Assembly (NCBI GenBank): GCA_030432925.1 | Contig: JAUILT010000008.1 | Coordinates: 1-50,842, forward strand | Origin: Bdellovibrionia bacterium | GTDB taxonomy: Bacteria; Bdellovibrionota; Bdellovibrionia; Bdellovibrionales; UBA1609 | Direction: 5' to 3' | DNA: 50,842 nt | Part shown: one piece after another, positions 1 to 50,842 of the stretch | Layout of the letters: each line of letters opens with the position of its first letter | How positions within the stretch are numbered: the stretch's first letter is position 1 | Notes under the pieces: generated by a model | Seen by the model: only the letters and a program-made list of their open reading frames with translations | Told to the model about the DNA's origin: nothing | The model's database searches: none | Translations under genes and position numbers: made by a program

Positions 1-295
1 ATCGAGAGCCACAATTTGAACAGAAGGCGCGAATAGCGGTGTGAGAAATATATTCTTTTAGTAAGAATTCGCCCTTAATTAACTTTAGCGTTCTTGGATC
101 AACAATACTTCCTCCTTACGTTTTATAATTAGATTACTATTCGGTAAAACATAAGGAAAAGTAATGTCTAATTTTGAGACAAAAATCGCTCAGCACGCTT
201 ATACTCCTCAATAATTGGACCTACCACACTACATAATAAGTTGGAAAGATTGCTTGAGTTCTACTCTGTACTTCGGAAAAATTGGATAGTGCAAA
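1..295. other. Intergenic/left-edge region without a supportable gene
   Basis: No complete reading frame with a start codon and ribosome binding site is visible. On the minus strand a stretch of about 30 open codons ending with a stop at 168-170 reads ...GPIIEEYKRAERFLSQN, which looks protein-like. It has an in-frame stop upstream and no start, so it could be a decayed gene tail. The rest is A+T-rich and featureless. Confidence 0.4.
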
Positions 296-466
296 TTATG
301 TTTCTTTTTTATGCCAGTATGCTTTACTAACAAAATCTGCTTCTTCTGATGGAGTTACAATTCCCACATTTTCCATTCTTTCAACCCACTTAATAAGAAT
401 TTTACCAATTTCATTTAAGCTGCAGTCGAACCAAAAGTCTCCATATTCGTAAACATATGCTGCCAT
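296..466 (-). CDS. Small ORF (56 aa) overlapping the 3' end of the DUF4365 gene
   Basis: I do not recognise a family. The frame starts with ATG at 466, in the -1 frame relative to the upstream DUF4365 gene, and overlaps its last 52 bases. The product begins MAAYVYEYGDFWFDC and continues with a segment (NEIGKILIKWVERMENVGIV) that resembles a small helix-turn-helix such as the FtsK gamma domain, then ends YWHKKET. The composition is that of a real protein rather than random A+T-rich DNA. It could be a separate coupled small gene. Alternatively it is the true C-terminus of the upstream protein, reached after a frameshift or base-calling slip, since A-rich runs lie just upstream around 492-502. 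No clear Shine-Dalgarno sequence precedes it. Confidence 0.35.
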   Translation of the reverse strand: MAAYVYEYGDFWFDCSLNEIGKILIKWVERMENVGIVTPSEEADFVSKAYWHKKET

Positions 467-1179
467 CTTTGATGAATCTCTTCTTTTGAATCTTTTTTAA
501 AGAAATGAACTTCAGATCTAGTTTTGCTCAGCCGATCTCTAAACAAAACAGATACTTTTCCTCCTTGGGATGTAATATCTGAGACTTTTCTAATGAGATT
601 ATGCTGATAAATACAGTCCTCGAAAAAACTAATATGTTCATCTACAGACTTATTCTCCAATTTTAAATCTCCAACTAGACTTTCCCAGCCAAATTTTTCT
701 CCCTCCACAAATATTTTGTTAAGGGCACCTCCATCTAATAGATACTCTTCTGAGATCGGTATTGAAATATCCTCGGTTTTTTCAGTTTTTTCCAAAATTT
801 TCTGTCCGTACTTCTCATTTACCCACTTTTTAATATTTAGGTAATAAAACTTCTCTAGGGATTCACAATAAACAGCTAGGTAAGTTGGTTCAGAATACCG
901 ATACCAATTAATAAGGTGAGGCGTTTTTAGCGTGACCGAAACACTACCTTTTTTTTCCAATTCACTTTTTGAAATCGTCGTCGCTTGAAGACCTTTTAAT
1001 TGAAAAAATACAACCGATGAGCCAGAGATACTCCCTCTATCTGTCTTTACTTTTAGATGGAGCCCAATGTCTCTTTGGGAATGGTCTCTCTCATATTTTA
1101 GGAATTCACCAAAATTAACGACTAGTTGCTTAAACTTCAAGGTATATTCTTCTTCAAAGTCTGAGTTTCGGTCACTCAT
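415..1179 (-). CDS. DUF4365-like domain protein (PD-(D/E)XK nuclease fold suspected)
   Basis: The N-terminal half matches the DUF4365 pattern: an acidic 'DIGLHLKVK' strand, then 'VVFFQLKG', in which Q-x-K is the usual nuclease-fold core. A 'LINWYRYSEPTYLAVYC' segment follows, where the family typically carries W...P..LVV(Y), and then 'YYLNIKKWV'. DUF4365 proteins are common in defence islands and accessory regions; what this one does is unknown. The C-terminal third is not recognised. The start is placed at ATG 1179, preceded by AGGAG at a longish distance; a GTG at 1215 is an in-frame alternative. It lies 3' of the eight-gene operon, separated by a short A+T-rich gap with a weak hairpin (TAACTA/TAGTTA) around 1237-1250. 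See the overlapping small ORF for a possible frameshift at the 3' end. Confidence 0.55.
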   Translation of the reverse strand: MSDRNSDFEEEYTLKFKQLVVNFGEFLKYERDHSQRDIGLHLKVKTDRGSISGSSVVFFQLKGLQATTISKSELEKKGSVSVTLKTPHLINWYRYSEPTYLAVYCESLEKFYYLNIKKWVNEKYGQKILEKTEKTEDISIPISEEYLLDGGALNKIFVEGEKFGWESLVGDLKLENKSVDEHISFFEDCIYQHNLIRKVSDITSQGGKVSVLFRDRLSKTRSEVHFFKKDSKEEIHQRWQHMFTNMETFGSTAA

Positions 1180-1256
1180 TTCTAGACAACTTCTCCTATT
1201 TGAAAAGTGGGACACTAATCTAAAAAGAAAAATTATTAACTAAGTAGTTAGATTTA

Positions 1257-2372
1257 TCAAATATTGTTTAAATGGTTTTTATCTAAATGTGGCTGTACTT
1301 CAGTACAAAAAAGAGCATTAACTATATCGCCAGTTAATTCATCTTTTTCACATAGTTCTTTAGCAATCAGCTCTATTGCTGGTTTAACTGGTTCCAACAC
1401 ATCTATGCAATCTCCCATCTTGTGGTTGAGATAGGACCTCACAAATGGATTTTTAATCATATTCATTGAACCTGCTTCTGGAACCTGAAGGGTTGAAACC
1501 CATTTTTTGAAATCCTCAATTTGCAACAAATCTTCAGTTATTTTGGCCGCAACAGCAAGATCATCGCCACCAATATTTGCTACATCATAAAATAGAATTT
1601 CACTAGCATATCCACCCAAAGCAATCATGATTCTCTGGATAGCTTTTTCTCCTGTAAATTTAACACCGGGATCGTCTGGCTCTAATTTCAAAAAGGCACG
1701 ATACTTCTCCGCCCCTGAAAGGGATGCTATGCCTTTAAGTGAAATTTCCTGAATTCTCTGGCCAAATCTCAAAGTCATCAATGCATGACCTGTTTCATGA
1801 CGTGCTATTTTTAATTTCTTCCACTCAAACGCTTCATTTAAAATCTCAGCTATTAAATCAGATTTTCCTTCAGAATATTTAGTACGCTCCTCGGAATGGG
1901 CTTCTGCCAGTTTCATTTTCAGTTCCTGATATCGGAATGATGCCTCGGGTGAAGCTCTTAGGTAATCCCGAAAAACAATATGCTTTTCAACTTCACTATC
2001 ATTTTTTTCAAATACATGAAGATGGATTAAACCAAATTCTTCATTCTTGTCATAAAGAACACAATACCGTCTGTTAGCGATTCCATACTCACCCTTCCAT
2101 ACAAAGCCCAACGCTTCCAGGTAGGCCCTGAAGTTATCAAAAATTTGAATTGAAGGAACTATTCCAAGAATATCTAAGATTGGTTTGGCATGAATATTAG
2201 GAATTGAGGTGCTGCCTATGTGGTGCAGATCCAATTCTGAAGAGATACTTTCTATCAGGGTTTCCCTAGCTATTAAAAATGCCTTAGACCAATTGGGATT
2301 GTGAGCAGATAAAGAAATGGTCTTTCGACTCATCCCCAGGCTTTGCTTTTCTATCTGCTCGCGTAATGACAT
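1257..2372 (-). CDS. GrpB-family nucleotidyltransferase fused to an FtsH-type M41 metallopeptidase domain
   Basis: Two domains are visible. Residues ~20-180 are GrpB/UPF0157: 'HNPNWSKAF', the signature HIGSTSIP at 51-58 and 'KPILDILG' at 63-70. This fold belongs to the nucleotidyltransferase superfamily; its substrates are mostly unknown. Residues ~185-350 resemble the protease domain of FtsH (peptidase M41). The zinc motif HETGH is at 192-196, preceded by 'KKLKIAR', and a helix 'ALGGYASEILF' leads to 'IGGDDL' near 268-272, where FtsH carries the third zinc ligand (Asp). There is no AAA+ ATPase domain and no membrane segment. Key residues of both domains are present, so both may be active. 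The ATG directly follows the stop codon of the yciI-like gene (TGA-ATG), so translation is probably coupled. It is the last gene of an eight-gene operon. Confidence 0.8.
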   Translation of the reverse strand: MSLREQIEKQSLGMSRKTISLSAHNPNWSKAFLIARETLIESISSELDLHHIGSTSIPNIHAKPILDILGIVPSIQIFDNFRAYLEALGFVWKGEYGIANRRYCVLYDKNEEFGLIHLHVFEKNDSEVEKHIVFRDYLRASPEASFRYQELKMKLAEAHSEERTKYSEGKSDLIAEILNEAFEWKKLKIARHETGHALMTLRFGQRIQEISLKGIASLSGAEKYRAFLKLEPDDPGVKFTGEKAIQRIMIALGGYASEILFYDVANIGGDDLAVAAKITEDLLQIEDFKKWVSTLQVPEAGSMNMIKNPFVRSYLNHKMGDCIDVLEPVKPAIELIAKELCEKDELTGDIVNALFCTEVQPHLDKNHLNNI

Positions 2373-2669
2373 TCAGGCCATCCCTAAATGGTTATTTTCT
2401 TTGCATGAGAGCTGCCAACTTCGGACTTCGCAACTTCTGACTCCACTTTTAACAAATGGGTCCGATAGAGCAATTTCTTTGGCATCTTCTAAAGACTCAG
2501 CCTTTATGATAACCATACCACCTTTGTGATCAATAAAAGGACCACAAAGCTCTAATCGCCCATTATCTTCGAGCTCTTTCAAAAATTGAACATGATCTCT
2601 GATGTGAGCTTCAGTGGTTTTTACACCTTTGATTTGATCAAGCAAAATGACATACCTTCGATGCTTCAT
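2373..2669 (-). CDS. YciI-like protein
   Basis: A 98-residue single-domain protein of the YCII-related (dimeric alpha/beta barrel) family. It shows the typical 'RRYVILLDQIKG' first strand, a His in 'IRDHVQFLKELEDNGRLELCGPF', then 'GGMVIIKAESLEDAKEIALSDPFV' and 'EVRSW'. Family members are small dimeric enzymes or accessory domains with poorly defined substrates. The conserved His-Asp pair of the family is probably His24 with Asp in 'SDPF'. Its start overlaps the stop of the DUF6191 gene by four bases (ATGA), and its stop abuts the GrpB-M41 start, so it is translated within the operon. Confidence 0.82.
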   Translation of the reverse strand: MKHRRYVILLDQIKGVKTTEAHIRDHVQFLKELEDNGRLELCGPFIDHKGGMVIIKAESLEDAKEIALSDPFVKSGVRSCEVRSWQLSCKENNHLGMA

Positions 2670-2908
2670 TTAGCCACATCTCCCTGGTCATCTCGTTCTT
2701 TAATATCCTTTTTTTCCTGAGTTTCCATTACATGTTTTGCAGAAGGCCTTAAAAATGACTGAAATTCACCAAGAGCATTTCCAAATCCGCTGCTGCCAGG
2801 CTTTTTCTTTCTCCAGTAGACATATCCTCTTTGCTCTGCCCACAGACCAATTCGATCTAAAATGAATAGACCAACCAAAATTAAAAGAATGTTTACTATC
2901 CAGTTCAT
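2666..2908 (-). CDS. DUF6191-like small membrane protein
   Basis: One N-terminal membrane helix (WIVNILLILVGLFILDRIGL) is followed by 'WAEQRGYVYWRKKKPG' and a cytoplasmic tail with 'GNALGEFQSFLRPSAKHVME', the arrangement seen in DUF6191 proteins. Function is unknown. ATG 2908 overlaps the stop of the preceding GNAT gene as TGATG, which argues for it over the in-frame GTG at 2920. The tail is charged and ends in a run of Lys, Glu and Asp. Confidence 0.65.
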   Translation of the reverse strand: MNWIVNILLILVGLFILDRIGLWAEQRGYVYWRKKKPGSSGFGNALGEFQSFLRPSAKHVMETQEKKDIKERDDQGDVAK

Positions 2909-3468
2909 CAATATAACCACAAGCCCATTGAAATGCCGTCAATATAGCGATCATCTGACATTTTAATTTCTTTGTAAACCCTTCCTTCTTCTTTAAAACC
3001 TAAACTTTCATATAACCGAATCGCTGGCTTATTCCCAGCCATAACCATTAGCTCAATTTTCTCAACAGAATTATCAGAGCTTCTTGCCCATTCTATTAGC
3101 TTTGAAATAAGTAACTTGCCAACTCCCTTTCCTCTGAATTCTTTAACGACTCCCATTCCAAAATCACCTCTGTGCTGGATACGTCGTCTACCTGATCTAT
3201 TTCTAAAATCTATATTGCCAATAATTTTTCCATCAAGTTCAGAAATTATTGAAATGGCCCCCGCCTTACCATCGAAATCTGTGATCCACTTTTGTTGCTT
3301 TTCAAGATCACCTTCATATTCATCAGGTTCAGTGACCACGAATTCGCTATTTGAAAACATATGATTGCAGTAATCGATAAACTTCTGAGCATCTTCAATT
3401 TCAGGAGAACGCAAAACTATAGTCGTTCCATCTTTTAAAATTTCTTCTGTCTTTTCAATTTTTGCCAT
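2908..3468 (-). CDS. GNAT family N-acetyltransferase
   Basis: A 186-residue GNAT enzyme that transfers an acetyl group from acetyl-CoA to an unknown amine. The acetyl-CoA pyrophosphate loop is 'KEFRGKGVGKLL' (Q/R-x-x-G-x-G/A) after the beta-4 strand 'HRGDFGMGV'. The C-terminal 'NKPAIRLYESLGFKEEGR' is the classical motif B region. It resembles RimI/RimJ-type and small-molecule acetyltransferases; the substrate cannot be inferred. It sits between the histidine phosphatase (26-base gap) and the DUF6191 gene (stop and start overlapping). Confidence 0.9.
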   Translation of the reverse strand: MAKIEKTEEILKDGTTIVLRSPEIEDAQKFIDYCNHMFSNSEFVVTEPDEYEGDLEKQQKWITDFDGKAGAISIISELDGKIIGNIDFRNRSGRRRIQHRGDFGMGVVKEFRGKGVGKLLISKLIEWARSSDNSVEKIELMVMAGNKPAIRLYESLGFKEEGRVYKEIKMSDDRYIDGISMGLWLY

Positions 3469-3494
3469 TCGTATTTCCTTTTATAGGACTTTCC

Positions 3495-4070
3495 CTAAAG
3501 GTGAGTTCTTTTTTCAACAGGGATGTGTCCAATTTCACCAAATGTGACTAACCGCAACTTACCATCTGCCTCAATGCTTACCGTTGAAATGCTGCATTGA
3601 AATATATCAAAATTGATCCATTTGCTTGTATCAACGCCCAAAGCCTTTACCACAAGGTATCTGATGATGTTGCCGTGACAGATCAGAGCCTCATGCTTTT
3701 CACCTTTGCCTTTGTAGGGCTCAAAGTATTTCTTAAAGGCTTGATTCATTCTCGCTTTTGTCTTCTTCAACTGAGACTTCTTAAGTTTTTTCTGACGTAT
3801 CAACTTTTCTGGAAACTCAGGGATACCCTCAACAATGAGCCTACAATTTCGACTCTTTGATGAATCGAGCTTTTCTAAAATAAGTTCTCCGGTTTCTTGT
3901 GCCCTTTTCATTGTACTTACATGGATCACGGAGACTTCATGTTGATTGAGTCGAGAACCAACTCTTCTTGCTTGATAACGGCCCAAAGGAGTGAGGCTTC
4001 CATATTCTTTATGGTCCTTATCCATGTTGTATTGGCCGTGTCTAATAAGATGTATGTACTTCGTTCCCAT
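3495..4070 (-). CDS. Histidine phosphatase family protein (phosphoglycerate-mutase-like)
   Basis: The catalytic RHG motif is at residues 10-12 (HLIRHGQYNMD). It is followed by 'LTPLGRYQARRVGSRL', the second conserved Arg in 'VSTMKRAQETGELI', and a second catalytic His in 'ALICHGNIIRYLV' near 132. This is the complete active-site set of the branch 1 histidine phosphatases; the closest style is PGAM5/SixA-like protein or small-molecule phosphatases. The 191-residue length fits. AGGTGG precedes the ATG. It is the fifth gene of the operon, with no obvious partner substrate among its neighbours. Confidence 0.88.
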   Translation of the reverse strand: MGTKYIHLIRHGQYNMDKDHKEYGSLTPLGRYQARRVGSRLNQHEVSVIHVSTMKRAQETGELILEKLDSSKSRNCRLIVEGIPEFPEKLIRQKKLKKSQLKKTKARMNQAFKKYFEPYKGKGEKHEALICHGNIIRYLVVKALGVDTSKWINFDIFQCSISTVSIEADGKLRLVTFGEIGHIPVEKRTHL

Positions 4071-4089
4071 TTATCATCCACCTACACAA

Positions 4090-4683
4090 CTAATGTGGTC
4101 GCGTTTTAGGCTGTCCTTTCCACTTAACACCAAATTCTTCACAAGTAGCACTGTACATTACCAGATCATTCCATTTGCCCCTTAAAAAAACAGCTCTCTT
4201 TTTGAGCCCTTCTTTTCTGAGGCCAAGAGAACGAGCCAACATGATTGATCTTCGATTTGATGGCTCAATCCCTGCCTCGATCCGATGCAGTTGGATGTCC
4301 CTAAAAGCTATATCGATCATGGCAAGGGTGGCCTCTTTACCGTACCCCTTACCCCAAAATTTATTGTGAATGAAGTAGCCAAGATATGAAGTCTGTCCAA
4401 GGCCTCTTAAAATATCCATAGCAGCCACTCTTCCCACCATTTTACCCGATGTCTTTTCAAAAACAGCTAGATCAAAAAACTTATCTGAGTCTCTTAAATT
4501 TTTCTGACTCTTAAGAAGTCTCCTAAAATTTGACTTGTTCAAATCAGATGGATCACGATTCTTATTGTCCCATTTATTTTTAGGGGGTGACATTGAAGAA
4601 AAGTAAGTCTTCCACTCAATAAAGTCAGATAAAGCGAGCGGCCTTACAATCAGTCTTTTAGTTTTTCTAATGAATAAAGCCAT
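4090..4683 (-). CDS. GNAT family N-acetyltransferase (RimJ/RimL-like)
   Basis: A 197-residue acetyltransferase of the RimJ/RimL type. It begins 'KRLIVRPLALSDFIEWKTYF', has the substrate strand 'VGRVAAMDILRG', and carries 'YFIHNKFWGKGYGKEATLAMIDIAF' with the acetyl-CoA binding G-K-G-Y-G-x-E/K-A loop, then 'EAGIEPSNRRSIMLARSLGLRKEG'. Family members acetylate ribosomal protein N-termini, antibiotics or other amines; which of these applies is not visible. GGAG lies six bases before the ATG, and the gap to the upstream NUDIX gene is six bases. Confidence 0.88.
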   Translation of the reverse strand: MALFIRKTKRLIVRPLALSDFIEWKTYFSSMSPPKNKWDNKNRDPSDLNKSNFRRLLKSQKNLRDSDKFFDLAVFEKTSGKMVGRVAAMDILRGLGQTSYLGYFIHNKFWGKGYGKEATLAMIDIAFRDIQLHRIEAGIEPSNRRSIMLARSLGLRKEGLKKRAVFLRGKWNDLVMYSATCEEFGVKWKGQPKTRPH

Positions 4684-4689
4684 AACTCC

Positions 4690-5469
4690 TCAGACTACCT
4701 TACGAATCGAACTACCCATACTACCAGCCAAGCGATACTCGGCTTCTTCTAATGGCAACCAATAGCAATGAAAATTCATCCCTTTGTCTAAGCCATCCCC
4801 ACCCACTTTATGGACCCATTTTTCAGGGATCGCTTCTCCTGCTTCAAGTAAATAAACGTGGCGGCGATTGAGCTGACTATGAGTATTTCTATACATTAGG
4901 TATTGATCTATTTTTTCAATGACTTTCACGTTAGATAGACCGACTTCTTCTGAGACTTCACGTAACACAGCAACTTTAGGGTCTTCTCCAGCGTCCACCG
5001 TGCCCGCTGGGACCTGTATACCAGCTTCACTCCATTCTTTGTCATGCTCAAATACAACAAGGTCTCTCTTGTTATTTCTAAGTACGTAGGCCACAACTTT
5101 GTCCACTATAGGAATAGACGTCAGACTTTCACAGAACTGTTCCCACTCAAGATCAGTCGATTGTTGATGAGAGCTGCAGATGATTTGAAATTCATCTTGG
5201 TAATATACTTCGTTTGGATCATCTAGTTTAAGGACTGCGAGAGGTTCTCTAACAACTGATCTATGCCATTCTTGAAGTCCTGATGAAAGATAGGTTTCTA
5301 CCCCTTTCTCAGTCCAAAATGAAATGGCTCCCGGATATTTTTCTCCAACTTTAGGGAGCCATGCGCCGTCTGGCTTGAGTTGTCTTCTTTTGTCATCCCT
5401 TGGGCACCATTTCTCGACGGCTTCATAAATGCCTCTGTCGCCACTGAGAAATCTGAAATATGAAGCCAT
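4690..5469 (-). CDS. NUDIX hydrolase with an unrecognised N-terminal domain
   Basis: A perfect Nudix box (G-x5-E-x7-REVxEEVGL) lies at residues 156-178, so the C-terminal half should hydrolyse a nucleoside-diphosphate-linked substrate with a divalent metal. The first ~100 residues are not the usual Nudix N-terminus and I do not recognise them. They contain 'GDRGIYEAVEKWCPRDD' and 'WHRSVVREPLAVLKLDD', suggesting a separate small domain. The start overlaps the stop of the upstream cupin-GNAT gene as TGATG, which fixes it. The length of 259 residues is long for a simple MutT-like enzyme. Confidence 0.87.
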   Translation of the reverse strand: MASYFRFLSGDRGIYEAVEKWCPRDDKRRQLKPDGAWLPKVGEKYPGAISFWTEKGVETYLSSGLQEWHRSVVREPLAVLKLDDPNEVYYQDEFQIICSSHQQSTDLEWEQFCESLTSIPIVDKVVAYVLRNNKRDLVVFEHDKEWSEAGIQVPAGTVDAGEDPKVAVLREVSEEVGLSNVKVIEKIDQYLMYRNTHSQLNRRHVYLLEAGEAIPEKWVHKVGGDGLDKGMNFHCYWLPLEEAEYRLAGSMGSSIRKVV

Positions 5470-7067
5470 CAGTTCACCCCCAACACCTTATCAAATTCAC
5501 GAACATTGGCGGTCTTTTCTTCACCTTTCCATTCATAGGTTTTGCCATTGGACTCAAACCCCATTTTCATCCAAAAATCAGAGACATCATTTTCATCGGA
5601 AACGCCAAGTCTTATTTTCTTACATTCTAAGGCCCGCTTGATGTAGTCTTCCGCTAACTCATAACTCTTACGGCCCAAGCCCTTACCGAACTGATTTTCT
5701 TCAAGAAGCAATAGGCCTAAATAGCAAACGCCTTCTTCTGGATGGTTGGCATGAAGATCCAAAATTCCAATGGGCCTTTCTTCATGCTCGATGACCAAAA
5801 ACTCTTTAAAATACTTCTCATTTGTTTTTTTCGGACCATCAACCAGAGAATGCTTTGCCGTTTTCTCCGTCGGTAAACAGCCGTCCACTTTTATAAAATA
5901 GTTCGGTGATTTTTTGAAAATATCTAAAACCTCATTTACATTTTCTTCAGAACAAACTCGAAATGACAGATGCCCTCCAAAGGGTCGATTAGGTTTTCCT
6001 CTGTGAGACCCTATATCAAGTTGCGGTACGTCCTCCCAAAGCCAACCTTTGCGAGCACATTCTTTGTTTCTTAGTGGGTTTAATGGATAGGTGATTTTTT
6101 CCTGTTTGAAGTCTTCAGCTTCTCCTATGCAAATATAAATGACATCTTCATCAGTGTCGTTAATGACTGTGTGTGATATGCCTGTATTAGAAGAAAATGC
6201 TGCAAAGTAACCTTCCTCAACTTGTTTTGCAAAACCGTCCATCCATATCGTAGGGCGTCCTTTGAGAACATAAACAAACTCTTCTTCATGGGTATGCGCA
6301 TGAGGAAACGCACTTCGCCTTCCAGGTGGTAAGCACTCGTACCAGATACCAAGAGCTTTTAATCCAACTTTATCTGTAATACGAAAGCCTGTCCCAAAAG
6401 CTTCATTGTCACCGGGGTAGTGAAAGACTTTTCCTTTTTCGACATCGGGACAGTAAATGAGACATTCTGGGCTATCGGTCCCACGCTCTGATTGCTTTAC
6501 CAACCCTGGCAACCCATTGTGTGAACCTAAACTGTGGACAGGGGCTTCTCCCCACCAAATACCACAGCTTTCTTTTAATTCTGGATTGATCGGAAAGGAA
6601 CAAAGATTTTCTGGCTTGGTTTTCTCTCCAGCAACAAGCAAATGAATGTCTTCATCAGTATTGTTGATAAAGGTGTGGGCAATACCTGTACCTGCAGGAA
6701 AACCAACAGCATGGCCCTCCTTTAAATCATAAATATAACCGTTGATCCATAAGTGAGGATTTCCCTTTAAAACAAATACAAACTCTTCTTCAAGGCTTTC
6801 TGCATGAGGAGAAGATGTGCGGCAACCAGAAGGCAGCACCATATGGTGAACAGCCACTCGGCTAAATCCCACCTTTCTTCCAATATCAGAATCAATAACT
6901 TTGATACCATTTTCCTGTACTTTATCCACACTCGCAGGATCTTGATATTTGGTGAAGTGATTCACATATTTATCGAACTTCTCATTCCATGTCTGCACGA
7001 CATAGTCCCCTAAACTATTATTTCCTAAAAAACCTCGGAACCTGGTGGAACCAGTGTCCGAAGTCAC
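5469..7067 (-). CDS. Two tandem cupin domains fused to a GNAT acetyltransferase
   Basis: The first cupin (about residues 75-150) has 'HAESLEEEFVFVLKGNPHLWINGYIYDLKEGHAVGF' split by short loops, then 'AGTGIAHTFINNTDED'. The second (about 240-310) repeats it with 'FPHAHTHEEEFVYVLKG' and 'NTGISHTVINDTDED'. Both keep the His/Glu metal ligands. The C-terminal ~130 residues form a GNAT fold ('GLLLLEENQFGKGLGRKSYELA', 'VSDFWMKMGFESNG'). Substrates are unknown. This is the first gene of the operon. A TATAAT-like element sits 10-20 bases before the GTG at 7067, so the mRNA would be nearly leaderless from there. A GTG at residue 24, preceded by AGGGGA, is a plausible alternative start. Confidence 0.85.
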   Translation of the reverse strand: MTSDTGSTRFRGFLGNNSLGDYVVQTWNEKFDKYVNHFTKYQDPASVDKVQENGIKVIDSDIGRKVGFSRVAVHHMVLPSGCRTSSPHAESLEEEFVFVLKGNPHLWINGYIYDLKEGHAVGFPAGTGIAHTFINNTDEDIHLLVAGEKTKPENLCSFPINPELKESCGIWWGEAPVHSLGSHNGLPGLVKQSERGTDSPECLIYCPDVEKGKVFHYPGDNEAFGTGFRITDKVGLKALGIWYECLPPGRRSAFPHAHTHEEEFVYVLKGRPTIWMDGFAKQVEEGYFAAFSSNTGISHTVINDTDEDVIYICIGEAEDFKQEKITYPLNPLRNKECARKGWLWEDVPQLDIGSHRGKPNRPFGGHLSFRVCSEENVNEVLDIFKKSPNYFIKVDGCLPTEKTAKHSLVDGPKKTNEKYFKEFLVIEHEERPIGILDLHANHPEEGVCYLGLLLLEENQFGKGLGRKSYELAEDYIKRALECKKIRLGVSDENDVSDFWMKMGFESNGKTYEWKGEEKTANVREFDKVLGVN

Positions 7068-7247
7068 AAATAAATGATATTATATACTTAGATCCATTTT
7101 TAGGTTCCAAGATTGGTGGAGGTCGCTCCATAGTAGGGGAACCAGCTACCGTTGACCTAAGTTATCAATTGTTCTGGAAAAAACAAGAGAAGAAACAGTG
7201 AGTTTGGTTTTGTTGGCACACAACTTTTCATTTTTTAGGAGGTTTTC

Positions 7248-7433
7248 ATGCTCTCTGCCATTAAAGATATTGTCATCGCCGTGATGTTTTGGGCGAGTAT
7301 TTTGACGGGAGGCTACGCTGCCATACCCACAATTTATAATGAGGTCAGGTCCATGACCCAGCATCGGGTCAGTCGTGGACTATCCTCAACAGTCAAATTC
7401 ACTGAGGCTCTAATTCAACCCAAGGGCCAATAA
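7248..7433 (+). CDS. Small single-pass membrane protein (61 aa), unrecognised
   Basis: A strong ribosome binding site (AGGAGG, six bases before the ATG) supports this short gene. The product has one hydrophobic helix (IVIAVMFWASILTGGYAAI, residues ~8-26) and a short polar tail. No family is recognised. The gene sits alone between the divergent cupin-GNAT operon and the toxin-antitoxin pair. Its coding sequence holds a TGACCC-N6-GGGTCA dyad at 7354-7371, the motif that recurs near 9.8 kb. Confidence 0.6.
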   Translation: MLSAIKDIVIAVMFWASILTGGYAAIPTIYNEVRSMTQHRVSRGLSSTVKFTEALIQPKGQ

Positions 7434-7441
7434 AATTGGTC

Positions 7442-7470
7442 TTGACAAATTGACCGATATATCGTACAAA
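7442..7470 (+). promoter_or_regulatory. Promoter with palindromic operator for the toxin-antitoxin pair
   Basis: TTGACA (7442-7447) is a perfect -35 element. A 17-base spacer leads to TACAAA (7465-7470), a weak -10. The spacer holds the 10-base palindrome CGATATATCG (7455-7464), the usual position for autoregulation by an antitoxin. The expected transcription start falls at about 7477, on the internal ATG of the toxin gene. Confidence 0.5.
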
Positions 7471-7785
7471 CTAATAATGAAGTGCACCGATGAGTTTTCA
7501 GCTTGGATTGATGGTCTAGATCGTTCCTTAAGGATTAGGATCGACCAACGGATTCAAAGGCTTGCTGATGGCAACCCTGATCTTCATAGACGGTTTGATA
7601 ACCTTCTGGAGATCAAATGGAAAACCGGCACGATGGGTTCTTTCAGGCTTTATTGTGCAGAAGTTGACGGTGTGATTTTATTGCTCGGAGGCCATAAGGA
7701 TTCTCAGAGCAAAGATATTAAAATGGCAATTGCGCTTTTAGAAGGAGTAAAAAATGGCAAAACGAGAATCAAAGAATATGAATAA
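7450..7785 (+). CDS. Type II toxin of the RelE/ParE superfamily (COG3657-like)
   Basis: A roughly 100-residue RelE/ParE-fold toxin of the type often named 'addiction module killer protein'. Typical features are 'TDEFSAWIDGLDRSLRIRI', 'GNPDLHRRFDNLLEIKW', 'GSFRLYCAEVDGVILLLGG' and 'KDSQSKDIKMAIALL'. RelE-type members cleave mRNA on the ribosome and ParE-type members attack gyrase; which applies is not visible. The start is uncertain: TTG 7450 gives the family-like N-terminus but lies inside the promoter, while ATG 7477 coincides with the predicted transcription start. The antitoxin gene follows with a 32-base overlap. Confidence 0.82.
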   Translation: MTDISYKLIMKCTDEFSAWIDGLDRSLRIRIDQRIQRLADGNPDLHRRFDNLLEIKWKTGTMGSFRLYCAEVDGVILLLGGHKDSQSKDIKMAIALLEGVKNGKTRIKEYE

Positions 7786-8020
7786 ATATTCCGATGCCGA
7801 GATCATTGATAGCTTCTTTGCTTGTTGGGCTGATGGTGACCCTGACGACATCAAATCGGCTCTTTATGCTCTTATAAAGCGTTTTGGTGGCACCCATTTG
7901 TCAGATTCCACCGGAATCCCCCGCACCACCCTTTATGATATGTGCAAGGACGATAGCAACCCAACTCTTGAGAATTTGTGCTTAATTATTGATTTTCTGA
8001 AGTCACAAAAGGTTGCCTAA
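7754..8020 (+). CDS. Antitoxin with helix-turn-helix (COG3636-like)
   Basis: An 88-residue putative DNA-binding antitoxin. The segment 'HLSDSTGIPRTTLYDMCKDDSNPTLENLCLIIDFLKSQ' matches the Cro/C1-like helix-turn-helix of COG3636 antitoxins that pair with COG3657 toxins. The gene lies second, in toxin-antitoxin order, and has its own AAGGAG five bases before the ATG, inside the toxin reading frame. It should neutralise the toxin and repress the promoter at 7442-7470. Confidence 0.82.
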   Translation: MAKRESKNMNKYSDAEIIDSFFACWADGDPDDIKSALYALIKRFGGTHLSDSTGIPRTTLYDMCKDDSNPTLENLCLIIDFLKSQKVA

Positions 8021-8153
8021 AGTTCGCCATGAGAACGAGCCCAGACATTTCGAGAAGGTTGGCTAATAACTAATAGTTTGAACTTTCATTTTCAACGGAA
8101 CTCTTCATTCAATCTAGACTTTGACTTTTGTGTCGAATAACCCCAGTTTTTAT

Positions 8154-8468
8154 TCATAATTTCTTGCAAGTAACAAATCCAGATGAATTAGAGGATTTAA
8201 ACTCAACACCTTCATTGCCCCCATTTTTCACCCAAACTAGAGTTTTTGGCTCAATGAACCCTTTTTCGACCTCTAGAGGGTCGGCAGAAAAATCACAACT
8301 TGCCTTGAATGCGTAATCATCAGCACACCTAATTAGAGCTTCACTTGCATTAGTAGAGTTTGTAAGTGAAGACTCAAGCTGACAATAAGTCTTCTCTTTT
8401 TTCTTAACCGGAGTCTCACAACCAGCAACAATAAGTAATATTAGCAGAAATATATTCAGAACTTTCAA
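8154..8468 (-). CDS. Small predicted lipoprotein
   Basis: An N-terminal hydrophobic stretch (VLNIFLLILLIVAGC) ends in a lipobox with Cys, so the protein is exported and lipid-anchored. The mature part of about 85 residues is polar, contains five further cysteines and has no recognisable domain. A GGGGGG tract sits just before TTG 8468, which I take as the start; TTG 8480 is in frame upstream. Confidence 0.6.
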   Translation of the reverse strand: MKVLNIFLLILLIVAGCETPVKKKEKTYCQLESSLTNSTNASEALIRCADDYAFKASCDFSADPLEVEKGFIEPKTLVWVKNGGNEGVEFKSSNSSGFVTCKKL

Positions 8469-8572
8469 AAAGCCCCCCAAATTTTTGAATCAGCCTCAAA
8501 AATGCTGACTAACAGATTCCTGAAACGGTAACTTTTTAGAAGAAACTCAGTAGAGCTATTTATTAGCATCTA

Positions 8573-9046
8573 TTATTCCAATAGGCACAATATTGCTCTA
8601 TAGCTAAAATATCTATTTGCATAGAAAAGACTTCCGGTGAAGCCGCTAAGAGCAATACCATTTCGAGTTGTGCTTGGATTGATTATAGACGAGGATGACC
8701 AAAATGTATTGTTACCCAAATCACCTTCTGCGGGCTTAAACCCCTCTTGGCTATAGTAGAAAATGTCACGGGCTCCATCCTCATTCACAGCCTCGACTAG
8801 ATAGCATTCTTTATCTGAGTTATCACAAGAATTCACAATACCTTTAGCCCCCAAATTCATGGCAAGGTGAGCTAACTGGCGAGCGCTTGGCAGGGATGTT
8901 CCTTGGTCTGAGCAATATTCTTGGGCCCAGGAATAGTGTCTCCGCATTACTTTTTCGTCTTTATCTTTTACAACATCCATAAAACCAGCACTGGCAAATG
9001 TATTTAAAGAAAAAACAGCTAAAATCATCAATAAAAATAGTCTCAT
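8573..9046 (-). CDS. Secreted protein with a lectin-like/Lcl-type domain
   Basis: A cleavable signal peptide is visible (MRLFLLMILAVFSLNTFASA). The mature protein has 'YSWAQEYCSDQGTSLPSARQL' in two parts and ends with 'FWSSSSI...GIALSGFTGSL...YRAILCLLE', the pattern of DUF1566/Lcl-C or C-type-lectin-like folds. The function is unknown and probably involves binding outside the cytoplasm. It is followed at a short distance upstream by a second secreted gene with similar architecture (9095-9604), suggesting a pair. Confidence 0.6.
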   Translation of the reverse strand: MRLFLLMILAVFSLNTFASAGFMDVVKDKDEKVMRRHYSWAQEYCSDQGTSLPSARQLAHLAMNLGAKGIVNSCDNSDKECYLVEAVNEDGARDIFYYSQEGFKPAEGDLGNNTFWSSSSIINPSTTRNGIALSGFTGSLFYANRYFSYRAILCLLE

Positions 9047-9094
9047 ATAAAAAGTCCTTTATAAATTTACAGCCACTATAGTTGTTATCATTTA

Positions 9095-9604
9095 TTAGTT
9101 TAAAACCATACTACAAATACCACCGACGTACCAATCGTCACCGGCATCTAAAAACCATTTATCAATATACCCTTTAGTTGAATAAAAACTAGCCCACTTT
9201 CTTCCACTTGGGTGGTTAAAAGTATTTCCAAGCCAATACCTTTTCTCTGTACCAAATTGATTGATTTTAAGTTGTGGATAAACCTCCGTCATTTCTTTAG
9301 TGATTTCTCCAGCAAAACTCAAATCCCATTCAGATTTTACATTTTGAAGAGATAATTCTTGTTTCAAACCTTGGCACCTGGACTTGGCTGAGCTCCATCC
9401 AAGTGCACTTACGATTTGGAAAATTGATTTTGTTTCAGGACTCAGCCAAAACTCACGATCTTGTTTTTCCATAACCAATTTTAAACCTTTGGAGCTCCTA
9501 TTGCAGTTGGCGATACGCATTTCAAGATCACCTTGTAGACCACAGTCCGCAAATACACTGAGATGAAAAAAAGAAATCAAAATCATAAGTTTTAAATGAG
9601 TCAT
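9095..9604 (-). CDS. Secreted protein, lectin-like, unrecognised family
   Basis: The start is ATG 9604, preceded by GAGAGG; an in-frame start at 9625 would put extra residues before the signal peptide. The signal peptide is 'MTHLKLMILISFFHLSVFA'. The mature part has 'ALGWSSAKSRCQGLKQELSL' (compare 'SWAQEYCSDQGTSLP' in the neighbour) and ends 'WYVGGICSMVLN'. It may share the lectin-like fold of the adjacent gene; this is inference from cysteine and tryptophan placement. Confidence 0.55.
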   Translation of the reverse strand: MTHLKLMILISFFHLSVFADCGLQGDLEMRIANCNRSSKGLKLVMEKQDREFWLSPETKSIFQIVSALGWSSAKSRCQGLKQELSLQNVKSEWDLSFAGEITKEMTEVYPQLKINQFGTEKRYWLGNTFNHPSGRKWASFYSTKGYIDKWFLDAGDDWYVGGICSMVLN

Positions 9605-9812
9605 TTCAGAAAAACCTCTCGGCAAGAAAGCTAGTTATTTAACTCAACTATGGCACTATACATACAGTGATTAGTCAATTCTGCATTAAGCCATTTTCAC
9701 TCCCTAACCAACAAAGCACTTACCCAAGGAAATAACATCTTCTACGACCCAGAGCATCTAATACGCTTAAAGCCAACCAAGAAGTTATTTGAGACAGTGC
9801 TCCAGAGGATGA

Positions 9813-9902
9813 GTGACCCACCAATGGGTCAGCCGTTCCTCCTTTATTTTTGAGTTCGTCGAATTTTTTAAAAATTATGGGTCACGACCCATTTCTGGGT
9901 CA
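9813..9902. repeat. Cluster of GACCC-N6-GGGTC dyads
   Basis: Within about 90 bases TGACCC-N6-GGGTCA (9814-9831) and CGACCC-N6-GGGTCA (9885-9902) occur, plus an overlapping 16-base palindrome ATGGGTCACGACCCAT (9877-9892). Each copy of TGGGTCA is followed by a short A/G-CCG or A-CGG tail. The same dyad recurs at 7354-7371. The cluster lies 200-290 bases before the first gene of the recombinase operon. Binding sites for a regulator, or replication/transfer sites of the element, are the likely roles. The rest of 9626-10103 holds no supportable gene. Confidence 0.6.
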
Positions 9903-10103
9903 ACGGCTTGAAAACCGAACCATAGAAATATCAAAGACTTAAAACAGAATTTCCATCTCTTGCCAATGGCCCCAAAGTCGCAATCCCATTTCTTTGAATG
10001 GCGAAATTAATCGCCACCGAAAACACTCAAAGGAGAATCGCGTGTTTAGAGGAAAAGAAAAAAATAATTCTGGTGCAAGAGATAAAATTGCAAGGAGGTG
10101 GAA

Positions 10104-10529
10104 ATGAGTGAGCAAGATAAATTCAGTTTGATTGTGGGTTGGACTGCCGTCGGTTTTATTACCTTGGCAATTTATTTTGGCAGTCTGACTGTGGCAGCAA
10201 TGAAAGTTGGCTTTTGGTCCTTGATTTTGGGATCTGGGCTCGTGACAGGTCTTGTCTATTATTTTTTTATCGAGTTCGTCACCTATATGTGGACTCATGG
10301 AAAAAGTTGTCACGAGTATCTCGTCAATTTGCAAACTGCGATCTATCGGTCTGACGAAGTCATGGACGAGTTTAAAAAAGAAACAGAAGCCTTTCAAACA
10401 CAAATGAGTCGTTTGAACGACAACCTGCTTAGGATGGAAAAGCAGATTTGCGCACTTGATGCCTACGAAGTCGGAAAATCCACGCTCGATTTAAAGGTTG
10501 CTTCAGAAAAATTAATGGAAAAAAGGTAG
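10104..10529 (+). CDS. Membrane protein with C-terminal coiled coil, first gene of the recombinase operon
   Basis: Not a recognised family. Two membrane helices are visible near residues 12-32 ('GWTAVGFITLAIYFGSLTVA') and 36-60 ('FWSLILGSGLVTGLVYYFFI'). A C-terminal region of about 70 residues follows, rich in Glu, Lys, Gln and Met with heptad-like spacing ('DEVMDEFKKETEAFQTQMSR'). ATG 10104 is chosen because AAGGAGG lies just before it. The next gene starts three bases after the stop. The gene may encode an accessory membrane component of the mobile element. Confidence 0.6.
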   Translation: MSEQDKFSLIVGWTAVGFITLAIYFGSLTVAAMKVGFWSLILGSGLVTGLVYYFFIEFVTYMWTHGKSCHEYLVNLQTAIYRSDEVMDEFKKETEAFQTQMSRLNDNLLRMEKQICALDAYEVGKSTLDLKVASEKLMEKR

Positions 10530-10532
10530 CCT

Positions 10533-11354
10533 GTGTCTTATCCGATTACTCAACGGGATATTGCTGTTTTAAATGCCATTGATGACTTTGGATTTTTGAC
10601 AACGGAGCAAATCAGGAGACTCTATTTTTCGGATTGTCATCGTTCTGTTGTCTATCGACGACTGGGGATTTTGCATAAAAGAAAGCTCTTAAAGTACGCC
10701 ACCACAACAGTTAAAGGTTGTTACATTTGGCGACTGACTTCAAAAGCAGCGTCAGCAATTGGTTCGTCTCATGTGCTTAAAACGATCAATCACAACACCG
10801 TTTACCACGATGTTTTGGCAGCTGAGATCAGGATAATGATGGAAGGCTTAGGAATTGGCTCCAATTGGACTTCGTCGAATAGACTTCTGCGGCAATCTCG
10901 AGAGTCAAATTATTCGAACTTAGAGAATATTCCCGACTGGCTTTTTACATTTCACAACAAGAGTAAAGACATGACATGTGCTCTTGAAGTGGAAATTAGC
11001 CTCAAAACAAAACGAAGAATCAAGGAGACCGTAGAACAGTACCGTGATGGCCGAGGTACTGATATGGTGTGGTATTTTGTCTATTCTAAAAAGATGGGTG
11101 AGCTTTTTCAAAATAAACTGCGTCCTTATATCACGGAGCCTAATGCACAAGGGTGGCTTCATTACACCCTTATCAATGATTTTTTAAGCGATCCACTAAA
11201 AGCGAAAATTCACACAATGAATCCCAGCTTTGAAATCGGAAGCGTGTGTAATCCGAAAAAGTTAAATCAAAAATTTCCAAGAAATGGGAGCAATACACCT
11301 GTCGACAAAAATGAAACTGAGTCGACAAGTATTCAAGAGGAGAAAAATTTATGA
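10533..11354 (+). CDS. Replication-relaxation family protein
   Basis: The N-terminal 70 residues form a winged helix typical of the Replic_Relax family: 'TQRDIAVLNAIDDFGFLTTEQ', 'IRRLYFSDCHRSVVYRRLGIL', then 'LLKYATTTVKGCYIWRLTSKA'. Next come 'HNTVYHDVLAAEIRIMM' and a nuclease-like core 'IPDWLFTF...CALEVEISLKTKRRI'. Members occur on plasmids and integrative elements and are named for a proposed role in relaxing or initiating replication; direct biochemistry is limited. The start is GTG. The last ~40 residues are low-complexity and polar. It overlaps the next gene by four bases (ATGA). Confidence 0.75.
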   Translation: MSYPITQRDIAVLNAIDDFGFLTTEQIRRLYFSDCHRSVVYRRLGILHKRKLLKYATTTVKGCYIWRLTSKAASAIGSSHVLKTINHNTVYHDVLAAEIRIMMEGLGIGSNWTSSNRLLRQSRESNYSNLENIPDWLFTFHNKSKDMTCALEVEISLKTKRRIKETVEQYRDGRGTDMVWYFVYSKKMGELFQNKLRPYITEPNAQGWLHYTLINDFLSDPLKAKIHTMNPSFEIGSVCNPKKLNQKFPRNGSNTPVDKNETESTSIQEEKNL

Positions 11355-11605
11355 ATTTTTATAAGGCTTTAAATTCACTTAGGAAATCAAAGTTTCAGAA
11401 AAATCAAAGTTGTTGTTCTGAAACTGACACCTTACGGGGGGATTCTAAGGGGGTGTATGGGTACAAATATTGGTTTCAAAACAGATCTGATTTTTATTTT
11501 TCAGGAAGGAACTTTCTTATGACCCTAGCTAATCATTTATTTGTTCCCTTTTATAGTGCGTTTTATCTCGCTATTTATAAAGCTGGGTTGTTCACTATCA
11601 CATGA
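11351..11605 (+). CDS. Small unrecognised protein (84 aa) in the recombinase operon
   Basis: No family is recognised. The reality of the gene is supported by four-base ATGA overlaps at both ends: with the replication-relaxation gene (11351-11354) and with the 52-residue gene (11602-11605). Upstream, 'CAAGAGGAGAAAAATTT' provides a good ribosome binding site. The product is basic at its N-terminus and has a hydrophobic C-terminal stretch (FLMTLANHLFVPFYSAFYLA) that could be a membrane helix. Confidence 0.5.
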   Translation: MNFYKALNSLRKSKFQKNQSCCSETDTLRGDSKGVYGYKYWFQNRSDFYFSGRNFLMTLANHLFVPFYSAFYLAIYKAGLFTIT

Positions 11606-11760
11606 AACAGTGGCAGCCCGAGATTGTTGGGCTTTCATTTGAATCTCTCACTGAAGAGGAGTTTGAAATTTTACTTGAGGAGCTTGTGGAAATTATATAT
11701 TCTCAGATTTGCCAACAAAACCGAGCCACCGATTCTCTCAAATCAAAAGGAGAGAAATAA
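11602..11760 (+). CDS. Small acidic protein (52 aa) directly upstream of the recombinase
   Basis: The frame begins ATG 11602, overlapping the previous stop as ATGA, and ends TAA 11758-11760, overlapping the recombinase ATG as TAATG. The product starts MKQWQPEIVGLSFESL and is dominated by acidic helix-forming residues (TEEEFEILLEELVEII). No family is recognised. The double overlap is the evidence that it is translated; its position suggests a regulator or partner of the recombinase, which is inference. Confidence 0.55.
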   Translation: MKQWQPEIVGLSFESLTEEEFEILLEELVEIIYSQICQQNRATDSLKSKGEK

Positions 11761-13502
11761 TGTCATCGGTATTGAAATCAAATCGAGATTATTCAAAAGC
11801 AAAAAAAATCGGGCTTTATATCAGAGTTTCAACCCAAGAGCAGGCCGCCAATCCAGAAGGATCCATCAAAAGTCAGGAGCAAAGGCTTCGGCAGGCTGTA
11901 AAGTTTCGCAATTTTGATGAACCTTTTGGAGAAGTAAAGCGAGTTTTTATTGACCGAGCCAAGTCTGGCAAGGATACCAAAAGGCCTGCACTTCAAGAAA
12001 TGCTCAAAAGCATCAAATCTGGTGAGATTGATTTAGTGATGGTGACTGAACTTTCCCGTCTTTCAAGATCATTGAAAGATTTTTGTGAGATGTTTTATAT
12101 GATGAAAGAGCTTGGATGTGGCTTTCAAAGTCTCAGGGAGCAGTATGACACCACCACTGCTGCGGGAGAGATGATTCTCTACACCGTGGCCAATTTGGCG
12201 CAATTTGAACGCCGCCAAACCAGTGAACGGATTGCTGCTAACTTTCATGCAAGATCCCAACGTGGGCTTTACAACGGTGGCCCTGTGCCACTTGGCTATA
12301 AACTCATCCCTGAAAAGCGAGGATATTTGGCAATTGATGAAGAACCAGCATTGATTGTGAAAGAAACCTTTAAAACATTTTTAAAAGAAGGCTCTTTGGC
12401 TCAAGCGGGGAAATCGCTCAATGATCGTGGGTTTAAAATAAAAAAGAAAACCACGGGCGGAGGTGATAAACGCCTTGGTTATTTTACCACCGATAACCTT
12501 CATGGGATTCTCACAAGAGTGGCCTATATTGGCAAAAAGGCGGTGAAAAATCGAAGTGGTGAGATAGAATTAGTTGATGCCTGTTGGCCAGCGATTGTTG
12601 ACGAAAAAACCTTTTATCGAGTGGGAGACATTTTAAAGAAAAACCATAGGAGGTTTAAGCCAAACTCACGAAGGCGCTACCCTTATTTATTATCACGCCT
12701 CACCTCATGCGGTGTTTGCGGAGATCGGCTGACTGGAAAGTCGGCACATGGGCAAAGTGGTAAGGTTCCTTACTACGAGCATGGTTGGGCAACCAGAAAA
12801 CAGAGCTGCCAAACAAAAAAATTTTTTAAATGTGAAAATCACAAGAGATTTCAGGCAAGAAAGCTTGAGCCTGCTGTTTGGAGTGAAATCGAAAAGCTTC
12901 TTTCAAGTGATATTTTCGCTCAAAAACTCACTGAGAAGGCAAAGTCCATGTACAAGCCTTTGAGTCAGGATCTCGCTAAAAATAAGCTTAGAGAGAAGTC
13001 TGTGGCGTTTGATAGGCAATTGGAAGCTTTAGCAGAACATTTAACCAAATTACCAATGGATGTGAGTCCTCAACCCGTTTTTAATCAAATGCAGAAGATT
13101 GAAAAACTAAAAAAGGAAGTAGGAAAGGAAATAGACGCGTTAGGTGAAAAGGAGATTAAGAACCAACCTCCCATTGATTTTGATAATTATAAGGATTTTT
13201 TAAGAAAGTTTAAAAAGTCACTAAAGGGTGAAGACGGTCCTGAAGTGAAAAGAAAAATAGCTGAAAAGCTAATTCATAAAATTGAGCTTTTGCCAGAAGG
13301 CTTTAAGCTGCATTTTTATATGAGGGCAGGACATTTTGACGACCCAAGTTTGGGACAGAAAAAAAGCATAAAAAAAGGGGTTAGCATTCGAGCTAACCCC
13401 AGTTCAGGTCCTTCGGCTGCGCCTCAGGACGACATGTCTAAACTTTTCGGTTCGAATAGTTTGACAAATGGTGGGGCGGCGGGAATCGAACCGGGGTCCT
13501 AA
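11760..13502 (+). CDS. Large serine recombinase with altered C-terminus
   Basis: The resolvase catalytic domain begins 'KKIGLYIRVSTQEQAA' with the nucleophilic Ser at residue 24. It is followed by 'SRLSRSLKDFCEMFYMM' and the Recombinase domain from about residue 175 ('YNGGPVPLGYKLIPEKRGYL'). A zinc beta-ribbon (Cys ~317, Cys ~320, and Cys pair near 349-357) and a coiled-coil segment complete the large serine integrase layout. ATG 11760 has AGGAG upstream and overlaps the previous stop; an upstream in-frame ATG at 11709 is less likely. The last ~40 residues are encoded by an opposite-strand terminator, a REP-like palindrome and a tRNA/tmRNA 3'-end remnant, so the native C-terminus is probably lost or extended. 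Confidence 0.88.
   Translation: MSSVLKSNRDYSKAKKIGLYIRVSTQEQAANPEGSIKSQEQRLRQAVKFRNFDEPFGEVKRVFIDRAKSGKDTKRPALQEMLKSIKSGEIDLVMVTELSRLSRSLKDFCEMFYMMKELGCGFQSLREQYDTTTAAGEMILYTVANLAQFERRQTSERIAANFHARSQRGLYNGGPVPLGYKLIPEKRGYLAIDEEPALIVKETFKTFLKEGSLAQAGKSLNDRGFKIKKKTTGGGDKRLGYFTTDNLHGILTRVAYIGKKAVKNRSGEIELVDACWPAIVDEKTFYRVGDILKKNHRRFKPNSRRRYPYLLSRLTSCGVCGDRLTGKSAHGQSGKVPYYEHGWATRKQSCQTKKFFKCENHKRFQARKLEPAVWSEIEKLLSSDIFAQKLTEKAKSMYKPLSQDLAKNKLREKSVAFDRQLEALAEHLTKLPMDVSPQPVFNQMQKIEKLKKEVGKEIDALGEKEIKNQPPIDFDNYKDFLRKFKKSLKGEDGPEVKRKIAEKLIHKIELLPEGFKLHFYMRAGHFDDPSLGQKKSIKKGVSIRANPSSGPSAAPQDDMSKLFGSNSLTNGGAAGIEPGS
13370..13400 (-). terminator. Rho-independent terminator on the minus strand
   Basis: A perfect 9-base stem GGGGTTAGC/GCTAACCCC with a six-base loop is followed on the minus strand by seven T residues. 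It lies inside the recombinase reading frame on the opposite strand. It would terminate transcripts arriving from the right, such as the original transcript of the gene whose 3' end remains at 13469-13492. Confidence 0.75.
13407..13436. repeat. REP-like palindrome
   Basis: GTCCT...AGGAC flanks a G+C-rich core (TTCGGCTGCGCCTC), forming a small imperfect hairpin followed by GACATG. It resembles short interspersed extragenic palindromes found between genes in many environmental bacteria. It is out of place inside a coding frame. Only one copy is seen in this window. Confidence 0.4.
13469..13492 (-). other. tRNA/tmRNA 3'-end remnant, probable attachment site
   Basis: On the minus strand these 24 bases read as a T-loop (GGTTCGATTCC), an acceptor 3' strand (CGCCGCCCC) and A-CCA. 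The bases 5' of it do not complete a T-stem, so this is only a fragment. The 18-base core GGCGGCGGGAATCGAACC matches the 3' end of ssrA (16509-16526) at 17 of 18 positions in the same orientation. It is best read as one att half left by insertion at the ssrA or a tRNA 3' end. Confidence 0.65.
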
Positions 13503-13536
13503 AATTACATATCATATTGAAATCACGAATGGAAAT

Positions 13537-13571
13537 AAAAAAAGGGCTTTGGCCAAATGGACCAAAACCCC
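13537..13571 (-). terminator. Probable rho-independent terminator on the minus strand
   Basis: The minus strand reads GGGGTTTTGG, a short loop region, then CCAAAGCCC and a run of seven T. The stem is imperfect. Together with the terminator at 13370-13400 it brackets the att-like fragment. Confidence 0.5.
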
Positions 13572-13624
13572 TATAAGTCGAGTATGTTGAAGTTGATTTG
13601 AAGTCAGAATTTATGAAATAATTA

Positions 13625-13653
13625 TTTACTGTATTACCGTAATACAGTATACT
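13625..13653 (+). promoter_or_regulatory. higBA promoter with a 23-base palindromic operator
   Basis: TTTACT (13625-13630), a 17-base spacer and TATACT (13648-13653) form a promoter. A palindrome with 11-base arms and a single central base spans 13627-13649 (arm TACTGTATTAC), covering the whole spacer and touching both boxes. The antitoxin encoded downstream is the likely repressor. GGAG before ATG 13680 is the ribosome binding site. Confidence 0.7.
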
Positions 13654-13679
13654 CTATAGAGGCTTCGGAGAATTACAGC

Positions 13680-13976
13680 ATGATCAGTTACTTTGGTAAT
13701 AAAATAGCTTCAGATTTATTCCATAAGGGAGAATCAAATAAAATTCCGAGACAGTATTGGAAAAGAGCTATTCATTTGCTTGAAGTTATGGATGTGGTTG
13801 ATTCTCTTGAAGACTTAAAAAGGAATGGCTTTCCTCCCAGCGTGAGACTTCATCCTTTGACTCATGATCGCAAAGGAACTTGGGCGATTGATATACACAA
13901 AACCTCTGGGTGGAGAATCACTTTTTCTTTCGAGAGTAATGAATTTGTGAACGTTAAAATTGAGGATTATCATTAG
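13680..13976 (+). CDS. higB: HigB-type toxin, RelE superfamily
   Basis: A 98-residue toxin of the HigB (plasmid maintenance killer) family, expected to cleave mRNA in a ribosome-dependent manner. Visible features are 'MISYFGNKIASDLFHKG', 'PRQYWKRAIHLLEVMD', 'VRLHPLTHDRKGTWAIDI' and the C-terminal 'GWRITFSFESNEFVNVKIEDYH', which is the HigB signature. The order toxin first, antitoxin second is standard for higBA. The antitoxin starts nine bases after the stop. Confidence 0.88.
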   Translation: MISYFGNKIASDLFHKGESNKIPRQYWKRAIHLLEVMDVVDSLEDLKRNGFPPSVRLHPLTHDRKGTWAIDIHKTSGWRITFSFESNEFVNVKIEDYH

Positions 13977-13985
13977 GAGAATATT

Positions 13986-14294
13986 ATGGCTATCTACAAG
14001 AAGAAAAGACCTATCCGAAAGCCTTCTCATCCAGGTGAGATATTAAAAAGTTTATGGTTAGATGAGCTGGGGCACAGTCAGTCTACATTTGCTGATTTAT
14101 TGGTTGATGCTTCAAAAGGTGCTGTTAAAAAGTCCACGATGCAAACTAAACTCAATGAAGTTATCTCTGGAAAAAGAGCAATGAGCGCTGATTTTGCCGT
14201 ACTCATTAGTAAGGTTTTAAAAACTGAACCCAAAATGTGGATGAACTTGCAAGTTCAACTGGATATTTGGGAAGCTGAAGAAAAGGTTGCCTAA
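13986..14294 (+). CDS. higA: HigA-type antitoxin, helix-turn-helix
   Basis: A 102-residue HigA/VapI-family antitoxin. 'PSHPGEILKSLWLDELGHSQ' is the family N-terminus. The helix-turn-helix follows ('STFADLLVD...TKLNEVISGKRAMSADFAVLISKVL') and the C-terminus carries 'EPKMWMNLQVQLDIWEAEE'. A Lys-rich insertion near residues 38-44 (SKGAVKKST) is longer than usual in this turn. It should bind HigB and repress the palindromic promoter upstream. The gene ends four bases inside the convergent AraC-family gene. Confidence 0.88.
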   Translation: MAIYKKKRPIRKPSHPGEILKSLWLDELGHSQSTFADLLVDASKGAVKKSTMQTKLNEVISGKRAMSADFAVLISKVLKTEPKMWMNLQVQLDIWEAEEKVA

Positions 14295-15196
14295 ATTATT
14301 ATGTTTGACCTGAACTCCCTGGGAGAGATTTTAGTTTGCTTCCTAAAGGCTTTGTTAAAGGCAGAAAAAGTTTGATAACCTAATTCCATGGCCACATCCG
14401 CGATTTTAACCTTTTCTTGTCTTAAGAGGCCCATAGCCAATTCAATTTTGATGTGGTTTAAGTATTGAATTGGTGAAAGACCTACGTCTTCTTTAAAAGT
14501 GCGGACTAAGTGAAACTTACTCATACCACAGGCCTTTGCTAACTCTTCCAATGTAAAGTTTGGATTCGTCAAATTTTGAGCGATTACCTTTTTGGCCTTT
14601 TTAATATTAGAGGGAAATTTTCCCACTGATAATTCTCTATTAATTTTTTTTGAACAAGAGCTCGGTTGTTTTTTCAAAATTTCTATCAATAGACTCGTCG
14701 CCAAGCAATCAAATGAAAAAATTGAAGCCCTGTCGCTTTTTCGTAATAAAAATATGTTTTTTAACAGGCTCTCTATTTGATCTGTTAACTCAAATGATAC
14801 TTTGTCAAAAACAACCTCGTGGGCATCTAGTTCCAACTCTAGCAATAAATTCGATAAATATGCTGGGTCCATAACTAATGCGAGAGACCGGCTTGACCGA
14901 ACTGGCGAAAAAACTTCTGTGTGTTGTTCAAGGGAGTTATAAAATAAAAACTGTGATGGTGAAGAGGAATAGCTCTTACCCCGAATCTTCATTGTCTGAG
15001 TGGTATAGTGCTTTAAATTTGGAGTATAAATTACTTCCCAGCCCGCATGACTCGATGACTTGGATTTCTCATTGATTTGAGCTTGAACATCAAAAGTGTA
15101 ACAAACATTATAGTGTGATTCTTGTCCGGTGCTATATGTTAGTTGGCTAGCGGTCCCCATCAGTGCTCTATATGGTTGTCGCCTGAAAAAATCCAC
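14291..15196 (-). CDS. AraC family transcriptional regulator
   Basis: The C-terminal ~100 residues contain the two helix-turn-helix motifs of AraC/XylS regulators: 'FTLEELAKACGMSKFHLVRTF' split around the first, and 'KIADVAMELGYQTFSAFNKAFRK' with 'SPREFRS' for the second. The N-terminal ~190 residues form a cupin-like ligand or dimerisation domain that is not recognised further. The start codon is GTG 15196; an ATG 12 codons in is an alternative. It faces the protease gene (15289) with a 92-base divergent intergenic region, so local control of that gene is plausible. Confidence 0.88.
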   Translation of the reverse strand: MDFFRRQPYRALMGTASQLTYSTGQESHYNVCYTFDVQAQINEKSKSSSHAGWEVIYTPNLKHYTTQTMKIRGKSYSSSPSQFLFYNSLEQHTEVFSPVRSSRSLALVMDPAYLSNLLLELELDAHEVVFDKVSFELTDQIESLLKNIFLLRKSDRASIFSFDCLATSLLIEILKKQPSSCSKKINRELSVGKFPSNIKKAKKVIAQNLTNPNFTLEELAKACGMSKFHLVRTFKEDVGLSPIQYLNHIKIELAMGLLRQEKVKIADVAMELGYQTFSAFNKAFRKQTKISPREFRSNIII

Positions 15197-15288
15197 TGAA
15201 TTCCCAAAACAGCAATATTTTCCCGCTTTTTTCCATCAGTTGTTGGTAAAGCTCGCATTCAGATATTTGATTTAGGGAGGGAAAAGTT

Positions 15289-16437
15289 GTGAAAAATAAA
15301 ATAATTGGAATGATAATGTTTCTCGCAGTTGCCATTGCGCAAGGCGCAAGGGCTGATGTGGACCTCGATTTGGGCTACCCACTATCTGAGAGGTTCGGAG
15401 AGCTTAATAGTCTTTCAACGACAGAAAGTCCTTTTAGCCTCTTTTCTACAATAGATGTATCTGATGGTTTTCCTGAAGTGCCTAACCAAAAACCCTTAGG
15501 TGCGTGCCAGTCATTTGCAATGGCAGCATGGCTGGAATACATATTTTATTATAAGTCTGGCCACATTGTTGATCTTTCTGAAAAACACTTAGCTTATAAT
15601 TTATTAAAGTTCATGACCGATGAGTTTTGGGATGCAGAAAGCGGAACCTACCCTGAAAAATACCTAGGCAAAAGTTATTTAGATGCACGGCCAACTTTGG
15701 GCAGTGGCGTCGCCCCTTTTATGTTGGAATCCTACTTTCAATCGGCGGCAATTCCTGATGGCGTTTACTCTTTTGGTGACATGGTTGCCGAAGAAGGACT
15801 ACAAAATTTGGATTTGGAAACTTATGAAAAGTATTTTGATAACAACAATGAATTGTACTCGAAAGATGTTTACGCTGATGCTTTGAACGAAGCATTTCTA
15901 CTAGAGCCACCCACTGCTTTCATTTACAAAATAAAGCGTACAAATTTTTCGACGGGAGAAGAGGAAACTGTAAAAGTTAGGTCAGCTACGGAAGTTAGTG
16001 TGTACCTCGGACTGACTCGTGATAATGTCATTACTTACTATAATAAGGATTATAAAGGATACCAACAGCCACTTTCCGAAGAAGTTGTCATAGATTTAAT
16101 GAAATATTTTGACGAAATATCTCAACACTTCAACCAGGTATCAAATGTTTCCTCAGGAAATGAAATTGAGACCGCAATCATTGAGTCTCTAGATAAAAGA
16201 ATGGCCGTTATGATTGCGAGTAATGTTTGGATGGGCGGCTGGGATGATGGCACCGTCTTTAACAAGGGAGGCGGTCATGCAATGGTCGTAGTTGGCTATC
16301 AAAAAAGAGATGGAAAAACTTATTTCAAACTCCGTAATAGCTGGGGAAAGAATAGACTCGTTCATGGGTACAATTACATCGATTCAGATACTCTCATTGC
16401 GAATACCCTATACATAGTTACACATCAAATTCAGTAA
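15289..16437 (+). CDS. Secreted papain-like cysteine protease (peptidase C1 family)
   Basis: A signal peptide (MKNKIIGMIMFLAVAIAQGARA) is followed by a C1-type catalytic domain. The oxyanion Gln67 and nucleophile Cys73 lie in 'NQKPLGACQSFAMAAW', His at about 329 in 'GGGHAMVVVGY', and Asn at about 348 in 'LRNSWGK'. The order and spacing match papain. No long propeptide is evident. A large insertion sits between the Cys and His parts. The start is GTG with GGGAGGG upstream. The protein would act in the periplasm or outside the cell. It is the last gene before ssrA and lies within the putative island. Confidence 0.85.
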   Translation: MKNKIIGMIMFLAVAIAQGARADVDLDLGYPLSERFGELNSLSTTESPFSLFSTIDVSDGFPEVPNQKPLGACQSFAMAAWLEYIFYYKSGHIVDLSEKHLAYNLLKFMTDEFWDAESGTYPEKYLGKSYLDARPTLGSGVAPFMLESYFQSAAIPDGVYSFGDMVAEEGLQNLDLETYEKYFDNNNELYSKDVYADALNEAFLLEPPTAFIYKIKRTNFSTGEEETVKVRSATEVSVYLGLTRDNVITYYNKDYKGYQQPLSEEVVIDLMKYFDEISQHFNQVSNVSSGNEIETAIIESLDKRMAVMIASNVWMGGWDDGTVFNKGGGHAMVVVGYQKRDGKTYFKLRNSWGKNRLVHGYNYIDSDTLIANTLYIVTHQIQ

Positions 16438-16461
16438 CTCAGCAGAACCCTTAGCTCGCCC

Positions 16462-16507
16462 CCACCTCAATAATTAAAAATATTAATAATTTCAATTACT
16501 TAGGTGG
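16462..16507. repeat. Inverted repeat overlapping the ssrA 3' end
   Basis: The arms CCACCTCAATAATT and AATTACTTAGGTGG are 14 bases long, complementary at 12 positions and separated by 18 A+T-rich bases. The right arm includes the terminal bases of the tmRNA gene. It may serve as a bidirectional hairpin or mark the recombination end of the inserted DNA. Confidence 0.45.
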
Positions 16508-16851
16508 AGGCGGCGGGAATTGAACCCGCGTCCGCAAGCTATCCACTTTTAGGCACTACATGCTTAGTTTGTGCTTTTAGGCGGAATTGAGACCTCCACA
16601 AACAAAATTCTCAAAACCCCCACTGCTGAAAATTTAAACTATTATGTCAGAAGTGATCCCATAATAGTCGAGATTCCTAAGGTGACGACGTCCAAGGCGC
16701 GGAATCCCAGCCAAGGTTGTCGAGCTGAACCTAATTAGGCAGCTAGAGCGTAATCGTTTCCAATTACAAGATGCCCGTTTTTAAAGAGGACCTCGGGCGC
16801 CCCTGCATGCTCCTAAAGCTTCATGACCCACGTCGAAGCCATGTCGCCCCC
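16503..16851 (-). ncRNA. ssrA: tmRNA (transfer-messenger RNA)
   Basis: The 5' end GGGGGCGACATGGCTTCGACG and the 3' end with T-loop GGTTCAATTCC and CGCCTCCACC form the tRNA-like domain; the acceptor strands pair over seven positions with one G-U. The tag reading frame encodes GNDYALAA before TAA, with the usual Y-A-L-A-A proteolysis signal; the likely resume codon is GGA. The molecule rescues stalled ribosomes with SmpB. The CCA is not fully encoded (ACC followed by T). The gene borders the putative island at its 3' end. Confidence 0.92.
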
Positions 16852-17087
16852 AAGTTTTCAAAGAACTAATTTGCTTTTTAGCATAGTTTACTCTCTATAG
16901 TCCAGACAGGTTTTATACTGGCCCTCCAATCTCTGAGCTTTCTTTAGTTCTTCTGTCCGCCAAGGATGTAGGCTTTTGTCTTAAATCGAAACAAAATTTG
17001 TCTCATTTCAAGCCAGTTTCTATTGAAATTTGTCAGTCAACGAATATACCTCACAAATATAGTATAGAATAAACGAGTGAGGGGATC
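16852..17087. other. Divergent intergenic region between ssrA and a lipoprotein gene
   Basis: The region must hold the ssrA promoter on the minus strand and a promoter for 17088 on the plus strand. A TATGCT-like box about 30 bases upstream of ssrA on the minus strand and a TATAGAAT-like stretch near 17062-17070 on the plus strand are candidates only. No coding frame is supported. Confidence 0.4.
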
Positions 17088-17876
17088 ATGAATTCAGTTA
17101 AGGGGTTAACAAGGTTTTCTGTTGTTATTTTATCGGTAGCATTACTGTTTGCTTTTCAAAATTGTTCGTTCACAAATTCTGGCCTACAATCAGCGGGTTC
17201 CAATTCATCGAAATCCTTTGGTCTCAAAGATTCCAATGGCACTCAATATGAAATTGGCGGCGAAGAAGGCTATGAAGGAAAAGCCTCCTACGGTGCTCGT
17301 ACGCCTGCTGGTCAATGTTCTGACGGCATGAAATACGATACTGAAGTTGATGTAGATCATAATCTTGGCGTTGCTGTTTATACTCGATACAATTGCCAAG
17401 ATCTTCCCATGGGGAGAGTCATAGCTTCTGACTCACTGAATATTATGCCCCATAACCTAGATAACTTTTCTGAAGGTGACAAAGTCTACGAAAGAACTGA
17501 CATTGAGGGCCCTGCGGGAGAGCTATTCGCCTACTGTCGTGGATTGACTGAGTTCGGCGATGTCATGGTGGATGCTGTTTTTCGGAAAACCGAAGATAAT
17601 ACTTACTTTGGCCGTATTGTTGGCGGAAAATATTCTGAAAGTGGTGCTCTTCAATCTATCCGAGATTCCGGTTATAAGATGGTCAAACGCTGGAGCTCTC
17701 CAAATCACCCAAATATCATTTACTTTAGCTTTTATAATAACCAAGGTGAACGAGAACTACATATAAGTATCAAACAATTTGGTATCACGTATGGATCAAT
17801 GCACTACTGGATTCCACCCGACAACGAGAGTTGGGGGTCCTTATGGAACTTTCCTTGCGTCCGTTTGGTCGAGTGA
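17088..17876 (+). CDS. Predicted lipoprotein, unrecognised
   Basis: The signal sequence ends 'ALLFAFQNCSF', the 'FQNC' lipobox style often seen in Bdellovibrionota, so the protein should be lipid-anchored in the envelope. The mature 230 residues contain three to four further cysteines ('GQCSDGM', 'RYNCQDL', 'AYCRGL', 'FPCVRL') and no recognised domain. The ATG lies after GAGTGAGGGG, a good ribosome binding site. A TPR protein gene follows after 15 bases. Confidence 0.7.
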   Translation: MNSVKGLTRFSVVILSVALLFAFQNCSFTNSGLQSAGSNSSKSFGLKDSNGTQYEIGGEEGYEGKASYGARTPAGQCSDGMKYDTEVDVDHNLGVAVYTRYNCQDLPMGRVIASDSLNIMPHNLDNFSEGDKVYERTDIEGPAGELFAYCRGLTEFGDVMVDAVFRKTEDNTYFGRIVGGKYSESGALQSIRDSGYKMVKRWSSPNHPNIIYFSFYNNQGERELHISIKQFGITYGSMHYWIPPDNESWGSLWNFPCVRLVE

Positions 17877-17891
17877 ACTATAGGCTCAGCC

Positions 17892-19379
17892 ATGCCCAAG
17901 TACTCAGCTGAGTTTTTTAAAAAAATATTGGAAGATGGTGAAGGTGCCATCCGCTCCGGCCAAGGGCATGCTTTTCGACAACAACTAGAAGCTCTCAACA
18001 CAGCTCATATTCCAATCAATTTTCGTTTATCACTGGCCAATATCAGTCGAAGGGTTGGGCTTATCCCTCTGGCCTTAAGAATTCTTTCTCCACGTATGCC
18101 TCTTTCTGGCTTGGAAAAGTCAGCAGATACCACAGCCAGTGAAATGGCCGAATATGCCCTGCTTTTACAAAGAATTGGCTCTCTGTCAGAAGCTCTCAGG
18201 CTTTTAGAAAAGATTGATACCAATAAAGAACCCAAAGCCCTTTTATATCGAGCCTTTTGTCTATTTAAAACTTGGGAACATAAAAGCTCTATTCCCTACC
18301 TCAAACAATATGTGAATAACATTGGAGATGCTTACCAAAAGCTTGTCGGCCAACTCAATTTAGCTGCCGCATACTGTATTGCTGGAAACTATGAAACAAG
18401 CCTTTCCGTCACAGAAGAGTGTCTAAAAAACGCTCTCAGTAATGAAAAATGGCGACTCTACGCCAACGCTTTAGAGCTAAAAGCACAAAACCTCATTCAC
18501 TTAAATAAACTGTTTAGCGCGGCCCAACACATTGAAGAGGCCGCAAAAATTTTTGAATCTCACAAAACTTTTGATGCTCTATTCGTAAAGAAATGGGCCG
18601 CCTACCTTGAAGCCCACCAGTCCAGCTCAGTAACCCCTCTTATTAGGTTTAAGGCCCATGCCTTTAAAGAAGAAGCCTTTGAATCTGCCAGAGAAGCAGA
18701 TCTTTATTCACTTCTGGTAAGACTAGACGTCAATACTTATGATCATGTCTATTTTGGGACACCATTTTCTGCTTATAGAAGTCGTATTGAAACACTTACT
18801 AAAAATATCTCACCTAACACAGTTTACTTTCTTGGGAACCATAATGCGCCTCTACTAGACATAGAAGCAGGAACTCTTCAGGGTCAGGTTGTTCTACCCC
18901 TGGGAAAAAAGGTGCACCAAGTATTAAACCTTCTCACCTATGACCTTTACCGCCCCCTCAAACTGGGAGACATGTTCTCATCGCTCTATGAAGGCGAACA
19001 CTTTGATATTGAATCATCACCTGAGCGCATTTACCAAATTGTGAAACGCACCAGACAGTTTTTAAAAGAGTCTTCTCTTCCTATAGAAGTTCGAGAAAAT
19101 AAAGGCTACTATCAACTTCACATAACAGGTTCCCTAGCTCTCAAGTTAAACCGAACACGAACGCCTGTTGAGGGCCTCAACCCTTACCTACAAAGACTTA
19201 AAAACTTTTACCCAGCAAGCCAAGTTTTTAAAACCTCTGACGTCAGAAAGTGCCTCAATTTGAAACTCTCTAAAGCTCGCGAGGTGATTGAGCTGGGGTT
19301 AATCAACGGGGATATTATTAAACTGGGCTCCAGCTCCGCCACAAAGTATCAGTTTGCCATAAAGAATGTCCTCAACTGA
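17892..19379 (+). CDS. TPR-repeat protein with a C-terminal OmpR-type winged helix
   Basis: Residues ~1-260 are helical repeats of the TPR type ('YALLLQRIGSLSEALRLLEKI', 'LNLAAAYCIAGNYETSLSVTE', 'ALELKAQNLIHLNKLFSAAQ'). A globular region follows. The part near 340-420 resembles an OmpR/PhoB winged-helix DNA-binding domain: 'LLTYDLYRPLKLGDMFSSLY', 'SPERIYQIVKRTRQFLKESS' and 'VRENKGYYQLH', which parallels the R-G-x-G-Y-x-L wing. It has no receiver domain. A regulator role is inferred, possibly of the following DUF1592-DUF1552 genes (102-base gap) or its lipoprotein partner. The terminal ~60 residues may form a further small winged helix. Confidence 0.65.
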   Translation: MPKYSAEFFKKILEDGEGAIRSGQGHAFRQQLEALNTAHIPINFRLSLANISRRVGLIPLALRILSPRMPLSGLEKSADTTASEMAEYALLLQRIGSLSEALRLLEKIDTNKEPKALLYRAFCLFKTWEHKSSIPYLKQYVNNIGDAYQKLVGQLNLAAAYCIAGNYETSLSVTEECLKNALSNEKWRLYANALELKAQNLIHLNKLFSAAQHIEEAAKIFESHKTFDALFVKKWAAYLEAHQSSSVTPLIRFKAHAFKEEAFESAREADLYSLLVRLDVNTYDHVYFGTPFSAYRSRIETLTKNISPNTVYFLGNHNAPLLDIEAGTLQGQVVLPLGKKVHQVLNLLTYDLYRPLKLGDMFSSLYEGEHFDIESSPERIYQIVKRTRQFLKESSLPIEVRENKGYYQLHITGSLALKLNRTRTPVEGLNPYLQRLKNFYPASQVFKTSDVRKCLNLKLSKAREVIELGLINGDIIKLGSSSATKYQFAIKNVLN

Positions 19380-19481
19380 GCCAATCTCTATTGAAAAATG
19401 TCAGTGCTGACCAAGCTTCAGTTTTCCTAAACTTATAGGTAAGGGGCTAGAAGAATCGTCTTAAAAAACTGGGGAAAGCAG

Positions 19482-21584
19482 ATGAAAGTAACAAGCTCAA
19501 ATATCAGTAATATCATAAAGCCCACGGTGATTTTTCTTGGTCTTCTTATATTTGCCGGGTGCACCTCCGGTTACAACTCTATAAATTACAAGAAAAGACT
19601 GGCTTCTGAAGAGGCCAGTAGCTCTGAAACTACTACCGAATTTGCCGCAGCTAAAGGTGTATTACAACAAAACTGCCTAAGTTGCCATAGCACTAACGGA
19701 CAGGCCCACTTTTCTCGCATGGACTACCAATTTGAATCTGAATTTATTCAAGCCGGATTGATTACTCCTGGAGATCTTGATAAATCCAAGCTCATTCACC
19801 GAACACAAGGCTATATAGGGCCTGGACCTGGCCCGGATGTTCCTTTTTCTTCGAATATGCCACTGAATGGTTCTATATCTTCTAAAGACCTCGCCACATT
19901 GAAGGCTTGGGTTGTAGCATTGGGCAAAGAGGATCCTACTCTCGGCTCCTATCAACCCTTTACCTGTAATGATACAGAACCTGTAAAGGCTAATAGCCTG
20001 AGGCGATTGTCACAAAAAGAAATGATCAACACATTGAACGATCTTGTCGTTGAATTCGGTGGTCGTGAGGCGGCAACTATTATGGTATCTCTTCAACCAG
20101 CTCTTCAGTTTCTGCCTGTTGACGATGAGGTAAATTTTAAAAGCGTCAATTACCAGATTACAGACTCTCACATTCAGGCTTATTGGGAAGTAGCTAGAAC
20201 ATTTTCAGAAGCCGTCACTCATAACAACTCTCGTGTCTCTGACTTGGCTGGTAGTTGCTTTAATCTAAGTACAGTGACAGACAACTGCCTAAATAACTTT
20301 ATTAACCGCTTTGGTCTTTGGACTTACAGAAGACCTATCACTCTTTCTGAACGCAAAGATTTAAATGCCTTTTATCGAGCTCAGGACAGTCAATATGCCT
20401 TAGCCAATCTAGTTGCAAAGTTTCTTTTAAGCCCACAGTTTTTATATCATTTAGAAGTCAATGGTGATGACCGCGATAACATAAACGAATTGCAATTGAC
20501 TGATTATGAAATAGCCTCAAAGCTCAGTTACCAACTGAGAGGAACCATGCCCAATAAAAAACTGTTTGATGCCGCTGCATCTGAAGAGCTCACTCACCCA
20601 GATAAGCTGCAGCTACTGGTAAATGATCTTTTTTCTCACGACCCAAAAGTCAAAGAACAAATTTCCATATTTTTTTCACGCTGGTTAGAGTATGAAAGCA
20701 TCGGGGCTTTTGACACATCTTCCAAAAAATTTTTAGCTTTAGGAGGCGAATTAGATTTGGCCAATAATGATCAAGCTCTTCAAACAGCTATGGTGAATGA
20801 GGTGCGTACCATGCTAAACGACCACATCTGGCAAAACCCCACGGACTATAAAACACTTTTGACATCAAAAAAAGCTTACACGGACTCCCCCTTGCTCAAT
20901 AAACTCTACTCCATACCCACGGCAACAGGGACTCCATACGCTTTTTCACAAAAAGAAAGAGCCGGTCTCTTCACTCGAGCGGCCTTTATTGTCAGTGGAA
21001 ATGAAAAGACCGACCCCATCCATATTGGTGTAAAAATATATCGTGACGTTCTTTGCCAAGATCTACCCCCACCCCCTGGTGGAGCAGACACCTCGTCGCC
21101 CTCCGGCTTGAATGAACTCAATGCCTCTCACCGAGAAATTGTAGCCGACATGACTTCCAAACCAGCCTGTATTGACTGTCACTCAAAAATCAACCCACTA
21201 GGTTTTGCTTTTGAAAATTTTGACCCTCTCGGTCGCTATCGTACCACTTCAACAGAAAAAGTATTTGATGATCAAGGACGCCTCATTAAGACACATCCTA
21301 CAACAGCCAGTGCCACACCCGAGATTTCCAGAGACATGCCCCGCGTATCAGTTCAAGACTCTATACAGCTGATGGACAAAATTGCCGATTCTCAAAGAGC
21401 AGATGCCTGCTTAGTAAGAAACTACCAACGCTATTCCCGAAAACAAATGGAGGACGAACAAGCCGATGGTTGCTCCATGAAGGACATGTTCGATAATCTA
21501 AGTGCGTCTGGTGGGACCATGCAAGATATGTTTAAAGCGAATGTCTTAAATAATCGCTTTCGCTTAAGAAGATATAATAACTAA
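19482..21584 (+). CDS. DUF1592/DUF1588-family c-type cytochrome lipoprotein
   Basis: A lipobox (LLIFAGC) is followed by an N-terminal cytochrome c-like segment with CLSCH. Then come DUF1587 ('LRRLSQKEMINTLNDLV'), DUF1595 ('FINRFGLWTYRRPITLSER'), DUF1592 ('SPQFLYHLE', 'LTDYEIASKLSYQLRGTMPN'), DUF1588 ('AGLFTRAAFIVSGNE', 'RDVLCQDLPPPP') with a second CxxCH ('CIDCHSKINPLGFAFENFDP'), and DUF1585 near the end. Such proteins are found in Planctomycetes, Verrucomicrobia, Myxococcota and Bdellovibrionota and are thought to be periplasmic redox proteins of unknown substrate. The DUF1552 partner starts 12 bases downstream. Confidence 0.9.
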   Translation: MKVTSSNISNIIKPTVIFLGLLIFAGCTSGYNSINYKKRLASEEASSSETTTEFAAAKGVLQQNCLSCHSTNGQAHFSRMDYQFESEFIQAGLITPGDLDKSKLIHRTQGYIGPGPGPDVPFSSNMPLNGSISSKDLATLKAWVVALGKEDPTLGSYQPFTCNDTEPVKANSLRRLSQKEMINTLNDLVVEFGGREAATIMVSLQPALQFLPVDDEVNFKSVNYQITDSHIQAYWEVARTFSEAVTHNNSRVSDLAGSCFNLSTVTDNCLNNFINRFGLWTYRRPITLSERKDLNAFYRAQDSQYALANLVAKFLLSPQFLYHLEVNGDDRDNINELQLTDYEIASKLSYQLRGTMPNKKLFDAAASEELTHPDKLQLLVNDLFSHDPKVKEQISIFFSRWLEYESIGAFDTSSKKFLALGGELDLANNDQALQTAMVNEVRTMLNDHIWQNPTDYKTLLTSKKAYTDSPLLNKLYSIPTATGTPYAFSQKERAGLFTRAAFIVSGNEKTDPIHIGVKIYRDVLCQDLPPPPGGADTSSPSGLNELNASHREIVADMTSKPACIDCHSKINPLGFAFENFDPLGRYRTTSTEKVFDDQGRLIKTHPTTASATPEISRDMPRVSVQDSIQLMDKIADSQRADACLVRNYQRYSRKQMEDEQADGCSMKDMFDNLSASGGTMQDMFKANVLNNRFRLRRYNN

Positions 21585-21596
21585 GGATGAGGTAAA

Positions 21597-23198
21597 GTGA
21601 AGTACGACAAATTTAACAGAAGACTTTTTTTGCAAGGCTTAGGAAAAACCACACTCGCCCTTCCCCTTCTTCCATCACTATTGACGGAAGTGGCCAGCGC
21701 GCAAGTCATTGCTATTCCTCCCCGTTACGTGATGTTATTTTTTCCTTATGGGCCTGTAGCTGATGCTACCTGGTATCCATCAAGCCTACCAACCACACAA
21801 AAATACTTGTCCCCTGCTGTTACTCACTCCACAAAAAGCTCACTGAGCGCCCAGGCCCACTATATGCACTATGATACCATCCCCAGTAATTCTAACGGCA
21901 TATCAGCCATGTTCGATTCAAAATTTTTGGCCTATAAAAGTCAGATGTCTATTTTAAGAGGCCTCTGTAAAAATGGTCGAAGCGGATCCGCTGGCCACTA
22001 CGGAAGCGTACTTCTGGGTGACAACACGGAAGATAGTAAACACTCTGAGTATGGTAAAACACCTACTATTGATCAGGTCATGGTCTATTCCAATGGGTTT
22101 TACCCCTCCGGAGCCACAAATATCATGCACACCATGCACCTTTCTATCAAACAAAGTATGTCGCCTAATGAAAAAATGATATTTGGCTGGCAAAACACAC
22201 TCAATCGATCCGGCTCCATTGTCTCCAAACCTTGGGATTTTAACCCCAATGTACTTTACACAAAGTTATTTGGTCATATGAGTGGAGGTGACGGGCCGCC
22301 TCCCCCTCAATCCAACCTCCGTTCTGCCACGCCTATTATTGATTCGGTACTGGAAGACTTTCGCAGAGTCCGTGATGGCCGAGCTATTTCTTCGGAAGAT
22401 AAAGTAATGCTTAATAATCACATAGACATGATGGCTCAACTGGAAAAAGATCTGACACCACCACTCAACCCCACTCCACAACCAGCAAATTGCTCCAAAC
22501 CCTCAGCCCCCAATGCCCCCTACTACGAAAGTGATGATCATAACCTAAATGAAAGTAATTACGATATCAACTGGGGAAAACAAGCTCGAGCCTTTAACAA
22601 CCTTATTGTGGCGGCTTTTCAATGTGGGCTGAACCGAGTCGCTGTCATGAATATCAACTTTCCTGTGGGATGGCATATTCATGATACACAACCCGGGCTC
22701 GTAAATGCCTCAAAAAAGAGCTATCTTTTCAACCTACATAAAAAAGTTGTTGATGAAGTGGCTTATGATTTGATTTCTAAGATGGGAGCGGTCTCAGAAG
22801 CAAACGGTAAATCCATGCTAGACAATTCCGTTGTACAATTATCTGGAGGCTCTGGCAATGGTGACCACTCACCTTTCAACTATCCCACAATACTGTGGGG
22901 CAGTGCTGGTGGCCAACTGACCACAGGCCTTTACCTTGACTACCGCAGAAGAGAGTATAGCAACTATGGCCTTTATATGAGTCAGTTACAGTGTACAATT
23001 ATGCGTGCCATGGGACTCCAACCCTCCGACTGGAATATGCAAAGCCTCGGACTCACTGGCAGCAAAATCCCCGACAGTGCCACTGGTTGGGGAGACTACT
23101 TTAATAACTCCACAGTTCAAGGCAACGACTACTCTGAAGCCCGATACAAGTATGCCAAACAAACCGCTGGAGACTGGTTACCTATATTAAAAGCTTAA
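21597..23198 (+). CDS. DUF1552 domain protein with Tat-like signal
   Basis: A 533-residue DUF1552 protein. The N-terminus carries a twin-arginine-like signal ('NRRLFLQGLGKTTLALPLLP'), implying export in folded form. Family features include 'RYVMLFFPYG', 'QMSILRGLCKNG' with 'GHYGSVLLG', 'TIDQVM' and the His/Gly-rich 'LSGGSGNGDHSPFNYPTILWG'. DUF1552 proteins nearly always accompany DUF1592/1588 cytochromes and are distant relatives of the DUF1501/sulfatase-like superfamily. The start is GTG; the gene is in an operon with 19482 and ends at a strong terminator. Confidence 0.9.
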   Translation: MKYDKFNRRLFLQGLGKTTLALPLLPSLLTEVASAQVIAIPPRYVMLFFPYGPVADATWYPSSLPTTQKYLSPAVTHSTKSSLSAQAHYMHYDTIPSNSNGISAMFDSKFLAYKSQMSILRGLCKNGRSGSAGHYGSVLLGDNTEDSKHSEYGKTPTIDQVMVYSNGFYPSGATNIMHTMHLSIKQSMSPNEKMIFGWQNTLNRSGSIVSKPWDFNPNVLYTKLFGHMSGGDGPPPPQSNLRSATPIIDSVLEDFRRVRDGRAISSEDKVMLNNHIDMMAQLEKDLTPPLNPTPQPANCSKPSAPNAPYYESDDHNLNESNYDINWGKQARAFNNLIVAAFQCGLNRVAVMNINFPVGWHIHDTQPGLVNASKKSYLFNLHKKVVDEVAYDLISKMGAVSEANGKSMLDNSVVQLSGGSGNGDHSPFNYPTILWGSAGGQLTTGLYLDYRRREYSNYGLYMSQLQCTIMRAMGLQPSDWNMQSLGLTGSKIPDSATGWGDYFNNSTVQGNDYSEARYKYAKQTAGDWLPILKA

Positions 23199-23242
23199 AA
23201 ACACAACGACACATAACTCATACTACCCACCTCATTGCCCAT

Positions 23243-23270
23243 GGCCCTGACTCCCAGTCAGGGCCTTTTT
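23243..23270 (+). terminator. Rho-independent terminator
   Basis: A perfect 10-base stem GGCCCTGACT/AGTCAGGGCC with a three-base loop is followed by TTTTT. It terminates the DUF1592-DUF1552 operon. Confidence 0.9.
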
Positions 23271-23295
23271 ATGACATTATGAGAGGGTATAACTT

Positions 23296-23616
23296 TTACT
23301 CTTTGTTTTTACTCATAGCTTTATCGCAACCACAACCTTCAAGCTCTTCCTGACTCAGAAAACCATCTGAATTCTTATCCATTTTTGTGAACTTGTCTTC
23401 ATGCTTTTTGTCGAACTCAGCCTTTGAAATTTTGCCGTCTTTATCGGTGTCCATTTTTTTCAATTTGTGCTCACCTTTTTTGTGCTTATGGTCTCCTCCA
23501 CACATTTTTCCTTCTTTGTGGTGCTTCCCACCACAACAAGATTTTCCGTGATGCCCTTTATGCCCACAAGAAACTACAAATATAAGAGCCATTGCTGCCA
23601 GAATTATTTTCATGAT
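23296..23616 (-). CDS. Cys/His-rich EF-hand lipoprotein
   Basis: ATG 23616 is preceded by AGGAG. The signal ends 'ALIFVVSC', a lipobox. Next is a metal-binding-like stretch rich in His, Cys, Gly and Lys ('CGHKGHHGKSCCGGKHH', 'MCGGDHKHKKGEHK'), then two EF-hand loops, DTDKDGKISKAEF and DKNSDGFLSQEEL, with a complete ligand set. A final 'GCGCDKAM' follows. The protein is probably anchored in the envelope and binds calcium and perhaps a transition metal. It lies seven bases after the methyltransferase gene, so the two are likely co-transcribed. Confidence 0.8.
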   Translation of the reverse strand: MMKIILAAMALIFVVSCGHKGHHGKSCCGGKHHKEGKMCGGDHKHKKGEHKLKKMDTDKDGKISKAEFDKKHEDKFTKMDKNSDGFLSQEELEGCGCDKAMSKNKE

Positions 23617-23623
23617 TTTTCTC

Positions 23624-24223
23624 CTAAAAAAATACCGCCAGAAATTGACGATAGGTTTTGTTGTTTTTATATACCTCATTAATAATGGTGTGGTTCAAAG
23701 TCATTCCTGCCTCCTGGGCCCACACCTGCATCTCCAATTCAGTAAAGCCAAAGTGTTTGACCCCCATACCCTCATTGTTAGAATGAAAGGTGCCATCTTC
23801 TTTATCAAGGTCCACAATAGCTAACTTTCCACCTGGACGAAGAATATTTTTCATTTTTCCAATCATGCTCATTGGACTTGATAAATGATGAAAGGCCATA
23901 GAGCTGACAATCAAGTCAAAAGACCGATCTATTGTTTCTTTTTCTAGGTCCAGTTTCTTTGAAGAAATATGATCTGCATCTACAGTTTTTTTATTAAAAG
24001 CGTCTAACATCCCCTCAGAAGTATCTACCCCCAAAAAAGTTTTGGCTTTATCTGCCAGTTCCAAACCAAACAGTCCCGTTCCACAGCCAAAATCCATCAT
24101 ATCCACAGATTCTGTCAGATTCAGCACCTTACGAGTCTTATCCGCAAGCCTTTTCATCAGTTGGATTTTTTCAGGACTGTCCCAAACGGCAGCCATTTCG
24201 TTAAAATGGGATGCGCCCGTCAT
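23624..24223 (-). CDS. Class I SAM-dependent methyltransferase
   Basis: A 199-residue enzyme of the Methyltransf_11/25 type. Motif I is 'MMDFGCGTGLFGLELA', the acidic residue of motif II is in 'FLGVDTSEGML', and motif IV is 'FDLIVSSMAFHHL'. It ends with the typical 'LRPGGKLAIVDLD' and a C-terminal 'FTELEMQVWAQEAGM'. It is similar in layout to UbiE/arsenite-methyltransferase-like enzymes, but no Cys triad of ArsM is present. Substrate unknown. GGGGAG precedes the ATG. The EF-hand lipoprotein gene follows immediately. Confidence 0.85.
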   Translation of the reverse strand: MTGASHFNEMAAVWDSPEKIQLMKRLADKTRKVLNLTESVDMMDFGCGTGLFGLELADKAKTFLGVDTSEGMLDAFNKKTVDADHISSKKLDLEKETIDRSFDLIVSSMAFHHLSSPMSMIGKMKNILRPGGKLAIVDLDKEDGTFHSNNEGMGVKHFGFTELEMQVWAQEAGMTLNHTIINEVYKNNKTYRQFLAVFF

Positions 24224-24384
24224 CTCTCCCCTCCCCTCTTAATACTTAAAGAAGATAAAGAAATCTCTTACTATTATCAAGGGGGGTGTGATCAAAGATG
24301 TTTCCCTCTAAAATACCCCCCCAATTTCTACTAACCTGCTGATATTATTTATGATCCCTGGACACAACAACACTCACATAGTAT

Positions 24385-24437
24385 ATACCAATTCGATTTA
24401 AGTTTTTGAAACCGAAAAACTTAAACCGAATTGGTAT
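24385..24437. repeat. Long near-perfect inverted repeat (23-bp arms)
   Basis: Two 23-base arms separated by seven bases are complementary at all but one position, which can form a G-U pair. The ends read ATACCAATTCG and CGAATTGGTAT. It lies in a 260-base intergenic region 46 bases before the oxygenase gene and lacks a T-run, so it is not a standard terminator. A shorter relative with ends ATTATACCAA/TTGGTATAAT occurs at 39403-39431. It may be a REP/MITE-like repeat or an mRNA hairpin. The rest of 24224-24483 shows nothing else. Confidence 0.75.
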
Positions 24438-24483
24438 AAAACTGAGGATATAATCTTTCATCATAGTTCAAAAGGCCTGAGCA

Positions 24484-25230
24484 GTGATTTCGTTTGAAGG
24501 GCAAAAGTCTAAAGACCTTATTCAAAAAATTCAAATTCATGAGTCTGAACCCGTAGCTCTTAAAGGGATCTTCTCAACAAGTGATATTGAATGGTTAAAA
24601 AAGATTAAAGACGAAACCTTTACGCTTAAAAATCAAACTAGCGAAAAGCTGATTAATAGGGAGCGGAAACCTCTTGGAAGAATGGCCCATCCACAGGGGC
24701 AGGCAGCTAAAGATATTGAAGACCTGGTACGATATAAAATCAAAGACTGCACTGCTGGTAATTTTACTATGTCATTTACTTTTCATGAAAATTTCTTTCC
24801 CTATGGCATCCATACTGATGCGGCTTATGACTCTAGAGAGTACCTTTATAAACAAGGAGTTATTCCATTAGAAATCCATCCCCTTGATGCCAAAGTTTAC
24901 ACCGTAATTTTTCACCAAAAAGCCTATCATCCCATTAGCTACCCATCAGACATTGAAACTATCCAGACTCTGAAGCCCAAAGAATTAGCCGCCATACAAA
25001 ATCTGGATTCAGAAATAAAAATTGGTGATAAAGAGCTTTCAGATTATTGGCAAGGGACCAATGACAAAGAACGGTTTCGTGGTTTTGAAATTGCCCTGCC
25101 ATTTTGCTGGGTATTAGGTGACATGGCCCTGTGGGACCGAGCCCACCTACACTGCTCCTCGGATTTTAAAAATCATGGTATTGAGGGCAAGGTTGGCCTG
25201 ATGTGGGTGTCACGAAAAATTGCAGAGTAG
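24484..25230 (+). CDS. Probable 2-oxoglutarate/Fe(II)-dependent oxygenase
   Basis: A 248-residue protein of the prolyl-hydroxylase/phytanoyl-like fold type. The evidence is 'GIHTDAAYD' (the H-x-D iron motif), a preceding 'FTMSFTFHENFFPY', then 'AKVYTVIFHQKAY' and, near the C-terminus, 'GDMALWDRAHLHCSSDF', which would place the distal His, followed by 'GKVGLMWVSRK'. The Arg expected to bind 2-oxoglutarate may be the final R-K. The substrate is not visible. The start is GTG 24484. The gene stands alone after a long inverted repeat. Confidence 0.5.
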   Translation: MISFEGQKSKDLIQKIQIHESEPVALKGIFSTSDIEWLKKIKDETFTLKNQTSEKLINRERKPLGRMAHPQGQAAKDIEDLVRYKIKDCTAGNFTMSFTFHENFFPYGIHTDAAYDSREYLYKQGVIPLEIHPLDAKVYTVIFHQKAYHPISYPSDIETIQTLKPKELAAIQNLDSEIKIGDKELSDYWQGTNDKERFRGFEIALPFCWVLGDMALWDRAHLHCSSDFKNHGIEGKVGLMWVSRKIAE

Positions 25231-25361
25231 TGACACTTTTGGGCAGTACTTTTAGCTCAAACCTTATTTATTTTGACAAGAAGTTTCTTCCAAATGGCCT
25301 CCTGTTTGCTCCTTATTGGGCCGAAAGATTTTTTAAGGGACGTATTATTGAAGGAGTTTTC

Positions 25362-27080
25362 ATGGCACGTATAAGCCTCAATTTTCGCTTTTTCACTGCC
25401 ATTCTGGCAGCCTTAGTCGTGATCGGCCAACTCACGGCCTGTTCCAAAGATAGCAAAAAAGGAACACCCGTTTCTGAGAAGAGTACAAGTGGAGCTTATT
25501 CGGAGGGTCAAATCAGCACTGAGCAGCAGACGAACTCCAATCACCTGAATGCTCGTGGATCAGACCAGGACTTCCAAGAGGAGACACAAGTCAGCTCTTC
25601 AGCTCCCCCCGCCAACGCCTCTCAACAGCCAGTAGAAGAACAAGGCACCAGTCTTGAAATTCGCACAACACCTATCAGCGAACTGACTCTAGCACCTACG
25701 TCGAACGATTCCTCTCTTGCTAATCCTGACAGCATGGGGCTTGGAGGTGAACTGACCATTAATAGAAGTAACATCGGTGATTATTACCAAGACCTGGTGG
25801 CCATGGCCCCAGACTACAACAACGTTCATATTCGGGCTAACCACAGAGATTACCCCCCAATCACAACTTTAGGAACGGACTCCAAAAAGCGCTTTGATTT
25901 TACAGACTACAGTGATGATATTCTTCTGAACACAGCACTCCGACTGTCCATGAAAACCTCTGGAGGCGGCTACAGTGATATTTCAGCTGGTGACAATGAC
26001 TTTCTTCCGCAAGAATTTTTTAACGATAGCCAAACCTTTGCTGCAAATATAAAAGATATCCGATCTCAAGTGACGCCCTATATAGCTGGTCAACAAAGGT
26101 ACTCTATTGCCACAGTAAAAGTAGTCTATGAATATGAGGGAACCAACCGAGAGATTGATTTTTACGGAATCGTCAACGAAAACACTCGACAGGTGGAGTT
26201 AGCTCAAGTGACTCCGACAGGGCGCCCTGCCCCCGAGCATGACTTTCAAGGCTATTTAACGTGCATGGATACAGCTGATGCCCCTGGCGGCAAGTGCACC
26301 AATAGCATTCTGGTCATTGAACAAGTCGCTCACGGTAAGATCTGCAAGCGGGTATTTGCCGTTCTCAGACATATGCATGTAGGTATATCTATCAATCGTG
26401 ACGATTACAGAAGTTACTTTGATGAAGTCAACCCTCAAAAAAGAGCTTTTTTACAGTACTTGGTCAATACAGCTGTGACCAGAAGGTACTCGAGTGGTTA
26501 TTATGTTCCTGAAGACGGTGATGATTTACTTTTAACTCTGACTGGCGAGTTGAGGGCTCAAGGTCAGCCAGCCTTAACTCTACCATCCCCATTTATGGAG
26601 CGAGTGACGACAAGAACCTTCGCTATAGCTCATGGTTATGGCGAAACAGAGCTCCTTATGAGAGAGTCCGATTATGATGAACATCACCCCAGAGAACTTT
26701 CAAACCCCTCTCTAAAAGACCACCGCAAAGACGTGTTCCGACTGGTCGGCCCTTTAGCCCGAGCTATTCCTCTGAATAATAAAAGTGCTTTAATTGAAAT
26801 CGATGGATTTATTCAAGACGAGGTCGAGGCCTGGGTAAGACCCAACCAAGGCGAACCTCTTTACTCCAACTTGGTCAGTTCGGCTGAAATTGTTGGTAAT
26901 GATGGGCGTGGCACTATAGAAGTAAAGTATAATTTTGGAAGTAACTCTTCTCTAATGGTTGTCTATAAAGCAAACAATGTGAATGTCAGAGACCCACGCA
27001 GCATAAGACTGTACCCCTACCAAGGGCGACAGGCTCCAGAGAATATCACTAAAGATATGATGCCTCTCCCCTTCTTCTAG
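25362..27080 (+). CDS. Large predicted lipoprotein, unrecognised
   Basis: ATG 25362 is preceded by AAGGAG; an upstream in-frame ATG at 25203 would add residues that overlap the oxygenase gene and hide the signal, so it is rejected. The signal ends 'ALVVIGQLTAC' with lipobox Cys. A Ser/Thr/Gln-rich linker of about 110 residues follows, then a folded region of about 430 residues with no recognised domain. It contains 'CMDTADAPGGKC' and 'CKRVFAVLRHMHVG', four cysteines that could form two disulphides. The TIGR02147 gene follows after 175 bases; such pairing is common in Bdellovibrio-like genomes. Confidence 0.65.
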   Translation: MARISLNFRFFTAILAALVVIGQLTACSKDSKKGTPVSEKSTSGAYSEGQISTEQQTNSNHLNARGSDQDFQEETQVSSSAPPANASQQPVEEQGTSLEIRTTPISELTLAPTSNDSSLANPDSMGLGGELTINRSNIGDYYQDLVAMAPDYNNVHIRANHRDYPPITTLGTDSKKRFDFTDYSDDILLNTALRLSMKTSGGGYSDISAGDNDFLPQEFFNDSQTFAANIKDIRSQVTPYIAGQQRYSIATVKVVYEYEGTNREIDFYGIVNENTRQVELAQVTPTGRPAPEHDFQGYLTCMDTADAPGGKCTNSILVIEQVAHGKICKRVFAVLRHMHVGISINRDDYRSYFDEVNPQKRAFLQYLVNTAVTRRYSSGYYVPEDGDDLLLTLTGELRAQGQPALTLPSPFMERVTTRTFAIAHGYGETELLMRESDYDEHHPRELSNPSLKDHRKDVFRLVGPLARAIPLNNKSALIEIDGFIQDEVEAWVRPNQGEPLYSNLVSSAEIVGNDGRGTIEVKYNFGSNSSLMVVYKANNVNVRDPRSIRLYPYQGRQAPENITKDMMPLPFF

Positions 27081-27255
27081 TTATCGCGAGGGAAAATAAA
27101 GAGGAGAGGCCCTAAAAATTGAGCAAGTAGATGGTCGACGCAATGCTGCAAGCACGATCACCCTTGCCAAAAAACTTGTTTCGCCCAAGGCAAAGTGTGA
27201 AGATAACTGCGAGTAATTTCTGCGATTGAGACCGACAACAAGAGAGAATTCAACA

Positions 27256-28170
27256 GTGAGTACGGTGGACAAACATCAAGCCCAATGGGCCAGTCGTTTT
27301 AAAAAGTTCAATCAACGCCCCACCCTTTCCAGTTATACAGATTTTCGTAGATACCTATATGATTTCTATTCTTATAAAAAGCTTGCAACAGTGGACAGTA
27401 TTCGTCCTTATTCCTATGCCCACTTCTCTGCTGCCGCGGATATCAAAAGCCCCAATTACCTAAAGTTGATTATTGATGGACAAAGAAACCTGTCAAAGCA
27501 GATGATTATTAAGTTCTCAAGAGCCCTTGGCCACACAAAAGCTGAGCATGAAGAATTCAGCGCCCTGGTCATGTATGGCCAGGCCAAGAATCCGGCTGAG
27601 AGAAATCAGTATTTGAAAGTACTTTCTGAAATTCGTGTGAACAACAAAATCAAAGAAGGAAAGATTCAATCCCAGGACTACGAATCTATCACTAGTTGGG
27701 TGATGTGGGTGTTGTTTGCTATGGCTGAACAGAAAAATGTGGACTTCAATGTCGACAACTTAAAAAAATTGATTGGCAACAAAGCCAGTAAAGACGAAAT
27801 TAAATCTGGCCTAGATCACCTGGTTGAAAGAGGAGATCTCGTCAGGAATCCTGAAACAGGTGAAGTTTCTAAAGGCCGAGAGATGATGACCGGTGGACAG
27901 AATATCCCTGTGGAACTTGTACGTAAGCTACAGGCAGAGTTGATTTACCTGGGTCTGGAGTCCCTGTTTCAGGATCGCCCCCAGGACAGGGAGTTCGGTG
28001 CTATGACTATGGCTCTCACTGAAGATGAGTTTGAAGCATTGAAGTTTGAAGTTCGCCAAATGCGTAAGCGCTGGTCCAAGGATCACTCAGTCAAAAGAAA
28101 ATCTGAAAAAGGCGATCGCGTTTTTCAAATCAACTTTCAATTATTTCCAATTACAAAATCAAGAAAATAA
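27256..28170 (+). CDS. TIGR02147/DUF4423 family protein
   Basis: The N-terminus is typical of TIGR02147: 'TDFRRYLYDFYSYKK', then 'YSYAHFSAAADIKSPNYLKLIIDGQRNLS' in two parts resembling a helix-turn-helix. The C-terminal half is DUF4423: 'GDLVRNPETGEVSKG', 'MTMALTEDEFEALKFEVRQM' and 'DRVFQINFQLFPIT'. The family is found in Fibrobacteres and Bdellovibrionota and is thought to be regulatory; no member is well characterised to my knowledge. GTG 27256 has GAGAG upstream; TTG 27226 is an in-frame alternative. Confidence 0.85.
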   Translation: MSTVDKHQAQWASRFKKFNQRPTLSSYTDFRRYLYDFYSYKKLATVDSIRPYSYAHFSAAADIKSPNYLKLIIDGQRNLSKQMIIKFSRALGHTKAEHEEFSALVMYGQAKNPAERNQYLKVLSEIRVNNKIKEGKIQSQDYESITSWVMWVLFAMAEQKNVDFNVDNLKKLIGNKASKDEIKSGLDHLVERGDLVRNPETGEVSKGREMMTGGQNIPVELVRKLQAELIYLGLESLFQDRPQDREFGAMTMALTEDEFEALKFEVRQMRKRWSKDHSVKRKSEKGDRVFQINFQLFPITKSRK

Positions 28171-28203
28171 CAAGCTTTGGTAATTTGAGTAAAGTATAAA
28201 GAC

Positions 28204-28290
28204 TCAGGCCCTGGCATTGAGCGAGAAGGAACTGGCTGGTTCCTAGCTTTCGAGGGGGGGGAGGGGAAAGTGCCCAATGCCAAAGCCTGA
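28204..28290. ncRNA. Candidate structured RNA or complex hairpin (function unknown)
   Basis: Two 16-base arms (28204-28219 and 28275-28290) pair at 14 positions and enclose 55 bases. Inside, GGAAC-N6-GTTCC forms a nested hairpin (28228-28243) with a flanking CGAGAA/TTTCG extension, next to a G-tract (8 G, A, 4 G). The nested pairing and lack of a T-run argue against a simple terminator. It follows the TIGR02147 gene in a 308-base gap with no supportable coding frame. Either strand could be the transcribed one. The rest of 28171-28478 shows nothing else. Confidence 0.4.
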
Positions 28291-28478
28291 AAACACAAAC
28301 GTTCTACACTTCCATACATCAGCAAGGGCTGGGCCATACTCAATTCAAATAAACAGCACTTTGGGCAGAGCTGGTGGTGACAAAAACTGTTTAATGGCAC
28401 CTTCTAGTGACAAATATTGCGAGAACCGCCCCTTGCCCCTCTCCGCGCGCTTGCAAAGAACGAATAGAAATCAAAAAA

Positions 28479-28907
28479 TCAGTATGAGAGCTCGCGAAAG
28501 TCGTTGTCCTGAGTAGAAGCTTTTCTAACGCCCCTAGAAGGAAGGGTATTTTGAATACGAATGTCCTCAATGCAGCGATCAAACCTTGAAGAAAATGCCA
28601 AACTCACGTGAAAGCCGCTGGACATAGCCGATTTTAACATCGCCAGCTGGGGGCTTCCGTGAAGCTGGTTTTTTGCGCTCTGAATACTCTCATAGCAAAC
28701 TCTAGCCGTCTCAATACTTCCATCGGCCGTCTTTACCTTAACAATGAGGCGGTCTGCTTCATCGTCAATCGCAATGGTCTTCACTGTGCCAGCAATAGAG
28801 TTTTCAGCCACATGGTTACCTTTCCAGATAGACCAACCCTGCCAATTTGCAAATACAAAAGGGCTCGAGCCCAAAACAGTAATAAGGGATATAATTATAA
28901 ACTTCAT
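28479..28907 (-). CDS. Secreted protein of unknown function
   Basis: ATG 28907 (after AAGGATA) starts a clear signal peptide, 'MKFIIISLITVLGSSPFVFA'. The mature protein of about 120 residues has a beta-rich core ('VKTIAIDDEADRLIVKVKTA', 'SIETARVCYESI', 'GFHVSLAFSSRFDRCIEDI') with two cysteines that could form a disulphide. The C-terminus is basic and polar. No family is recognised. An in-frame start at 28958 lacks support because the signal peptide begins internally. Confidence 0.65.
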   Translation of the reverse strand: MKFIIISLITVLGSSPFVFANWQGWSIWKGNHVAENSIAGTVKTIAIDDEADRLIVKVKTADGSIETARVCYESIQSAKNQLHGSPQLAMLKSAMSSGFHVSLAFSSRFDRCIEDIRIQNTLPSRGVRKASTQDNDFRELSY

Positions 28908-29147
28908 AGCTATCCTTAGAGCATCCGTCGTGCCAGATGCCCCCAAAGATCGCAACAATTTTTGTGAGCTTTTTCAGTAAGTTAAAATTCTTATCTGATT
29001 TCAAATGCTTATTAAGACGCTGCTGGACAAATTCTGCTCAACGCATGTAAAACTTTTAAACGGATATTATTGAAAAAATCTCTGCCCTTTTTTTCAAGCC
29101 ATTACTGGTGGAAAATAGCAAAAAACGGTGAACCAGAACAGGAGAGC

Positions 29148-29939
29148 CTATAGATGCAAGTCAGACTTTTTGGCGAGAAAATCTACCTCATACTGATAGT
29201 CTGATAGCCATTTTTTAAGATTACGATAGTCCGGGCAATGGTGTTGAACCAAGTGCCAAAACCTCTGCGAGTGATCTTGAAATTTCAAATGAGCTAACTC
29301 ATGCACAACTACGTAACGAGCCACCTCCAAGGGCATAACTTCTAGCTTCCAATTCAGTGAAATTTTTCCTTCACTGGAACAACTGCCCCAACGAGTTTTT
29401 TGAGAACGATAAGAAATCGCCGTAGGCTGAAGCTCCATCTCCTTAGACACTCCACGCACAACCTCTCCCAGGTGAGCTTTGCCAGATTTTTTATAGGCTT
29501 CCCTTAACCAATTCTTCAGTTCTTCCCAAGAGTATTTCTCTAAGTCATGAGTAAATATAAGTTGGTCTTCAAAAAAGTAAAATTTGGGCTTCTTTTTACT
29601 TTTAATATTTTCCATCACCAATGGAATGCTCCGCCCTCTGTATAAAAATAGCTCCCCTGGCACAAATTGTTTTTTGGGGTAACTTTGGCGCAGCTGTTCA
29701 AACTCTTTTTGAGATTTCTCCACCCAACTTTTATTGCTCAAGAGAAATTTTTGAATCTCAGTAATTTTGCAAGTTTTGGAACAGGTCACCCGAACCAAAC
29801 CACTGGGGCGAACCTTCATAGAAATCGAACGCTGCCAAGGGCGACGCAGAATATCCACGTGTAGAGATTCCAGCCATTGCTGATCATTGGCGAGAGGCTT
29901 TCGTTTTTGAATGAGAGTTTGAAAAAAACTGAGCTGCAT
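29148..29939 (-). CDS. YgjP-like (DUF45/M48-type) zinc metallopeptidase
   Basis: A 263-residue protein of the YgjP/DUF45 family. The C-terminal third holds 'TRWGSCSSEGKISLNWKL', the zinc site 'VVVHELAHLKFQDHSQRFW' (HELAH plus a distal His in 'FQDHSQRFW') and 'CPDYRNLKKWL', the complete family signature. The N-terminal half is the usual beta-rich part ('SGLVRVTCSK', 'PGELFLYRGRSIPLV'). The length is slightly above the typical 230-250. The enzyme is cytoplasmic and its physiological substrate is unknown. It is divergent from srkA with a 57-base gap. Confidence 0.88.
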   Translation of the reverse strand: MQLSFFQTLIQKRKPLANDQQWLESLHVDILRRPWQRSISMKVRPSGLVRVTCSKTCKITEIQKFLLSNKSWVEKSQKEFEQLRQSYPKKQFVPGELFLYRGRSIPLVMENIKSKKKPKFYFFEDQLIFTHDLEKYSWEELKNWLREAYKKSGKAHLGEVVRGVSKEMELQPTAISYRSQKTRWGSCSSEGKISLNWKLEVMPLEVARYVVVHELAHLKFQDHSQRFWHLVQHHCPDYRNLKKWLSDYQYEVDFLAKKSDLHL

Positions 29940-29996
29940 AAAACCCAGTAATCATCATCTTGCTTTAAAAAAAACTCAAGAATAGAATTTCAAGAT

Positions 29997-30983
29997 ATGG
30001 ATATATCTCAGTCCTTTTATCAGTTAACGCCGGAAGTTGTGCTCTCCGGCGTTGAAAGCTCCGGATACTTGACAACTGGAGAATATGTTCAACTTAACTC
30101 TTATGAAAATAGGGTGTTTGATATCTTTCTCGAGAAGACTTCAAAAGACTTTGAGACTCTGAGGGGACGTATTATTGCTAAGTTCTATCGCCCCAATCGT
30201 TGGACAGAAAAAGCACTTTTAGAAGAGCATTTTTTTGAACAAGAGCTGGCAGCCCAAGGGCAACCCATTATTTCACCCATTGAGCTAAGTCATGGAAAAA
30301 CATTGGGTGTAGAAAATCATTTGTTTTTTTCCCTATTTCCAAAGTGCTTTGGCCGCATGCCTCAGGAACTGAACTTGGAGGAGTTAAAAAGCGTAGGGCG
30401 ATTACTGGCTCGTATGCATAACTGTGGTGAGCAAAAAGACTTTGAACACCGTGCCTGGCTAACTCCTGAGGAGTTTGGCTGGCCAGCCCTGGATTACATA
30501 GAACCCTTTGCAGCGCCTGAGGTCTGGACTCGCTACGAAGAGGCCGCTACTCACATTTTACATTGGCTAGAAGAACACCTGAATGAAAATGAATTTATTC
30601 GAGTGCATGGAGACTGCCATAAAGGCAACTTACTCCAAGCAGATAACAAAGATGGAAGCAAAGAGTTTTTCTTTGTAGATTTTGATGACACTGTCATGGG
30701 CCCCGTAGCTCAGGATTTTTGGATGCTGTTTTCTGGAGACAGGAACACCAGTCAGCAGGAGATCGACTCCATCCTTGATGGCTACGAAGAGCTCAGGGCC
30801 TTTCCTGATGGACAGTTGAGATTGTTTGAAGGCTTGAGGGGACTAAGAATCATTCATTACGCCGGCTGGATCGCTCGTCGCTGGGAGGACCCCATATTTC
30901 CTCATATTTTTCCACAATACAGGGACTACACCTATTGGGCTGAAGAAGTTGAAGCCTTAGAGAAGATCGCTTGGAGCCTTTGA
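29997..30983 (+). CDS. srkA: Stress response kinase A (YihE/RdoA family)
   Basis: 328 residues, the same length as the E. coli enzyme. 'GYLTTGEYVQLNSYENRVFDI' and 'IIAKFYRPNRWTEKALLEEH' form the nucleotide-binding lobe. 'RVHGDCHKGNLL' is the catalytic loop with Asp, and 'FFVDFDDTVMGPVAQDFWML' carries the metal-binding DFDD. Members are Ser/Thr protein kinases that protect cells under envelope or oxidative stress. The gene is monocistronic and ends before a terminator at 31084-31106. Confidence 0.93.
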   Translation: MDISQSFYQLTPEVVLSGVESSGYLTTGEYVQLNSYENRVFDIFLEKTSKDFETLRGRIIAKFYRPNRWTEKALLEEHFFEQELAAQGQPIISPIELSHGKTLGVENHLFFSLFPKCFGRMPQELNLEELKSVGRLLARMHNCGEQKDFEHRAWLTPEEFGWPALDYIEPFAAPEVWTRYEEAATHILHWLEEHLNENEFIRVHGDCHKGNLLQADNKDGSKEFFFVDFDDTVMGPVAQDFWMLFSGDRNTSQQEIDSILDGYEELRAFPDGQLRLFEGLRGLRIIHYAGWIARRWEDPIFPHIFPQYRDYTYWAEEVEALEKIAWSL

Positions 30984-31083
30984 CAATAGGCCAGATCTGT
31001 ATAAAAACTGATTGACGGGCTGAGTCATTAGGCTCGGCCTTGATTGCCTACGTGCGTATGCACTATGTTTTCGCCATTGACTG

Positions 31084-31106
31084 AAAGCCTGACTTTAGGC
31101 TTTTTT
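31084..31106 (+). terminator. Rho-independent terminator after srkA
   Basis: AAAGCCT, a six-base loop and AGGCTTT form a seven-base stem followed by T residues. It separates srkA from the SRP RNA gene. A second hairpin (GGGCTGAG/CTCGGCC, 31017-31039) lies between the stop codon and this terminator. Confidence 0.7.
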
Positions 31107-31113
31107 CAATTTT

Positions 31114-31213
31114 GGGGCTGGGTCCCATACAATAGTTAATTTTTGTGAATCCCGCCAGATCCGGAAGGAAGCAACGGTAGCTTAAATTCTATGTGCTATG
31201 GGGTGCCTAGCCA
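31114..31213 (+). ncRNA. ffs: Signal recognition particle RNA (small bacterial 4.5S type)
   Basis: The conserved apical domain is visible as GCCAGATCCGGAAGGAAGCAACGGTAG (read in two parts around 31154-31180), with the symmetric GGAA tetraloop and Ffh-binding bases. The ends GGGGCTGGGTCCCATA and TATGGGGTGCCTAGCC pair to close the rod, and a run of T follows at 31214. The RNA binds Ffh and targets nascent membrane proteins. Its location immediately before dnaX is conserved in many bacteria. Confidence 0.93.
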
Positions 31214-31238
31214 CTTTTTTTCTTAAGGGGATTTCTCT

Positions 31239-32864
31239 TTGTCTTATCAAGTGATTGCCCGTAAATGGCGGCCCAAAAAATTTGCTGAGCTGGTGGGACA
31301 AAATCATGTCAGCCAGACGCTTATCAACGCCCTCAAAAATGATCGCCTTCACCATGCTCTTTTGTTCACTGGCCCCAGAGGGACAGGAAAAACCTCCACG
31401 GCCCGAATTCTCGCCAAAGAACTGCGTTGTCCAGATGACCCTACAGGAGAGTCCGAGGAGGCCAGAGACATTGCTACCGGTCGCTCAGTGGATGTCATTG
31501 AAATCGATGGAGCCTCCAACAACGGTGTGGACGCCATTCGTGAACTGCGTGAAACTGTGGGTTACATGCCCTCATCCGGCAGGTTCAAAATCTACATCAT
31601 TGATGAAGTCCATATGCTTTCCACAGCGGCGTTCAATGCCCTGCTGAAAACATTAGAGGAACCTCCAGATCACGTTGTATTTATTATGGCCACCACCGAG
31701 GTTCATAAAATACCAAATACCATTTTATCTCGCTGCCAGCGGTTTGACTTTCGCCGTATTTCATTAAAAGCCATCGCCGATCATCTCCTCGAAATCTGCA
31801 AAGCTGATGACGTGAAAGCGGCCCCTGAAGCCCTATGGGCTGTGGCCCGTCAGGGGGATGGATCCATGCGAGATTCCCAAAGCCTTCTAGACCAGGTCAT
31901 CACCTTTGCCAATGGCGATATCACCATTGAGAAGGTTTCTGAAATTCTGGGTCTGACCGACCGAGCACTTTTGATGAAGGCTTTGACAGCCATTATCAAA
32001 AAGGACTCTCAAGCCGCTCTGGATGTGATCGACTCCCTATTTCAGGCCGGTTACGACTCCACACTATTTGCTGAAGACCTTCTGGAACAGATCCGAAATA
32101 CTCTGATTATTAAAACTCATCGAGAGTCAGCTGAAAGAATTCTGGATGTGGCCCCTTCTGAAGTTGAAGCTCTCGGAGAGCTAGCTTTGAATATGTCTCC
32201 GGAAGACCTGCACCTGCTTTTTGATATGATGCTCAAGGGCCTGACTGATCTGACCCGAGCCGGAGACCCAAGGATTATTCTTGAGATGCTAATCCTAAGA
32301 ATGGTCACTGCTCCCAAAATTGAGCCTTTACTCAACTACACAGCTCTAACCCCTTTAGCTTCACAAAAAAAAAACTCTTCATTGAGAGCTAATACACCCA
32401 CAACACTGCCGCCCGAGCCACAGGTGACCTCTGTTCACTCCAAGCCCTACAATGAGTCCCGTTCTCCAGAAGAAAACTGGTGTGAACTGGTTCAGAATAT
32501 CAAAAAAGTGAATGGCATTATCGGGGCCCAGCTGGAGAACACTTTTCTTGAGAAAAAAGAAGGGCAAGTTCTGCATATTGGTGTCCCCGGTCGGCTGAAG
32601 TTTCTCTACGAAAAAATGAATCATGAGAAGTTTCGCAGCCGAATGACCAACTACATCACCACTTACTGGGGCCCCGGTTTTGAGATTGACCTGCATGTAG
32701 ATTCTGGAGGGCAACAAAGCCTGACTCCAAAGCAAGCCCTCGAAAAGCAGCGACAAGAAAAACAACGCCAGATGCGTGCCCGTGTGGAGGCTCATCCCTT
32801 TTTAAAGACAGTCAGTGAAGTATTTAAGACAGAAATAAAATCTATAAAGGAGATCAAGAGATGA
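31239..32864 (+). CDS. dnaX: DNA polymerase III subunit gamma/tau
   Basis: The clamp-loader ATPase begins 'YQVIARKWRPKKFAELVGQ'. Walker A is GPRGTGKTS (45-53), Walker B is DEVH (122-125), sensor 1 follows in 'HVVFIMATTEVHKIPNTILSRCQRF', and domain III is complete. The C-terminal region resembles the tau segment. The zinc module usually formed by C-x8-C-x2-C-x2-C between Walker A and 'DVIEIDGASN' is absent: only Cys64 remains and the loop is short. The start is TTG 31239 after AAGGGG, near-consensus for the family N-terminus. It overlaps ybaB by four bases (ATGA). Confidence 0.95.
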   Translation: MSYQVIARKWRPKKFAELVGQNHVSQTLINALKNDRLHHALLFTGPRGTGKTSTARILAKELRCPDDPTGESEEARDIATGRSVDVIEIDGASNNGVDAIRELRETVGYMPSSGRFKIYIIDEVHMLSTAAFNALLKTLEEPPDHVVFIMATTEVHKIPNTILSRCQRFDFRRISLKAIADHLLEICKADDVKAAPEALWAVARQGDGSMRDSQSLLDQVITFANGDITIEKVSEILGLTDRALLMKALTAIIKKDSQAALDVIDSLFQAGYDSTLFAEDLLEQIRNTLIIKTHRESAERILDVAPSEVEALGELALNMSPEDLHLLFDMMLKGLTDLTRAGDPRIILEMLILRMVTAPKIEPLLNYTALTPLASQKKNSSLRANTPTTLPPEPQVTSVHSKPYNESRSPEENWCELVQNIKKVNGIIGAQLENTFLEKKEGQVLHIGVPGRLKFLYEKMNHEKFRSRMTNYITTYWGPGFEIDLHVDSGGQQSLTPKQALEKQRQEKQRQMRARVEAHPFLKTVSEVFKTEIKSIKEIKR

Positions 32865-33184
32865 AAGGTTTTGGAGGCGGCATGCAGCAGCTGATGAGGC
32901 AGGCCAACCAGATGCAAAACAAGATGAAGAAACTGCAAGAAGAGCTGGCAGAAAAAGAGTTCGAAGGCACTTCCGGCGGCGGAGCTGTCACCGTTAAAGC
33001 TACCGGCGCACAAGTAATTTCAGCTGTCACCATTGATGAAGAGGTCGTCAAGGCTGAAGATGTGGAAATGCTGCAGGATTTGATTTTGACAGCAGCCAAT
33101 GATGCGTTGAAAGTATCCAAAGACACTTCTGAGGCGGAGATGTCAAAAATCACTGGTGGCTTCCCAATGCCGGGAATGTTCTAA
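32861..33184 (+). CDS. ybaB: YbaB/EbfC family nucleoid-associated protein
   Basis: A 107-residue DNA-binding protein of the YbaB/EbfC family. The N-terminal helix is 'MQQLMRQANQMQNKMKKLQEELAEK', split here by a Gly-rich start, and the core strand is 'FEGTSGGGAVTVKATG' with 'VISAVTIDEE'. The C-terminus has the typical 'GGFPMPGMF'. It is coupled to dnaX and recR as in most bacteria, which suggests a role in DNA replication or recombination. Confidence 0.95.
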   Translation: MKGFGGGMQQLMRQANQMQNKMKKLQEELAEKEFEGTSGGGAVTVKATGAQVISAVTIDEEVVKAEDVEMLQDLILTAANDALKVSKDTSEAEMSKITGGFPMPGMF

Positions 33185-33201
33185 AACACGCTGAGGGAAA
33201 T

Positions 33202-33819
33202 ATGGTTTCCAACCTACCGTCATTAGACAAGCTCATTCATGAGCTCTCGAAACTTCCAGGAATCGGCAACAAAACTGCCGGTCGCCTGGCTTACCATATT
33301 CTGAAATCGCCAGAACACTTTGCTCATGAACTGAGTGAGGCCGTAGAGCAGGTAAAAAGAAATGTCCGTGAATGCTCCCACTGTTACTCCTACACAGAAA
33401 CAGAAGAGCAATGCATGTACTGCACAGACCCCAAAAGGTCTAATGATGTCCTTTGTGTCGTAGAGGACCCCTCCGATATCTCCCGTATTGAGAGCTCCGG
33501 AGCTTTTCGTGGCCGCTATCATGTTCTCCATGGCGCCCTATCCCCGCTGGACGGAGTCACACCTCAGGACCTCAAAATTGACCCCCTCATTCAAAAGATC
33601 AGGGAGTCACAAACCGGAGATGAGTGCATCACTGAGGTGATTTTAGCTCTTGATGCAGATTTAGAGGGTGACACAACGGTACTCTATCTTGCTAAAATCC
33701 TTGGGGAGATGGGGGTTAATACAACTCGAATCGCCCATGGGGTACCCATAGGCGGAGATATCGACTATATTGACTTCAGAACACTGGGTCGGGCTATCGA
33801 AAATAGGGTGCAGCTGTAA
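33202..33819 (+). CDS. recR: Recombination mediator protein RecR
   Basis: 205 residues, normal for RecR. The N-terminal helix-hairpin-helix is 'ELSKLPGIGNKTAGRLAYHIL'. The zinc finger has four Cys in 'CSHCYSYTETEEQCMYCTD'. The Toprim domain is 'DVLCVVEDPSDISRIESSGAFRGRYHVL' in parts, and the C-terminus is 'RIAHGVPIGGDIDYIDFRTL'. RecR acts with RecF/RecO in loading RecA. The stop overlaps the mglA start as TAATG. Confidence 0.96.
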   Translation: MVSNLPSLDKLIHELSKLPGIGNKTAGRLAYHILKSPEHFAHELSEAVEQVKRNVRECSHCYSYTETEEQCMYCTDPKRSNDVLCVVEDPSDISRIESSGAFRGRYHVLHGALSPLDGVTPQDLKIDPLIQKIRESQTGDECITEVILALDADLEGDTTVLYLAKILGEMGVNTTRIAHGVPIGGDIDYIDFRTLGRAIENRVQL

Positions 33820-34409
33820 TGTCATTTATCAACTACAACGCCAAAGAGGTTCATTGCAAAATTGTCTACTGGGGGCCTTCTCTGGGCGGCAAAACCACAA
33901 ACCTACAGTGGGTCTACCACAAAACCCATGCTGATGATAAATCGGACCTTTTTGAACTGCCTACAGATGTAGAAAGAACCCTGTTCTTTGATTTTCTGCC
34001 CCTCGAAATCGGCCAGGTGCGAGACTATAAGACCCGGTTTCACCTGTACTCAGTCCCCGGACAAGTCGTCTACGATGCCTCCAGAAAGTTGATTATGAAG
34101 GGACTAGATGGTGTGGTATTTGTAGCCGACTCCCAGGCTGAGCGCATGGAGGAGAATGTTCAATCCCTTGAGAACCTAAAGACTTCCCTGGAGCAGCATG
34201 GCTACGATATCAAAGAAATCCCTTTGGTCTTTCAATACAATAAGAGAGACCTACCCAATGCTTTGCCCATCTCAGAGCTGAGAAAATCCCTCAACAAATT
34301 CAATGCCCCCGATTTTGAGGGCCGAGCCTCCGAGGGCAAAGGAGTGTTGGAGTCCCTGAACTCCGTCTCCAGAAGCATTCTCAATGTCCTTAAAGGTGGG
34401 GACTTTTAA
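33819..34409 (+). CDS. mglA: MglA family Ras-like GTPase
   Basis: A 196-residue polarity GTPase. The P-loop is 'YWGPSLGGKTTNLQWV', followed by 'PTDVERTLFFDFLPLEIG' with the conserved Thr, the DxxG-equivalent 'SVPGQVVYDASRKLIMKG', and the base-recognition motif 'YNKRDL' near residue 145. In Myxococcus and Bdellovibrio MglA organises cell polarity and surface motility or predation. Start codon coupling (TAATG) to recR places it in the dnaX operon, an arrangement rarely pointed out. Confidence 0.94.
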   Translation: MSFINYNAKEVHCKIVYWGPSLGGKTTNLQWVYHKTHADDKSDLFELPTDVERTLFFDFLPLEIGQVRDYKTRFHLYSVPGQVVYDASRKLIMKGLDGVVFVADSQAERMEENVQSLENLKTSLEQHGYDIKEIPLVFQYNKRDLPNALPISELRKSLNKFNAPDFEGRASEGKGVLESLNSVSRSILNVLKGGDF

Positions 34410-34434
34410 CGGCACCCTCAACTTATTGAGTTTA

Positions 34435-34463
34435 TTGACGAAAATTTAAACTTTTGATATAAT
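34435..34463 (+). promoter_or_regulatory. Near-consensus sigma-70 promoter
   Basis: TTGACG (34435-34440), a 17-base spacer and TATAAT (34458-34463) are a near-perfect match. The expected start of transcription is about 34470, only a few bases before the ATG at 34474, so the mRNA would be leaderless or nearly so. It drives the secreted-protein gene and probably nadA and the following gene. Confidence 0.8.
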
Positions 34464-34473
34464 GCTTTGCATT

Positions 34474-35088
34474 ATGATCCAGGTTATTGCCGTCCTATTT
34501 ATATTTATGAGTGCCCCCCTGCCTCCTGCTGAGGCCCAGTCGGACCTATCCCCAAACCCCAGTGGTGGTGAGTATTATTCGGCGCATATGGTGAGTCGTA
34601 ACCGATATATTCAGCAATTCAAAGGCCAAACAGCCAAGCAAAATTTTGGATTTCTTGTCAGCCTTAATACCCAATCTCAATACGAGTTCAACCGCAACCT
34701 CAACTGGCTGAAGAATTACGCCCATTTTTCCCAGCAAGATGAGGAGTTCCAAATAGCTTTTCGTGAATTCTTGGATTGTCTTGCCATTGAGTTAAAGTAC
34801 TTCCCGGACGATATTATGTTGCTTGTACGAATTGTTGAAGGACTGGGGGAAACCGCTGTTCCCATTGCACTCAACATCACCTCTTTTATGGAAATCAACT
34901 GGTCTCAGAGGTCTGTTCTGACGCTTGATGAGAGTGCGTTACTAAAATCCACCCTGATCCTCCTCAACTGGCATAAAGATGTGGAGCAGCACTACTCCTC
35001 CAACTGGCGCTCCCTTGCCATAAAACTGACCTCTAGTGATATTTGCAAAGCCACGCCTTCCTGTGTAAAAGAACTGAGTTCTTACTAA
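34474..35088 (+). CDS. Secreted protein of unknown function, upstream of nadA
   Basis: An in-frame ATG at 34462 overlaps the -10 box of the promoter, so ATG 34474 is preferred. The product starts 'MIQVIAVLFIFMSAPLPPAEA', a signal peptide. The mature ~185 residues are mostly helical ('FNRNLNWLKNYAHFSQQDEEF', 'EFLDCLAIELKYFPDD'), with two late cysteines ('DICKATPSCVKEL'). No family is recognised. nadA starts three bases after the stop. Confidence 0.65.
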   Translation: MIQVIAVLFIFMSAPLPPAEAQSDLSPNPSGGEYYSAHMVSRNRYIQQFKGQTAKQNFGFLVSLNTQSQYEFNRNLNWLKNYAHFSQQDEEFQIAFREFLDCLAIELKYFPDDIMLLVRIVEGLGETAVPIALNITSFMEINWSQRSVLTLDESALLKSTLILLNWHKDVEQHYSSNWRSLAIKLTSSDICKATPSCVKELSSY

Positions 35089-35091
35089 GGA

Positions 35092-36060
35092 GTGAAGCTC
35101 ATCTCAACCGCAATTGATCGAATCCATGCACTGAAAAAGCAAAGAAGTGCAGTCATTCTTGCCCACTACTATGAAGAAGGCCAGGTCCAAGACATCGCAG
35201 ATTTTATCGGTGATAGCCTGGCATTAGCTCAATTTGGACAAAAATCAAAAGCCCCTGTTCTACTGATGGCAGGGGTCTTATTTATGGGAGAGTCTGCTAA
35301 GCTTCTTTCTCCAGAGAAAACTGTATTGGTTCCTGATCTGAAAGCCGGATGCTCCCTTGTAGATCACTCCCCTTATGACAAATACCTCGAATGGCGAAGA
35401 AAGCACCCTGAAGCCATCTGCGTATCTTATGTCAACAGTAGTGCTGCCGTTAAAAGCATCACGGATATCACCTGCACCTCCAGCAATGCCGAACAGATAC
35501 TGGATGCCATCCCTAAGAATCGCCCCATTCTGTTTGGGCCCGACAGAAACCTCGGCGCCTACCTTATGAAAAAAACTGGTCGAGAAATGACTCTGTGGCC
35601 AGGAGCCTGTGAGGTACATGTTTTATTTTCCGCCCGCAAACTTTTTGAACTGAAAATTGAACATCCAGAGGCTCTAGTCCTTGCCCACCCTGAGTGCCTT
35701 GAAGAGGTTCTCCAATATGCAGATGTTATTGGGTCTACCTCAAAGATACTCAGCGAAGTGCAGTCCTCAAAAAAAAGTAAGTTTATTGTCGCTACAGAAG
35801 ATGGTATTTTTCATCAGATGAAAAAATTGAGACCAGATGCTGATTTTTTTCAAGCCCCAGCTGAAGGCAGTTGTGCTTGCAACCAATGTCCCTACATGAA
35901 GTTAAACTCGCTGGAAAAAATTGCAAATGCCTTAGAGAACCTTTCTCCTGAAGTCCTGGTTGACCCGACCCTTAGCGAAAAGGCTCAACTTCCTTTGCAA
36001 AGAATGATGGATGTTATGGCAAAGAAAGACATCTCGTGGCCAAAGAGATTCTGGCAGTGA
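35092..36060 (+). CDS. nadA: Quinolinate synthase
   Basis: 322 residues, typical of NadA, which condenses iminoaspartate and dihydroxyacetone phosphate to quinolinate for NAD synthesis. The N-terminus is 'AVILAHYYEEGQVQDIADFIG'. The three [4Fe-4S] ligands are expected in 'KAGCSLVD', 'WPGACEVH' and the late 'EGSCACNQCPYM'. 'CTSSNA' and 'ILFGPDRNLG' are further conserved motifs. The start is GTG. No nadB lies in this window. The next gene overlaps the stop by four bases (GTGA). Confidence 0.95.
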   Translation: MKLISTAIDRIHALKKQRSAVILAHYYEEGQVQDIADFIGDSLALAQFGQKSKAPVLLMAGVLFMGESAKLLSPEKTVLVPDLKAGCSLVDHSPYDKYLEWRRKHPEAICVSYVNSSAAVKSITDITCTSSNAEQILDAIPKNRPILFGPDRNLGAYLMKKTGREMTLWPGACEVHVLFSARKLFELKIEHPEALVLAHPECLEEVLQYADVIGSTSKILSEVQSSKKSKFIVATEDGIFHQMKKLRPDADFFQAPAEGSCACNQCPYMKLNSLEKIANALENLSPEVLVDPTLSEKAQLPLQRMMDVMAKKDISWPKRFWQ

Positions 36061-36626
36061 AACTACAGCCCATCAATGACGATCTCATCAAAAGAATTCG
36101 CTCCCTTTTAAGTCTAGATGATCTTGAGGTTCTCATTGGGCCTGCCACTAAAAACCAACGCTTCTATCTACGGCAGCAAACACTACAGGCACTTAAAGAT
36201 AGAAATATTTTTGCAGAAGAAAATAAAATTTTAAACCTTGAAACTCTTCCGACCCTCAACAAAGGAGACTTTAGTCTCAGTCATAGTCGGGAGTTTCAAG
36301 GGTTGATGTTGAGCCAAAAACACCAATATTTGGGGTTTGATATTGAAGACCCTGGCCGTGTGGCTCCAGCCATAGCTTTGCGAATTAGTAATAGCTCTGA
36401 GCTGCAGGCGGCTCCTCAACCTTCTCTACTTTGGGTGGCCAAAGAAGCTGCTTTCAAGGTATTTTCAAAGTCTCAAGGGGCCCAACTTATTTCAAATATC
36501 CAACTGAACCACTGGACTCTCCTAACAAAAGGGATGTTTGCCGTTCATGCTCATTTTCGTGAGTCCTCTATCGAGGGCTTTGCTATATGCACAAATAGCT
36601 GTTTTTATTCAGGGTTTAAATCTTAG
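36057..36626 (+). CDS. 4'-phosphopantetheinyl transferase superfamily protein
   Basis: The family signature is present: 'LSHSREFQGLMLS' (substrate side), 'YLGFDIED' with the Mg2+ Asp/Glu, and 'WVAKEAAFKVF' (W-x-x-K-E-A). It would transfer phosphopantetheine from CoA to a carrier protein, either AcpS-like for fatty acid synthesis or for a biosynthetic pathway. GTG 36057 gives a GTGA overlap with nadA; GTG 36036 is an alternative that would extend further into nadA. Length near 190 residues fits the Sfp/AcpS-like single-domain size. Confidence 0.78.
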   Translation: MKLQPINDDLIKRIRSLLSLDDLEVLIGPATKNQRFYLRQQTLQALKDRNIFAEENKILNLETLPTLNKGDFSLSHSREFQGLMLSQKHQYLGFDIEDPGRVAPAIALRISNSSELQAAPQPSLLWVAKEAAFKVFSKSQGAQLISNIQLNHWTLLTKGMFAVHAHFRESSIEGFAICTNSCFYSGFKS

Positions 36627-36660
36627 CTCAACTTTCAACCAGCGCCCTCCGATAGGTTAA

Positions 36661-37113
36661 GTGAGCCAAAAAATGGGGTTTGCAAAACTGAAAAGACGCA
36701 GCCAAAAAGGGGTCTGTAAAATGGGAGCCGAGAGAAGAGTGGCAGAAAGAAAAAGTGTCGATGCGGTCACCGTATCAGACATCACTTCTCTGTCCAACTA
36801 TACTGTTATTGCAAAGTACGGCTCTGTCGTAGATGCTTCCTCAAGCGGCTTTCTTTTACACATTGAACGAGGAGACCTTATCCCTAAAGAGCTTCGACAA
36901 AATCTAACTTTGCAGGAATTAGTCGGCCAACAAGTCGTTTTGTACCTTCCTCAAATGAACCTAGATCTTGATGGCTCTATTACTCGGGCTGACCACAAAG
37001 GTAAGGGAACCTTCGAAATGGCCATCACCTTTTCTCCTGAAGTACCTGAGTACTGGCGAGAGTGTCTCGTAGACCTTCTTCCTGGCCCTGGAGAGATGGA
37101 CTCAGAAGACTGA
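36661..37113 (+). CDS. PilZ-domain-like protein
   Basis: Near the N-terminus 'RRVAERKSVDAV' resembles the RxxxR motif of PilZ and 'VVDASSSGFLLHI' its (D/N)xSxxG strand. Together they suggest a c-di-GMP-binding PilZ domain, followed by 'VVLYLPQMNLDLDGSITRADH' and 'FEMAITFSPEVPEYWRE'. PilZ proteins are numerous in Bdellovibrionota. GTG 36661 is the first start; ATG 36721, with AAGGGG eight bases upstream, is an equally plausible start that would leave the RxxxR motif intact. Confidence 0.6.
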   Translation: MSQKMGFAKLKRRSQKGVCKMGAERRVAERKSVDAVTVSDITSLSNYTVIAKYGSVVDASSSGFLLHIERGDLIPKELRQNLTLQELVGQQVVLYLPQMNLDLDGSITRADHKGKGTFEMAITFSPEVPEYWRECLVDLLPGPGEMDSED

Positions 37114-37131
37114 GGGGGCTTTTTCTCTCTC

Positions 37132-37782
37132 TCACTTCAACTCAAAAAACTTTGGCAACCCTTTTTCACTGCAAATAACAATAGAGTAATGTTCTGGTAA
37201 AAACCAGGCGATGGCCTCCGCAATACCTGAGTGCTCTTCCTCTGGTGGACCTCCCAAAGACTCCACAGAAAAACATAAATCATAGTGTTTTTTATCCTTA
37301 CTTAGCACAAGAATTTTTGGATGAACTACACCCTGCTTTTCAAAGAAATCCACCAGGATTTCACGAACATATATAGGGAGATACTCTTCTGTTGGAGGAC
37401 CGGCAACCACTCGATCCCCCTTCTCAAATACAATAGGCCCTTCCCGCACCTCATCAGACTCTATTCGAAACGTACCAAACTCATGAAAGGCCCAGATCAT
37501 TCCATAGGTAAAAACATAATCAGGAAGTTCTTTATCGGCATTAATGACAAGACCAATTCCGCGAGTAGATAACCAATCGATCAACCGCACAGCAGGCTCT
37601 GAAGCCGTCCTAGAGGTTTTCGCAAGCATATAAGGCCAGCCGTCCGGCCCCTGATGGGCCTCTTTACCCTCCAGCTCAATATTACTGTCTACAATAGCTG
37701 CAAGAAAAGTCCTCTCCCACTCAGAATCCCTCAGTGACTCCGGCTGTGAACAAAGATTCACCAAATCCATATATCTAGCCAA
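37132..37782 (-). CDS. Unrecognised soluble protein
   Basis: A 216-residue soluble protein without signal peptide or membrane helix. It contains 'WPYMLAKTSRTASEPAVRLIDWLS', 'GIGLVINADKELPDYVFTYGM' and 'HSGIAEAIAWFLPEHYSIVIC', each in pieces. The pattern suggests an alpha/beta fold, but I recognise no family. It has an orderly, conserved-looking composition. It converges with the PilZ gene and is divergent from the radical SAM gene. Confidence 0.6.
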   Translation of the reverse strand: MARYMDLVNLCSQPESLRDSEWERTFLAAIVDSNIELEGKEAHQGPDGWPYMLAKTSRTASEPAVRLIDWLSTRGIGLVINADKELPDYVFTYGMIWAFHEFGTFRIESDEVREGPIVFEKGDRVVAGPPTEEYLPIYVREILVDFFEKQGVVHPKILVLSKDKKHYDLCFSVESLGGPPEEEHSGIAEAIAWFLPEHYSIVICSEKGLPKFFELK

Positions 37783-37873
37783 CTTTTCCTCCAGCAGGTT
37801 TAGAGCCTATCTCAAAACTGATTCCTACTACGGCTTTCTATTATGAACCAGGTGAAATATACTTTAATATTCA

Positions 37874-39388
37874 ATGACATTCCATAATTTATACCAATCA
37901 GGTTTGAATTTTCCAAAAGCCCCTCAAATATTGCACCTCTTATTCGCTGATGTTATTAGTTTCCCAATGGCTCATGATACAATAGATTATTTCAAGCATG
38001 CTCAAGATATAAAAAAAAAGCTGGATGAGGTCAGTCCAACTATGTGCCTCGCCAAGTGGCTCCAAGTCAGTATGCACTTAACTAACGGATTGACTCAAAG
38101 CTGTTACCACCCACCCACTCATAAAATTTCTCTTGATGATTTAAAAAAAAGCCCCAAGGCCCTCCATAATACTCAAGAGAAAAAGCAACAACGCAAAATG
38201 ATGAGAGAGGGGAAGCGGCCTCCCGGGTGCGAATACTGCTGGAAAATCGAAGATTCTCCTGAAAATCATCTAAGCGATCGCTATGTGAGAAGTGGTGAGC
38301 CTTGGGCTCGTGCACATTTTGATGAGGTTGTAAATAATCCGTACGACTATAATGTGAATCCTAGATATGTAGAAGTCAATTTCAACCACGCCTGTAATTT
38401 CAAGTGTGCCTATTGCTCACCTCACATATCAAGCAGTTGGGCTCAAGAGATAGAAAACCACGGCCCTTACCCAACACTTATTCCTCACAATGATATTTCG
38501 TACTTTCAGCAGCAAGAACTAATGCCAATTATCAAAAAAGGGGACAACCCTTATGTCGAGGCTTTTTGGAAGTGGTGGCCAGATCTTTATAAAGATATCA
38601 AGGTTTTTAGAATGACTGGAGGCGAGCCACTGATTGATAAAAATACCTTCAAGGTCTTGGACTGGGTCATCGAACACCCTCGCCCAGACCTTGAATTAGC
38701 AATCACCTCCAATATGTGCCCTCCCAATAAACTGATGAATCAATTTATCAACAGCATACAACATATAATGAGTGAAAAAAAACTCAAACGCTTTATGCTT
38801 TTTCCTAGTGTAGATACGTGGGGTCGACAGGCTGAGTACCTGAGAACCGGCTTAGATTTCAATATGTTTTGGAACAACATCCACAGATACTTGACAGAAG
38901 TTCCAGATGGCCTTCTGACCTTTATTATCACCATGAATAACCTCTCTGTTCCCAAGTTGAAAAAACTCATGCAGGGAATTCTCGAGCTTCAACATAAATA
39001 CAATAAAACCCATCATCGTATTTTTTTAGATTGTCCTTTCCTCAGATATCCTGGCTGGTTAAGCCTTCAAACCTTACCTAACGAATATTATCATTATATG
39101 AACGACGTCATTCAATATATGAAAGACAACAAAGTTCAAAAGGGTTCTTACTATGGGTTCCGAGACTTCTGGATTGGAAAAATGGAGCGTACAAGAACTT
39201 GGATGATTCAGGAGCAACCTGAGGAAGAGCTGAATAAAAACCTTACTAATTTTTATCTCTATTTTAGCGAGTTCGACAAACGTCGAAAGACAAATTTTTT
39301 AAAAACATTTCCAGAAATGGAAAACTTCTGGAACATGTGCCGAAAACAATCTGAATTATTTGAAAATCAGACGGAGAGATCAAAGTGA
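37874..39388 (+). CDS. Twitch-domain radical SAM protein
   Basis: The radical SAM cluster motif CNFKCAYC lies at residues 174-181 ('EVNFNHACNFKCAYCSPHIS'). 'FRMTGGEPLIDKNTFKVLDW' is the GGE motif and 'ELAITSNMCPP' follows. Upstream, 'MCLAKWLQVSMHLTNGLTQSCYHPP' and 'PPGCEYCWKIED' carry four cysteines that could bind an auxiliary cluster, as in twitch/SPASM-type proteins. The substrate is unknown; related proteins occur in surface-glycan and peptide modification loci. A TATACT box (37858-37863) lies 10 bases before the ATG, so the mRNA may be nearly leaderless; ATG 37970 is an alternative start. The next gene overlaps by four bases. Confidence 0.85.
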   Translation: MTFHNLYQSGLNFPKAPQILHLLFADVISFPMAHDTIDYFKHAQDIKKKLDEVSPTMCLAKWLQVSMHLTNGLTQSCYHPPTHKISLDDLKKSPKALHNTQEKKQQRKMMREGKRPPGCEYCWKIEDSPENHLSDRYVRSGEPWARAHFDEVVNNPYDYNVNPRYVEVNFNHACNFKCAYCSPHISSSWAQEIENHGPYPTLIPHNDISYFQQQELMPIIKKGDNPYVEAFWKWWPDLYKDIKVFRMTGGEPLIDKNTFKVLDWVIEHPRPDLELAITSNMCPPNKLMNQFINSIQHIMSEKKLKRFMLFPSVDTWGRQAEYLRTGLDFNMFWNNIHRYLTEVPDGLLTFIITMNNLSVPKLKKLMQGILELQHKYNKTHHRIFLDCPFLRYPGWLSLQTLPNEYYHYMNDVIQYMKDNKVQKGSYYGFRDFWIGKMERTRTWMIQEQPEEELNKNLTNFYLYFSEFDKRRKTNFLKTFPEMENFWNMCRKQSELFENQTERSK

Positions 39389-40101
39389 AGCGAATTCAAA
39401 ATATTATACCAACACTAAAAATTGGTATAATCTCCTTTAAAAAAGGGTTTGCCTCTCAAGGAGTCAAAAAAACATTTCAGATGTTTCATGAGGCTCTGGT
39501 GGATGAATACTACAATCACAAATGCGGCCTGGACGTAAGTGGATTCTATGATCCCGACGACTGTAAAAAGCCTCTGCCAAACAAGAGTTTTGCCAACTAT
39601 TATCAACCCGTCAGGTACCGCCCCTTCTTCAAACTCTTTAAGCATTACAATATTCTCCCAAAAGGCCGATTTGTAGACATTGGTGCTGGTAAGGGAAAGG
39701 CCATTGCACTTGCTGCACAAGTCGGCTACAGAGATCTTCTTGGGATCGAACTCTTCGAAGACCTAACAAAAATCGCACAGAAGAATCTTGATAAATTCCA
39801 GAAATCTAAATTTATATACAATGAACTTAATATAAAACTAAAAACTATGGATGCCACGGACTATCAATTTCATAAAAATGATCACTTCATTTTTATGAAT
39901 GACCCGTTTTCAGATGAACCCATGAAAAAACTAGTGAGTAATATTATTCAATCTTGGAATGATCATCCTCGTGATCTATGGGTGGTTTTTAAAAATAATA
40001 ACCAGAGACATTTACCCAGTATCTATGAACTCAAGAAATTTTCTAAATATAGTGTTTTTGAATTCTCAGGAAATTATTTTGAAATTTTTAAATTTCAATA
40101 G
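39385..40101 (+). CDS. Class I SAM-dependent methyltransferase
   Basis: A 238-residue methyltransferase. Motif I is 'FVDIGAGKGKAIALAAQVGY', the acidic residue follows in 'LLGIELFEDLTKIAQKNL', and motif IV is 'HFIFMNDPFSDEPM', an N-D-P-F motif. The gene starts GTG, overlapping the radical SAM stop as GTGA, so the two proteins are translated together and probably act in sequence. The substrate is unknown. The first codons hold an inverted repeat (39403-39431) that could fold in the mRNA. It overlaps the convergent Amt-like gene by 14 bases. Confidence 0.8.
   Translation: MKRIQNIIPTLKIGIISFKKGFASQGVKKTFQMFHEALVDEYYNHKCGLDVSGFYDPDDCKKPLPNKSFANYYQPVRYRPFFKLFKHYNILPKGRFVDIGAGKGKAIALAAQVGYRDLLGIELFEDLTKIAQKNLDKFQKSKFIYNELNIKLKTMDATDYQFHKNDHFIFMNDPFSDEPMKKLVSNIIQSWNDHPRDLWVVFKNNNQRHLPSIYELKKFSKYSVFEFSGNYFEIFKFQ
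39403..39431. repeat. Inverted repeat in the 5' coding part of the methyltransferase
   Basis: ATTATACCAA (39403-39412), a nine-base loop and TTGGTATAAT (39422-39431) form a perfect 10-base stem. The arm ends share TATACCAA/TTGGTATA with the large inverted repeat at 24385-24437. It could restrict translation or be a degenerate copy of the same repeat. Confidence 0.55.
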
Positions 40102-41170
40102 AGCTTTCACCATGAATCAAAATATCTGGAGATTCTATTTCTTGCCTCTCTGTGAGAACAATGGGAGTTACCATACTCCATCCCTTGAAAATGAAAAATG
40201 TTGCTGCCCAACAGGTTAGGCCTGTTAATAATGGCAAAAGAATCTCTGTCTGAATCTGAAAATCTGAAAAGTGGATTCCAACACAGATCGCACCCACCCA
40301 ACTGGTTATAAAGTGACTGGAAAATACCTTCATTTCATCATCAATTCTTAAAGCTTTTTCTACAAAAAGCGCACAATAAAATGCCATCACAGTCCCTACG
40401 AAAACAGCAAACAATGCCATGTTCACACTGAGCCACCCCGCACCAGGAGTAATGACAACAAGCCCTGAAATCATTCCAAAAACACCTCCTTTAATAGAAA
40501 CTCTTTGTGGAGGGTGCCACCTGTCCAACCCTGACCAGGTCAAAAACCCCATTGCTCCGGCAAGGAGCGTATTCAAAATTGCCTGGGTCTGTTCAAAAGG
40601 GGAGTCGGCACCAGCAGCATTAAACCCTAGCCATCCCAAAAAAACCAGTCCAGCTCCTAATGAAAATAACTCTAAGTTTGAAGACTTTTTCAAATTAAAA
40701 AATGCAAACCGTCGCCCTTTGGCCATTGCCAAACCCAGGGCACTGGCCCCCGTTGTTGTATGTACTAATAGTCCTCCTGCAAAGTCCTTAAGGCCCCACT
40801 GCTGAATTAAAAACCCATCTGGCCGAGTTATCTGAAGAAAAGGAAAATAAATAAAAATTTGCCAAATAAATATTCCCAACAGGGCTGCCCTGCAATTCAG
40901 ACGCTCTATCCCACTTCCTATAAGAATTAAAGCAGCAATACTTAAAAATAGAGATGATTGAGCCTCCATCCAATGACCTGAAAATGAACTCCCCAGAATT
41001 GCTGACAAAAAAGGAAATACAACAATATGTAAAATTAGACTTAAAAAAAGAACTGTCAGAGATTTATAATTTGACGACAATGAGAAGCCACGACGACTGA
41101 AGCCCGAGCTCATGATCACGAGGCCCAATGCCATAATTAACAACATAGATAGTATCCAAGCTTGATCCAT
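40088..41170 (-). CDS. Divergent ammonium-transporter-family (Amt/MEP/Rh) protein
   Basis: A polytopic membrane protein of about 360 residues, shorter than typical AmtB. Family features are 'DFAGGLLVHTTTGASALGL' (with the first pore His), 'GLVFLGWLGFNAAGA', 'GAMGFLTWSGLDRW' and 'GMISGLVVITPGAGWLSVN'. The second pore His may be in 'SSHFITSWVGAICVGIHF', where the usual H-G-V-G-G is changed to H-F-I-T-S. It would conduct ammonia or a related small solute. No GlnK-like gene lies beside it. GGGAG precedes ATG 41170; TTG 41182 is an alternative. It is divergent from the AsnB-like gene. Confidence 0.8.
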   Translation of the reverse strand: MDQAWILSMLLIMALGLVIMSSGFSRRGFSLSSNYKSLTVLFLSLILHIVVFPFLSAILGSSFSGHWMEAQSSLFLSIAALILIGSGIERLNCRAALLGIFIWQIFIYFPFLQITRPDGFLIQQWGLKDFAGGLLVHTTTGASALGLAMAKGRRFAFFNLKKSSNLELFSLGAGLVFLGWLGFNAAGADSPFEQTQAILNTLLAGAMGFLTWSGLDRWHPPQRVSIKGGVFGMISGLVVITPGAGWLSVNMALFAVFVGTVMAFYCALFVEKALRIDDEMKVFSSHFITSWVGAICVGIHFSDFQIQTEILLPLLTGLTCWAATFFIFKGWSMVTPIVLTERQEIESPDILIHGESSIEI

Positions 41171-41259
41171 CATCTCTCCCAATAGACTCCATGGTAAGAA
41201 CCCCTTATTCGGAGATCAAGTTGTTTCTCTCCGTTAGCTCTGGTAGGGTCACAAGCATG

Positions 41260-43095
41260 TTTGGCAAAATTTCTCTAGACAACCCCGAATCTCTGAATCT
41301 CGAGGTGAACACCTATTCAAACAACCGCTTTAAGCAATGTCACAAACGTGCTTTTCGCCCAGAATACACTGAGAATTTCCAATCAAAAACCTTGGTTTTA
41401 GGAACCTTGCTACTCAACAACAAAAAAGCCACTGGCCCACAAGCCGTTAAGCTCCTCAAAGAATCCAATGAAAACTTGAAAAAATTAGATGGGTTATTCT
41501 TGCTCATTCATTTTGATGCTGCCAGTAAATCACTGGATATATTAAATAACAATTATCAACTGACCAAATTTTATTACACTGTCGTTGACAATCAACTTTT
41601 ATTCTCCCATCAATTAAGCCTGTTACTCCCTCATTTGAAAGAGCGCAAACCTCACTTTCCTAGCCTTCTAAACTTTTTAAAAAATGGTTTCAACCAGTCT
41701 GAACTAACTCAAATTGAAGGAGTTAAAAAGCTTCTCCCCTCTCAGCACCTCACAGTATCCAATGGACAAGTGAATATTAAAAATCACTGGGACAAGCATT
41801 ATGTTACCCATAGACAACCTTTTGTAAAAATAGAAAGTAAACTTGATGAATATGAAAGCATCTACCAAAATACAATCCGTAGCTATCTTGAGGCTCGAAA
41901 GCCTGAAGAGCTTGTAACCCTTCTCAGTGGAGGGCATGATACTAGTTTTCTTTTAATACAGGCCTCCAAAGTCTGGAGTCGTCCCATTCACTGCTTTACA
42001 ACAGTCTTTCCTGGATGGAGCTTTTCAGAACAGTCCTATGCAGAATCTACTTGCAAAAAATTTGGGGGGATTTTTCATCCACAGGAGTTTTCCAGTAATA
42101 ACCTAGATCTTATTATTGATTTAATTCACAGCTGTGAAGAGCCTGTTCTGGGATCCAGCCTTCCCCTGCATACACTAGCTAAAAGCGCAAGCCTGTATAC
42201 AGATACTATCATGGGTGGTGACGGTGGTGACACTCTTTGGGGGGAGTATCACCCCGTAGGCGAATATCATCGATGGGCTCGTCACTGGCCCCTGACACTA
42301 AGGCGTCTCACCCATAAAGCAACTCTGTTGTTGCGAAATTCCTCAGACTGGGAACGCTTTTGGGAGCTAGAGCACGTAGCGGGCCTATTTGCTCGTAAAA
42401 ATATGTATGACAACTTTCTTGGAGAACTGTGCACCTATCGACATTTTTCACCACAATTTCTTAACGAAATTCTCATTCCAGAATTTTCTCAACAAAGTTC
42501 AGCCAAAAGCTGTATGGAAATCGCATTCAATAAAAATAATTTTGATGAGGCCTTGATCGAAGGGAAGCTTCTTAATGGATTTTTTACTTATCAGTCCTTT
42601 CAACAAACTCGCTCAATGAATGCCTTTGGGATGGAGTTTTTTCTTCCAGTCATTCAAAAAGATCTTATGGACTTTGTTAACTCCCTACCAATGAACTGGA
42701 TCAACGGAGGAACTACGTTTCATCGACTCATAAATAGTAAATCTACAAATCGTAAATTTCATAAATTTGCCCTCGCCCGATATCTAAAGAAAGAAGAAAT
42801 TTACAACAGGAGTTTTGATATACCTTGGCACCTGATATGGAAAGACAGAGGCGCTACCCTAGAGTTGGCCCGAAAGGCTCTTAAAAAACGAAGCTGGTTT
42901 CAACCCGATACCATTGATATGATTTTTAATAATTTCCTTTCTCAAAAAAATAAGGATTATGAACTGCTAGAGTTAAAATCCCATGGCTACAGGATCATGG
43001 CCTTACTATCTGTAGAGGTTTGGGCCCGTCTCTTTATTGACCAAGCAATATTTAAATCTGATTCTAATATTTCATTGGACGACTTTCTTGCTTAA
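41260..43095 (+). CDS. Asparagine-synthetase-like protein lacking the glutaminase cysteine
   Basis: ATG 41260 begins MFGKISLDNPES where canonical AsnB has MCGI: the nucleophile Cys2 is replaced by Phe, so the N-terminal Ntn-hydrolase domain should not release ammonia from glutamine. The synthetase domain is intact, with the PP-loop 'LLSGGHDTSFLL' at about residue 223, 'CEEPVLGSSLPL' and 'IMGGDGGDTLWGEY'. Similar loss of Cys2 is known in lasso-peptide cyclases and beta-lactam synthetase, which form amide bonds without glutamine. In this glycan cluster it may use free ammonia or another amine. ATG 41191 upstream is possible but would bury MFGK. Confidence 0.8.
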   Translation, partial: FGKISLDNPESLNLEVNTYSNNRFKQCHKRAFRPEYTENFQSKTLVLGTLLLNNKKATGPQAVKLLKESNENLKKLDGLFLLIHFDAASKSLDILNNNYQLTKFYYTVVDNQLLFSHQLSLLLPHLKERKPHFPSLLNFLKNGFNQSELTQIEGVKKLLPSQHLTVSNGQVNIKNHWDKHYVTHRQPFVKIESKLDEYESIYQNTIRSYLEARKPEELVTLLSGGHDTSFLLIQASKVWSRPIHCFTTVFPGWSFSEQSYAESTCKKFGGIFHPQEFSSNNLDLIIDLIHSCEEPVLGSSLPLHTLAKSASLYTDTIMGGDGGDTLWGEYHPVGEYHRWARHWPLTLRRLTHKATLLLRNSSDWERFWELEHVAGLFARKNMYDNFLGELCTYRHFSPQFLNEILIPEFSQQSSAKSCMEIAFNKNNFDEALIEGKLLNGFFTYQSFQQTRSMNAFGMEFFLPVIQKDLMDFVNSLPMNWINGGTTFHRLINSKSTNRKFHKFALARYLKKEEIYNRSFDIPWHLIWKDRGATLELARKALKKRSWFQPDTIDMIFNNFLSQKNKDYELLELKSHGYRIMALLSVEVWARLFIDQAIFKSDSNISLDDFLA

Positions 43096-45021
43096 AAGCT
43101 CTCTCATGATTTTTAGCTTTGAGACATGGAGCCTTGAACGACGATTCTCTGGCCATGAGCGCTCTAAATCGTTGTAAATATATTTAGACTTCAAAAAGTC
43201 TTCTGAATAATAGGAAATATAAAATAACATCTCTTTAATTTTAAAAATATACGAACTCTGCGGGCTGCTCGATAGCCATGCTTTAAAATACTTTTCAACA
43301 TCTTTAAAAACTGGCTCTCCTTTACGACTGAAGTGCAATATTTCGCTCCCCATAACTTTAATAAGATGATTTCCTAGTGGCCCTTCCAGAGATGGAAAAA
43401 ACTGGTCTTCGATTAAAGTGAATGGACCCATAATTAAAAATAAATCTGAAATATCTTCGGCAAATAAACTTCGAACAATTTCATGAATTTGGTCCCCTTC
43501 GCGAACAACACCACCTCTATAGCCTCTGTAAAAAAAACTTGCACCTTGTTTTGGCTGTAAATAGAACTCTGGAGCCACCAACGTTTTTGGCTCCCAACTT
43601 TCTTCACTGAGAACCGTAAACATAGCAATTAAATTAGAGGCTCCAGAATGATCATTAATGTATCTATAAACTGAACGAAAGTCCGAGCCATAGTTATAGA
43701 GGTCGGAAACGTGTAATTTTTTTTTAATATAAAGCGCTCCTCCCATCGCCATAAAAACGGCTATAAGAACCTGTGTCGACAATCTAACCTTACACAAAGA
43801 ACATAGTTTTTTTTCATGATTGCAGAGAGTAAGAACTGTTAGTAAAAACACAACAACATAACAAAGAAAGTACCGTTCAAAAAAATCCCAATTAATCGTA
43901 ATCTGAAAAACTGCTGTGAATATGAATGGAAGAAAAATAACTCCAACAAAAGAAAGAGCATAGGAAATACGAATTCTGTTGTCTTTATTTTGTAAGATCA
44001 GAAGCATCAATGCCCCAGCTCCTACCAATAATAAAGTCCCATAAAAAGGGATCATATCAAAGACACGAATTGCATGAGTCCACCACCTAAAGTCTAATAA
44101 TCCAATAAATCGAAGTCCCCAGGAGTTCACACTCTGAAATTGATTACGAATAATGCTCTCCATAACAATGCCATAGAGCAATGGCAAAAATGTCAAAAGT
44201 GCTGCTACTTGAGCCATCGCCACTTTCAATAAAACTCCCTGTCTCTGCTCTACAATAAATCCAATAACTATCAGCATTAGTATGGAGTAAAGCGGCAAAG
44301 CTAATGACTGAAGACCAATTGTTAGACAAAAAATATACGTACCAATAAAAATTCTGATCCAATCATTTCTTTGAAAGGATTTTGACATGATAGGCGACAT
44401 GAGAGTGCAGATCCAAAGCAAACAGACAAAAACACCTGTTATATTTGGTCGCCCCTCAAAAGAGTAACGAATGAGTATTGGTGTCAACCCTAAGGACAGT
44501 AGCCATAATAAAAATATTTCCCCTCTCATTTTCATTATTCTTCCCAAGAGTGCCCCCACAAGGACACAAGCACTTCCAAAAAACAAAGATACAGACCTTA
44601 ACCAAGCTTCAGTAGCCCCCATATAATCAACAACTGCTGTAGAAATAAGATAGTAAAACGGAGGCTGTTGTTGAATAGCTGATTCCTGAAAAGGAGTTAA
44701 AGAGTTTGCCACCTGAACATACTCATCTAACCAAATAGAAATATCCCACGCATAACTCCACCTCAAAAAAGCTGTCGGTAAAAATACTACTACTGCCATT
44801 AATACCCAAGGGTTCATTATCGATAAAGTTGGCCTACCGCTTTTGTACATCACCCAAGCAAGAGCTATTGAAGCGCATAACGTCGTCACTATATACCAAA
44901 TATAACTGTAGATATGCCAGCCACTAAGTTCATATGGTGACTGATAGAAGCCAGAGATAAACATAAGAGTCAAAATAAGAAGTAATGATACATTGAGTGT
45001 CCACTCTTGCTGAGCACTCAC
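43072..45021 (-). CDS. GT-C fold membrane glycosyltransferase (family 39-like)
   Basis: A protein of about 650 residues with roughly ten or more membrane helices. The first loop carries 'DISIWLDEYVQVANSLTPF', whose D-E pair is the GT-C catalytic signature, followed by 'QQQPPFYYLISTAVVDYMG', the family 39/ArnT-like P-P-x-x-Y segment. The C-terminal ~200 residues are soluble. Such enzymes transfer a sugar from a polyprenyl-phosphate donor to an acceptor on the outer face of the membrane. GTG 45021, with GGAGAG upstream, overlaps the AsnB stop (GTGA); TTG 45045 is in frame upstream. It converges with the AsnB-like gene, overlapping by 24 bases. Confidence 0.78.
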   Translation of the reverse strand: MSAQQEWTLNVSLLLILTLMFISGFYQSPYELSGWHIYSYIWYIVTTLCASIALAWVMYKSGRPTLSIMNPWVLMAVVVFLPTAFLRWSYAWDISIWLDEYVQVANSLTPFQESAIQQQPPFYYLISTAVVDYMGATEAWLRSVSLFFGSACVLVGALLGRIMKMRGEIFLLWLLSLGLTPILIRYSFEGRPNITGVFVCLLWICTLMSPIMSKSFQRNDWIRIFIGTYIFCLTIGLQSLALPLYSILMLIVIGFIVEQRQGVLLKVAMAQVAALLTFLPLLYGIVMESIIRNQFQSVNSWGLRFIGLLDFRWWTHAIRVFDMIPFYGTLLLVGAGALMLLILQNKDNRIRISYALSFVGVIFLPFIFTAVFQITINWDFFERYFLCYVVVFLLTVLTLCNHEKKLCSLCKVRLSTQVLIAVFMAMGGALYIKKKLHVSDLYNYGSDFRSVYRYINDHSGASNLIAMFTVLSEESWEPKTLVAPEFYLQPKQGASFFYRGYRGGVVREGDQIHEIVRSLFAEDISDLFLIMGPFTLIEDQFFPSLEGPLGNHLIKVMGSEILHFSRKGEPVFKDVEKYFKAWLSSSPQSSYIFKIKEMLFYISYYSEDFLKSKYIYNDLERSWPENRRSRLHVSKLKIMRELLSKKVVQ

Positions 45022-46769
45022 AGAACTCTCTCCGTAGAAGACCAAGTTTTATAAATTTTAACAAGATCCTCTCTCTTGCTCTGCAAAAAACCTTCTGACT
45101 CTACTTTTGAAGCCCCTGTCTGATAGGTAAAAGGAATTTTACCAGGCCGTGGTATGCCATGGTATTTACAAAGATTCCGAACTAATGTCTTTCTCTCCAT
45201 AAATCCCAAAAGCATCTCATCAGGGGCTGTAAATATCATTTCCACCAAACGATGATCTAAATAAGGAACTCGCCCCTCCATACCACACCATCCTGTAATC
45301 TTGTCTAACTTCAGCAGATTATAGTTGGGAAGCCAGCTCTTCATTTCAAGGTAAATTAATTTTTTTAAAAAAGACTGATCAACAACTTCTGCCACAATAT
45401 CCAATGTTTCTTGATTCAGAGGTTCAGCCTGGCTTCCCAATAATTGCCTCCTTTGCTCTATGTTGAATACATCTACAACTGAGTGGTAGGAACTTGCAAA
45501 GTCATTAGTCCTGGAAATTGCATCCCGCAAGCGTGCCACCTCCTCAAAGCCCAATCGAGCTGGATACAATTTCTGTAGTAAGGGTGCGGTCATTCGAACA
45601 AAAAGTGGAAGAGCCATAAAAGCCATGTCTCGCAAAACGTGTGGCATAGACCATACAGCATTAAAAAAGTAATGGTGTCCGTAACCGGCAAAGAGTTCGT
45701 CAGCCCCCTCTCCACTCAAAAGGACCTTGACCTTTCCTTTAGCAAACTCAACCACCCCTAGCAAAGGGCTAATAATAGAATCACCAAGAGGCTCTTCTAT
45801 AGCCTTAAGAGACTCTTCAAAATTTTCTTTAACATGCCTATAGATAAAATGTCTCATCTGATGACTTTGAGTAAACATTTGTGCTCGAGCTAAATCTTTT
45901 TTCGAATTCCTTGAACTTGGAAGTTCACAAGTTAATCCAACTAAAGATTTATCACTATTTGTTAAGGCCAGTTTTGCAATAAGAGTTGAATCCATGCCTC
46001 CTGACAGCAATATACCAATGTCCACTTGTGATCTCATACGAATACGCACAGAGTCCTCCAGGACCTGTGAAAACTTTGAGTAACTCCAGGAGGTTTTGCC
46101 TTCGAAGGGTGTCCAATATGTTCGAGTATCCCATTTTAAATCCACCCCTACAGTAATTATAGTTGCCGGTGCCACTTTCTGAACACCAGAAAAAACTGTT
46201 TTTTCACCCCGCACATACCTCAAAGCGTAAAATGAGTTTAGTGCCGAGGGATTTAACTCCGGCTTCTCAGCTTTTATAAAAAGACCTCGGACTTCTGAAG
46301 ATACGCGAAATACCTCTCCCTCTCTTCTAAAATAAAGAGGTTTAATCCCCAGGCGATCTCTAATCAGGTGGAGCTTTAAAGCCTTTCTGTCGTACCAAAC
46401 AATAGCAAAGTCACCGTTCAATTTTTTGACAAAATCCAACCCTTCATGAAAAAGGCCTTCAAAAAGAACCTCCGTATCACCCGTTCCATAAAAGTGGCAC
46501 TGATATCTACTTATTAGGTACTTCTTCAATTCTAGAAAATTATAAATTTCACCGTTGAAAGCTAAGCAGTATCCATCTCTAACCTTCGGCTGTCGACCAG
46601 CCTCCCCGACATCCTGAATAGCCAATCGAGCATGGCAAAGCCCCAGTGAGCCGCCATTAAAAATCTCTTGCCCGTCCGGCCCCCTATGTTGAATAGATCT
46701 TACCTGCTCCCACAATTCTTGATCAGAAATCAGCCCACTCGGCTTATAAATACCTCCTATTCCACACAT
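45018..46769 (-). CDS. asnB: Asparagine synthase (glutamine-hydrolysing) family protein
   Basis: A complete class-II amidotransferase: MCGIGGIYKP with catalytic Cys2, 'RSIQHRGPDGQEIF', 'NGEIYNFLELKKYL' and 'GDTEVLFEGLF' in the glutaminase domain. In the synthetase domain are the PP-loop 'LLSGGMDSTLIAKL' and 'VLLSGEGADELFAGYGHHYF'. It converts aspartate or another carboxylate with glutamine to the amide. In polysaccharide loci relatives amidate uronic acids, which fits the UDP-sugar dehydrogenase nearby. ATG 46769 after AGGAG is chosen so that Cys2 becomes the N-terminus after Met removal. It overlaps both neighbours in a four-gene operon. Confidence 0.88.
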   Translation of the reverse strand: MCGIGGIYKPSGLISDQELWEQVRSIQHRGPDGQEIFNGGSLGLCHARLAIQDVGEAGRQPKVRDGYCLAFNGEIYNFLELKKYLISRYQCHFYGTGDTEVLFEGLFHEGLDFVKKLNGDFAIVWYDRKALKLHLIRDRLGIKPLYFRREGEVFRVSSEVRGLFIKAEKPELNPSALNSFYALRYVRGEKTVFSGVQKVAPATIITVGVDLKWDTRTYWTPFEGKTSWSYSKFSQVLEDSVRIRMRSQVDIGILLSGGMDSTLIAKLALTNSDKSLVGLTCELPSSRNSKKDLARAQMFTQSHQMRHFIYRHVKENFEESLKAIEEPLGDSIISPLLGVVEFAKGKVKVLLSGEGADELFAGYGHHYFFNAVWSMPHVLRDMAFMALPLFVRMTAPLLQKLYPARLGFEEVARLRDAISRTNDFASSYHSVVDVFNIEQRRQLLGSQAEPLNQETLDIVAEVVDQSFLKKLIYLEMKSWLPNYNLLKLDKITGWCGMEGRVPYLDHRLVEMIFTAPDEMLLGFMERKTLVRNLCKYHGIPRPGKIPFTYQTGASKVESEGFLQSKREDLVKIYKTWSSTERVL

Positions 46770-48376
46770 GGAAGCTCCTGTGTCCATTGACTTCTGCCCT
46801 GAATCTGAGCCCGCGAATGACAGCCAGAAAAACTGTAGTTAGATTGGGGAACGTAGCGAGAAGGAAACTCCACAGTTTCATAGATCACCTGATCCGACTT
46901 TACTCCAATAACTTTTGTATTTAATATAAGGTTTTCGCCTTCCCAATCAATGATTCTCACTACGTGAGCCCCCTTTTCTTTCCAGGAAAACATAAGAACT
47001 CTTCGGATCAAGTTTTTAAGACTCATAGATACTGATGGGTGAAACCCGAAAAATATAAAAAATAATCTGAATGCCAAAAATTGAAGTGGAGAAAAAACAG
47101 GATTTTTAAATACACGAAATACAGTAACTACTTTAATATTTTTCTCTTCAATTTTTATATCTGAACAACTATGGCCTGAGGTTTTTAACTTTACTCCTGA
47201 CTGAATAAAAATATCTCCCTGCTGAAAATAAAGCTCTCCTTTGGGTACATGAAAAATTAAGCAACGAAGACCAAACTTCATATTTCCAACTACGTACAAG
47301 TCACCCTTGCGAAAAGCAAATAAACCTGCACCCTCTAAAATGATATTCATTTTTTTATTCTCAAACGGAAGATTTTCCAGCACCTCAGAAGTATCTAAAG
47401 CGACTGTCATCGCCTTCATCATCTCTGGAAGTCGATAAAGAAGATAATGATCCTCTTGAGTATGAGAGCCCAGAATTTTTTCCTCTATTAAGGACTTTAA
47501 AAGGTCACAAGAGAGTCTTTTTGCAATAGGAATCCATTGACCCCAATACTCCAAACCAAAATGAAAAACCACTGACGTAGATCTGCTCCCCACTCCACGC
47601 GCAAAACTTCCATCAGGAAAAATAAACAAACTTACAAACTGAATTTGCCTTTGAGCCAACTCCTTCCATCTATCTTCTCCAGTTAATTCATGCAGTCGAG
47701 CTAAAAAACTGATCGTTGCCGTTTGATACCCAGGATCTGCCCCATCGTATTCTAAAGACCAGCCCTCTTTTTCATGACATCCTTGGAGAAATTGATTTTT
47801 AATTTTTTTTAACCCTTCGCTCAAACTCTCCTCTTTTAACAAATACTTTGCTTGAGAAATTGCCAATACTGCTAATGCCTGATGATTGGAGAGAACATCT
47901 TTCTCTTCGTATTTAATTAAGTATCGAGCACCTTTTGAAAACATTCTTTGCAATTGCTGTGTGGTGAGATCGCTCCAATGACTTCCAGTAAGTCTCCATG
48001 CCTCAAATATAGAATTCATTATATATGCTGTGGGGCCAGCCCATCCTCTTTCATTAAAATACCATTCATCAAAGGACCCATCCCATTTTTGCAATCTACA
48101 CGTGAACTGAACAGCTCCCTGAATCCATTGCAGCAGCTGCTTCTTAAGGGTTGAGTCTGTTTCAAAAGCCCACAAATGTGCAAGAACTTCTATCCCCTGC
48201 TGCTGACTCGCTGAAGGGAAATCAATGATTCTTTGATGCCAAAATTTTCTGTCGAAACACCCAAAAGTGGAACTAAATGGGCGCCGATCCAATTGACTCA
48301 AGACCCTTGAAACCTGTGGACTAAGATACTCCCAATATTTTTTTTGACGAGAATTTATTTGGTCAACCGATACCAT
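46757..48376 (-). CDS. Alpha/alpha-toroid plus beta-sandwich protein (heparinase/lyase-like)
   Basis: The N-terminal ~330 residues consist of paired helices with Trp/Gly/Asp-rich turns ('LQKWDGSFDEWYFNERGW', 'GWSLEYDGADPGYQTATISF', 'GSFARGVGSRSTSVVFHFG'), as in alpha/alpha-toroid enzymes. The C-terminal ~200 residues look beta-rich ('GAGLFAFRKGDLYVVGNMKF', 'GENLILNTKVIGVKSDQVIYE'), as in heparinase II/III-type lyases. No signal peptide is visible, and the lyase Tyr/His catalytic residues cannot be assigned. It could bind, trim or epimerise the polymer. It overlaps the GT2 and AsnB genes. Confidence 0.6.
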   Translation of the reverse strand: MVSVDQINSRQKKYWEYLSPQVSRVLSQLDRRPFSSTFGCFDRKFWHQRIIDFPSASQQQGIEVLAHLWAFETDSTLKKQLLQWIQGAVQFTCRLQKWDGSFDEWYFNERGWAGPTAYIMNSIFEAWRLTGSHWSDLTTQQLQRMFSKGARYLIKYEEKDVLSNHQALAVLAISQAKYLLKEESLSEGLKKIKNQFLQGCHEKEGWSLEYDGADPGYQTATISFLARLHELTGEDRWKELAQRQIQFVSLFIFPDGSFARGVGSRSTSVVFHFGLEYWGQWIPIAKRLSCDLLKSLIEEKILGSHTQEDHYLLYRLPEMMKAMTVALDTSEVLENLPFENKKMNIILEGAGLFAFRKGDLYVVGNMKFGLRCLIFHVPKGELYFQQGDIFIQSGVKLKTSGHSCSDIKIEEKNIKVVTVFRVFKNPVFSPLQFLAFRLFFIFFGFHPSVSMSLKNLIRRVLMFSWKEKGAHVVRIIDWEGENLILNTKVIGVKSDQVIYETVEFPSRYVPQSNYSFSGCHSRAQIQGRSQWTQELPCVE

Positions 48377-49083
48377 AATGCCCTAGACCCAGTTCTGATT
48401 AGTGGAATGGCCATTTTTCGAATATATTTACTGCGAGAGTGAACAACCCTTGAATATCCATGCACTCTTTCATTCCAGATAGACTCAATTTCAACAATTT
48501 TTAAACCCGCAATAGCCACACATAAAATTGACTCTTGCACGTAAGAATGGTTCGCTGTCAAAAAAATGGATGCCGCTGCAGCCTTTGTATAAAGCCTTAG
48601 TCCACCATGTGAATCTGTAATCGGTGTTCCTGTTGCCAAAGTCAGATATTTAGAAAGAAGAAAAACCCCTATTCTATTTCCTAACGGATAACGGTACTTA
48701 ATATGATCCCCTCCCAAAAAACGAGATCCCAAAACCAAGTCCGCCCCCGTCTTTTGCCGAGTTGTCCAAAACCTTTCCATTTCAGACAATGCTGTTTGGC
48801 CATCACCGTCGATTGTAAAAACGTAATCAGCACCCCTCTGAAGGGCCCAATGAATTCCTATGGCACAAGAATGCCCCAGCCCCCTATTCTCACCTTTGAC
48901 GACTTGGGCACCCATTGCTTTGGCAATTTGTGGAGTTTTATCATCAGAATCATCAACAACTGCGATTTCCAATGACAATGAGGAGAACCCCTTCTCCCAC
49001 TCTTTGATTCCATCAATGACCGCGTCAATTGTGGCCTCTTCGTTTTTTGCCAAAATAAGAGCCACAACTTTTTTTTGTTTCAA
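48355..49083 (-). CDS. GT2 family glycosyltransferase (DPM1-like)
   Basis: A GT-A fold enzyme of 242 residues: 'VVALILAKNEEATIDAVIDG', 'LEIAVVDDSDDKTPQIAKA', the metal-binding D-x-D in 'FTIDGDGQTALSEM', 'DLVLGSRFLGG' and 'TDSHGGLRLYTKAAAASI'. The order matches polyprenyl-phosphate hexose synthases. It would charge undecaprenyl phosphate with a sugar that the GT-C enzyme then uses. The start is TTG after GAGGG. It is the first gene of a four-gene minus-strand operon and is divergent from the dehydrogenase gene. Confidence 0.85.
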   Translation of the reverse strand: MKQKKVVALILAKNEEATIDAVIDGIKEWEKGFSSLSLEIAVVDDSDDKTPQIAKAMGAQVVKGENRGLGHSCAIGIHWALQRGADYVFTIDGDGQTALSEMERFWTTRQKTGADLVLGSRFLGGDHIKYRYPLGNRIGVFLLSKYLTLATGTPITDSHGGLRLYTKAAAASIFLTANHSYVQESILCVAIAGLKIVEIESIWNERVHGYSRVVHSRSKYIRKMAIPLIRTGSRALWYRLTK

Positions 49084-49145
49084 AGCGCCCTCTAATTAGA
49101 TAAAATCAGCCTTCAGCCTAATGGAATTTGGATAGGAGGTCAACG

Positions 49146-50342
49146 ATGCTCGTCAACGTCTACGGCTGTGGATTTGCAGGCATCGTATCAGCACTGGCTT
49201 TATGCGAACGAGGCCACCATGTTACAGGAATTGATATTGACCCTAGCAAAGTGCAGTCCCTACTCAAGGGGCGCTTTTCTGGATCCAGAAGTACCATTGA
49301 TGATCTGATCGGTAAACACCTAGATAAAAGCCTAACCTTTCGTAATTTCGGCAATGAGTCCTTTGACGTTGATGTGGCGTTTGTAGCCCTTCCCACTCCT
49401 TTCGATGGAAAGTCTTTGGCGATTAACGGAATCAAAGCTTGCTGCAACCATATATTACAAAATAGAGCCTCTCATAAAAAAACGACCCTATTTATACGAA
49501 GCACATTGCCCATTGGAGGACTCATTCAAATAGAACGAGTATTGGAATCCGACAATCAATTAGAATCGGGAAAAGATTTTCAGTTATTTTACTACCCAGA
49601 ATTTATGAGAGAGGGCACGGGGCTTCAAGACGTAGAATATCCTCCTTTGTCAGTATTGGGCCTTAGCAAAAGTCTTCCAGAAGCTCCACACCTTGAGCTG
49701 ATTGCTGCTGGCGGAAGGTTGCAGCAAGTTCCATCTAAAGAGGCCGAGGCCCTCAAGCTACTCAGCAATGCCTTCCATGCAACCAAAGTCACTTTTGCGA
49801 ACGAGGCCATGAGAATCTGCGATACGAATGAGCTTTCAGCCATAAATGTTATGAACCTATTTTGTCAGGACACTAAACTCAATATCTCCACCAAATATTT
49901 ACGCCCTGGCTTTGCTTGGGGAGGAGGGTGTCTTGGAAAAGATACTAAAGCGCTAATAGCCACAGAATCAAACACCCCCCTTCTTAATAGCCTTATACAG
50001 TCTAACTCAAATCATATTCAGTTTTTTTCTGAAAAAATCCTCAAAAAATCTCCAGCCTCTATTGGGTTTATTGGGGCCAGCTTCAAAGAAAACGTCAACG
50101 ATGTTCGAGACAGTCCTGTTACAGAACTTATTCGAATCTGCAATAAAGCTCCCTCTGTTTGTCAAATTTTTGTGCTTGATTCAAACAAAGATCTACTTGA
50201 ACACTTAAATAATTGCAAAAAAGTAAAGTTCTGCTCTGAGTTACCTGAACTTTCAGATGCAGAAGTTATTGTATGTAGAGTGTCTGATTACAAAAATATC
50301 AAAGATTTTCTCACTAAAGATCAAGTTTGCATTCAACTGTAA
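49146..50342 (+). CDS. UDP-glucose/GDP-mannose dehydrogenase family protein
   Basis: The N-terminal Rossmann motif is 'VNVYGCGFAGIVSALALCERG', then 'VTGIDIDPSKVQSLLKG'. The central 'VAFVALPTPFDG' and 'TLFIRSTLPIGG' follow, and the catalytic Cys is at about residue 261 in 'FAWGGGCLGKDTKAL'. The C-terminal 'GFIGASFKENVNDVRDSPV' and 'LDSN' complete the fold. It oxidises a nucleotide sugar twice with NAD+ to the uronic acid. The spacing resembles GDP-mannose 6-dehydrogenase or UDP-glucose dehydrogenase; the substrate is not decidable. ATG 49146 follows AGGAGG. A GT-C gene follows after six bases. Confidence 0.9.
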   Translation: MLVNVYGCGFAGIVSALALCERGHHVTGIDIDPSKVQSLLKGRFSGSRSTIDDLIGKHLDKSLTFRNFGNESFDVDVAFVALPTPFDGKSLAINGIKACCNHILQNRASHKKTTLFIRSTLPIGGLIQIERVLESDNQLESGKDFQLFYYPEFMREGTGLQDVEYPPLSVLGLSKSLPEAPHLELIAAGGRLQQVPSKEAEALKLLSNAFHATKVTFANEAMRICDTNELSAINVMNLFCQDTKLNISTKYLRPGFAWGGGCLGKDTKALIATESNTPLLNSLIQSNSNHIQFFSEKILKKSPASIGFIGASFKENVNDVRDSPVTELIRICNKAPSVCQIFVLDSNKDLLEHLNNCKKVKFCSELPELSDAEVIVCRVSDYKNIKDFLTKDQVCIQL

Positions 50343-50348
50343 ATCAAT

Positions 50349-50842
50349 ATGGCAATTTCTAACTTTCTTAACTTACTGATTCTTTTAACATGCTTGGTGT
50401 TTTTCAGCCTGTTTCCTATTCAAAAAAACTCCAAAGATATTTTTGATTACTATTTCATTACAATAGTTTTTGGAATGAGTGCTATCACCGCTATTAATAC
50501 TTATAAGTTTCGAAAAGACCTTCTAACTAATGACCCTTTATTTATTATTTTTGTGTTTCTAGGAGGTGTTGTCAGACTTCTACCTATAACACTGTATAGT
50601 GTCTGGCTCGATGAAAGCACGCAGTTTTTTGGACCTTACTTTCAAGGGTTAATCACATCTTCCATTACTCAACAGCAAATGCCTCTGGACTACCTATTTA
50701 GCGGTATTGCGTACTATCTTTTTAACTCACAAGAGTTTGCCCCTCGATTTTTTTCTTTTATTTTTGGGTCTTTAGCCTGTGGGGTTTTTTATCTATGGAT
50801 ACAAAACTTTATAAAAAATAAACTCCTACAAATTCTTTGCGC
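50349..50842 (+). CDS. GT-C fold membrane glycosyltransferase, cut by the right edge
   Basis: The frame starts ATG 50349 and stays open to the end of the window. It begins with hydrophobic helices ('FLNLLILLTCLVFFSLFP'). The first loop has 'SVWLDESTQFFGPYFQGL', where the D-E pair matches the GT-C signature, and 'QQQMPLDYLFSGIAYYLF', matching the P-x-x-Y segment of 43072-45021. It is therefore a second family 39-like enzyme, paralogous in layout to that gene. It is co-directional with the dehydrogenase (six-base gap). Confidence 0.75.
   Translation, partial: MAISNFLNLLILLTCLVFFSLFPIQKNSKDIFDYYFITIVFGMSAITAINTYKFRKDLLTNDPLFIIFVFLGGVVRLLPITLYSVWLDESTQFFGPYFQGLITSSITQQQMPLDYLFSGIAYYLFNSQEFAPRFFSFIFGSLACGVFYLWIQNFIKNKLLQILC

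Follow-up and report, generated by a model that had tools for sequence, protein, structure and literature searches.

The window, by which we mean the whole 50,842-nucleotide stretch of Bdellovibrionia DNA analysed here, carries on its reverse strand a single open frame of 371 codons, which begins with an ATG directly 3' of the stop codon of a YCII gene and contains no internal stop. Its translation matches two Pfam families above their cut-offs: GrpB (PF04229) with 147 bits (cut-off 25.5, E 6.7e-43) and Peptidase_M41 (PF01434) with 32.4 bits (cut-off 29.9, E 1e-7). The M41 half scanned by itself scores 34.4 bits, while Peptidase_M50B gives a weaker match that lies below its own cut-off. The genome holds one further FtsH, an ordinary one encoded on another contig; a second GrpB was not found in it. 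Over the initial 3,872 bases of the window, Rfam gave no match. Near the enzyme cluster in which the gene lies, a Replic_Relax protein, a large serine recombinase, a HigB-like toxin and then a small gene lie at 10533-14294 (+), showing signs of a mobile element. The features of the fusion gene and of the related loci are collected in Table 1.

Table 1. Features of the GrpB-M41 fusion gene in the window, GrpB fusions of the phylum and of a viral contig, and recognised or candidate defence genes near standalone M41 copies.
Feature	Position	Strand	Basis
GrpB-M41 fusion gene, 371 aa	1257..2372	(-)	single open frame; both Pfam domains above cut-off
GrpB domain, residues 19-179, nucleotidyltransferase fold	1836..2318	(-)	Pfam and structure matches
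HHIGSTS motif of GrpB, residues 50-56	2205..2225	(-)	alignment, position
LDILG of GrpB, residues 66-70; D67 kept, Leu as second nucleotidyltransferase (NTase) acid	2163..2177	(-)	alignment, position
Junction of GrpB end into M41 start, no linker	1800..1838	(-)	alignments, start positions, model
Peptidase_M41 domain, residues 185-359, AAA-less small type	1296..1820	(-)	Pfam, relatives, model
HETGH zinc motif, residues 192-196	1785..1799	(-)	alignment with FtsH ligands, position
GGDDL, residues 268-272; D271 likely third zinc ligand	1557..1571	(-)	FtsH ligand column, position
GrpB with C-terminal partner: M41 (window), FMN_red (G060), GNAT (G013), APH (G113), ASCH (G021), NUDIX (G196, G180)			
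GrpB with N-terminal partner: GNAT (G165, G192), NTP_transf_2 (G200)			
GrpB fusion loci (NUDIX, GNAT, NTP_transf_2, FMN_red, APH, ASCH, cytidine deaminase)	L143, L128, L142, L144, L114, L069, L071, L072, L076, L101		
Loci with standalone M41 and defence gene	L057:6793-8894, L058:752-3070, L032:1480-3228, L061:4030-6652, L095:6170-12338, L060:7531-10713		
G078, ThsB-type TIR gene	one gene away		Pfam, 63.7 bits
G063, PD-Lambda-5_A	adjacent gene		502.6 bits
G130, PDC-S02	one gene away		434.6 bits
G136, Abi_2 / PD-T4-5 gene	one gene away		28.3 and 46.5 bits
G165, PDC-S06	about 3 kb away	same strand	658.6 bits
G116, SIR2 gene	about 1.5 kb away	opposite strand	71.3 bits

The M41 half combines an HExxH motif, a downstream Asp ligand placed by alignment, a profile score above the cut-off and a compatible predicted fold. 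When the half is aligned with FtsH proteins and one phage protein, H192, H196 and D271 fall into the zinc-ligand columns of FtsH. D271, the second Asp of GGDDL, shares its column with the Asp of the FtsH 'NDL' motif, and this position is Asp in all 16 aligned rows. The predicted structure of the half (pLDDT 81.8, pTM 0.81) adopts the FtsH-type protease fold, its best PDB matches being chains of FtsH, AFG3L2, YME1 and FtsHi with Z scores of 14-19; since FtsH rows were part of the input alignment of the model, this likeness shows compatibility of the fold and is not independent proof. The model also resembles PDB 5iqj, a Vibrio cholerae protein of 131 residues and unknown function (Z 11.0, 116 aligned residues, rmsd 3.0), which differs from the M41 half in that the two share 13% identity and the family profile described below does not retrieve it.

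The protease domain thus shares HExxH, the downstream Asp ligand and a common fold with FtsH, AFG3L2 and YME1, whereas the fusion differs from them in carrying a GrpB partner and in having neither an AAA+ domain nor a membrane helix. Of the features of FtsH AAA proteases that we looked for, both the AAA+ ATPase domain before M41 and the membrane anchor are missing: the 371 residues contain no P-loop and no AAA Pfam match, and no membrane helix, the highest 19-residue Kyte-Doolittle mean being 1.31. The initial annotation had described one continuous frame joining GrpB to an M41 protease that lacks ATPase and membrane helix and retains its metal ligands. That description stands; its two interpretative suggestions, a nucleotide- or modification-controlled protease and a nucleotidyltransferase domain in the place of the motor, are not supported, as set out below.

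The GrpB half has both a profile score above the cut-off and the known fold of the family. Its model superimposes closely on 2nrk (Z 23.2, rmsd 1.2, 163 aligned residues) and on the mycobacterial CoaE-GrpB structure 6n39 (Z 19.5), with which it shares the fold and the conserved GST and Asp motif. Its likeness to the nucleotidyltransferases Cid1 and pol lambda is middling (Z about 8). Nucleotidyltransferases usually carry a D-x-D/E motif with two acids. The window GrpB reads D67-I-L69 at this place, and Leu is also found in four of five aligned relatives and in 2nrk; the two-acid motif of a catalytic nucleotidyltransferase is therefore absent from the GrpB half.

The M41 score of the fusion lies just 2.5 bits above the cut-off, so that the assignment gains its weight from the relatives of this domain. 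We searched 368 genomes of the phylum with a seven-row alignment; 85 genomes matched at E 1e-9, mostly through FtsH. A distinct family of small M41 proteins was recognised in 13 of the 368 genomes. Seven of these hold an intact standalone copy, one is the genome of the window, and five have broken or truncated copies, some of them cut by contig ends. The eight full-length members score 243-317 bits, against 57 bits for the best FtsH in the same genomes. When the order alone was searched, with four aligned relatives as the query, 12 of 140 genomes gave matches. The seven intact standalone proteins measure 181-204 aa each and all exceed the Pfam M41 cut-off (33.9 to 57.6 bits), which makes firmer the profile similarity seen in the fusion with a narrow margin; none of them has a Pfam AAA domain and none carries GrpB. 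They resemble the window copy in length and in HExxH, with 34-56% identity over the whole domain, and differ from it in being free-standing. A profile built from seven family members retrieves the solved protease domain of FtsH (2di4, E 2.2e-11), with profile positions 5-177 of 186 covered. HExxH is kept in all seven rows of the family alignment, and the third ligand is Asp in six of them and Glu in G028; the G165 protein, which lies outside this alignment, has HETGH and GGDDL. From these comparisons, the M41 half is best classed as a member of a free-standing small M41 family, and the absence of the AAA domain is not peculiar to the fusion.

In a phylogenetic tree, the family is set apart from all FtsH rows (98/97). 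The window copy stands beside the free-standing copy of G078 (92/77, under the star threshold) and groups with that of G165 (98/91); the phage row and G028 sit on long branches, with uncertain placement. Because the tree nests the window copy among free-standing genes that lack AAA, the family most likely lacked this domain before GrpB was joined to it. A history in which a nucleotidyltransferase replaced the motor is therefore not likely: the closest M41 relatives are free-standing and AAA-less, and the window copy lies inside their group.

GrpB itself is found with various partners in the phylum. The 368 genomes gave 68 GrpB matches, some of which are pieces of one gene. Ten of these lie in frames of at least 278 aa, and in each of the ten another Pfam domain exceeds its cut-off. 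As in the window, GrpB is the N-terminal domain and an unrelated enzyme follows it in seven of the ten fusions, the window's counted, although the partner enzyme of the others is a different one (NUDIX, APH, FMN_red, ASCH or GNAT). A viral contig joins GrpB to a cytidine deaminase domain. The partners are mostly small enzymes, of the type that also fills the gene cluster of the window, which holds YCII, GNAT, histidine phosphatase, GNAT, NUDIX and cupin-GNAT genes. The simplest history would be that GrpB fusions arose by the joining of neighbours in such small-enzyme clusters. Since the M41 family is AAA-less and the partners of GrpB are varied, the window gene is well described as a one-off joining of a promiscuous GrpB to an AAA-less protease.

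Within the cluster of the fusion, a multi-domain gene at 5469-7067 (-) encodes two Cupin_2 domains and, after them, a GNAT domain. The GC content of the cluster is 35-43%, whereas the five measured core genes have 45-49%, and the serine recombinase lies nearby, so that, judged from a few genes, the fusion looks to be seated in an acquired island of small enzymes. Four proteins of the window, the fusion included, were scanned with PADLOC and gave no defence match; as far as these proteins tell, the window copy is therefore not in a defence setting.

We looked for further members beyond the genomes of the phylum. Genome contigs searched with the whole fusion gave 29 loci, among which there was neither a second fusion nor a standalone copy: all 29 have the FtsH-type zinc motif and 28 have an AAA motif in frame, the remaining one (L022) starting at a contig end. 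Together with the 368 phylum genomes, where the window copy is the only fused member of the family, this search yielded no other GrpB-M41 fusion. Viral contigs gave no match with single-sequence queries; with alignment queries they gave one phage M41 and nine GrpB loci. The phage gene is a standalone M41-like gene (L099:2962-3471, 169 aa, HEVGH) on a T4-like phage contig that has a Gp23 capsid gene at 446-2095; its product lies under the M41 cut-off (26.9 vs 29.9) and over that of M50B (28.6 vs 26). Phage records contained no match to either the window M41 half or this phage protein, and matches in PHROGs were to families of unknown function only. Plasmids gave one match, an AAA plus M41 frame of 496 aa on a Niveispirillum plasmid (L041:5095-6585) that is absent from the gene table, and a second query matched two annotated ftsH genes. 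Among 395 genomes of a second phylum, the single match was a frame of FtsH length with a P-loop; in 398 genomes of a third phylum the three matches reached at most 65.2 bits, and two of them have a P-loop while the third starts 70 bases from a contig end. The small M41 family was thus not found outside the phylum of the window in these samples and at strict thresholds. In the titles and abstract beginnings of the literature on GrpB/UPF0157, on AAA-less M41 and on M41 with defence, neither a GrpB-M41 fusion nor a standalone M41 family could be recognised, and no name for the family was found.

The junction bears directly on whether the fused gene is real. The seven intact standalone copies have their start codon 9-15 codons ahead of HExxH. 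The M41 part of the fusion thus sets in at about the point where a free gene would start, and no linker separates the halves. These observations would also be expected if the frame were an artefact of assembly or sequencing, or a strain-specific slip, with the cell making a separate GrpB and a separate small M41 from adjacent genes. The fusion was seen once, in one draft assembly; both other genomes of its genus lack the M41 gene; and another GrpB gene in the order of the window, that of G013, is split by a frameshift. We nevertheless consider such an artefact unlikely. The frame stays open over 371 codons with the key residues of both halves all present, and nine other GrpB fusions exist in the phylum. 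Moreover, no in-frame start is left in the 20 codons before HExxH of the fusion, and a separate M41 would have none from which to be translated. Close to the junction there is also an out-of-frame start codon, which might have been a vestige of two once separate genes; we discarded it as uninformative, because 37% of positions in the frame have one.

The M41 half could also be a protease no longer, and persist as a zinc- or peptide-binding remnant or as part of a decaying gene. The broken or truncated copies in five of the 13 genomes, to which contig ends contribute, are in line with such decay, as is the Glu in place of the third-ligand Asp in the standalone copy of G028. The window copy, however, keeps all zinc ligands and 28 of the 33 columns that are invariant in six standalone copies, the zinc motif included, which makes loss of activity in this protein rather improbable.

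The proposal that GrpB senses or attaches nucleotides and thereby switches the protease on or off draws on the nucleotidyltransferase fold of this half and on a single modelled helix (residues 171-198) that spans the join and could couple the domains, with low confidence after residue 190; we hold it to be very improbable, since the second acid is Leu, the GrpB fusions of the phylum involve many unrelated enzymes, the standalone M41 relatives do without GrpB, and the GrpB domain of CoaE served folding, with regulation excluded (PMC2765170). The alignment behind that full-length model contained no M41 rows, and the M41 half of the model is accordingly not interpretable. In the same report, the GrpB (UPF0157) domain of M. 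tuberculosis CoaE is required for a soluble, active kinase and aids the folding of its fused partner, the other roles that were tried, regulation among them, being excluded (PMC2765170). There it is the C-terminal domain (PMC2765170), whereas in the window GrpB is N-terminal and its partner a peptidase.

We therefore favour, with a probability of roughly 0.55, an end-to-start fusion of GrpB to a small AAA-less M41 protein, unique so far and probably recent, in an apparent acquired island, in which the M41 half would be a self-contained zinc peptidase and GrpB an independent or passenger domain rather than a nucleotide switch. The fusion is a novel combination of known parts. The end of a GrpB gene would have been joined to the start of a gene for a small AAA-less M41 metalloprotease, and the cell would make the fused protein. 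Judging from the aligned ligand columns, zinc would be held by H192, H196 and D271, and E193 would activate a water molecule for peptide cleavage. The M41 half may then cut unfolded or otherwise accessible peptides, independently of ATP-driven threading. The GrpB half may assist solubility or folding, or perform small-molecule chemistry of its own.

A recognised or candidate anti-phage defence gene lies near six of the seven intact standalone loci, among neighbours that were picked by hand and scanned in part; near the G028 copy, which is close to a contig end, no defence gene was seen. As a control of only ten neighbours, taken at three GrpB loci, five matched models of HTH, ABC, GTPase and methyltransferase-like proteins and one weak candidate-system model, with a best match of 154.6 bits to an ABC protein; we judge these matches to be generic. 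An all-against-all comparison revealed no partner gene common to the standalone loci, and no PADLOC model matched the window M41 half or any of the seven standalone copies. A tentative extension of our reading, which we regard as possible and still doubtful, is that this unnamed AAA-less mini-M41 family travels with anti-phage defence genes in the phylum, in many cases closing the cluster on its downstream side, and that a T4-like phage carries a counterpart. The family would act in defence, or in phages against defence, through motor-free protein cutting, the window holding a copy captured by a GrpB gene.

The fusion itself mainly shows the readiness of GrpB to join unrelated enzymes. What merits following is the AAA-less M41 family together with its defence neighbourhood. 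M41 is generally regarded as the proteolytic component of an ATP-driven machine. If the extended reading is true, an M41 family that is motor-less by descent, retains the zinc ligands and lies near defence genes would open the question of what M41 cuts without threading, and a role of this family in phage defence would become testable.

Follow-up and report, generated by a model that had tools for sequence, protein, structure and literature searches.

Gene content of the locus

The window, a 50,842-bp stretch of a contig from a Bdellovibrionia bacterium, encodes an Amt/MEP-family protein and an AsnB-like ATP-pyrophosphatase without the cysteine (Cys2) that serves as the glutaminase nucleophile, and both reading frames and their divergent layout were confirmed as originally predicted (Table 1). 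The pair sits in a conserved cassette together with a nucleotide-sugar dehydrogenase, a GT2, a protein that we call P541, and a Cys2-bearing AsnB. The original prediction had overlooked both the glycan cassette and this second AsnB.

Table 1. Features of the amt/Cys-less asnB region, with positions in the window
Feature	Position	Strand	Basis
Twitch-domain radical SAM protein; possible accessory gene	37874..39388	+	NF033640 1.2e-99
Class I SAM methyltransferase-like protein; possible accessory gene	39385..40101	+	DOT1-type PF08123 6e-7
Amt/MEP-family protein, 361 aa from ATG 41173 or 364 aa from TTG 41182	40091..41173	-	PF00909 1.9e-35
Divergent amt/Cys-less asnB intergenic region, about 83 bp	41174..41256		
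Cys-less AsnB-like ATP-pyrophosphatase, 612 aa	41257..43095	+	PF00733 7.2e-19 (profile search)
Large membrane protein, possibly a GT-C glycosyltransferase	43072..45045	-	WLDE...QQPPFYY motif by eye; no Pfam/NCBIfam match
AsnB with intact class II glutaminase (MCG, R49, N74/E76, D98) and PP-loop	45018..46769	-	TIGR01536 1.3e-94, above cut-off; alignments
P541, toroid plus beta-sandwich, uronan-lyase/epimerase fold, cytosolic-looking	46757..48376	-	Model, Foldseek
GT2, polyprenyl/dolichyl-phosphate hexose synthase-like	48355..49083	-	PF00535 2.4e-15
Nucleotide-sugar (UDP-glucose/GDP-mannose type) 6-dehydrogenase	49128..50342	+	TIGR03026 1.2e-70, above cut-off; PF03721, PF00984

The NCBIfam models nearest to the GT2 were those for dolichyl-phosphate hexose transferase, AglJ, and PpgS, all scoring under their cut-offs. 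P541 had no Pfam match, a search of PDB sequences returned chance matches only, and no signal peptide was seen in the protein. Its structure model (pLDDT 78) gave chondroitinase, GAGase, PL17 alginate lyase, and dermatan sulfate epimerase as top Foldseek matches, and its homologues in cassettes show 29 to 35% identity. Weak homologues of the large membrane protein occur in the clusters of genomes G162 and G094, and a PMT_2 protein adjoins the G101 cassette. Homologues of the radical SAM protein were found in the G229 cluster and beside the GT2 and P541 genes of G162, whose cluster also holds a homologue of the methyltransferase-like protein. Both AsnB types are present wherever the contig carrying the cassette is long enough to show them. 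The genes of the cassette point to synthesis of a uronic acid glycan whose carboxyl groups are amidated, comparable to the formation of uronamides by WbpS-type enzymes.

The Cys-less synthetase and its Amt neighbor

Class II amidotransferases carry a built-in glutaminase that tunnels ammonia to the synthetase site, avoiding free ammonia. The replacement of the glutaminase nucleophile by Phe, on which the original prediction was founded, was borne out: the start at Met 41257 is backed by the family alignment, where most homologues begin M-[FLI]-G and the Cys2 position is mostly Phe, Leu, or Ile. A Cys2 within an upstream extension was ruled out, with no Cys in frame between 41149 and 41256, back to the stop. 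The GATase_7 score was just 14.4 bits against a 25-bit cut-off, and the remaining glutaminase signature residues (Arg49, Asn74/Glu76, and Asp98) are also gone in the alignment of all 13 Cys-less homologues. This absence of every signature residue supports the prediction that the protein cannot hydrolyze glutamine and so draws no ammonia from it.

The synthetase half had been described as having an intact PP-loop, and this loop (LLSGG[HN]DTSF) is indeed invariant in the family; the motifs GDGGDT[LM]WGEY and EIYNRS[FY]D[IVM]PW are conserved among the 13 homologues. The site around it is altered relative to AsnB: Glu348 is replaced by Asp and Lys449 by Asn (hhalign and MAFFT, in an alignment that is gappy near Lys449). 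The synthetase site therefore appears not to be entirely intact, and its chemistry may be other than plain ammonia amidation. Asn at position 449 in every Cys-less homologue is unusual for an amide-forming member and runs against the feeding of this enzyme by an ammonia channel.

Beta-lactam synthetase, carbapenam synthetase, and lasso cyclase, which use amines, are characterized by a lost glutaminase and a retained synthetase domain. The Cys-less protein could likewise be an amine ligase that couples the activated carboxyl group of a uronate or peptide with an amino-sugar, an amino acid, or a polyamine, with Amt as no more than a nitrogen-supply gene travelling with the cassette. Compatible with such a ligase are the family-wide changes at the Glu348 and Lys449 positions, the dispensability of Amt in two genomes (see below), and the structure model (pLDDT 83), whose top fold matches include carbapenam and beta-lactam synthetases in addition to TsnB9, ASNS, and AsnB. 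We consider it somewhat unlikely, given that there is no obvious amine substrate, that no precursor peptide was noticed near the gene in a survey covering small open reading frames unsystematically, and that Amt tracks the Cys-less AsnB and not the core cassette. The sequence is also closer to the uronamide-forming eps_aminotran_1 family (TIGR03108, top NCBIfam match, 3e-22; 79.1 bits, below the cut-off of 816.9) than to lasso cyclases (NF033535, 36 bits, below the cut-off of 525).

The neighboring Amt is the sole Amt match in the window's genome (96% complete), with a PF00909 score (122.8 bits) well past the curated cut-off of 23.2 and an NCBIfam TIGR00836 amt score (149 bits) under the cut-off of 343. 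The second pore motif, flagged earlier as altered, does read SSHF instead of SSHG; the change falls just after the His, and both pore histidines remain. The twin-His pair (H168/H318), D160, and the Phe gate (F107/F215) are kept in the window protein and in all full-length cassette Amts. The protein had also been called shortened, and although it is shorter than AmtB, it falls within the range of its own clade (about 361 to 424 aa), at the short end. In the tree, cassette Amts form a distinct, fast-evolving group on long branches relative to conventional Amts, with modest support for a single clade (62/78). A dN/dS of 0.084 shows the cassette Amt to be under purifying selection in the one species pair compared (G058/G051) and, with the open frames, rules out a decaying gene.

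The S1 recruitment site (F107/W148/S219) is eroded in the window protein, where W148 is replaced by R and S219 by G, and W148 is gone in 4 of the 9 cassette Amts. Together with the long branches, this degenerate outer site would suit an Amt that imports no ammonium and acts instead as a sensor, an ammonia exit path, or a carrier of another small amine for the Cys-less enzyme. Retention of the pore and gate residues in all full-length members and the full-length match of the family profile to E. coli AmtB (2e-87) make such a role very unlikely.

Recurrence of the pair in Bdellovibrionota

Among 369 Bdellovibrionota genomes, 14 encode a member of the Cys-less AsnB family. A cassette-type Amt is encoded by 10 of these 14 and by none of the other 355 (Fisher's test, 9e-17, with relatedness ignored). 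Among P541-bearing genomes it is present in 8 of 11 with the Cys-less AsnB and 0 of 14 without (p = 1.5e-4), and the ten genomes that have it carry no other Amt genes. Recurrence of the pair had been set as a test of the original prediction: Amt is the immediate divergent neighbor of the Cys-less asnB in at least five genera, and in two further genera both lie within one cluster. The window's head-to-head layout is shared by G077, G091, G094, G162, and G182. A chance neighborhood is ruled out by this recurrence. A literature search found no described pairing of an Amt with such a synthetase, in agreement with the earlier statement that none was known. A scan of the genomes for two sequence patterns, DWERFWE among them, returned relatives in Bdellovibrionota only, except for one record titled Deltaproteobacteria, which corresponds to G135, a member of that phylum. 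Mobile spread of the Cys-less family was considered and rejected, since neither plasmids nor phages gave a close match to it.

Core cassettes that do not include the Cys-less AsnB (G016, G007, and G033) have no Amt, which rules out a reading of Amt as a member of that core (dehydrogenase, GT2, P541, and AsnB). Amt presence thus follows the Cys-less AsnB and not the core cassette, as would suit a dedicated supply of ammonia. G101 (complete) and G229 (99%) keep the Cys-less AsnB and the cassette with no Amt anywhere, so the channel is not obligatory.

In G058, G051, G091, G094, and G137, Amt adjoins or overlaps the Cys2-bearing asnB. An Amt in this position could serve the Cys2-bearing AsnB or general nitrogen supply, which counts against a channel feeding the Cys-less enzyme. 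It would also suit an arrangement in which the Cys-less AsnB is a noncatalytic or half-active partner of the Cys2-bearing AsnB, forming a hetero-oligomer of one glutaminase plus a specialized synthetase or scaffold, while Amt increases the ammonium in the cytosol that is available for making glutamine or to the two subunits. Dimerization is known for AsnB and for beta-lactam synthetases, both AsnB types are found in sufficiently long cassette contigs, and the altered Glu348 and Lys449 positions also speak for such an arrangement. Such a partnership seems distinctly unlikely, in that the PP-loop, GDGGDT, and YNRS[FY]D are kept throughout, which is unexpected for a dead enzyme, and core cassettes with the Cys2-bearing AsnB alone exist without Amt.

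Proposed role and relation to known systems

From the observed gene content, conservation, glutaminase loss, pore residues, and co-occurrence, we infer a substrate, a reaction, and a direction of supply: the cassette would make a carboxyl-amidated uronate surface glycan, and the linked Amt would feed ammonium to the Cys-less AsnB step (probability of about 0.38). The dehydrogenase would make an NDP-uronate, the GT2 would load the uronate onto polyprenyl phosphate, and P541, with its uronan-lyase fold, would modify or edit uronate residues. The carboxyl groups would be targets of the two AsnB-type enzymes, the Cys2-bearing one taking nitrogen from glutamine and the Cys-less one activating the carboxylate with ATP and accepting free ammonia. 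Cells without any other Amt would keep the linked one to supply ammonium for this ammonia-fed step.

The conserved linkage of Amt to a glutaminase-dead AsnB suggests that a dedicated channel delivers ammonia to a glycan, and feeding of the Cys-less AsnB in particular is a plausible hypothesis. The original proposal of ammonia-fed glycan amidation at the membrane gains from the glycan context, the pore residues, and the tracking of the Cys-less AsnB by Amt; it loses from the nonobligatory Amt, the replaced Lys449, and the intact glutamine-dependent AsnB in the same cassette. Free ammonia diffuses, and the ammonia-dependent enzymes AsnA and NadE work without a linked channel. We think it unlikely that, in the fullest version, a dedicated Amt feeds a glutaminase-free synthetase that works at the membrane and amidates a uronate glycan, perhaps while this is still lipid-linked, in place of the intramolecular glutaminase tunnel. 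If true, a lineage that has dropped the glutaminase and taken on a linked channel would offer a natural and directly testable case in which a membrane channel has replaced a protein tunnel as the route of ammonia supply. Little is known about the surface chemistry of predatory bacteria, which is important for predation; the locus marks a putative glycan-amidation cassette in Bdellovibrionota, the phylum of these bacteria, and gives three uncharacterized families (Cys-less AsnB, cassette Amt, and P541) a common context.

Among known systems, the uronamide makers WbpS and WbqG belong to the TIGR03108 family (PMC7468200; PMC6025236). Like these and PGN_1234, the Cys-less AsnB is an AsnB-type enzyme encoded in a glycan cluster among uronate-synthesis genes, here the cassette dehydrogenase, and has TIGR03108 as its top match. 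Unlike them, it lacks all the glutaminase residues, scores 79 bits against a family cut-off of 817, and is accompanied by an Amt and by another AsnB that is intact. Beta-lactam synthetase, carbapenam synthetase, and lasso peptide cyclase share the AsnB fold, the lost glutaminase, and the kept PP-loop, but they close rings with an internal amine and are encoded in natural-product clusters, whereas the window protein has a glycan context and Asn for the catalytic Lys. The best fold match of its model, the TsnB9 hydroxyamidotransferase (PDB 7ylz), shares 12 to 13% identity. P541 resembles uronan lyases (chondroitinases, PL17 alginate lyases, and PL33) and dermatan sulfate epimerase in fold, at about 7 to 11% identity, and may be an epimerase, a lyase, or neither. 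The cassette Amt shares whole-length homology, the twin-His pair, and the Phe gate with E. coli AmtB and conventional Amts; those are tied to nitrogen regulation, whereas the cassette Amt is tied to the glycan cassette, has an eroded S1 site in several members, and evolves much faster.

The divergent gene pair

Both ORFs lie where the original prediction placed them (see table), and the Amt-like gene is the sole Amt in this genome (96% complete). ATG 41257 is the likely start of the Cys-less AsnB, because most homologues start with M-[F/L/I]-G; the divergent starts are then about 83 bp apart. With no Cys in the in-frame sequence upstream, the predicted replacement of Cys2 (MFGK) was upheld, as was the kept PP-loop, LLSGG[HN]DTSF in every family member. 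The glutaminase domain scores under the profile cut-off, and in a joint alignment with Cys2-bearing AsnB proteins, Cys2, Arg49, Asn74/Glu76, and Asp98 are all gone from the family. By both hhalign and MAFFT, every member has Asp at the AsnB Glu348 position (GDGGDT) and Asn at the Lys449 position (YNRS[FY]D); near Lys449 the alignment is gappy. Because these changes are family-wide, they look less like decay than like an altered reaction. Modelled with AlphaFold (mean pLDDT, 83), the protein matched TsnB9, human and E. coli asparagine synthetase, carbapenam synthetase, and beta-lactam synthetase.

Features of the window and of a second locus in the same genome
Feature	Coordinates	Strand	Match
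Large serine recombinase ~3 kb from tmRNA gene	11709-13502 and 16502-16851		tmRNA, Rfam RF00023
Twitch-domain radical SAM protein and methyltransferase	37874-40101
Amt-like gene	40088-41182	minus	PF00909, 1.9e-35
Cys-less AsnB (from ATG 41257)	41257-43095	plus	PF00733, 7.2e-19
657-aa membrane protein	43072-45045		no Pfam or NCBIfam match
Full glutamine-dependent AsnB	45018-46769	minus	TIGR01536, above cut-off
P541	46757-48376	minus	no family match found
Second locus (L108)	G000:C124:32000-43627
P541 homologue in L108	~41913-43448

The large serine recombinase marks a possible integrated element.

Recurrence and the surrounding cassette

A profile search found the Cys-less family in 14 of 369 Bdellovibrionota genomes, and two family patterns recovered the same lineages from 84,980 species genomes. 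The gene pair recurs: by neighbour mapping and starts, Amt is head-to-head with the Cys-less gene in the window's genome (G000), G077, G091, G094, G162, and G182. In G058 and G051 both genes belong to one operon run; in G137 they are ~6 kb apart. A contig end in G135 carries a truncated Amt of the cassette type, which may or may not be linked to the Cys-less gene. The sole Amt of G184 is conventional, and the contig with its cassette breaks off near the Cys-less gene. Amt is absent from three genomes with the Cys-less AsnB, G101 (complete), G229 (99% complete), and G107 (78%), and none of the other 355 genomes, which lack the Cys-less gene, has a cassette-type Amt (Fisher P = 9e-17, ignoring relatedness).

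Most loci on long enough contigs share a nucleotide-sugar dehydrogenase, a GT2 resembling polyprenyl-phosphate hexose synthases, P541, and a Cys2-bearing AsnB, in varying order. The original prediction made no mention of the window's full glutamine-dependent AsnB. The P541 model (pLDDT, 78) folds into a toroid plus sandwich, as do chondroitinases, alginate lyases, and dermatan sulfate epimerase. GTG-started AsnB proteins in G091 and G094 both have Cys2. In G107 (L038, Bacteriovorax sp. DB6_IX), the cassette's Cys2-bearing AsnB is broken across several reading frames, so it is a pseudogene or was misassembled. L108, where a distant P541 homologue has its own Cys2-bearing AsnB and GT2, is possibly therefore a second such cassette, without Cys-less AsnB. 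In the window, the twitch-domain radical SAM protein and the methyltransferase flank the cassette; radical SAM homologues also adjoin cassette genes in G229 and G162, the latter with a methyltransferase homologue. By eye, the 657-aa membrane protein has a GT-C-like motif; two other clusters encode weak homologues of it.

The core of dehydrogenase, GT2, P541, and AsnB occurs without Cys-less AsnB in G016, G007, and G033, and no Amt accompanies it there. Among P541-bearing genomes, a cassette Amt is present in 8 of 11 with versus 0 of 14 without Cys-less AsnB (P = 1.5e-4, ignoring relatedness). The predicted ammonia supply finds its best support here, in that Amt tracks the Cys-less enzyme instead of the core.

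Amt pore, possible ammonium supply, and known uronamide-forming enzymes

The window Amt retains D160, H168, H318, F107, and F215, with W148 changed to Arg and S219 to Gly; W148 is missing in 4 of 9 full-length cassette Amts. Since F107, W148, and S219 form S1, described as the high-affinity scavenging site (PMC10433425), higher ammonium may be the working range of such Amts. In a tree, a branch with modest support (62/78) sets the ten cassette Amts apart, and their own branches are long; Amt dN/dS was 0.084 (one species pair). In G040 (C93, L008; C37, L009), Amt homologues lie inside open frames of 728 and 870 codons, long enough that they are probably fused to another part.

Canonical AsnB enzymes can use ammonia in place of glutamine (PMC13060819). 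The original interpretation is partly supported. That Amt supplies ammonium to the glutaminase-free enzyme is plausible: the association with Cys-less AsnB favours this, but two near-complete genomes lack Amt, Amt abuts Cys2 asnB in some other genomes, and the catalytic Lys449 position appears altered. The boldest reading, an amide synthetase fed by a channel, we consider rather unlikely. Our best reading is that the cassette would build a uronic-acid glycan with amidated carboxyl groups, the extra Cys-less enzyme performing a glutamine-independent step that Amt would support. WbpS, WbqG, and PGN_1234 are AsnB-type enzymes converting uronates to uronamides in glycan pathways (PMC7468200; PMC6025236); of the NCBIfam models, the one for their family (TIGR03108) comes closest to the Cys-less protein, although the score is far under its cut-off.
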